From: a virus
DNA length: 26,415 nt
Direction: 5' to 3' (one strand)
Virus record (IMG/VR): IMGVR_UViG_3300037153_000245
Location: 1-26,415 of that record
In this document: piece after piece, positions 1-26,415 of the stretch
How the letters are laid out: each line of letters begins with the position of its first letter
Position numbering within the stretch: position 1 is the stretch's first letter
Program-made: the position numbers and the translations under genes
The notes under the pieces: generated by a model
Seen by the model: only the letters and a program-made list of their open reading frames with translations
Database searches by the model: none
What the model was told of the DNA's origin: nothing

Positions 1-101
1 GCGAGCTGGTGCTGTTGGAGCGGCACCCCGAGCCGCAGCTGGTCGCAACGGGCTACCCCGCCACGAGCTGGCGGCACCCCGACGAGCGGGTGGGCGCATG
101 A
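1..101 (+). CDS. C-terminal end of the small unknown protein that starts at 26103 (duplicate across contig junction)
   Basis: This is the 3' part of the gene given in full at 26103-26378. It is open from the window edge (codons begin at base 3) and stops with TGA at 99-101, which overlaps the ATG of the next gene at 98. The variant base at 12 changes a Val codon (GTG, right copy) to Leu (CTG), a conservative change expected of strain variation. It should not be counted as a second gene once the contig is circularised. Confidence 0.85.
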   Translation, partial: ELVLLERHPEPQLVATGYPATSWRHPDERVGA

Positions 102-138
102 GCGCCCCCCGCCGCAATTTCCAGCTAACCAAGGTGCG
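1..138. repeat. Terminal direct repeat, left copy (circular contig overlap)
   Basis: Bases 1-138 match 26278-26415 with a single difference: C at 12 versus G at 26289. From base 13 to 138 the copies are identical (126 bp). This shows that the contig ends overlap and the genome is circular or circularly permuted, with a unit of about 26,277 bp. The repeat cuts through a coding region (end of one gene and start of the next), so it is more likely an assembly overlap than a packaged terminal redundancy. Confidence 0.93.
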
Positions 139-448
139 CCCCAGCGATTGGCTGCTGCCGTCCAACGACGCCACCACGCTGTGGCGGCTCACCCGCTCGA
201 CCGACGGCTGGGAGGTGTGGTCGCGCCCCATGCCCGCCAGCGACGACGAGCTGGCAGCGATTGATTGGGCCAGCTGGGACGAATGGGACCACCACGGCGT
301 CGAGCGCACCCGCCAGGACGCAATCGACGCCGCCATGCGCTACAGCGAACCGCCGCCCATGGACGTGCGCGAGTACGCCGTGCGGGACGGCTTCCTGGTG
401 CCGCTCACCGACAGCGCCCGCGACTCGCTGGAGGGGCTGCTGCCATGA
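98..448 (+). CDS. Unknown acidic protein, 116 aa, second gene of the rightward operon
   Basis: I do not recognise a family. The ATG at 98 overlaps the stop of the upstream gene (ATGA), so translation is probably coupled. The protein is soluble and rich in Trp (seven, including a WASWDEWDHH patch near residues 57-66), Asp and Glu, with no membrane segment or signal peptide. Codon third positions are strongly G/C, as expected of real coding here. It sits in the middle of the only rightward small-gene operon, between a possible small beta-barrel protein and a CxxC zinc-ribbon protein. Its stop (446-448) overlaps the next start. An early regulatory or host-interaction role is possible but is only inference from position. 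Confidence 0.85.
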   Translation: MSAPRRNFQLTKVRPSDWLLPSNDATTLWRLTRSTDGWEVWSRPMPASDDELAAIDWASWDEWDHHGVERTRQDAIDAAMRYSEPPPMDVREYAVRDGFLVPLTDSARDSLEGLLP

Positions 449-609
449 CGACGCTGGAACAGCTCGCCGTGCGCGCGTGGCGGGGCTGGGGCGAGTACGC
501 CAAACACACGACGTGCACGCGCTGTGGCAGCTCGACCTATTGCCGCGCCCGACGCCAGCGTGGGCCATGGCTGTGCGTGAGCTGCCACGACCTGGGCGGT
601 GGTCGCTAA
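445..609 (+). CDS. Small zinc-ribbon-like protein, 54 aa
   Basis: The ATG at 445 overlaps the preceding stop as ATGA. Two CxxC knuckles are visible: CTRC at about residues 24-27 and CVSC at about 44-47, with basic residues between them. This is the layout of a four-cysteine zinc ribbon that binds nucleic acid or protein. An alternative ATG at 265 in the same frame would overlap nearly all of the upstream gene and is rejected. It is the last gene of the rightward operon. The strong hairpin at 645-680 follows 35 bp after its stop. The function is unknown, and zinc binding is inferred from cysteine spacing only. Confidence 0.8.
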   Translation: MTTLEQLAVRAWRGWGEYAKHTTCTRCGSSTYCRARRQRGPWLCVSCHDLGGGR

Positions 610-644
610 CCTCGGACCGCTTGCTGGGCCACAGGCAGGCAACC

Positions 645-680
645 GACGAGCGCCCCCATGCCGCACCGGGGGCGCTTGTC
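645..680. terminator. Strong hairpin between convergent operons, probable bidirectional terminator
   Basis: GACGAGCGCCCCC (645-657) pairs with GGGGGCGCTTGTC (668-680), giving a 13-bp stem with one G-U wobble and a 10-nt loop. It lies in the 115-bp gap between the rightward gene ending at 609 and the leftward gene ending at 725, where both transcripts need to stop. There is no long T tract on either side, which is common in high-GC genomes. A weaker hairpin follows at 696-720 (CTGCCC/GGGCAG). Confidence 0.75.
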
Positions 681-724
681 GTTGGCGCGTGCGTCCTGCC
701 CCGGACGAGCGCCTGGGCAGGTTA

Positions 725-856
725 CTACGCCGTCACCGCAGCGACAGCCTGGGCGACCAGCGCCGCCACCTCCTCGCTCGTAATCGCCCCGCGCTCACCC
801 AGCCGCACGATCAGGTCACACCAGCGGGCCAGCAGCTCGGCGTCCCGCTCGTTCAC
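725..856 (-). CDS. Unknown small protein, 43 aa, last gene of the leftward block
   Basis: The GTG start at 856 overlaps the stop of the preceding gene (GTGA). The sequence begins MNERDAELLARW and looks like two short amphipathic helices, the second alanine-rich (EEVAALVAQAVAAV). I recognise no family. The short length and helical pattern resemble small phage accessory proteins. It ends 44 bp from the bidirectional hairpin, so it is the distal end of the long leftward transcript. A longer in-frame opening upstream to 1024 would lie antiparallel in frame terms to the real 853-1116 gene and is rejected. Confidence 0.65.
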   Translation of the reverse strand: MNERDAELLARWCDLIVRLGERGAITSEEVAALVAQAVAAVTA

Positions 857-1116
857 GTCAGCGTCAGCACCGGGTCGTCGGTCACGCTGCCGTCGGCCAG
901 GAATCCGTGCACCGCGCCCGTGCGCTTGAACACGGCGTAACGGTGACGCGCCCACGCCACCACGTCGTCGCCCTCGCTGCGCTGGCCCAGCGTGACCAGC
1001 AGCCACGGACCGTCGCGCTGCCACTCGACCGCCAGCACGTCCAGGTGCGGCGCGTTGTGCAGCAGCAGGTCGAACCCCCGGCGGGCGGCGCTGGGGCGCA
1101 GCTGCTCGCCGCTCAT
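853..1116 (-). CDS. Unknown protein, 87 aa
   Basis: The ATG at 1116 overlaps the upstream stop as ATGA. The protein reads as a compact alpha/beta domain with alternating hydrophobic strands (LDVLAVEW, GPWLLVTLG) and a basic helix (VVAWARHRYAVFKR). It has no membrane segment. I do not recognise it. It belongs to the run of four small genes after the winged-helix protein at 1459-1872, all linked by 4-bp overlaps, which implies co-regulation and coupled translation. Third-position G/C bias supports the frame. Confidence 0.75.
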   Translation of the reverse strand: MSGEQLRPSAARRGFDLLLHNAPHLDVLAVEWQRDGPWLLVTLGQRSEGDDVVAWARHRYAVFKRTGAVHGFLADGSVTDDPVLTLT

Positions 1117-1280
1117 GCCCGCCGCTCCAGCTCGTCCGCCGCTTGGCGCAGCAGCTCGACCTCCTCCAGCGACTCCAGCGCCAGCTCGGGGTCGTCGTCC
1201 TCCAGGAACGCCGCGCCCTTTTCGTGCACGTCCGCCCACTCGCGCAGCCGCTCCACCAGCTCGTCCAGCTCGACGGTCAC
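1113..1280 (-). CDS. Unknown small acidic coiled-coil protein, 55 aa
   Basis: The GTG start at 1280 overlaps the preceding stop (GTGA). The whole protein is highly charged and helical (LDELVERLREW, ELALESLEEVELLRQ), with heptad-like leucines expected of a short coiled coil or helical hairpin. It has no Cys and no membrane segment. No family is recognised. It could be a protein-protein adaptor or an inhibitor of a host factor, but nothing in the sequence identifies a partner. Confidence 0.7.
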   Translation of the reverse strand: MTVELDELVERLREWADVHEKGAAFLEDDDPELALESLEEVELLRQAADELERRA

Positions 1281-1462
1281 GACGTCGCCCCCGACAGGCG
1301 CTCCAGGTCCACCCCGTGCTCGCGCGCCGCCGATTCGATCATGGCGACCACGCGCGGGTCGGTCGTCTCGGCCACCAGCTGGAGGTTGGGCGCGTCCGGT
1401 CCTTGGGGCAGCTGGTGAGCGGGCAGAATCCACACCCGCCACACCGTACGCCCGGCGCTCAC
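1277..1462 (-). CDS. Unknown small protein, 61 aa
   Basis: The GTG at 1462 overlaps the stop of the winged-helix gene (GTGA). The N-terminal part is strand-like (RTVWRVWILPA) and is followed by a helix (DPRVVAMIESAAREHG). It is soluble and not recognised. It is the first of the four short genes coupled to the DNA-binding-like protein at 1459-1872. Confidence 0.7.
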   Translation of the reverse strand: MSAGRTVWRVWILPAHQLPQGPDAPNLQLVAETTDPRVVAMIESAAREHGVDLERLSGATS

Positions 1463-1872
1463 CGCGGCTGTGTGCCGAACAGGAATTCGCGGCGCAGCAT
1501 GGCGGCGGTCATGGTGTCCACGAACCGATAGCGCGACACGACGCTGGCCATGGTTTCCACCATGGCCTCCTCGGGCAGCGCCTCCAGCTCACGAGTCGCA
1601 GCAGCTCGCACGCGCGCAGCCACCACCCGCTCGCCCCCGCGTGACAGGCGCCACAGCCCCTTGGCGTCGTCGCGCACCACCATGCCGTATCGCCGCATCC
1701 ACGCCAGCCGAATGGCCACGTTCCGGTTGTGGTCGTCGCCCAGCCCTAACGAGCGCGCTAGGTGCTCGGTTTCGATCCACCCTTGGTCGTCGCCCTCGGC
1801 CTCGATCTTGTGCAGCACGTCAAGGTCGCGGAATTCGTACAGGCTTGCGCCTCGTCCGTTGTTTGCGCTCAT
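1459..1872 (-). CDS. Winged-helix DNA-binding-like protein, 137 aa, candidate regulator
   Basis: The start is the ATG at 1872, preceded by a good ribosome site (GAGGGGTGAG). Residues about 12-80 have the pattern of a winged helix: a helix (FRDLDVLHKIEA), a helix with a conserved-looking turn (IETEHLARSLGL), a recognition-like helix (NRNVAIRLAWMRRYG) and a wing ending in a strand (KGLWRLSRGG). The C-terminal half is helical and may oligomerise. This architecture is typical of small phage transcription factors. No phage repressor family is identified with confidence. It is one of two candidates in the window for the missing lysogeny or early regulator. It heads a five-gene overlapping cluster (1872 to 725). 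Confidence 0.8.
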   Translation of the reverse strand: MSANNGRGASLYEFRDLDVLHKIEAEGDDQGWIETEHLARSLGLGDDHNRNVAIRLAWMRRYGMVVRDDAKGLWRLSRGGERVVAARVRAAATRELEALPEEAMVETMASVVSRYRFVDTMTAAMLRREFLFGTQPR

Positions 1873-1930
1873 GTTCTCACCCCTCGGCTGGTTGCTGGTT
1901 TGCCGCAGGGAATTGAACCGCGCCGGTAGC

Positions 1931-2464
1931 TCAAACCTCGGCCACCAGCCGGTAGTACGCCTTGCCGCCGTTGGCGGTGCGGTCGAGTCGCAGCGTGCCC
2001 TCGTCCCGCAGCTCGCGCAGCAGGTCCACCGCGAGCTGGCGACCTAGCCGCCGCGGGTCGTTGCGCATTGCGGTGCCCTCGTTGAATTCGTCCAGCAGGT
2101 CCACCGCGGCAATGTCCACGCCCGGACCCATGGCCTGCACCATGACGCGCAGCCGGTCCTTTTTCGCTTGCCGCTCCTCGGCGTGGCGTCGTTTCGTGCG
2201 CTCGGCAATCGCGGCGCGGGTGGCGTCGGTGTGGGCGCCAGCTCCACGTCGTGAGCCGCCGTTATTGCGTCGGCCGTCGGGTGGGGCGTCCACGATTTCC
2301 TGCACGCGCTTGACGCGCTTGCGGGTTTCGCGCAGCTCGCGCGCCCGTTGCTCGTGGTAGGCCACCGCCTCGTCCAGCGCCTCCAGCTGCTCGTGGAGTG
2401 ACGCAGCCGCGGCCTTTAGTGCGACCTCGGCAACCGCGCCTGGCTCGTGCTCGTCGGTCGTCAT
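1931..2464 (-). CDS. Coiled-coil protein with C-terminal winged-helix-like domain, 177 aa
   Basis: The ATG at 2464 is chosen because GGAGG lies 5 nt upstream; the GTG at 2497 in frame lacks such a site. Residues about 15-65 form a charged helix (LHEQLEALDEAVAYHEQRARELRE), followed by a Gly/Asn/Arg linker, a second basic helix (about 85-115), then a C-terminal domain of about 65 residues ending in a strand-like GGKAYYRLVAEV, reminiscent of a winged helix. It is probably a DNA-binding protein. A small terminase or regulator role is possible since neither is otherwise identified, but the helix-turn-helix lies at the opposite end from usual small terminases. The 363-bp gene-free stretch upstream may hold its control region. 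Confidence 0.75.
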   Translation of the reverse strand: MTTDEHEPGAVAEVALKAAAASLHEQLEALDEAVAYHEQRARELRETRKRVKRVQEIVDAPPDGRRNNGGSRRGAGAHTDATRAAIAERTKRRHAEERQAKKDRLRVMVQAMGPGVDIAAVDLLDEFNEGTAMRNDPRRLGRQLAVDLLRELRDEGTLRLDRTANGGKAYYRLVAEV

Positions 2465-2827
2465 TGGTCCTCCGGTCGTCCGTTGGGGCAGGTGCACCCG
2501 GCACGCTAACGAACGAGGGCGCCGACGGCCACTATCTAGCGCGCCAATCCACAGGGGGTCGGATGGGATTTCCGAGGGGGTCGGGCTGGGACGAGCTGGC
2601 CCGATCCCGCCCGCGCTGGGTGAATCGGCGTGGTCCCCGCTCGCGCTGGGCGCGCTGGGCTAAGTGAGTCGGAAGCTCGGGGACGACCGTGCCCGCACAA
2701 CACGTGCCCCTAAAAACTCGCCCGCAGCGCGCGACGTTGCGCGAGCGGCAGCGGCGCGAGGGGACCGACGACCGCCGCCGCCCGGCGCGTCCCCACCCTG
2801 GGGTCGTGGGGGTGGGGGGTGGTGGGG
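2465..2827. other. 363-bp gene-free stretch, possible regulatory region
   Basis: No leftward frame here shows the normal third-position G/C bias with a credible start. CCCCAC (2791-2796) and GTGGGG (2806-2811) could pair as a weak hairpin after the gene ending at 2828. Several short direct repeats of CGCGCTGGG occur at about 2611-2660. A 34-codon rightward frame (2563-2667) with a purine-rich leader is present but weak. The stretch could carry a promoter for the 1931-2464 gene; I see no clear -35/-10 pair. Confidence 0.4.
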
Positions 2828-2992
2828 CTACCCCTCGCCCGCCTCGTTGTCCTCGCTGGCGGGGTCGGCGGGGTCCACGAGCGTTTCGCCCTCGCTGCCG
2901 TCGTCGTCGCCGCCCTCGGTCGCCGTCGTCTCGTCGGGGTCGGCGTGCGTCTCGCCGTCGTTCTGCTCGTCGGGCGTCTCGGTCTCGGACAC
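2828..2992 (-). CDS. Acidic low-complexity protein segment, 54 aa (separate gene or C-tail of the gene at 3272)
   Basis: Third positions of this frame are almost all G/C, so it is coding. The product is dominated by Asp, Glu, Thr and Gly with no hydrophobic core, like acidic tails of scaffold or nucleic-acid-mimicking proteins. AGGAGG at 2998-3003 sits 5 nt before a GTG at 2992, so it could start independently. The frame is, however, also acidic immediately upstream (NDDEEDD, with Ala/Ser before it), which argues that it is the tail of the protein beginning near 3272 in another frame. It stops with TAG at 2828. Confidence 0.55.
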   Translation of the reverse strand: MSETETPDEQNDGETHADPDETTATEGGDDDGSEGETLVDPADPASEDNEAGEG

Positions 2993-3272
2993 GTCGTCCT
3001 CCTCGTCGTCGTTGGCTGGTGCGCTTGCGCTTGCGCTTGCTGGGCGTGAGCGGGCCACGCTTGTGCACCAGCGCATTGACCTTGGCGGGCGTGCCCATGG
3101 TCGAGCGCCGCGCGGCGTAGGCCTTGGCTGCGCGATGGGTGGCGACTCGCTGGCGCTCCGAGATACCGGCGCGCTTGGCCTGGGCCTTGGTCGGCACCGG
3201 GTACTTGCGCGCCCTCGGGTACACGAACGCGCTGGGCGGCAGGGCGTTGCGTTGCTTGGTCGTCAGGGCGAT
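2828..3272 (-). CDS. Basic N-terminal domain joined to acidic tail through an apparent +1 frame switch; possible ATC start
   Basis: Reading leftward from 3272, one frame gives ALTTKQRNALPPSAFVYP, then a Lys/Arg-rich stretch (KYPVPTKAQAKRAGISERQR) with good codon bias, up to a KRKRKR run at about 3018-3040. After that the bias moves to the +1 frame, which encodes the acidic tail ending at 2828. The N-terminus resembles openings of small phage and microbial proteins that begin M-A-L-T and continue with LP-x-SAF. No ATG, GTG or TTG precedes it in frame; an ATC at 3272 lies 9 nt after GGAGG. The first GTG in frame is at 3224 and would lose this conserved-looking start. A sequencing error or a real recoding event could explain both oddities. 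Function unknown. Confidence 0.5.
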
Positions 3273-3562
3273 GCGACACCACCTCCGATTGCGCCCGGCC
3301 GGATTCTACGCCCGCCCACGCAGGGGCGCGGGTTGCCGTAGCCCAGCTCCACCATGAGCCGCGCGGCACGTCGCTGGTTGCACGGCACGCACGACGCCAC
3401 GAGGTTGCGCGGGTCGTGGTCCGATCCCCCGAGCGCACGGGGCACCACGTGGTCCACGACCGTGGCGCGGGCGCCGCACCATTGGCAGCGGTAGCCGTCG
3501 CGCTGGAGCACGCGCAGCCGGGTGCGCGACCACGGGCGCGAGCTGCGCCTAGGCCTGGCCAT
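3263..3562 (-). CDS. HNH endonuclease, 99 aa
   Basis: This is a compact HNH nuclease with the classic order: CQWCG (zinc knuckle 1), VVDHVVPRALGG (catalytic His in DH), DPRNLVASCVPCNQRR (Asn/His-like positions and second CxxC). HNH proteins nick or cut DNA with one metal ion, and in many siphophages an HNH protein works with the terminase in packaging. The start is the ATG at 3562, just inside the end of the RusA gene (14-bp overlap). A longer frame back to 3685 would overlap RusA heavily. Here it lies far from terL and directly after a resolvase gene, which is unusual for a packaging HNH, so a role in replication or recombination is equally possible. Confidence 0.9.
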   Translation of the reverse strand: MARPRRSSRPWSRTRLRVLQRDGYRCQWCGARATVVDHVVPRALGGSDHDPRNLVASCVPCNQRRAARLMVELGYGNPRPCVGGRRIRPGAIGGGVASP

Positions 3563-4040
3563 GGGGTAGCCGTACCAGCTCGACGTGCAGCTGGCCACGT
3601 GGCCCGTACACCTTGGCCACGCGCAGCGCCGCCACCTGGCCGTCGTCGCGGTAGCCCACGCCCGACAGCGCGTCGAGCACGCCACGCACCAGCTTGTCCA
3701 GGTCGGGGCGGGTGCTCACGTACCACGGCGCCGACGGGCGCACCTGCCGGGCGTTGCGCCCCGTGCCGTAGTGGGCGAGCGGTCGGCGCATGGTGAACGT
3801 CAGGCCCAGCGCCACCGGTCCCTCGACCACCAGCGGCAGCTCGCGCGGCTCGTACCCAGCGCCCGACGTCGCCAGCTCACCGACCGCAGCCATGGCCGCA
3901 GCGGTCACCGCCTGCCGCCACGGGTGCAGCGTCGAGCGGTTCGACTCGACAGCGCGGGCACCACGAGCGGTGGGCACCACGCGCTTGCTGCCCTGGGGCA
4001 CCGGGTCGCCCTCAACGGTGAACGCCAGCAGCGCGTCCAC
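3549..4040 (-). CDS. rusA: RusA-family Holliday junction resolvase, 163 aa
   Basis: RusA enzymes resolve Holliday junctions as dimers using acidic residues. The N-terminus reads FTVEGDPVPQGSKR, the signature opening of RusA. Later TRPDLDKLVRGVLDALSG contains the conserved D-x-D-K pattern with paired Asp residues (RPDLDK), and DDGQVAAL follows with further Asp residues. Length is normal for phage RusA proteins, slightly longer than the E. coli enzyme. The start is the GTG at 4040; the ribosome site (AAGG about 11 nt upstream) is weak, and two GC-rich hairpins lie in the leader (4088-4130). It fits the adjacent recombination module of exonuclease, RecT and ATPase. Confidence 0.92.
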   Translation of the reverse strand: MDALLAFTVEGDPVPQGSKRVVPTARGARAVESNRSTLHPWRQAVTAAAMAAVGELATSGAGYEPRELPLVVEGPVALGLTFTMRRPLAHYGTGRNARQVRPSAPWYVSTRPDLDKLVRGVLDALSGVGYRDDGQVAALRVAKVYGPRGQLHVELVRLPHGQA

Positions 4041-4087
4041 GAGCGGTCAGGCCTTAGGGGGATATGGGCGGCGCTTGGCACAGCTCA

Positions 4088-4130
4088 CCCCCCAGCTATC
4101 GGGGGGAGGGGGGGTCCGTAGGACCCCCCC
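4088..4130 (-). terminator. Tandem GC hairpins in the 115-bp gap between the ATPase and RusA genes
   Basis: GGGGGGGTCC (4108-4117) pairs perfectly with GGACCCCCCC (4121-4130) around a 3-nt loop. CCCCCC (4088-4093) can pair with GGGGGG (4101-4106) around a 7-nt loop, or alternatively with the first G run. This is the only sizeable gap in the replication module, so the structures could attenuate transcription or punctuate the mRNA before rusA. No U tract follows. The G runs could also form quadruplex-like structures on the plus strand. Confidence 0.5.
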
Positions 4131-4155
4131 GCTGGGACAAGCACCACCCACAGCC

Positions 4156-5511
4156 CTAGAACAGGGGCGAATCGGGGTTGTCCGAGCCATTTTCGGACGC
4201 CTCCTGCGCGTCGTCGTTGTCCAGCTTGTCCGAGGGCGGGGCAACCTCCGTGTTGTCCCAGCTTGTCCCATCGCTTGGGACAGCACGCCACAGCACCTTT
4301 GCGCGGGGTCGGCCAACCTCGGCGCCGACGGTCGATTGGAACAGGTGCGGGTTGCCCTCCATGGTGGCCTCGCACGTCACGCGCCGCACGCCCGCGGCCT
4401 TGGCCACCTCGGTGGGCGTGCGCCACACGCCGTCGGCCAGCGCGTGCACCAGCTCGTGCAGCACCAGCTCGGGCGCGCCTTCCTCGCCCAGCAGCTCCAG
4501 CCCCTGCGTGTTGCTCACGTACCCGAGCACGAGCGGCGGGCGCTGCTGCTCGACCCACCGCAGCTTGGGGAACGACAGCCGCACCTCGTTTTTGTGGCGC
4601 GTCGGCTTGACCAGCAGCAGCGAATCGAGGTGCCCAGCCCACGCCCCCGATAGCTGGTTTACCTCGTCCGGCGTGGGGTCCTTGCGGAAATGGTGGACGA
4701 ACAGCCACGCCACCGGCAGCTCCAGCTGCATGAGGCCGACCACAAACCGGCGCGTGTCCTCGGGCGACCCAGCGCCAGCCGGACCGAGCGACCCCAGCGG
4801 GTCGCCCACGATCACGTCCACCGGCTGCTCGGCACAGAACATTCGCAGCTGTGCGCGGGCGTCCTGGTCGCTCAACGAGAACAGCCCCCAGCGCCACGTT
4901 TGCACCCACACCTCGCCCACGCGCTCGTGCGGCCAGCTCGACGCCTTGCGGTCCAGCTTGGCCCGGAACATGGGCTGCGGTCCCTCGTTTTCGACCAGCA
5001 GCACGTTGAGCGGGCGCGGCACGTCCATGCCCAGCCACTCGACGCCCGACGCCAGCGACAGCACGAGGTCGAGCACCACCGTGGTTTTGCCGACGCCCGG
5101 CTGCCCAGCGACGACCACCAGCCCCTCGCTGGGAATGATGGTGGCGGCGTCGTTGCCCAGCAGCGGCGTGTGGGCCTCGTCCAGCTCGCTGCGGAATTCG
5201 TCCAGCGGCAGGGCGAACGGTCGCCAGCCGTCGTCGTCCTCGGCCGACGCTGGGTCGCGGAAGGGCACGAGGTGGAAATCGCCCAGCGTCACCCGCCCAT
5301 TGGTCGCTGGAGCGCGCAGCCCGTACCTGGCCACGGCCTCGGGGTTGAGCCGGTCCAGCGGCACGGCCTCGCCCTGCATGAGCAACGCGCACAGCTCCAT
5401 GCCGCCAGCGTTCGGTCCGCCCAGCTCCATGGCCAGCCCTGCCAGCCGCGCGTATAGCTCGGGGTCCTCGTCACGCCCGACCAGCCGCCACTCGCGCTCG
5501 GGCGCGCTCAT
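4156..5511 (-). CDS. RepA/AAA_25-type P-loop ATPase, probable replicative helicase-like protein, 451 aa
   Basis: The central RecA-like core carries Walker A GQPGVGKTT at residues 136-144, Walker B VDVIVGDPLG at 231-240 and a conserved VHHFRKD at 272-278, as in RepA-like and archaeal-DnaB-like ATPases that unwind DNA or load helicase. The N-terminal 120 residues are a separate, less recognisable domain. The C-terminus (about 355-451) has a helix-turn-helix-like stretch (TPTEVAKAAGVRRVTCEATM) that may contact DNA, then an acidic disordered end. The ATG at 5511 overlaps the recT stop (ATGA). No primase or polymerase is present, so replication probably recruits host enzymes through this protein. 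Confidence 0.88.
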   Translation of the reverse strand: MSAPEREWRLVGRDEDPELYARLAGLAMELGGPNAGGMELCALLMQGEAVPLDRLNPEAVARYGLRAPATNGRVTLGDFHLVPFRDPASAEDDDGWRPFALPLDEFRSELDEAHTPLLGNDAATIIPSEGLVVVAGQPGVGKTTVVLDLVLSLASGVEWLGMDVPRPLNVLLVENEGPQPMFRAKLDRKASSWPHERVGEVWVQTWRWGLFSLSDQDARAQLRMFCAEQPVDVIVGDPLGSLGPAGAGSPEDTRRFVVGLMQLELPVAWLFVHHFRKDPTPDEVNQLSGAWAGHLDSLLLVKPTRHKNEVRLSFPKLRWVEQQRPPLVLGYVSNTQGLELLGEEGAPELVLHELVHALADGVWRTPTEVAKAAGVRRVTCEATMEGNPHLFQSTVGAEVGRPRAKVLWRAVPSDGTSWDNTEVAPPSDKLDNDDAQEASENGSDNPDSPLF

Positions 5512-6659
5512 TCGACCAACCGCGCCCCCAGCTGTTCCTCGGCGTCGAGTAGCAGCTGCCCCTCGTTCGGCGGCAGCAGGCGCTTGTCGCGCTCCAGCCC
5601 AGCGGGTAGCGCCGCGATTGCTTGCAGGTCCTCGATCAGCGCGTGGGCCTCGGCCTGGGTCAGGTTGGCCGACGACTCAATGGGGCGCTGTATGACGCGC
5701 GACGTGTACGCCAGCCGCAGCTCGCGGTCCCCAGCGTCCAGCCCCACCTCGCGCATGAGGGCGAACACGTGGCGCAGCTGTGGCTCGGACGCTGGCAGCG
5801 GTCCCTCCTCGGGTTGCACGGAACCTTGCTCGGAATCGTCGGGATTCCGTGCAGGCTCGGGCGGTGCCAGCTCGACGTCGGGCGGTGGGGGCGGTGGGGG
5901 CGCGTCGATTTCCTCCACCTCGGTGGTGTCGGGGGGCTGGTCGTCGGCGGGTGGCGGCGCATTTTCCAGGTCGCCACCTTCCGCGCTATGGGGCGGTTCG
6001 GACACCGACGCCCCCGGCTCAACGGCCGCACGTGTTTGGGCCTCACCGTCTCCGGTGCCCCCCGATTTTGGGCGCCTGCGTCGGCGCGTCGGCTTGTCCG
6101 GCTCGGGCGGCTTGTCGTTCGCACCCGCTGGCAGGCCGTCGTCGTCCACGTCCAGCTCCTCCAGCGCGCGCAACCCGTGCACGACGTCGGGGAACGCTGC
6201 GCGCGCCAGCTCCGCCGACGCCCGCGCCATGAGCATTTGGCGCGGGTAGGTGCGCCAATTATTGCGCCCCGCCAGCCCAGCGCGCTTGGCGTCGTCCATC
6301 GTCCACGTGCAGCGCGTCACGTTCTGCGTGCCCCGACGACGACCACACGCGGTGCATTTGCTCGCGGTCGATTCCTCGAACCACACCTCGTGGCCCGCGG
6401 CCAGAATGAGCGCGCGCTGCGCCTCGCTCGACAGCGCCGGGCGCCCGTCAATCACGGCGATGGTGGCCAACGACGCCATGCGCCCCAGCCCCACCTCCTG
6501 GCCGTACAGCAGCGCCGCGGTGATTGCAGCCGGGTTGTCGCGCAACCCCCGTGGCACAAAATCGGTGCCGCCGATTCGCTGCGCAATCTCGGCGGGGTCC
6601 AGCAGCCACTCGGCGTTGAACGCTGGCGGGTCGCTCGTGTAGGGCACCAGCTCGGTCAT
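5508..6659 (-). CDS. recT: RecT-family single-strand annealing protein, 383 aa
   Basis: RecT proteins bind single-stranded DNA left by the phage exonuclease and promote annealing and strand exchange. Residues about 15-175 match the family pattern (AEIAQRIGGTDFVPRG, TAALLYGQEVGLGRM, then a segment ending NNWRTYPRQMLMARA). A three-cysteine patch (C102, C105, C117) inserted in the domain may bind zinc. A long Pro/Glu/Asp-rich linker (about 190-300) follows, then a conserved helical C-terminal module (PQLRHVFALMREVGL to AHALIEDLQAI) common in phage recombination proteins. The ATG at 6659 overlaps the exonuclease stop (ATGA), giving the usual exonuclease-RecT pair in coupled order. Confidence 0.9.
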   Translation of the reverse strand: MTELVPYTSDPPAFNAEWLLDPAEIAQRIGGTDFVPRGLRDNPAAITAALLYGQEVGLGRMASLATIAVIDGRPALSSEAQRALILAAGHEVWFEESTASKCTACGRRRGTQNVTRCTWTMDDAKRAGLAGRNNWRTYPRQMLMARASAELARAAFPDVVHGLRALEELDVDDDGLPAGANDKPPEPDKPTRRRRRPKSGGTGDGEAQTRAAVEPGASVSEPPHSAEGGDLENAPPPADDQPPDTTEVEEIDAPPPPPPPDVELAPPEPARNPDDSEQGSVQPEEGPLPASEPQLRHVFALMREVGLDAGDRELRLAYTSRVIQRPIESSANLTQAEAHALIEDLQAIAALPAGLERDKRLLPPNEGQLLLDAEEQLGARLVE

Positions 6660-7432
6660 GGCGTCACCTCCTCGCGGGCGGGCGGTTCCATGGGGTCGCC
6701 CACCCATTCGTCGCGCTGCTTGAAATCGTCCGCAGCCGTGGCCCACGCCGCCACCGGGATTGCGTGCAGGAACACGCGCCACTCCACCTCGGTGGCCTGC
6801 ATGGGGCGCAGCTCGTAGGTCCCGTCCAGCCGCAGGTGGACGCAGCCGCAAGCGTCCACGCGGGGCACCGGCACCTCCACCCCGTCGCCCTGTAGCACCA
6901 CCTCGGCGTAGCGCGCCGCGGCGAGCTGTAGGGCGTACTCGGGGCGAATCGTCGTGCCCGTTTTCCAATCCAACAGCCACCGCTTGCCGTCGGCCAGGTC
7001 CGCAATCAGGTCGGGCGTGCCCGCGTAGCGCCAGCGACGTGAGAACACGGGGCGCTCCACCAGCAGCTCGCGCGGCTGCCACTCCTCGACAAACCGCAGG
7101 TAAGCGTCCACCAGCCCCACGTACGGCTCGGGCACGTCCACCTCGACGCCAGCCGCCAGCTGCTCCAGCCCCTTGTGCACCGCGGTGCCACGTCGTGAGG
7201 CCTCGGTGAAAACCTCGCGGTGCGCGTAGGCCACCAGCTTGCGCCGCTCGGTCGGTTCCAGGTCCTGCAATTCGTCCCAGCGGTTCACCACCACGTCGCC
7301 GGCCTCGTTAGCCGCCCATTGCGTTAGGCCCGGCTTGGCAATTCCGCGCAGCACGGTCGTTATGCCCGGCACCTTTTCGCCGTCGATTCGGTACGAATGG
7401 CCGCGCCCGTGCTCGCGCCGCTCCAGCGTCAC
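6656..7432 (-). CDS. PD-(D/E)XK exonuclease, RecB/Cas4-like, 258 aa
   Basis: The nuclease signature is clear: RGTAVHKG (His at 86), E126, YAGTPDLIAD with D141, LLDWKTGT with D155 and K157, and YALQLAAARYAE with the motif QxxxY (Q169). This is the RecB/Cas4 nuclease fold, which resects double-stranded ends to give single strands for RecT. The length is typical for phage members. The GTG at 7432 overlaps the zinc-finger gene stop (GTGA). It forms a recombination module with RecT and RusA. No obvious iron-sulphur cysteine set is seen, so it resembles simple phage exonucleases more than Cas4. Confidence 0.9.
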   Translation of the reverse strand: MTLERREHGRGHSYRIDGEKVPGITTVLRGIAKPGLTQWAANEAGDVVVNRWDELQDLEPTERRKLVAYAHREVFTEASRRGTAVHKGLEQLAAGVEVDVPEPYVGLVDAYLRFVEEWQPRELLVERPVFSRRWRYAGTPDLIADLADGKRWLLDWKTGTTIRPEYALQLAAARYAEVVLQGDGVEVPVPRVDACGCVHLRLDGTYELRPMQATEVEWRVFLHAIPVAAWATAADDFKQRDEWVGDPMEPPAREEVTP

Positions 7433-7836
7433 CCCAGCACCTCGCCCACGTATTCGGGGTGCTTGGTCGCCATGTGGTCGGCCAGCTGCTTGACCGTGCG
7501 GTGGCAGCACGGGCACACGCCCGCCGCGGTCCGACGCTTGGCGCGCGTCAGGTGACCACGGGTGGCAGCGTGCGACCGTTCCTCGGCACGCAGCAGGTCA
7601 TGGGCGGCGGCGCGCGAGCGGCGGGTGCTGGCCAGCTCGCGCTCCAGCTGCGCGGTCCTGCTTTCGCCCGCAAACGTCCACGGGTGCCCGAGCGGGCAAT
7701 AAATCGACCGCTGCGCCCTGCCGTCCTCGTGCTGGCGGTGCACGAGGTCGTACAGCTCCTCCGGCACCGCGTGGCGAATCCCGCACCAGCACGTCGTTAC
7801 GACCAGCTGGCCGGTGTAGCTCAGCGGCACGACCAC
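7429..7836 (-). CDS. Zinc-finger protein with central coiled coil, 135 aa
   Basis: The N-terminal part contains TTCWCGIRHAVPEELYD and later IYCPLGHPW, a spaced Cys/His set that can bind zinc. The middle (about 58-98) is a charged helix (SRTAQLERELASTRRSR onward). The C-terminus has CPCCHRTVKQLADHMATKHP, a C2H2-like finger. This arrangement recurs in small proteins of actinobacterial phages, usually annotated only as zinc-finger proteins, and is probably DNA-binding. The GTG at 7836 overlaps the transglycosylase gene by 16 bp, the only non-4-bp junction in this part of the chain. It directly precedes the exonuclease gene. Confidence 0.82.
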   Translation of the reverse strand: MVVPLSYTGQLVVTTCWCGIRHAVPEELYDLVHRQHEDGRAQRSIYCPLGHPWTFAGESRTAQLERELASTRRSRAAAHDLLRAEERSHAATRGHLTRAKRRTAAGVCPCCHRTVKQLADHMATKHPEYVGEVLG

Positions 7837-8333
7837 TCACCCCCCCGACCGTGCGCCTGCATCCACCCAGCGGCCAGCGCGCTGGCGTAGGGCGAGAAAA
7901 TCGACGCGCCAGCGTACGGCGTCGAGCGCCACGTGCTGGGCAGGAATTGGAACAGCCCCGACGCGCCGCTGGCGTTCTGCGCGCTGGGGTCGTCGCGCGA
8001 CTCGCACCACGCACGACGTCGCAGCGTGGCGCACGAGCCATACGTGCTGCACGCCAACGTAAGCGCCTCCTGCGTGCTCGGGCGGTGGCGCAACGTGCGA
8101 ACCATGGCCAACGTCCGGTGGCGCGAGCGGCGCAGCAGGACGCGCTCGTGGGCCAATTTGCGCACCAGCCGCGGCACGCGCGGATCGGCGGCTGTGGTGG
8201 TCACGGTCGCGGTGCTCGGTTCGGTCGTCGTGGGCGTCGTGTCGCCGCCCGCAGCGCGCACGAGCGCCAGCAGGACCAGCAGCCCGGCGGTGACGACAGC
8301 GGCCAGCGCCGCCGCGCGTTTGCGTGCGTTCAC
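7821..8333 (-). CDS. Membrane-anchored or secreted lysozyme-like transglycosylase (SLT/Rpf-like fold), 170 aa
   Basis: It starts with a basic N-terminus and a hydrophobic segment (about residues 8-27, AALAAVVTAGLLVLLALV), then a Thr-rich linker, a basic helical stretch and a C-terminal catalytic domain. That domain reads AWCESRDDPSAQNASGASG LFQFLPSTW, with E111 as the likely acid of the lysozyme-like family, followed by a closing Trp/Cys region. Such enzymes cleave glycan strands outside the membrane. It is notable that the gene sits in the early/small-gene chain rather than in the lysis cassette beside the amidase, so a role in entry, exclusion or lysogenic cell-wall change is possible. The GTG at 8333 overlaps the previous stop (GTGA). 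Confidence 0.85.
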   Translation of the reverse strand: MNARKRAAALAAVVTAGLLVLLALVRAAGGDTTPTTTEPSTATVTTTAADPRVPRLVRKLAHERVLLRRSRHRTLAMVRTLRHRPSTQEALTLACSTYGSCATLRRRAWCESRDDPSAQNASGASGLFQFLPSTWRSTPYAGASIFSPYASALAAGWMQAHGRGGEWSCR

Positions 8334-8563
8334 GTTGTCCCTCCCTCGTGTAGGTCGCTGCGACCAACCAGCCGCAGCACGCGCGCCTCGGGCGTCTCAG
8401 CTCGTGGCCCGCGTAGGTCACGGGCGATGGTGCGTGGCGTCGAAAACGTGCACACGCGCAGCCCGCGCTCGTCGGCAAACGCCAGCGCGTTGGCCAGCGC
8501 CGACGTGCCGCGGAATTCCTGCACCAGCCCACCCGTGAACGTCACGGTTAGCCCGTGGCTCAT
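8330..8563 (-). CDS. Unknown small protein, 77 aa
   Basis: The ATG at 8563 overlaps the preceding stop (ATGA). It begins with strand-forming residues (LTVTFTGGLVQEF), then a helix (SALANALAFADERG), another strand (LRVCTFS) and an Arg-rich C-terminus, suggesting a small alpha/beta fold. It has no membrane segment or known motif. It directly precedes the transglycosylase in the coupled chain. Confidence 0.75.
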   Translation of the reverse strand: MSHGLTVTFTGGLVQEFRGTSALANALAFADERGLRVCTFSTPRTIARDLRGPRAETPEARVLRLVGRSDLHEGGTT

Positions 8564-8781
8564 GCGGCGTCCCCCACCAGCTCCTCCAGCCGCTCCACCA
8601 CGTGCGTGAGCAACACGTAAGCCATGCCGACGTCCTCCAGGGCGCTGGGGTCGTGACAGTCGGCCACCGGGCCAACCGCTGCGTGCACCACGTCCCGGGC
8701 GTGCAGCGCATGACGCAGCGCCACCGTGCGATTGCGCCGGGTCGCGCGGGCCAGCAGGCGGACCTTTGCTGCCGACCTCAA
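8560..8781 (-). CDS. Unknown small helical protein, 73 aa, with TTG start
   Basis: The frame is open much further upstream, but the preceding gene occupies that DNA. The TTG at 8781 overlaps its stop as TTGA, matching the neighbouring junction style. The product is helical, with a basic N-terminal part (ARATRRNRTVALRHALHARDVV) and an acidic C-terminal part (HVVERLEELVGD). The family is not recognised. The TTG choice is inferred from the overlap; a GTG about 19 codons further in is the alternative. Confidence 0.62.
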   Translation of the reverse strand: MRSAAKVRLLARATRRNRTVALRHALHARDVVHAAVGPVADCHDPSALEDVGMAYVLLTHVVERLEELVGDAA

Positions 8782-9017
8782 AACAGCACCGCCGTTTGCG
8801 GGTCGTGCAGCCCGACCAGCTCGGGGATGGTGTGGCGCCCCAGCGGGAACGTCGTTGCGTGCCACCCGTACTCGCTGCGGCGCTGGTTGAACGCGCGCAC
8901 GATTGCCCGCGCTCGCGCCTCGCTGTATGGCCCGGACAGGTAGTCGTCCCCGTCGGCATAGCCGACGTCGGAAATCGACACCACCCAGCAGGTGCGCACG
9001 GGGTCGTTGCGTCTCAC
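8778..9017 (-). CDS. Unknown small protein, 79 aa
   Basis: The GTG at 9017 overlaps the previous stop (GTGA). It begins with a strand (VRTCWVVSISDVG) and an acidic Gly/Tyr segment (YADGDDYLSGPYS), then a helix (EARARAIVRAFNQRR) and a final strand-like part. The pattern suggests a compact alpha/beta domain, but I do not recognise it. It is part of the coupled chain next to the methyltransferase. Confidence 0.75.
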   Translation of the reverse strand: MRRNDPVRTCWVVSISDVGYADGDDYLSGPYSEARARAIVRAFNQRRSEYGWHATTFPLGRHTIPELVGLHDPQTAVLF

Positions 9018-9214
9018 GAGCTGGTCAGGTTCCCGTCGGGTCGGCTTGGCGGGTAACCAACGCGGTGGCTGTTGTAGTCGGGGCTGCTCGCGCCGCCTAG
9101 GTACAGCTTGGCGCCGTACAGCGTCCGCACGTGCATCCGGCGGGTGCGCCGCTCGCGGGCGCGCTGCACCGCCGCCACCGCCGCGCGCACCGCCTGGCGC
9201 TGCTCAAACGTCAT
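9014..9214 (-). CDS. Unknown small basic protein, 66 aa
   Basis: The ATG at 9214 overlaps the methyltransferase stop (ATGA). The N-terminal half is a strongly basic helix (EQRQAVRAAVAAVQRARERR), followed by a Tyr/Gly-rich tail (TLYGAKLYLGGASSPDYN). It is probably a nucleic-acid-contacting or partner-binding peptide, but no family is recognised. Its tight coupling to the methyltransferase makes a functional link plausible. Confidence 0.7.
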   Translation of the reverse strand: MTFEQRQAVRAAVAAVQRARERRTRRMHVRTLYGAKLYLGGASSPDYNSHRVGYPPSRPDGNLTSS

Positions 9215-9906
9215 GCGCCCACCCCGAGCCACGACGCCAGCTCGTCCTCGACCGGGGGCGCGTCGAGCTGGAGCACCTCCTGGCCCATGCGCTTGGCCGC
9301 GGTTTCGCAATAGCGTTCCTCCAGCTCAATGCCGACCGCGCGGCGCCCTAGGTCCTTGGCAGCGCGCAGCGTCGTGCCCGACCCGGCGAATGGGTCCAGC
9401 AGCACCTCGCTGGGGTCCACCGACACGCGCCCGATAACCCAGCGCATGAGGTCCACCGGCTTGGGGCATGGGTGCTCCAGCGCGCCGTCGGGGTCGCCCG
9501 GCGCCACGTACTCCACAGCGTCGGGACGACAGCCCAGCCCCTTGGCCAGGAACGGGTCGCGCCCGTACACAATCACCGGCTGCCAGCACGAGAACCCCCA
9601 CGGGCCACGACCAGCGCCCGCGGGGATAAACCAGCCCAACGTCCAATCGGGCTGCGGGTACAGCCACAGGTTGGACACGCCCGGCGTGAGCGCGACCCGC
9701 TGGCATTTCGAGCGCAGCACGGGCACCACGTCGGCCACGAGCTGGGCCACGTTCGCCGTCGTGTCGCTAAACCGCCCGTACTCCACGCCGATGCCGTAGG
9801 GCGGGTCCGTCACGCACACGTCGGCCACGACGTCCCACAGCAGCTCGCGGGCGTCCCCGTGGTACAGCGTCACGTGGTCGTCGCTGTAGTAGGGCGTGGG
9901 CGTCAC
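9211..9906 (-). CDS. DNA methyltransferase, N6-adenine/N4-cytosine type, 231 aa
   Basis: The catalytic motif IV is TDPPY (D34-Y37) and the S-adenosylmethionine motif I is LDPFAGSGTT (about 170-179) with the following GIELEERYCETAAKR. The order DPPY before FAGSG marks the beta class of amino-methyltransferases, which methylate adenine N6 or cytosine N4. About 230 residues is short but complete, with a reduced target-recognition region (about 60-160). No restriction endonuclease is adjacent, so it is an orphan enzyme that may protect phage DNA from host restriction or mark it. The GTG at 9906 overlaps the upstream stop (GTGA). A long upstream opening in the frame is not used. Confidence 0.92.
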   Translation of the reverse strand: MTPTPYYSDDHVTLYHGDARELLWDVVADVCVTDPPYGIGVEYGRFSDTTANVAQLVADVVPVLRSKCQRVALTPGVSNLWLYPQPDWTLGWFIPAGAGRGPWGFSCWQPVIVYGRDPFLAKGLGCRPDAVEYVAPGDPDGALEHPCPKPVDLMRWVIGRVSVDPSEVLLDPFAGSGTTLRAAKDLGRRAVGIELEERYCETAAKRMGQEVLQLDAPPVEDELASWLGVGA

Positions 9907-10100
9907 GACGTCACCCGCTCCACCGCTTGGCGCAGCTCGTCCATGGCGTCGGCCACGACCACGAGCGCCGCCACGTACACGCGCACGTCGGCGTCGTCCA
10001 GCGGCCACTCGGCACGCATGGTGTCGTCCACGTAGGCCAAGCGGCGCAGCACCGTGTCCAGCTCCAGCTCCTTGCGCCGCCCGATGCCCTCGCCGTTCAC
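9903..10100 (-). CDS. Unknown small helical protein, 65 aa
   Basis: The GTG at 10100 overlaps the preceding stop (GTGA). The protein is mostly helical: a basic start (GIGRRKELELDTVLRRL), an acidic middle (DDTMRAEWPLDDADVR) and a hydrophobic helix (VYVAALVVVADAMDELRQAVE). The hydrophobic run is too broken by charge to be a confident membrane segment. No family is recognised. It lies immediately upstream of the methyltransferase. Confidence 0.72.
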   Translation of the reverse strand: MNGEGIGRRKELELDTVLRRLAYVDDTMRAEWPLDDADVRVYVAALVVVADAMDELRQAVERVTS

Positions 10101-10264
10101 GACTCCAGCTCCAGCCGCTCGGCGCGGTGCTGGTCGAACGAATCCGCGACCACCTGCGCCCACTCGGTTTCGGGCACATGCCCGGCTGCCAGCCCCTGGG
10201 CCAGCTCCTGCACGACGTCCAGCAGCGACAGCGCGACCTCCTCCAGCCATTGCTCGCGGGTCAC
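10097..10264 (-). CDS. Unknown small acidic helical protein, 55 aa
   Basis: The GTG at 10264 overlaps the stop of the small membrane protein (GTGA). The sequence is a pair of amphipathic helices (REQWLEEVALSLLDVVQELA and EWAQVVADSFDQHRAER). No cysteines or membrane segment are seen. It is not recognised. The frame is open further upstream to 10411, but that part overlaps two other well-biased genes and is rejected. Confidence 0.7.
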   Translation of the reverse strand: MTREQWLEEVALSLLDVVQELAQGLAAGHVPETEWAQVVADSFDQHRAERLELES

Positions 10265-10398
10265 GCCACCCGCTCCACGAGCACGTACACGCCGAACGCC
10301 AGCGCCGCGAGCACGCACCAGCAGGCCAGCCCGCACAGCGTCCACACGACGACCACGGGCAGGGTCATGTGCGCCAACGCCACAGGCCGGTCGCTCAC
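10261..10398 (-). CDS. Single-pass small membrane protein, 45 aa
   Basis: This gene reads from a GTG at 10398, overlapping the previous stop (GTGA), to a TGA at 10261-10263 that overlaps the next GTG. Residues about 12-42 are almost entirely hydrophobic (VVVVWTLCGLACWC, then VLAALAFGVYVLV), long enough for one long or two short membrane helices, with three Cys. It is too small and too far from the lysis genes to call a holin. Small membrane proteins in early phage operons often act in exclusion or membrane disturbance, but that is only analogy. Confidence 0.7.
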   Translation of the reverse strand: MSDRPVALAHMTLPVVVVWTLCGLACWCVLAALAFGVYVLVERVA

Positions 10399-10532
10399 CG
10401 GTCAGGCCCAACCTCGACGTGGAAATGCTCGGGGTGCAGCTGCTCGGCTATCCACGCCTGCGCCTCGTCCACGTTGTCGAACGGGCGCGGCACCAGCAAC
10501 CCGCTGTGGTGGTTGCGCACACGCACGGTCAC
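10395..10532 (-). CDS. Unknown small protein, 45 aa
   Basis: This short gene fills the space between two others exactly: its GTG at 10532 overlaps the previous stop and its TGA at 10395 overlaps the next GTG, both as GTGA. The product (TVRVRNHHSGLLVPRPFD, then VDEAQAWIAEQLHPEHFHVE) reads as strand-helix-strand with four His and strong third-position G/C bias. No family is recognised. Confidence 0.72.
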   Translation of the reverse strand: MTVRVRNHHSGLLVPRPFDNVDEAQAWIAEQLHPEHFHVEVGPDR

Positions 10533-10813
10533 CGGTCCGCCCGCCTGCTCGCTAGCGCCTCGTGCTCGCGCTCACGCAGCGCCGCCCGCAGCTGGAGCGA
10601 CCGCTGGGCCAGGTCGTTGGCCTGCGCCCGACAGCACGCCGCCAGCGCACGCGCGGCGCTGCCCAGCGCCTTGTCCTCGGGGAATTCGTCGGCCAGCTCG
10701 TCCAGCGACGTCAGGAACAGGTCGAGCGATTGCAGCCGGGCCTCGGTGTATGCGGCCTCGGTCGCGCGCCAATCGTCGGCGCGCACCATCGGGCGCACGT
10801 TGTCAATGCCCAC
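10529..10813 (-). CDS. Unknown helical protein, 94 aa, first gene of the leftward early chain
   Basis: The start is the GTG at 10813 because GGAGG lies 5 nt upstream; a frame open to 10930 would run through the GGGACCAC repeats of the attP region. The protein is a long charged helical bundle (EAAYTEARLQSLDLFLTSLD, then ALAACCRAQANDLAQRSLQL and a basic end). It has no known motif. Its promoter would lie in 10814-10980, overlapping the left arm repeats. That placement could let integrase or another binder of these repeats affect early transcription. Confidence 0.75.
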   Translation of the reverse strand: MGIDNVRPMVRADDWRATEAAYTEARLQSLDLFLTSLDELADEFPEDKALGSAARALAACCRAQANDLAQRSLQLRAALREREHEALASRRADR

Positions 10814-10837
10814 GGCGTCCTCCGATCCCGCCCGCGC

Positions 10838-10856
10838 GGGACCACGTGGGGACCAC
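10838..10856 (+). repeat. Left pair of integrase arm-type-like repeats (GGGACCAC twice, 11-bp period)
   Basis: GGGACCAC occurs at 10838-10845 and again at 10849-10856, exactly one 11-bp step apart. The same tandem arrangement recurs at 11071-11089 on the other side of the tRNA-like core. Tandem direct sites on both sides of an attP core are how tyrosine integrases bind with their N-terminal domain. Assignment to integrase is inference. Confidence 0.6.
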
Positions 10857-10980
10857 GGGGGCGTTATTTGGGGGTGGTGCAGCGTGTTGCAGCCGGGGGC
10901 ACGTCGGGGCGGCGATGGGGCGCAACGCACGCAACCATGCGCGCTGCGCCCCCGCCAGCACCTAACAGCCCCACCTAGCT

Positions 10981-11018
10981 ACATACGGGCGGTGCTGGTT
11001 CGATCCCAGCCGCGCCCA
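10981..11018 (+). other. attP: Probable attP core: 3' half of a tRNA gene
   Basis: GCTGG (10994-10998), loop TTCGATC (10999-11005) and CCAGC (11006-11010) form a perfect tRNA T arm. CGCGCCC (11011-11017) plus A (11018) is an acceptor 3' strand and discriminator base. Upstream, ACGGG and a 4-nt CGGT fit the 3' anticodon stem and variable loop, but there is no 5' half, D arm or matching anticodon stem. This is the usual form of a phage attP that rebuilds a host tRNA on integration. It lies 78 bp from the integrase stop. Host tRNA identity is not certain; a GGGCGCG acceptor is implied. Confidence 0.82.
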
Positions 11019-11070
11019 TAGCCCCAAACGACGCAGCCATGCGCCGTGGGGCAAACCGGGCCGGTCTAGC

Positions 11071-11089
11071 GGGACCAGCTCGGGACCAC
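11071..11089 (+). repeat. Right pair of integrase arm-type-like repeats (GGGACCA twice, 11-bp period)
   Basis: GGGACCAG (11071-11078) and GGGACCAC (11082-11089) repeat the left pair in orientation, spacing and flanks (GCGGGACCA before, GGGACCACGG in the second unit). The pair ends 7 bp before the integrase stop region. With the left pair it brackets the tRNA-like core asymmetrically (about 125 bp on the left, 53 bp on the right). Confidence 0.6.
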
Positions 11090-11095
11090 GGAGGG

Positions 11096-12340
11096 TCATT
11101 TAGCCTCCGTGTGGGCGTCGGTGAGCGCGTGTTGGGTAGCAGCTACGCGCGCCGCCGACGCCCTCAATCCGTCGGTGGTCGCTGCTGCCATTCCACGCGC
11201 CACGCGCGCCGCGCGGTCGCCCTGGTCGTACACGCCGTCCAGCAGGGTCGTGTCGGCGTGGCCCAAGCGGTCGGCTGCGTCGTCCTTGGACAGCCCAGCG
11301 TCCCGCATGAGGGTGGCCGCGGTCGAGCGTAGGTCGTGCGGCTTGAGGTCGTCAAACGGCGTGGGCGCGTCGTCGGCCAGCTCGTGCTCGACGCGCCACG
11401 CGGTCGCTGCGCGCTCGGTGGCCTTGCTCCACACCAGCTTGTGGAAATGGGGGCGCGCGGTGCTCCACGCGCCCCCTTGCGCCTTGGGGAACACGAGCGA
11501 CGACCCGGCGGCACGTGAAGGTAGGTGCCCGGTTTTGCTCGTCTCGTCCACCACGCGCAATGCGCCCAGCTGTTCGCGCAGCAGCGTGACCTCCTCGGGC
11601 CACAGCGGAATGACCTTGGCCCGTCGTTCCTTGCACAGCTCGGCGGGCACGTACACCGTGGCGCCCTCCAGGTCCACGCGGTCGTCGGTCAGGGCGAACG
11701 CCTCGCCGGGACGCAGCCCCGTGGTGCCCATAAACAGGACGAGCCGCTGCGCGTAGTCGGGCGCGTGCGTGGCCAGGTACTCCAGCTCCAGCGCGGTGAG
11801 CGCCCGGCGCTGGCGCGGCTCGACCACCACGGCCTCGACGCCCAGCAGCGCCAGGTCGTAACGCGCGCCGCGGTCGCCCGCGTAGCGCAGCACCGCCTTG
11901 AACGACTCCAGCGCGTTGCGCGCGGTGGTCGGGTGCTCCAGCGACAGCTCCAGCACGGCGTCCTCCACGACGTCGCGGCGCAGCATGGACAGGCGCGTGC
12001 TGGCCAGCGGTCCCTCGCGCCACACGCGGGTGGCGACGTCCCAATGCTTTATGCCGTTGGCGGACAGGCGCCGCTTGGTTTTGCGCGACACGGCGGTGCG
12101 CTTGCGCGCCAGCAGCGACTCCACCGCCTCCCGCAGCGTGGGGTCGCCCTGGGCCTGGGTCGGCGCCAGCCCAGCAGCTCGACGCTGGCGCAGCTCAATG
12201 GCTCGGGCGTTGGCGGTGTCGGCGTCCTTGTGGACCTCGACGTGGCGACCGTAGGGCGCTGGGAACATGACGCGCACGCGGAACGAGTCGCGGTGGCGCT
12301 GGACACCCTCCAGCAGGGTTGGGGTCGTGGTAGCGGCCAC
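11096..12340 (-). CDS. int: Tyrosine recombinase phage integrase, 414 aa
   Basis: The catalytic set of the tyrosine recombinases is present: R210 in TTGLRPGEA, a Lys near 242 (RRAKVIPLW), H335 and R338 in KPHDLRSTAATLMRDAG, H361 in RLGHADT and nucleophile Y371 in DGVYDQ. The N-terminal part (about 1-60) fits an arm-binding domain and 60-160 a core-binding SAM-like domain. I choose the GTG at 12340 because GGAGG lies 5 nt upstream; the ATG at 12379 adds 13 residues with a poorer site. It follows a small excisionase-like gene by 45 bp and is itself followed by the tRNA-like attP, so the integration module is complete. It makes the phage temperate. Confidence 0.95.
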   Translation of the reverse strand: MAATTTPTLLEGVQRHRDSFRVRVMFPAPYGRHVEVHKDADTANARAIELRQRRAAGLAPTQAQGDPTLREAVESLLARKRTAVSRKTKRRLSANGIKHWDVATRVWREGPLASTRLSMLRRDVVEDAVLELSLEHPTTARNALESFKAVLRYAGDRGARYDLALLGVEAVVVEPRQRRALTALELEYLATHAPDYAQRLVLFMGTTGLRPGEAFALTDDRVDLEGATVYVPAELCKERRAKVIPLWPEEVTLLREQLGALRVVDETSKTGHLPSRAAGSSLVFPKAQGGAWSTARPHFHKLVWSKATERAATAWRVEHELADDAPTPFDDLKPHDLRSTAATLMRDAGLSKDDAADRLGHADTTLLDGVYDQGDRAARVARGMAAATTDGLRASAARVAATQHALTDAHTEAK

Positions 12341-12385
12341 GATTACCTCCATAGGTTGGGTAGCAGAATGTCCCAGCATACCCCC

Positions 12386-12568
12386 CTAGCCCCCGTCCCT
12401 CCGTTGGCGCATATGGGCCACCCACCGCTCGACGTCGCGCTGCGAATAACGGGGGCGACCACGCACCAGCACCTGCGCCAGGTGGCCGTCTCGGACCTCC
12501 CGCCGCACCGTCCAGCGCGACACCTTGGCCAGCTCGCAAACCTGCGCCTGCGTTAGCAGCTCGGTCAT
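12386..12568 (-). CDS. xis: Excisionase-like helix-turn-helix protein, 60 aa
   Basis: The protein is a single MerR/HTH_17-like DNA-binding domain: LLTQAQVCELAKVSRWTVRR is the helix-turn-helix, followed by a wing (GHLAQVLVRGRPRYSQRDVE) and a short C-terminal helix. Proteins of this size directly before an integrase usually act as excisionases that bend attP or attR DNA and set recombination direction. I start at the ATG at 12568; a frame open to 12724 has no HTH-related content upstream and weak bias. A small regulator role is the main alternative. Confidence 0.85.
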   Translation of the reverse strand: MTELLTQAQVCELAKVSRWTVRREVRDGHLAQVLVRGRPRYSQRDVERWVAHMRQRRDGG

Positions 12569-12744
12569 GGAGCTGGTGGTGTAAGCGAGCACGAGCCGCA
12601 GCGCAAACAGCCAGCACACGCCGGGTTTTCGTGTTGCAGCGGGGTGCACACCGTTGCCGCGCGTTGCAGCTCGCCAAACCTGCCGCAGCCGCAAATTGCG
12701 AGAAAAACGCACCTGCACCCCCAAGCGGCTGGGCGGGACGCTAC
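12569..12744 (-). promoter_or_regulatory. 176-bp intergenic region before excisionase-integrase, with short repeats
   Basis: The region separates the lysis genes from the integration genes. It holds CGTGTTGCAGC at 12630-12640, a related GCGTTGCAGC at 12661-12670 and an inverted repeat CGCAAATTGCG at 12690-12700 next to a short A/T run. CGTGTTGCAGC also occurs at 10883-10893, beside the attP left arm. These could be operator or excisionase sites and a promoter for xis-int. No clear -35/-10 boxes are seen. Confidence 0.4.
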
Positions 12745-12933
12745 CTAATCGGGCGGCGCCCGGTCGTTGTCCCCATCCCCCTCGCGGTGGTGCTCACCCT
12801 CCAGCTGCCCCTCCATGTAGGCGACACGTTCCCCGAGCTGGGCTACACGCCGGGCCAGGTAAATGACGCCGACGAGCGCCAGCCCCGCGGCGCTGCTGGC
12901 GACGTCGCCCCACGGAATGACCGTGGCGACCAC
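12745..12933 (-). CDS. Holin-like small membrane protein, 62 aa
   Basis: The GTG at 12933 directly abuts the amidase stop. One membrane segment is clear (VASSAAGLALVGVIYLA, about residues 11-27), followed by a charged amphipathic helix (RRVAQLGERVAYMEGQLEGE) and a hydrophilic acidic tail. The order endolysin then small membrane protein is a common lysis cassette in actinobacterial phages, where the second gene provides or regulates the membrane hole. A single helix with a coiled C-terminus is also seen in anti-holin or lysis accessory proteins, so the exact role is open. Confidence 0.72.
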   Translation of the reverse strand: MVATVIPWGDVASSAAGLALVGVIYLARRVAQLGERVAYMEGQLEGEHHREGDGDNDRAPPD

Positions 12934-13761
12934 CTACGATTGCGCCAGCACGTACTCGTTGTCCGTCCACCACCGCTCGGGGATCGTCTCGGGGACGTCG
13001 GGGCGCTTGGCGGGGTCCGACCCGGCGGCGCGCCAATCCATCCAATCCCGCTCGCCCTGGGTCATGCCCATGCGCTTGTCGATGTTGTGGACCTCCTCCT
13101 GGTATTCCCACGCCCATTTCGGAATGTCCTCGGGCGCTGCGTCGGGGCGCTGCTTGGGGTCGCGCTCGGTCGTCTCGTACCAGCGCAACCAATCCCACAA
13201 CCATGCTGGCGGTTCCATGTAGTCGTCACTCCCTCCCTGGCCGCTGGCGTACCGCTTGGCGGCTGCCAGCACGTCGTCCATTGGAAACCCGTTGCCGCAA
13301 TCCGAGTGGTTGCCGCCCCACGACCCGAGGTCGCGGTGCTGGCACACGCCGCGCCCGCTGCCCTGCGCTTGGGACGCCGACAGCTTGGTTATGGGTATGC
13401 CGAATTTCTTTGACTCCTCGGCCACCCATTTGGCGGCGTTGTCCAGCATGGTGGCGTGCTGGTTCTGCCACGTGCCCTTTGACCAGCTGGCGAACCCGCA
13501 CAGCTCGGCAGCCACGCACACCGGGTTGGCGTTGGCCTGCGTCCACGCCTTATTGCCCCGCTTCACGTACTCACCCACCGTGTTGGCCTTGTCGTCAATG
13601 CCCACGTGCGACGACACGCCGCTGGAGCTGCTGGCAAAGAAATTGCCCAGCGACTCAATGGTGGTCGCGCCCTCGGCGGTGTGCAGGACGATTAGGCGCA
13701 CCGCCGCCCCGCCGCGGCTGGAGTAGTTGGGGCTGGCAATCCACTTGCGCTTTAGGGCCAC
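12934..13761 (-). CDS. Endolysin, N-acetylmuramoyl-L-alanine amidase (Amidase_2 type), 275 aa
   Basis: The zinc amidase signature is visible: LIVLHTAEG with H27, SSHVGID with H52, VCQHRDL with H142, and NHSDCGNGFP with the final ligand position, where the usual DPG is DCG. The enzyme cuts the bond between muramic acid and the peptide stem to lyse the host. The C-terminal 90 residues (after about 180) hold two aromatic-rich repeats (WLWDWLRWYETTERDPKQRPD and, later, DWMDWRAAGSDPAKRPD) that may bind the cell wall. The GTG at 13761 is preceded by AGGAGG. It is followed by the holin-like gene. No signal peptide is seen. Confidence 0.93.
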   Translation of the reverse strand: MALKRKWIASPNYSSRGGAAVRLIVLHTAEGATTIESLGNFFASSSSGVSSHVGIDDKANTVGEYVKRGNKAWTQANANPVCVAAELCGFASWSKGTWQNQHATMLDNAAKWVAEESKKFGIPITKLSASQAQGSGRGVCQHRDLGSWGGNHSDCGNGFPMDDVLAAAKRYASGQGGSDDYMEPPAWLWDWLRWYETTERDPKQRPDAAPEDIPKWAWEYQEEVHNIDKRMGMTQGERDWMDWRAAGSDPAKRPDVPETIPERWWTDNEYVLAQS

Positions 13762-13762
13762 G

Positions 13763-13915
13763 TCAGCTCACCTCCTCGTCGGGCGTCGTCTCGGGGTGGC
13801 TGCGCTCGACCTCGGGCGTGTCCCGCTCGGGCGGGTCGTTGGCGTGCAGCCGCTCGTGCTCGGCCTCGGTCATGCCGTCGTCGTCGTCGTGTCGGCGTGG
13901 TAGGTGCATGGTCAT
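13763..13915 (-). CDS. Unknown small acidic protein, 50 aa
   Basis: The ATG at 13915 overlaps the previous stop (ATGA), and the stop at 13763 lies 1 bp before the amidase GTG. The product is hydrophilic, with a His/Asp run (PRRHDDDDG) then Glu/Pro/Thr-rich sequence, and is probably disordered. Its last codons also supply the ribosome site for the endolysin (GAGGAGGTGAG), so translation of the two is likely coupled. No family is recognised. Confidence 0.7.
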   Translation of the reverse strand: MTMHLPRRHDDDDGMTEAEHERLHANDPPERDTPEVERSHPETTPDEEVS

Positions 13916-14115
13916 GCCCCTTCCAGCTCGGCCGGTCCCTGGTCGCCCGCGTGCACGTCGTCACTCCAGAATTCGGGAATGACGGCGGGCCTGCCCGCTA
14001 TGTAGTCGAGCGCCGCCAGCACGTCGGCGTCGGGCGTGTCTGCCGGTGGTGGCGGTGCTCCGAATAGGGCGAAAACCGCCCCGAGTAAATGTGGTTGCAG
14101 CGTCGGCTCGTCCAT
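13912..14115 (-). CDS. Unknown small protein after the tail fibre, 67 aa
   Basis: The ATG at 14115 has a strong ribosome site (AGGGGGCGAGC) and follows the fibre stop by 12 bp. The N-terminus is helical and hydrophobic (HLLGAVFALFGAPPPPADT), and then comes an acidic part. In many phages a short gene here encodes a fibre assembly or tail accessory protein. I do not recognise this one. Confidence 0.72.
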   Translation of the reverse strand: MDEPTLQPHLLGAVFALFGAPPPPADTPDADVLAALDYIAGRPAVIPEFWSDDVHAGDQGPAELEGA

Positions 14116-14127
14116 GCTCGCCCCCTA

Positions 14128-14904
14128 TCAATAAAACTCGGTCACAATGATTTGCCCGGCGGCGCCTGCGCCCCCGTCCCGATTCCCAGCCGCCGACGGC
14201 GCGTTGGCGCTTGCTCCACCACCACCGCCGGGCGTAGCCCCGGGGCGTGGAGTCGTGCCCTGGGCCGCCCCACTAGCGGTGCCGCCCCCCGGTCCACCCG
14301 CGCAGCCACCGTCACCACCTAGTAGCGCCTGCGACGTCGCATAGCCGACACCGCCCGACCCGCCCATGGCCGTGCGCTGGCCTACGTTCGGCCCGTTGCC
14401 AGGGACGCCACCACCACCGCCGCCGCCAGCAAATCCAGCCTGCCCAGCCGCGCCGGTCGTACCTGCCCCCCCAAGGCCCGGGAAGGCGTCAAGCGGGCCA
14501 AACGTCGTATGCCCTCCCGTCGCGCCGTTGCCGTAGCCGACCCCGCCAGCGCCGCCAGCCCCTACGGTGTAGGCGTAGTTGGCGGCGGGGTTCTCAATGA
14601 GGCTGGCGGCATAGCCGCCACCACCACCGCCGCCAGCGAGTGTGAACGACCCGGAATTGGTCGCGCCAGAACCGCCGCCACCGCCGCCACCGCCGACACA
14701 CTCCACGAGAATGGCCTTGCACCCGGCGGGGGTTACGTAGTTGCCAGCGCCAGCAAGTACCTGGCGGGTCGGCGCTTTGCTGAACGTACCGCCCGGCGCC
14801 AGCTCGTCCAGCGCCATGGCCAGCGCCTCAATGTCCGCCGGGACGTCGGCGGGGTCGGGTGGCGCTGGGAACGGCAGCCCCAGGTTGGGTGTTGAACCGG
14901 GCAT
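14128..14904 (-). CDS. Polyglycine-rich tail fibre / receptor-binding protein, 258 aa
   Basis: The N-terminal 45 residues (GLPFPAPPDPADVPADIEAL) resemble tail-attachment segments. From about 65 onward the protein is extremely Gly-rich, with runs of seven to eight Gly and an irregular GG-A/T pattern, interrupted by short Asn/Tyr/Phe segments, ending GAAGQIIVTEFY. This matches phage adhesins built on packed polyglycine type II helices, where the variable loops contact the receptor. It is the most distal tail gene in the block. The TAAATG junction follows the small tail protein. It is probably the main determinant of host range. Confidence 0.85.
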   Translation of the reverse strand: MPGSTPNLGLPFPAPPDPADVPADIEALAMALDELAPGGTFSKAPTRQVLAGAGNYVTPAGCKAILVECVGGGGGGGGSGATNSGSFTLAGGGGGGGYAASLIENPAANYAYTVGAGGAGGVGYGNGATGGHTTFGPLDAFPGLGGAGTTGAAGQAGFAGGGGGGGVPGNGPNVGQRTAMGGSGGVGYATSQALLGGDGGCAGGPGGGTASGAAQGTTPRPGATPGGGGGASANAPSAAGNRDGGAGAAGQIIVTEFY

Positions 14905-15210
14905 TTAGCCCCCTTCCGGGTCGGGGTCATGTTCTGCGGCCAGCAGCCCGCTGCCGCCGACGTCGCCAATGGCCAGCACGGTGGTGGCGCCCACCAGCAG
15001 GTAGACCGGTTTTCCGGGCGTCGGCGTGTGGTAGCTCGACAGCCGCGGCACGGTCACCTGCGTGCCGCCCACGTCGATTCGCACCGTGGTGGCGCTGGGC
15101 ACCGACACGACCGTGGCAATCGACAGCTGCACGGGGACCTTGGCCAGCGCCCGCACGAGCACGTGCGGCAGCGTGCGGGTGAACGGCACGCGGGGCTGGC
15201 GCGTGCTCAT
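14905..15210 (-). CDS. Small tail protein, 101 aa, probable beta-barrel
   Basis: The ATG at 15210 overlaps the preceding minor tail gene stop (ATGA). The sequence is almost entirely alternating beta strand (PVQLSIATVVSVPSATTVRI, GTQVTVPRLSSY, KPVYLLVGATTVLAIGDV) and resembles a small OB- or Ig-like barrel, the kind of protein that decorates tail tips or bridges hub and fibre. No specific family is named. Its place between the hub-like protein and the fibre supports a structural role. Confidence 0.75.
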   Translation of the reverse strand: MSTRQPRVPFTRTLPHVLVRALAKVPVQLSIATVVSVPSATTVRIDVGGTQVTVPRLSSYHTPTPGKPVYLLVGATTVLAIGDVGGSGLLAAEHDPDPEGG

Positions 15211-16379
15211 TCGCCCACCAGCGCCAGCGACAGCTCGCGCGCCAGGTCCTCGCCGTGGTGCGTGGTCATGGCCTCGGGCGAGAAATCGCCCGCGTACTTG
15301 TCCACCGTGACCAGCGACAGCGCAGCGTCCGGTCCCAGCCCCACGTGCGTTTCCTTTATCGCCTGCTGTTCCACGTGGCCGTCGGGGAACACGATTGCCA
15401 CGACGTCCTCCGGTTCCAGCGCCGGGTTGGGCACCGACTCCAGCGCCAGCGTGCGCGTGAGCGCCAGCCGCAGGTTGAGCAACGACCGCGCGGTGGCGTC
15501 AGCTTGGGCCTGGGTGGACACGGCGGTGCTTTCAGCCAGCATGACGACGTGCCCGAACGGGCCACCCCAGCGCAGCGGCGACGTCGGGTCGTCGTAGGTG
15601 GCCAGCGCGTAAATGGGCGGCTGGTCGGCGTCGGGCTGCCCCTTGACCGACACGCCGTTGCGCACGCTGGAGCGGTCTAGCGTCGTCTCGGCCTTGGTCA
15701 GCACGCCCCGTTCGCCCGCGTCGATTGTCCACACCGGCTCGCTGGGCGCGTAGCTCGGGCGCAGCACGAAATCGCCGTGGGCGTCGAACAGCGCCTCGGC
15801 GCTTATCGCCTGGGTCAGGTCCGAAATGGCCTGGGTGCGTTCCTGGTCGTAGACCGTGCCCGCCATGACCGGCTCGCTGGCCGGGTCGGTGAGCACGTGG
15901 TAGGCGATGGTCGAGCCGAACACCGCTTGGACGAGCTGCACGATTGCGTCCGACGGGTGCAGCCCCGCGGTGCTGTACGGCACGGGCAGCGGCTCGTCCT
16001 GCACCTGGGCGAATCGGTCGGCCAGCGTCAGCGTGGCGTTGCCGGTCAGCTCGCCCCACACGACCGACTCGACGCGGAAATAGCCCAGCGGGACGCGCTC
16101 CACGTCGTTGTCGGGGTAGTGCAGCCCGCGCTCCAGCGACACCCAGCCGCCGAACGCCAGCGACTCCAGCAGGGCCAGCGTGTCGGTGTCCTCGACCGTG
16201 AACGCCACCTGAACGCTGCCCTGCCGCATCACTCGCGCGTTGCCGTTGGCGTCCACGTTGCCGCCCACGACCTCCAGCGCCACGGGGTCGGTCGAGCCGG
16301 GCGCGTAGGCGTTGCACGCAAACGAGACGGCGTGCGCGTCTCGTAGCGCGGTCAGGAACCGAGACGACACGGGCAGCAC
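15207..16379 (-). CDS. Minor tail protein, baseplate-hub/tail-tip type, 390 aa
   Basis: The start is a GTG at 16379, 2 bp after the upstream stop; a second GTG at 16370 is possible. Neither has a clear ribosome site, so coupling to the previous gene is likely. Frames open further upstream lie inside the 16382-17248 gene and are not used. The protein is rich in strands and has a segment (ALEPEDVVAIVFPDGHVEQQ) typical of hub-like tail proteins that cap the tail tube and carry fibres. It follows the tape measure and one other tail protein, which is the usual order of distal tail and hub genes. Confidence 0.82.
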   Translation of the reverse strand: MLPVSSRFLTALRDAHAVSFACNAYAPGSTDPVALEVVGGNVDANGNARVMRQGSVQVAFTVEDTDTLALLESLAFGGWVSLERGLHYPDNDVERVPLGYFRVESVVWGELTGNATLTLADRFAQVQDEPLPVPYSTAGLHPSDAIVQLVQAVFGSTIAYHVLTDPASEPVMAGTVYDQERTQAISDLTQAISAEALFDAHGDFVLRPSYAPSEPVWTIDAGERGVLTKAETTLDRSSVRNGVSVKGQPDADQPPIYALATYDDPTSPLRWGGPFGHVVMLAESTAVSTQAQADATARSLLNLRLALTRTLALESVPNPALEPEDVVAIVFPDGHVEQQAIKETHVGLGPDAALSLVTVDKYAGDFSPEAMTTHHGEDLARELSLALVGE

Positions 16380-16381
16380 CG

Positions 16382-17248
16382 CTACACGTCCGACGGCAGC
16401 CAGGGCAGCGTCCCCGACGACACGCCGCCGACGTCCCACCAATACGCCAGCTGGTCGTAGGTGTGCACCTGGGCCAACAGGTCGGCGTAGTTGGCGAATT
16501 CGGCAGCCACCGCCGCATAGGTCGCTGGCGGGATGGGCTGGAACACGTGCGCCGCCGGGCGCTCGACCTGCACCACCGCGATGGTGAACCGGCGCTGCGG
16601 GCGGTCGCCCAGCGACAGCAGCCGCTCCTCCTTGAAATCCGTAACCCCCAGGTAGATGTTGCCCACGCCCTGCTCGGGGATCGTGCGCACCAGGATGGGG
16701 TAGCCCTCGCCCAGCAGCGCGCGCAGCGCGTCCCGCTCGTCCAGCGTCTCGGTCAGCAGCACCAGCTCGCCCTCGGGCGTCCACGCTGGCAGCGTCACGA
16801 GCACGGGCGCGCGCCGGTTGAGCACGCGCATGACGCCCGCCGCCACCTCGAAATCCAGCGACACGAACGACTCGATGGTGAGCGGCAGCGAATTGGTCGG
16901 GCGGGCCAGGTCCACCACCCACGCCTCACACTCGCCATAGCTGTGCGTGTAGTCGGCGCTGGCGGTCCCGAGCACCACGCCGTTGTCGTCGTAGAACGTG
17001 GCCACGTAGTGCAGCGCCACGTCGAACGGCACCTCCCAATCGTGGACGATTGCCGCCGCGCCCTCCACGTCGGCGTCCTGGGCGCCGCGCACGCTCACCG
17101 TCGAGCCGCTGGGGGAGGTGCGCTGCACGGTGTACGTGGTCGCGGCGCCAGGTATCGCGGCAATGTCAATACGCGCCGACTCGCGGGCGTCGGGCGTCAC
17201 GGTCATGGTGGTGGCCCGCGTGCTGCGCTGGCGTCTCGTGCGCGCCAC
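16382..17248 (-). CDS. Minor tail protein, distal-tail-like, 288 aa
   Basis: The GTG at 17248 overlaps the tape measure stop (TAGTG), with GGGAGGG upstream. The N-terminal third is beta-rich and Ig-like (AATTYTVQRTSPSGSTVSV, then VALHYVATFYDDNGVVLG). The C-terminal two thirds (from about 110) includes strand patterns found in distal tail proteins (APVLVTLPAW, YPILVRTIPEQGVGNIYLG, RRFTIAVVQVERP). Position directly after the tape measure is where the distal tail protein is normally encoded. The exact family is not certain. Confidence 0.8.
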   Translation of the reverse strand: MARTRRQRSTRATTMTVTPDARESARIDIAAIPGAATTYTVQRTSPSGSTVSVRGAQDADVEGAAAIVHDWEVPFDVALHYVATFYDDNGVVLGTASADYTHSYGECEAWVVDLARPTNSLPLTIESFVSLDFEVAAGVMRVLNRRAPVLVTLPAWTPEGELVLLTETLDERDALRALLGEGYPILVRTIPEQGVGNIYLGVTDFKEERLLSLGDRPQRRFTIAVVQVERPAAHVFQPIPPATYAAVAAEFANYADLLAQVHTYDQLAYWWDVGGVSSGTLPWLPSDV

Positions 17249-19047
17249 TAGGCCAGCCCTCCCATGATTGCCGCCGCGGTTGCGTTGTCCACCGCCACGG
17301 CCTCAATGCGCACGAGGTCGCGCAGCTCGGTGTCGCCTATGTAGACGTGCACCGCTGGAGTCATGGTCGCCACGATTGAGCGCAGCAACGACTCGGGGGT
17401 GACGATTTCGCGCCCGCGCCCCTCGCCCACCATCGCCAGCGTCGGGGACGAGAACACGCCGCCCGTGGCCAGCTTGGGGATGGACGGGAACGGGAACGAC
17501 CAGCCGCCAAACGATTGCCCGCCGACCTTGCCGACGTGCGGGATATTGACCTGCGGCAGCGTGACCTTGGGGAAGGTCAGCGCCAGCGACGACCAGCCCG
17601 ACAGCACGGCATTGATCGGCGCGCGTATGGCGTTGGCCACTCGGCTGGCAGCGTTGTGCACCGCGCCCACCACGGCGTCGATTGCGTCGGGGATTGCGTG
17701 CACCGCGGCCTTGATTCCGGCGACCATGGCGTGGGCGGCGTCGAGCGGGTTCTGGAACCAGCCAGCGACTCGGACGAGCTGCGACCGCACCGCGTCCCAC
17801 GCCGTGCCCATCCACGCGGTGAAGCTGGCCACGGCGCCACGGATGGACGCCAGCGACCCCGACACGGCGCCCTTGACCGCGTTCCACGCCGCGGTCGTGG
17901 CCTGCTTGATCTTGTCCCAATTCTGGACGACCGCGACCACCGCCAGCCCCAGCGGTCCGGTGAGAATCCCGAGGATTAGCGGCCAATTCGATTTGACCCA
18001 CGACAGCAGCGCCGACACGCCGTCCTTGATTGCGCCCCAGGTCTTGCTCGCGGCTGCGCTGATCGTGTCCCAATTCTTGTAAAGCAGCACGCCAATGGCG
18101 ATTAGCGCCACGATTGCCGCGACCACGGCCGCGATGGGCCACAGCGCCGCGAGCATGGACGACGCCAGCCCGTAGTTGGCCACCGCCGCGGCAATGGCAA
18201 CGACCTTCCACGCCACGAACGCCACCGCCAGCAGGCCCAGCGTGATTTTCAGCAGGGTGGCGTTGCGCGTCACCGGCTGCACCACGCGCGTGACCTCCAC
18301 GAGGATGCGGGACAGCTGCACCAGCAGCGGCAGCAGCGCCGTGCCCAGCGTGACCTTTACGCCGTCCATGGCAATGGCCATTTCGCGCTGGTCGGCTGCC
18401 AGGTCCTTGACGTTGCCGGTGGTTTTGTCGCCAATCTCGGCGCCGTACTTGTGGGCAATACCGAGCTGGTCCTGTATGGCCTTGCTGCCGCCGTACAGCA
18501 GCGGGGTGAGCTGCTGCGCCGACCGCCCGAACAGCTGTTGCGTGTACGCCGCCCGCAGCGCCGGGTTGCGCATTTTGGAAAAGGCGTCCGACAGCTGCAA
18601 GATCACGGCCTGCGTGTTGCCCTTGCGGACGTCCTCCATGTTCACGCCCAGCGCCTTGAACGTGTCCGTGGCCTTGGCGCTGCCCTGGTTGGCCGCGGTC
18701 ATTTGCTTGGACAAGATCACCAGCGATTTGTTGAACGACCCGACCTCGACGCCACGAGATTTCAGGACCTCGACCCATTGGCTGGCGGTCTCGGTGTCCA
18801 TGCCCGTGACCCGCTGCAACGACAGCGTGGCCTTGGCCAGGTCCTCGGTTTGCTGGGTCGAGTCCTTGATAAATTTCCCCGCCGCCGCCAGCCCGACCGC
18901 AGCGCCCGACCACAGGGCAATGCGTTTCCAATCAATCTTCTTGACCGCCCCGGCCGCGTTGTCGCTGGCGCTGCCAACCTCCTTGATTCCCTGCACCAGC
19001 TTGGTCGTGTTGGCGACGAAATCAACGACCACCGACGGGTTGGCCAT
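17248..19047 (-). CDS. Tape measure protein, 599 aa
   Basis: This is the longest gene in the window. Long helical N-terminal region, then two or three strongly hydrophobic segments (about 268-340, such as ITLGLLAVAFVAWKVVAIAAA and IAAVVAAIVALIAIGVLLY), then helical repeats with recurrent Trp (TISAAASKTWGAIKDG, TTAAWNAVKGAVSGS). The C-terminus ends GGVFSSPTLAMVGEGRGREIV, a conserved tape-measure tail motif. By the usual 0.15 nm per residue it predicts a tail of about 90 nm. The ATG at 19047 overlaps the stop of the frameshifted chaperone (TAATG). Confidence 0.95.
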   Translation of the reverse strand: MANPSVVVDFVANTTKLVQGIKEVGSASDNAAGAVKKIDWKRIALWSGAAVGLAAAGKFIKDSTQQTEDLAKATLSLQRVTGMDTETASQWVEVLKSRGVEVGSFNKSLVILSKQMTAANQGSAKATDTFKALGVNMEDVRKGNTQAVILQLSDAFSKMRNPALRAAYTQQLFGRSAQQLTPLLYGGSKAIQDQLGIAHKYGAEIGDKTTGNVKDLAADQREMAIAMDGVKVTLGTALLPLLVQLSRILVEVTRVVQPVTRNATLLKITLGLLAVAFVAWKVVAIAAAVANYGLASSMLAALWPIAAVVAAIVALIAIGVLLYKNWDTISAAASKTWGAIKDGVSALLSWVKSNWPLILGILTGPLGLAVVAVVQNWDKIKQATTAAWNAVKGAVSGSLASIRGAVASFTAWMGTAWDAVRSQLVRVAGWFQNPLDAAHAMVAGIKAAVHAIPDAIDAVVGAVHNAASRVANAIRAPINAVLSGWSSLALTFPKVTLPQVNIPHVGKVGGQSFGGWSFPFPSIPKLATGGVFSSPTLAMVGEGRGREIVTPESLLRSIVATMTPAVHVYIGDTELRDLVRIEAVAVDNATAAAIMGGLA

Positions 19048-19492
19048 TAGCGCCCCCTCCGTGCGCGCTCGGCCGCGCGCTTGCGCTCGCGCAGCTCGGC
19101 GTCCATGTAGCGCCTAAACGCCTCGTACTCGTCTCGGCTCATGGCGTCCACGTCGCGCGGCGTCACTCGCCAGAATCGGCAGAACGCTGCGAGGTTGGCG
19201 AGGAATCGGTCGGCGTAGGGTCCGACGCCACCGGCTCGCTGCTGGCCGACAGCGCGACGTCACCCGCCTGCGCCCACGTCGCGTGGTGCCCTTGACGTCG
19301 CAGCGCCAGCCACACCACCGCTTGCATGGCGTCCTCCTCGTTGTCCTCGGAGAACACGTCGGACATTGGGCGCCCCGTGGCGGCTTTCAGCGCGCGCATT
19401 TCGTTCGGCGTCAGGGCGATGTTTTCGGGGTCGGCCACGACGACCGACGGCAGCTCGCCGTTGCTGGTGGTCAGGTCCTGGGTGTCCTCCAT
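19047..19492 (-). CDS. Tail assembly chaperone, frameshifted long form (G-T), 148 aa
   Basis: The zero-frame gene ends at 19163, but the -1 frame is open from about 19240 to a TAA at 19047-19049 that touches the tape measure ATG. It encodes YADRFLANLAAFCRFWRV, then TPRDVDAMSRDEYEAFRRYM and a Lys/Arg-rich end, a typical second-chaperone pattern. Frame shift at GGACCCT (19217-19223) after Pro92 would add 56 residues. Two overlapping chaperones made by -1 recoding just before the tape measure are a hallmark of siphophages. The exact slip site is inferred. Confidence 0.82.
19163..19492 (-). CDS. Tail assembly chaperone, short form (G), 109 aa
   Basis: The ATG at 19492 has a ribosome site (GCGAGG) and lies 22 bp inside the end of the upstream gene. 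The N-terminal 75 residues form a helical acidic domain (ALTPNEMRALKAATGRPMSD, then EEDAMQAVVWLALRRQGH) that matches the pattern of first chaperones, and the last 30 residues are a Ser/Pro/Thr-rich disordered tail. The protein keeps tail tube and tape measure subunits soluble during tail assembly. Its tail overlaps the region read in -1 frame for the longer product. Confidence 0.85.
   Translation of the reverse strand: MEDTQDLTTSNGELPSVVVADPENIALTPNEMRALKAATGRPMSDVFSEDNEEDAMQAVVWLALRRQGHHATWAQAGDVALSASSEPVASDPTPTDSSPTSQRSADSGE
19217..19223 (-). other. Candidate -1 ribosomal frameshift site (GGACCCT)
   Basis: Read leftward, codons GAC-CCT in the zero frame become GGA-CCC after a -1 slip. The A-site tRNA re-pairs well on CCC; the P-site pairing is imperfect. 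The -1 frame has a stop at about 19240 upstream, so any slip must occur between there and the zero-frame stop at 19163. This heptamer is the best candidate in that stretch but is not proven. Confidence 0.45.
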
Positions 19493-19878
19493 GGGAACCT
19501 CGCAATTTCTCGTTTGGCGTTGTCACTCGACGCCGCGACCAGCTGCGGCTCGACGGCATGGGCGGCTGGGTACACGTAGCGCCCGGCGTCCACGTACGGG
19601 CGCCCGCGCGTGCCGCCGTACTCGATCCAGCCCGCGTAAGGCAGCCCCTCGCCCATGCCCATGTAGGCGGTGCCCTCGTGGGTGCTGCCAGCGACCACCG
19701 ACCCGGCCAGGGCGCCGGTGAGCACCGGCACGCTGCCACGTACTCGTGCAGCGGCCTGCTGCGCCGATTGCTCCATGGCCGGGCCAGCGGTGTGGTCGAT
19801 TCGGTCCACGAGCTGGAGCGAACCGCTCACCAGCTCGTCAAACCCGACGACCTGCACCGACACGTCGGGCGTGCTCAC
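19471..19878 (-). CDS. HK97 gp10-like head-tail joining / tail completion protein, 135 aa
   Basis: The GTG at 19878 overlaps the major tail protein stop (GTGA). The pattern is that of the HK97-gp10 family: an N-terminal helix, SVPVLTGALAGSVVAGS in the centre, then LPYAGWIEYGGTRGRPYVDAG and a C-terminal helix. In related phages this protein helps join head and tail. It is usually encoded before the major tail protein; here it comes after it, an unusual order. Confidence 0.8.
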   Translation of the reverse strand: MSTPDVSVQVVGFDELVSGSLQLVDRIDHTAGPAMEQSAQQAAARVRGSVPVLTGALAGSVVAGSTHEGTAYMGMGEGLPYAGWIEYGGTRGRPYVDAGRYVYPAAHAVEPQLVAASSDNAKREIARFPWRTPRT

Positions 19879-20375
19879 GCTGCGGCTTTCTCCTTGCTCG
19901 ACGCGCTGGCCTGTGCGCCGCCACCCGGCGCCACGCCCTTGGTCGGCGCGTCGGTGCACGACCACGCCAGCTCAATGGTCGATTCGGCGCCAGCGTCACC
20001 GTTTATCGGCGCGTAGTCCTGCGGCACCACTAGCCCCGTCCACTCGGGGTTGTCCGGTCCCACCGGGCGGTCGCGGTAGCCCACGACCCTGTACGCCACG
20101 GGTGCGCCGTACTCGACCGCGGCGGACAGGATTTCCTCGGTGGCGCCAGCGTCGAACGATTGCACCAGCGTGGCGTTTAGCGTCCATTTCACGTTGCCCG
20201 GGTAGTCGGTCGTCCCGCAGAACGTGTCAATGGTGGTCACCGCGGTGTCGGGCGCCAGCTCCACGTGGGTGGCCACACACGCCAGCTGCGCCAGCCCCGT
20301 GGGGTCCTCGGTCGGGGCGATTTCCAGCCCCGCGTTGTCCAGAATCAGCGGCATTGGCTTAGTGGCCACGGCCAT
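19875..20375 (-). CDS. Major tail protein (tail tube), 166 aa
   Basis: The ATG at 20375 follows GAGGAGG by 8 nt. The single-domain beta-rich sequence (ACVATHVELAPDTAVTTIDT, then GNVKWTLNATLVQSF, GAPVAYRVVGYRD, TIELAWSCTD) fits tail tube proteins that stack as hexameric rings along the tail. The end is an Ala/Ser/Lys-rich tail. Position between terminator-like and chaperone genes supports the role. Confidence 0.85.
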   Translation of the reverse strand: MAVATKPMPLILDNAGLEIAPTEDPTGLAQLACVATHVELAPDTAVTTIDTFCGTTDYPGNVKWTLNATLVQSFDAGATEEILSAAVEYGAPVAYRVVGYRDRPVGPDNPEWTGLVVPQDYAPINGDAGAESTIELAWSCTDAPTKGVAPGGGAQASASSKEKAAA

Positions 20376-20378
20376 GGG

Positions 20379-20792
20379 TCATTCCTCCTCGACGGTCACG
20401 GGGACGCGCAGCGACACGCGCGCCCCTAGGTAGGTCAGGCCCGCAATGTCGAACCGCCGCGGGGCGGTCATTGACTCGACGGGCCAGCTGTAAGAATCGG
20501 CCGACAGCCGGGCGATAACGAATTGGGCCAGCTGCTCCAGCCGCTCCACTCCTGGGCCAGGTTCCAGCCGCCCCGCGATTGCCAGCACGTTGAGGTGCGC
20601 GTCCCACCAGCCCTGCCCCACCGTGCGCGGGGTAAGCCACGGGTCGGACCACTCCAGCATGAGCACGGGCGGGTCGATTGCGTCCACGAGGTCCGCCAGC
20701 ACGTTGGGGTCGTCGTCCTCGACCGGCGCCAACGCCGTGGCCAACGCAGCCCGCACGTTGGTCAGCAGCAGCGTGGAGGTGGCGGTGCTCAC
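20379..20792 (-). CDS. Tail terminator / neck-like protein, 137 aa
   Basis: The GTG at 20792 overlaps the connector stop (GTGA) after a G-rich ribosome site; the ATG at 20816 would lie inside the connector. The protein has a helical N-terminus (NVRAALATALAPVEDDDPNV), a strand pair around WWDAHLNVLAIAGRL and a final strand set (LTYLGARVSLRVPVTV), in keeping with tail terminators that cap the tail tube before head joining. The family assignment rests on position and pattern. Confidence 0.72.
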   Translation of the reverse strand: MSTATSTLLLTNVRAALATALAPVEDDDPNVLADLVDAIDPPVLMLEWSDPWLTPRTVGQGWWDAHLNVLAIAGRLEPGPGVERLEQLAQFVIARLSADSYSWPVESMTAPRRFDIAGLTYLGARVSLRVPVTVEEE

Positions 20793-21139
20793 GCCACCCC
20801 CCACAGCTGCTTGCACGGCGTCAGGGCCATTGCGTGGCGGGCGAACCCGTCACGCGGTGCCGTCAATGCGCCCGACACGTCGTTGTAACCGACGACCCCA
20901 AACGCAGCATCGTTGGCCTTCCACCACTCGACGCCACGCACGAGATTGACCCGCCCCAGCAGCGCCAGGTGCGGGTCGCCCTCGGGGTAGTGCTCCGGCT
21001 CGTCGGGGTCGAGCCAATCCACCTCATGGTCGATTTCGGCGCTGGCAGCGTCCAAGCACGCTTGCAGGGCGTCCGTGTTGTCGGGCGTCACCCGGATGCG
21101 CAACGACGCTGCCAGCTCGTCCACGGTGGCGTAGGCCAC
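20789..21139 (-). CDS. Head-tail connector protein (gp6-like), 116 aa
   Basis: The GTG at 21139 is preceded by GAGGAG and begins 3 bp after the capsid stop. The sequence (YATVDELAASLRIRVTP, ALQACLDAASAEIDHEVDW, then ALLGRVNLVRGVEWWKAND) is the common helical head-tail connector type that forms a ring below the portal. It is the first neck gene after the capsid, as expected. Confidence 0.85.
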   Translation of the reverse strand: MAYATVDELAASLRIRVTPDNTDALQACLDAASAEIDHEVDWLDPDEPEHYPEGDPHLALLGRVNLVRGVEWWKANDAAFGVVGYNDVSGALTAPRDGFARHAMALTPCKQLWGVA

Positions 21140-21142
21140 GGG

Positions 21143-22426
21143 TTACTCCTCGGCCTTGGCCTTGCTGCGGCTGCCGCGGCTCGCGGTGAGCGCCCCGGCG
21201 GGCGGCGTCAGCTCGCAGAACGCCTGCGGCTCGGTGACCACCGCTGCGAACGCCCCGACCACGCCGACCTCGAACCCGGCAATGGACGGTTCGACCACCC
21301 GCAGCTCGACCGGTGCGCCCGGGTTCTCGGCGGCAATGAGCGACTGTGGGTCGCCCACGACCGCGTGGCTGGCGCCGAACCCGTTGGAAATGACCAGCCG
21401 CAGCCCGGCGATGGTGCCCGCACCGGTTTGCAGGCTGCCCGCACCCGCCGCGACGAACACGGGGGCGTCGGACGCCACCATGCCCAGCAGGTGGTAACCC
21501 AGCGTCGGGTCGGTCAGCAGGTGCGTGGCGCGGCGCCCGCTGTTCTCGTACACCTCCCCGGCGGCTGCGGCAATCGCGCCCATCCAGCCCGCCAGGTCGT
21601 CGCTGGGGACGGCCACCGCGTCGGACAGCGCCGCCAGCAGGTCGTTGCAGGCCTCGGTTTCGGTCGCCCGAGCGTAGGCCTCCGCCGCCAGCTCAAACCA
21701 CAGATTGAGCGCGTCGGGATTCGACCACGCAACCGATTGCCACGACAGGTTGCCCGCCCCGCCGAACACTTCCGCCGTGGCCTGCTCCAGGTCCACGTGC
21801 ATGGCGGTGCTGGGCAGCTCCGTTTTCTCGGCGCCCTGCTTGCCGACCGTCGGGCGCTGGGTGATTTTCGGATACGTGAGGGTGCCCGACGACAGCGACA
21901 CCGACCGTGCGACCTCGACCACCGGGCGCGCGGCGTTTATCACGTCCACGATTTGCGCCAGGTGCTGCGCCGCGACGATTCCCGGCACGTCCGACGACAG
22001 CGTGTGCGCGACCGCTCGCTGGAGTCGCTGCTGCGCCCGGTCGCGGGCGCCCTGCCCGGCACGCGCCGCGATCTTGTCGAACCTCACGAGGATTTCGTCC
22101 CGCGCGAGCTGCCCAAAATGGGTGTACGGGTTGTCCTCGTCGGGGGCTGGGGTCGTGCGCGTGAGCGCCCCGCCGCTCGGCTCGGGCGTCGAGCGCACCA
22201 TGGCGCTGGCGTCCCGCGATGCGTTGCGCTGTTCCTCCAGGTCCAGCAGCTCCGCAATCTGCGGTTCCAGCTCGTTGAGCCGGTCGCGGTGCCGAGAAAT
22301 CAGCTGGCGTTCGGCCTCGGTGGGGTCGCGCTCCTCCTCGTTGGCGGCGTCCAGCACCGCGTCGATGTTCTCGTTTACCTGCGTGCGCTCGGAAACGAGA
22401 CGCTGCAAAACAGGGTTGGGTGGCAT
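21143..22426 (-). CDS. Major capsid protein, HK97 fold, 427 aa
   Basis: The first about 70 residues form a charged coiled coil (RDPTEAERQLISRHRDRLNE), the delta domain that acts as scaffold and is removed by the prohead protease. The mature part follows with HK97-fold patterns: ARDEILVRFDK, SSGTLTYPKITQRPTVGKQG (E-loop region), YENSGRRATHLLTDPTLGY and a closing SIAGFEVGVVGAFAAVV. There is no separate scaffold gene, which agrees with a fused delta domain. The start is the ATG at 22426 after GGAGG. A 155-bp gap separates it from the protease. Confidence 0.95.
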   Translation of the reverse strand: MPPNPVLQRLVSERTQVNENIDAVLDAANEEERDPTEAERQLISRHRDRLNELEPQIAELLDLEEQRNASRDASAMVRSTPEPSGGALTRTTPAPDEDNPYTHFGQLARDEILVRFDKIAARAGQGARDRAQQRLQRAVAHTLSSDVPGIVAAQHLAQIVDVINAARPVVEVARSVSLSSGTLTYPKITQRPTVGKQGAEKTELPSTAMHVDLEQATAEVFGGAGNLSWQSVAWSNPDALNLWFELAAEAYARATETEACNDLLAALSDAVAVPSDDLAGWMGAIAAAAGEVYENSGRRATHLLTDPTLGYHLLGMVASDAPVFVAAGAGSLQTGAGTIAGLRLVISNGFGASHAVVGDPQSLIAAENPGAPVELRVVEPSIAGFEVGVVGAFAAVVTEPQAFCELTPPAGALTASRGSRSKAKAEE

Positions 22427-22581
22427 TGGGTCGTCCTCCTTGCCGTTCCGAGGTTTCGACCGGGTGCCGCCGTGCGCTGGGACGTCCTGGCTGGTGTCCG
22501 GGGTGCCGCCTATCGCGGGGTGTCGGTGTCCAGCAGCCGCGCGGTGCGGGGTGCGGTTCTGCTGCCGATCCTAGTCCGGCG
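22427..22581 (-). other. 155-bp gap between protease and capsid genes
   Basis: The gap holds short GC-rich repeats (GGCGGCACCCCGG and GGCGGCACCCGG; GGACACC twice) but no clear promoter boxes. A separate promoter or mRNA processing site for high capsid expression would fit here; this is inference. Confidence 0.3.
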
Positions 22582-23178
22582 CTACAGCTCGACGCCCAGC
22601 GCGCGCAGCCGCTCCAGCTGCGCGTCGTCCACCGGGGGCAGCTCCAGCTCGCGCTCGTACTCGGCTCGTGAGCGGACGCCGACGACCTGGGCGGTGGCGT
22701 AGGCGGGCGTGCGGGTCAGGCCCACCGACAGCAGCTCGCACGAGCGGCGCACCACGGTGCCCTCGGCGGTGCGCTGCCAATGGCGGAAGCGGTCCACGAA
22801 TTCGACCGAGAACCCCGGCAGAATCTTGGCTCGCACCAGCTCCAGCGCCTGGTCCCCGAACGCCCCGTCATGCACGCGGAACGCGCCGAACAGCCCCGAC
22901 GATTCGTCGTGCAGCGAGCGGCACACGCCAATGCTGTGGGCCAGGTCGTCGCGGTGCTCGTACCGCAGCTCAATGCGCCCGGCGGCGCGCAGCTGCTTGC
23001 GGAACGCGCCCGGCTCGAAAACCTCGAAATAGGGCGACGACATTTCGCCAGTGTCGGGGTCCACGTCCTGCACGCGCGCCGCCTCGCCGTAGGGCACCAC
23101 GCAGCCCTCGACCATGCGCCCGTCGGTTTCCTCCAGCTCGACCGTGAACGACCGCTGCATGACCAGCTGCGCGCCCAT
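22582..23178 (-). CDS. HK97-type prohead protease, 198 aa
   Basis: This serine protease matures the capsid by removing delta domains. Family motifs are present: VEGCVVPYGEAA near the N-terminus, LRYEHRDDLA with likely catalytic His75, and LPGFSVEFVDR with likely catalytic Ser124. The ATG at 23178 overlaps the portal stop (TGATG) and has GGAGG 7 nt upstream; a GTG one codon earlier is also possible. It lies between portal and capsid, the canonical order. Confidence 0.93.
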   Translation of the reverse strand: MGAQLVMQRSFTVELEETDGRMVEGCVVPYGEAARVQDVDPDTGEMSSPYFEVFEPGAFRKQLRAAGRIELRYEHRDDLAHSIGVCRSLHDESSGLFGAFRVHDGAFGDQALELVRAKILPGFSVEFVDRFRHWQRTAEGTVVRRSCELLSVGLTRTPAYATAQVVGVRSRAEYERELELPPVDDAQLERLRALGVEL

Positions 23179-24416
23179 CACTTCACCTCCACCTGTACGT
23201 AGTCGGGCACGGGCGGGAGGTCGTCCAGCCCGTTGCCATGGGTGCCCGGTTCCTCGACCAGCTCCGCTGCGGCGTCCCCCTCGGGCAGCGGGTCAAGGCC
23301 GAACACGGCGGCGCGGTACTCGTCCAGCGACACGGCACCGTCGGCAAACGCCTTGGAGTAGATACCCACGAGCGCAGCGAGGTCCGGGCGCAACGACGCG
23401 CTGGGGTCGAATTCGACCCAATGGCCACGGGGCAACCAGCGCGACAGCGCGCCCGACAGCTTGACCGCGGCGGGCATTAGCTCCGAGCGCCACCACAGCT
23501 CAAACAGCTGCACCGGGTTTTGGTACACCAGCCCGCCCGCCAGGGCGATGTTCAACAGCATGGCCGGGACGCCGAACGCCGCCGCGATTTGGCGCGCGTC
23601 CCATTCGCGCGACTCCAGCAACATGAGGTCCTTAGGCGAAATCGACAGCGCCTCCAGCAGCTCCACGTCGTTGGGCAGCACCGCGGGGGCGCCGCCACGA
23701 CGCTGCACCGCTGCGACCCATTGCGCCTGTAGGTCCTCGGCCTGGTCCTGCGATGGGCGGCGCTGGGTGAACCGCAGCGCAACGCGCGTGGCGCCGGTCG
23801 AGCGGTACACGTCGGCGGCGTAGGCCTCGGCCATGGCTGCCGACGCAACGCTGGCGCCGTAGGCCTCCAGCGCGCCCGTGCCACGCAGCGCGCCGTTGGG
23901 GTTGCGCTGCACCTGTATGACGTCCTCGGCGTTGAGCGGTACGCCGTTCGACTCGTAACGACGCTGCCCGCCCGCCAGCTCGACGTCCACCGCGCGGGGG
24001 TCCAGCACCGTGAACGTCGCGGGGTAGCCCGTCTCATAGCGCGACGTGCACCACAGCAGCGCCTCGCCCCGGGCGTAAATCGACCACACCGCCGAAAACA
24101 TGACGTCGTGTATTCCGTTCGGATACCACGCGGGGTCGGGATCGGTCACCCAGCGGGGCTGGAACGGGGACGCGCTGGCGGCGCATTTGTAACGCAGCTG
24201 CATGGCCGCGATTTGCTGCGACGTGAGCTGTAGGCAGCGGTCCACGGTGCCGATCCGCTCGACCAGCGCGCTGCCGATTCCGAACAGCCCGGCCAGGTCG
24301 GGGTCCAGCCCCCCAGCCGACAAGGGCAGGTGGAGCGCCGCCGCCAGCCCCTCGTCTCGGGTGGTTGGCAAACGTGTTGGGGCGCCCTCGGCGGAACGGC
24401 GCAACGGCCACCGCAT
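23178..24416 (-). CDS. Portal protein, HK97 type, 412 aa
   Basis: The portal forms the dodecameric DNA gate at the capsid vertex. The sequence has the family layout: an alpha/beta body with GIHDVMFSAVWSIYARGEALLW, the clip/stem region with DLMLLESREWDARQIAAAFG, and the conserved FGVPAMLLNIALAGGLVYQNP segment, followed by a C-terminal acidic tail. Length is normal for the smaller HK97-type portals. The ATG at 24416 is 36 bp from the oppositely oriented TerL start and has only a weak ribosome site. It heads the long leftward late block. Confidence 0.95.
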   Translation of the reverse strand: MRWPLRRSAEGAPTRLPTTRDEGLAAALHLPLSAGGLDPDLAGLFGIGSALVERIGTVDRCLQLTSQQIAAMQLRYKCAASASPFQPRWVTDPDPAWYPNGIHDVMFSAVWSIYARGEALLWCTSRYETGYPATFTVLDPRAVDVELAGGQRRYESNGVPLNAEDVIQVQRNPNGALRGTGALEAYGASVASAAMAEAYAADVYRSTGATRVALRFTQRRPSQDQAEDLQAQWVAAVQRRGGAPAVLPNDVELLEALSISPKDLMLLESREWDARQIAAAFGVPAMLLNIALAGGLVYQNPVQLFELWWRSELMPAAVKLSGALSRWLPRGHWVEFDPSASLRPDLAALVGIYSKAFADGAVSLDEYRAAVFGLDPLPEGDAAAELVEEPGTHGNGLDDLPPVPDYVQVEVK

Positions 24417-24452
24417 GGCTCAAACCATACAACTCCGGTAGGAATTGGGGGA
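24417..24452. promoter_or_regulatory. Divergent 36-bp spacer between portal and TerL starts
   Basis: Both genes start outward from this short spacer. It contains GGAATTGGGGGA before the TerL ATG as a ribosome site and a TTGTATGG stretch toward the portal. Promoters would have to overlap the coding ends. The two genes are normally transcribed in the same direction in related phages. Confidence 0.4.
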
Positions 24453-25895
24453 ATGGCCAAATCCCTGCGTGGCACGCTGGAGCGCCCCGGACCTAAGCCG
24501 CAGCTCGCGCTGGTCGAGCCGCCCCCATGGGAACGCTGGCGCGCCACGAGTGAGGCGCACCGCGCCATTCGCTGGGTGACCACCTACGCCACGACGCCCA
24601 CCGGCTACGGCGCGGGCCAGCCCATGCAGCTGGCGTCGTTCCAGCGTCAGCTCGTGCGCGACCTGTACGGGAACCTGGCCACGTTTGCCTCGCTGCCAAC
24701 GGGCCAGGGCAAAACGACCTTGCTGGGGGCGCTGGCGCTGGAGCGCATTTGCCGCGGGGACGACTACGCCGAGGTGGACGTGCTGGCGACCAAGCTAGGG
24801 CAGGCGGGCCAGGTCGTGCTCGCCGCCGCGCGCATGGCCGAGCTAAACCCCGAGCTGCGCGCACGCTGCGCCCTGTACGAGGAGGGCGCCGAGCTGCGCT
24901 ACCGCCCCACCGGGTCGCGGCTGCGCGTGCACGCCGCGCGTATCAAGGCCGTGGAAGGCCTCAATTTCTCGCTGGGGATCGTGGACGAGGTGGGGTTCGC
25001 ACAGGACGACCTCGTGGAGTCGCTGGTGGCTCGTCTCGGCAAGCGCGCCGACGCGCACCTGCTGGGGATCGGCACGCCGGGATTCGACCCCAACATTTTG
25101 TGGCGCATACGGCGCGACGACGTGGAGGGCGAGCTGCCGCCCGGCGTCGTGTACCGCGAGCACAGCGCGCCCGAGGGCTGCGCCGTGGACGACAAGCGCG
25201 CGTGGCGTCAGGCCAACCCCGCCCTGGCCGCTGGGTTTCTCAACATGGCGGCGCTGGAGCTACAGGCCCAGCTCCTGCCGGAGTCGAAATTCCGCGTTTA
25301 CCACCTCGGGCAATGGGTGGACCAAGCGGAGGCGTGGCTGCCAGCGGGCGCGTGGGAATCGTGCCCCTACGTGGGCGCCCCGCCCGATGGTGCGCCGGTC
25401 GTGCTCGCGGTGGAGGGCACCTACCAGCGCCAGGTCGCCATTTGCGGGGCTGGGCTGGACGGGTCCGTGTTCTACGGCTGGGGCGCCGACCGCGCGACCG
25501 ACGACGAGCTGGCCGCGGCGCTCGTGGAGGGCTGCGAACGCTGGGACGTGCTGGAGGTCGTGCACAACCGGCGCATACGGTCGCGCCTGTTCCACCGCTT
25601 GCGCGCCGACGGTATGCCGCTGGAGCCGTGGCCCGCTGGCGTGGACGTTGAGGCGTCGAGCGCAAACGAGCTGTACCGCGCGGTGGTCGAGTCGCGCGTG
25701 GCCCACGACCACGACGACGTGCTGGCCCAGCACGTGGGCGCCCTGCGTGCGCGCTACCTGGCCGACGGCTCGCTGCGTCTCGTGCGCCCCGCCGACGGCG
25801 CCGCGGTGGACGCTGCGCTGGCCATGCGCGCGGCGTTCTGGCGGGCCATGGAGCTGGCCGAGGACGCGCCCCGAGAACCGCTGCGAATCTACTAG
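24453..25895 (+). CDS. terL: Terminase large subunit, 480 aa, transcribed opposite to portal
   Basis: The ATPase half carries Walker A LPTGQGKTT at residues 81-89, Walker B LGIVDEVG at 174-181 and a coupling motif IGTPGFDP at 206-213. The nuclease half begins near 315 with VVLAVEGTYQRQVAI, where most relatives have Asp followed by Gly-Ser; here it is Glu321. The second acidic site is not obvious (VVHNRRIRS, 369-377), and the last is probably D453 in AVDAALAMRAAF. It is the motor and nuclease of packaging. The start is the ATG at 24453 with GGGGGA upstream; a longer frame to 24330 would run into the portal. No small terminase gene was recognised beside it. Confidence 0.92.
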   Translation: MAKSLRGTLERPGPKPQLALVEPPPWERWRATSEAHRAIRWVTTYATTPTGYGAGQPMQLASFQRQLVRDLYGNLATFASLPTGQGKTTLLGALALERICRGDDYAEVDVLATKLGQAGQVVLAAARMAELNPELRARCALYEEGAELRYRPTGSRLRVHAARIKAVEGLNFSLGIVDEVGFAQDDLVESLVARLGKRADAHLLGIGTPGFDPNILWRIRRDDVEGELPPGVVYREHSAPEGCAVDDKRAWRQANPALAAGFLNMAALELQAQLLPESKFRVYHLGQWVDQAEAWLPAGAWESCPYVGAPPDGAPVVLAVEGTYQRQVAICGAGLDGSVFYGWGADRATDDELAAALVEGCERWDVLEVVHNRRIRSRLFHRLRADGMPLEPWPAGVDVEASSANELYRAVVESRVAHDHDDVLAQHVGALRARYLADGSLRLVRPADGAAVDAALAMRAAFWRAMELAEDAPREPLRIY

Positions 25896-25931
25896 CCGCG
25901 GGCACCCTCGAGCGTTGCCAGCGCCGACTAC

Positions 25932-25948
25932 GTAAAACACGATTTTAC
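25932..25948. promoter_or_regulatory. Inverted repeat, possible operator
   Basis: GTAAAA (25932-25937) and TTTTAC (25943-25948) are perfect inverted arms around a 5-bp spacer CACGA. In a GC-rich genome such an AT-rich palindrome upstream of an operon suggests a repressor or activator site. The weak hairpin is unlikely to be a terminator by itself. Confidence 0.45.
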
Positions 25949-26064
25949 ATTGGCTCAACCATGCGCCGTTTTTTCGGAAAACCGCTGGAGGAATTCGGCC
26001 GTCCTGTATTCCGCGCGGAAAACGCCCGGCTTGGTCCGATAAAATGTGTTTACCACAACGAAAA

Positions 26065-26088
26065 GGGGCGCCGCTAGAACGGCGCCCC
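26065..26088 (+). terminator. Perfect 9-bp hairpin directly before a ribosome binding site
   Basis: GGGGCGCCG (26065-26073) and CGGCGCCCC (26080-26088) pair perfectly around a 6-nt loop. GGAAAGG, the likely ribosome site for the GTG at 26103, begins at the next base. It may stop terL transcription, attenuate the small operon, or insulate its ribosome site. Confidence 0.6.
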
Positions 26089-26102
26089 GGAAAGGTAGTG
26101 CT

Positions 26103-26378
26103 GTGTCAGGTTCAAGTGTACCGACGACCCGGCTGGACGAGCTGGCCGTGGGCGACGTCGTGGCGTGGCGGGAGGACCGAGCGCGCGTCGTGGCCGTGGG
26201 CTGGGACGTGTTCGGCCTGCTCCACGTCGAGCTGGTGACGCCCGACGGGTTCGGCCATATCACCGACGACCCTGCGCGCGAGCTGGTGGTGTTGGAGCGG
26301 CACCCCGAGCCGCAGCTGGTCGCAACGGGCTACCCCGCCACGAGCTGGCGGCACCCCGACGAGCGGGTGGGCGCATGA
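26103..26378 (+). CDS. Unknown small protein, 91 aa, possible SH3/KOW-like barrel; first gene of the rightward operon
   Basis: I choose the GTG at 26103, 7 nt after GGAAAGG; an ATG at 26046 in frame would start inside the promoter-like region and read through the hairpin. The sequence LDELAVGDVVAWREDRARVV followed by strands (VAVGWDVF, LLHVELVTPDG) looks like a small beta-barrel similar to KOW or SH3-like domains that bind nucleic acid or proteins. The C-terminus is basic and Pro-rich. The stop overlaps the next gene's ATG (ATGA, 26375-26378). Its last third is repeated at 1-101 because the contig overlaps itself. Confidence 0.8.
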   Translation: MSGSSVPTTRLDELAVGDVVAWREDRARVVAVGWDVFGLLHVELVTPDGFGHITDDPARELVVLERHPEPQLVATGYPATSWRHPDERVGA

Positions 26379-26415
26379 GCGCCCCCCGCCGCAATTTCCA
26401 GCTAACCAAGGTGCG
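26278..26415. repeat. Terminal direct repeat, right copy
   Basis: This copy is identical to bases 1-138 except at 26289 (G instead of C). It includes the end of the 91-aa gene and the first 41 bases of the gene starting at 98. See the left copy for interpretation as a circular contig overlap. Confidence 0.93.

What the first reader, a model, noticed from the sequence alone, without database searches (positions are those of the whole stretch)
10838..11089. attP with tRNA 3' half bracketed by two matched pairs of 11-bp-phased GGGACCA repeats
The sequence shows a perfect T arm and acceptor end of a tRNA (10981-11018) 78 bp from the integrase stop, and the tandem pair GGGACCAC-3 bp-GGGACCAC at 10838-10856 recurs as GGGACCAG-3 bp-GGGACCAC at 11071-11089. 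Both pairs have the same orientation and exact 11-bp period, one on each side of the core. Tyrosine integrases of the lambda type are known to use paired direct arm sites on both sides of the core, so this probably gives the complete attP and an arm consensus for this integrase. The left pair also lies just upstream of the leftward early chain, which could link integrase binding to transcription.
Basis: partly seen in the sequence, partly recalled or inferred. Interest (0 to 1): 0.75.

Follow-up and report, generated by a model that had tools for sequence, protein, structure and literature searches.

The report
Phage attachment site with paired integrase arms
This is the spot where an uncultured temperate phage inserts itself into the end of its host's valine-tRNA gene; the two matched repeat pairs are almost certainly where its integrase grips the DNA, at spacings shared by many unrelated phages.

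Summary
The repeats are real: GGGACCA-N4-GGGACCA at 10838 and 11071, 233 bp apart, same orientation; 0 of 300 shuffles gave any such double pair. The attP reading is well supported. A contig with a 69%-identical integrase keeps both pairs, the exact 233-bp spacing and the tRNA fragment in otherwise diverged DNA. Five chromosomal relatives in Thermoleophilia abut tRNA 3' ends (tRNA-Val in four). Each has one 11-bp-phased pair 82-85 bp from the T-loop (85 in the window), with sequence differing between integrases. One is a complete 7.3-kb integrated element with a 26-bp T-arm/acceptor core and arm pairs on both sides.

Corrections: the host-identical core is about 25 bp (10994-11018), not 38; the target is tRNA-Val. 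Additions: TGCA-N6-TGCA occurs only twice in the window, in the attP long arm and before the HTH_17 gene next to int, suggesting an autoregulated excisionase. A TGGTNCC search found 31 further attP-like loci; in every one all four sites share the fifth base. Without assuming a motif, 11-bp-phased pairs are enriched beside tRNA-linked integrases. New member of a known kind; binding, crossover and host are untested experimentally.

The parts
10838..10856 (+). Distal (long-arm) pair of arm-type sites, GGGACCAC-GTG-GGGACCAC (TGGTCCC on the int-coding strand); centre about 155 bp from the T-loop
   Evidence: Exact match; same offset in L002; 0/300 shuffles
11071..11089 (+). Proximal (short-arm) pair of arm-type sites, GGGACCAG-CTC-GGGACCAC; centre about 78 bp from the T-loop
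   Evidence: Exact match; first site to T-loop 85 bp as in L002, L008, G660, G488
10994..11018 (+). Core shared with host tRNA-Val genes: T-stem, T-loop, 3' acceptor strand and discriminator A, no CCA
   Evidence: Genome matches; same extent as the 26-bp direct repeat that flanks the G488 element
10999..11005 (+). T-loop TTCGATC between the inverted T-stem halves GCTGG/CCAGC: likely overlap region (inferred)
   Evidence: Sequence; L002 keeps GGTTCGATCCCAGCCGCGCCCATAG but not the 5' T-stem half
10878..10891 (.). TGCA-N6-TGCA in the long arm: putative excisionase (RDF) sites
   Evidence: Only two 10-bp-spaced TGCA pairs in the window, here and at 12635; same places in L002
12635..12648 (.). Second TGCA-N6-TGCA, upstream of the HTH_17 gene: putative RDF operator
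   Evidence: equivalents in L002 (5617) and, with another word, L005 (3201)
11096..12340 (-). Tyrosine integrase (GTG start after GGAGGT assumed; the open frame runs to 12379)
   Evidence: Pfam Phage_integrase E 7e-14; N-terminal three-strand-plus-helix domain; Foldseek to Tn1549 Int and lambda Int
12386..12568 (-). HTH_17 protein of 60 aa, candidate excisionase (RDF)
   Evidence: Pfam HTH_17 E 1e-7; best PHROG is excisionase and transcriptional regulator; L002, L005 and L008 have a similar small protein directly upstream of int
10529..10813 (-). First gene of the leftward chain; GTG start and GGAGG about 15 bp from the distal pair
   Evidence: Open frame and sequence; L002 has a similarly placed gene after its distal pair

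Best explanation
The region 10838-11089 is the attP of a temperate phage and works like lambda attP. The C-terminal part of the adjacent tyrosine integrase recombines the 25-bp core at 10994-11018 with the T-arm end of host tRNA-Val, and the phage-supplied end restores the tRNA. The N-terminal domain of the integrase holds two tandem pairs of arm sites (TGGTCCC, 11-bp period), one about 78 bp from the T-loop on the int side and one about 155 bp away on the other side. The small HTH_17 protein encoded just upstream of int is the likely excisionase and probably binds 10-bp-phased TGCA sites in the long arm and before its own gene. Shown by sequence comparison: anatomy, conservation, tRNA-Val as target of relatives, and one complete integrated relative with the same anatomy. 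Inferred: protein binding, exact crossover, RDF role and autoregulation, and Thermoleophilia as the host of this phage.
For: Double pair beyond chance. Pairs and exact 233-bp spacing kept in L002 while the DNA between diverged. Same double pairs beside integrases in L004-L008. Core is the end of tRNA-Val. Five chromosomal relatives of the integrase abut a tRNA 3' end, tRNA-Val in four, each with an 11-bp-phased pair 82-85 bp from the T-loop whose sequence differs between integrases. G488 is a complete integrated element with a 26-bp core repeat and arm pairs at both ends. Arm-binding fold of the N-terminal domain. RDF candidate and its sites. Experimentally required arm sites of ICEMlSymR7A, TGKTGGTATC, are similar (PMC11963761).
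Against: No lysogen of this phage or of L002 was found. Arm binding is untested. The distal pair of G488 has one mismatch and lies about 145, not 155, bp away. L005 has the arms and the integrase but no recognisable tRNA end at the core. The structure model is of moderate confidence (mean pLDDT 70).
Confidence: 0.93

Rival explanations
1. The GGGACCA pairs are operators of a phage repressor or early regulator that happen to lie around attP.
For: The left pair lies just upstream of the first leftward gene; many actinophages carry dispersed repressor sites (general knowledge).
Against: No third exact pair in the window. Both pairs keep base-exact positions relative to the tRNA core in L002 and L008. 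The short-arm pair is also present at chromosomal attL sites, where its sequence differs with the integrase.
Confidence: 0.04
2. The pairs bind the excisionase (RDF) or a host protein rather than the integrase.
For: RDFs also bind tandem phased sites on att DNA; the HTH_17 gene is adjacent.
Against: A separate 10-bp-phased TGCA element in the long arm recurs before the HTH_17 gene and fits the RDF better. Pairs on both sides of the core are the known layout of integrase arm sites. The bases differ between integrases and are coherent within each attP, which does not fit a host protein.
Confidence: 0.03
3. Chance repeats in a GC-rich phage genome.
For: Single GGGACCAC-like words are only mildly more common than chance (54 against 42 expected with one mismatch).
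Against: 0 of 300 shuffles gave a double pair; exact conservation of the spacing in other phages.
Confidence: 0.005

Closest known systems
Mycobacteriophage cluster J (Omega) integration cassette (PMC3706429)
   Same: attP 3' of a tyrosine integrase, core in a tRNA gene about 100 bp from the int end, two pairs of direct arm sites flanking the core, small HTH genes upstream of int suggested as RDF.
   Different: Arm consensus TGCATAC, core in tRNA-Leu, inverted arm-like sites at the int start; W has TGGTCCC arms and a tRNA-Val core.
Mycobacteriophage cluster K, with L5 and Giles as cited there (PMC3203893)
   Same: Pairs of putative arm sites flanking the core; one arm base differs between close relatives together with N-terminal residues of the integrase.
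   Different: In CrimD the second pair is inverted; in W both pairs are direct. The consensus is shown only in a figure and was not compared.
ICEMlSymR7A attP/IntS (PMC11963761)
   Same: Arm consensus TGKTGGTATC contains TGGTATC, close to TGGTNCC; 283-bp attP; five arm sites required for efficient integration; RDF also acts on its own promoter.
   Different: Proteobacterial ICE, five sites, RDF gene not next to int.
Bacteriophage lambda attP and Int
   Same: Bivalent integrase with an arm-binding domain, attP of about 240 bp with one short and one long arm, excisionase sites in the long arm (general knowledge; fold match).
   Different: Different arm sequence and number of sites; the lambda core is not in a tRNA gene; IHF sites were not identified here.

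Membership tests
Arm-binding-domain tyrosine integrases (lambda type) | Catalytic domain with R, K, H-x-x-R, H and Y residues | tested here: met
   Pfam Phage_integrase; R212, K239, H337-x-x-R340, H363 and Y373 invariant in the four-sequence family; assignment as catalytic residues by motif
Arm-binding-domain tyrosine integrases (lambda type) | N-terminal arm-binding domain of three strands and a helix | tested here: met
   Strands 15-18, 21-27, 34-39 and helix 42-58 at pLDDT 84-89; alignment to full-length lambda Int; no Pfam hit to an arm domain
Arm-binding-domain tyrosine integrases (lambda type) | attP core identical to a host site | tested here: met
   25-bp end of tRNA-Val; relatives abut tRNA-Val
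Arm-binding-domain tyrosine integrases (lambda type) | Arm sites on both sides of the core in attP | tested here: met
   Two pairs, conserved in L002, L005 and L008
Arm-binding-domain tyrosine integrases (lambda type) | Integrase N-terminal domain binds the arm sites | not testable with these tools
   Needs purified protein
Arm-binding-domain tyrosine integrases (lambda type) | Excisionase with sites in one arm | tested here: inconclusive
   HTH_17 gene and 10-bp-phased TGCA sites fit; binding not shown
Arm-binding-domain tyrosine integrases (lambda type) | DNA-bending host factor (IHF-like) sites | not tested
   Actinobacterial IHF has no clear consensus (general knowledge)
Cluster J mycobacteriophage arm-site type | Arm consensus TGCATAC (g/t) Pu Py | tested here: not met
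   W pairs are TGGTCCC

The most novel reading that the evidence does not exclude
Arm sites of many arm-domain integrases follow a shared grammar: tandem 11-bp pairs that mostly begin with TGG, with variable following bases that are coherent within one attP and differ between integrases, placed at distances of about 77, 87 or 98 bp (one helical turn apart) on the 3' side of a tRNA T-loop, with a second pair on the long arm. attP and target tRNA could then be read from sequence, and the arm recognition code solved from natural variation.
Probability: 0.55. Interest if true: 0.65.

Novelty: new member of a known kind. Interest (0 to 1): 0.48.

Why it matters
Arm-type sites have been worked out for few integrases, usually one phage at a time. 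Here the same pair geometry, with coherent variation of the recognition bases, recurs across contigs of very different composition and integrase type. That makes attP and target prediction, the arm-recognition code and the RDF operator directly testable for uncultured phages. For this phage it defines an attP-int cassette that is a candidate integration tool for Thermoleophilia, for which I know of none.

Tried and rejected
1) BLASTn of the region against phage records: no match. 3) GTDB scan with integrase peptide patterns: no relative; the more sensitive search of Thermoleophilia genomes then worked. 4) Controls: inverted arrangement of the pairs 0 hits; scrambled motif TGCTNGC 5 hits, all GCTAGC repeat clusters without integrase. 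5) L120 rejected as a 30-bp tandem repeat. 6) Single TGGTCCC pairs in 395 Actinomycetes genomes: about 66 against 36 for the backward control (my count), and only a minority lie next to integrases or tRNAs, so a single pair is weak evidence. 7) A residue-to-base code across all integrases could not be read from the alignment. Within the W family only the TGGTCCC users carry an FPAPxGR stretch between strands 2 and 3; this could be common descent alone. 8) No paper naming TGGTCCC or TGGTACC as arm sites was found, in an open-licence library only.

Full report
Observation. They are the only exact GGGACCA-N4-GGGACCA pairs in the window and lie 233 bp apart in the same orientation. In 300 dinucleotide-preserving shuffles no 7-mer formed such a double pair. 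The tRNA fragment ends 78 bp from the integrase stop.

The gene set. The window (W) is a 26,415-base linear virus record. Portal, major head, tape-measure and tail genes, an amidase, the integrase, RecT and exonuclease genes and a DNA methylase are recognisable. The integrase (11096-12340) has a Phage_integrase domain. Its model shows a three-strand-plus-helix N-terminal domain, and Foldseek aligns the whole to lambda Int and its catalytic part to Tn1549 Int. Directly upstream lies a 60-aa HTH_17 protein whose best PHROG is excisionase and transcriptional regulator.

Close relative. L002 carries a 69%-identical integrase. Its attP has the same two pairs, exactly 233 bp apart, and the shared stretch CTATGGGCGCGGCTGGGATCGAACC at the same offset, while most other positions differ. 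Conserved sites at fixed spacing in diverged DNA are what an att site should look like.

Other viral contigs. A search of IMG/VR for two TGGTCCC pairs with 200-230 bp between them gave six contigs, one of them the L002 contig. All have a tyrosine integrase nearby. L002, L005 and L008 are 69, 40 and 44% identical to the W integrase; L004, L006 and L007 are only remotely related. Relaxing the motif to TGGTNCC and the gap to 169-261 gave 31 loci besides W, after removing one tandem repeat. In all 32 loci the four sites share the same base at position 5 (C, G, T or A), although the search did not ask for it. An integrase was found in 26 of the 32 loci, within 650 bp of the site in 25; in two more it lies farther off, and four loci, some of them short, show none. 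In 18 loci a tRNA T-loop lies 72.5-77.5 bp from one pair, on the tRNA 3' side (17, which accepted 68-82 bp, and L006). L138 and L141 have it at about 97 and 94 bp. The long arm varies from 126 to 175 bp. Some contigs are near duplicates (L122/L128, L123/L124, L130/L131, and the group L135/L137/L139/L140), so the independent number is lower. Controls: inverted pairs none; scrambled motif only GCTAGC clusters without integrase. By design this search finds only TGGTNCC; it does not say how common the motif is.

Chromosomal relatives. Genomes of one class (centre G003, the genome holding L081, a Solirubrobacterales MAG) contain integrases related to that of W. The five best sit next to a tRNA gene with their stop codon facing its 3' end: tRNA-Val in four, tRNA-Glu in one. 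Each has one tandem direct repeat of 11-bp period between the catalytic end of int and the tRNA. The distance from first site to T-loop is 85 bp in W, L002, L008, G660 and G488, and 82-83 in L206, L207 and L208. The repeats read TGGTCCC (W, L002, L008), TGGTCAA (G660), TGGACG (G488), TGGTCA (L206, L207) and TGGAC (L208). The position is kept while the sequence differs between integrases, as expected of sites read by a diverging protein domain.

A complete integrated relative. In G488 the 26 bp CACTGGTTCGAGCCCAGTAGCGCCCA at the end of tRNA-Val recur 7.3 kb away beyond the integrase. The short-arm pair lies next to the tRNA gene, and a pair TGGACG/CGGACG lies about 145 bp from the T-loop at the far end. 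The 26-bp repeat runs from the T-stem to the discriminator base, the same extent as the part of the W core that matches host genes.

The W core. The last 22 nt of the tRNA fragment match 107 GTDB stretches exactly; 99 are called as tRNA-Val and most of the rest look like 3' ends without a 5' half. Identity extends upstream only to G10994, so the core is 25 bp. W has no CCA after the discriminator, which favours hosts that do not encode CCA. Actinobacterial hits are mostly of that kind, alphaproteobacterial ones encode CCA. Together with the chromosomal relatives this makes Thermoleophilia the likely hosts (inference). The portal protein matches actinophages best, at 34% identity or less.

Excisionase sites. 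W has 190 TGCA words but only two pairs of them at 10-bp spacing: 10878/10888 in the long arm and 12635/12645 upstream of the HTH_17 gene. In L002 all five such pairs are in the same two places. About 1.4 pairs would be expected in W by chance, so it is the location, repeated in L002, that carries weight. L005 uses another word (GCGCCAC), again 10-bp-phased in attP and upstream of its own small HTH gene; L008 shows no such pattern. A shared operator in the long arm and at the RDF gene suggests an excisionase that binds attP and regulates itself, as RdfS does (PMC11963761).

Motif-free check. In 41 loci from Thermoleophilia, Actinomycetes and Alphaproteobacteria with an integrase and a called tRNA, exact 7-mer repeats within about 400 bp on the tRNA 3' side were counted at spacings of 8-14 bp. 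The counts were 6, 12, 13, 46, 34, 6 and 2, overlapping words counted separately. The 11-bp hits lie mainly at about 77-80, 86-89 and 97-101 bp from the T-loop, roughly one helical turn apart. By my count 11-12 of 16 loci have TGG in the repeat (TGGGAAC, TGGGATG, TGGTCAC and others); four of these are the W relatives already described. The excess at 12 bp was not followed.

Known background. Paired arm sites flanking a tRNA core, with attP 3' of int and a small HTH RDF, are described for cluster J, and paired sites for cluster K mycobacteriophages (PMC3706429, PMC3203893). [quoted passage not shown] The window is therefore a new member of a known kind. What may be new is how far the geometry and the coherent variation of the arm bases extend.

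Noticed in passing
window 10878-10891 and 12635-12648; L002 5617, 7371, 7430-7460; L005 728-826 and 3201-3218: 10-bp-phased repeats occur in the attP long arm and again before the small HTH gene upstream of int, with the same word inside one phage and different words between phages: a probable RDF operator.
   Followed up: partly
L004-L008, L116-L141: In all loci found with TGGTNCC double pairs, the four sites share the same base at position 5, which looks like a specificity base of the integrase arm domain.
   Followed up: partly
L182-L195, L213, L222-L238: Tandem 11-bp repeats beside tRNA-linked integrases sit at about 77, 87 or 98 bp from the T-loop, roughly one helical turn apart.
   Followed up: no
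L005 690-942 and L008 508-759: A terminator-like hairpin (AAAAGAGCCGC...GCGGCTCTTTT) lies inside both attP regions, between core and distal pair.
   Followed up: no
L009, L031, L039, L042, L055, L065, L082, L091: tRNA-Val 3' ends without a called tRNA; several look like far ends of other elements integrated in the same tRNA at the anticodon loop, others may be cut by a contig end.
   Followed up: no
L154 1501-1603 and L175 1501-1604: Beside tRNA-Pro(GGG) in Actinomycetes, TGGTCCC pairs occur in opposite orientations on both sides of the gap before an integrase gene.
   Followed up: no
L002 7505-7511; L006 attP; L007 attP: Extra single arm-like sites: an inverted GGGACCA in L002 and L006 and a third tandem TGGTCCC in L007.
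   Followed up: no
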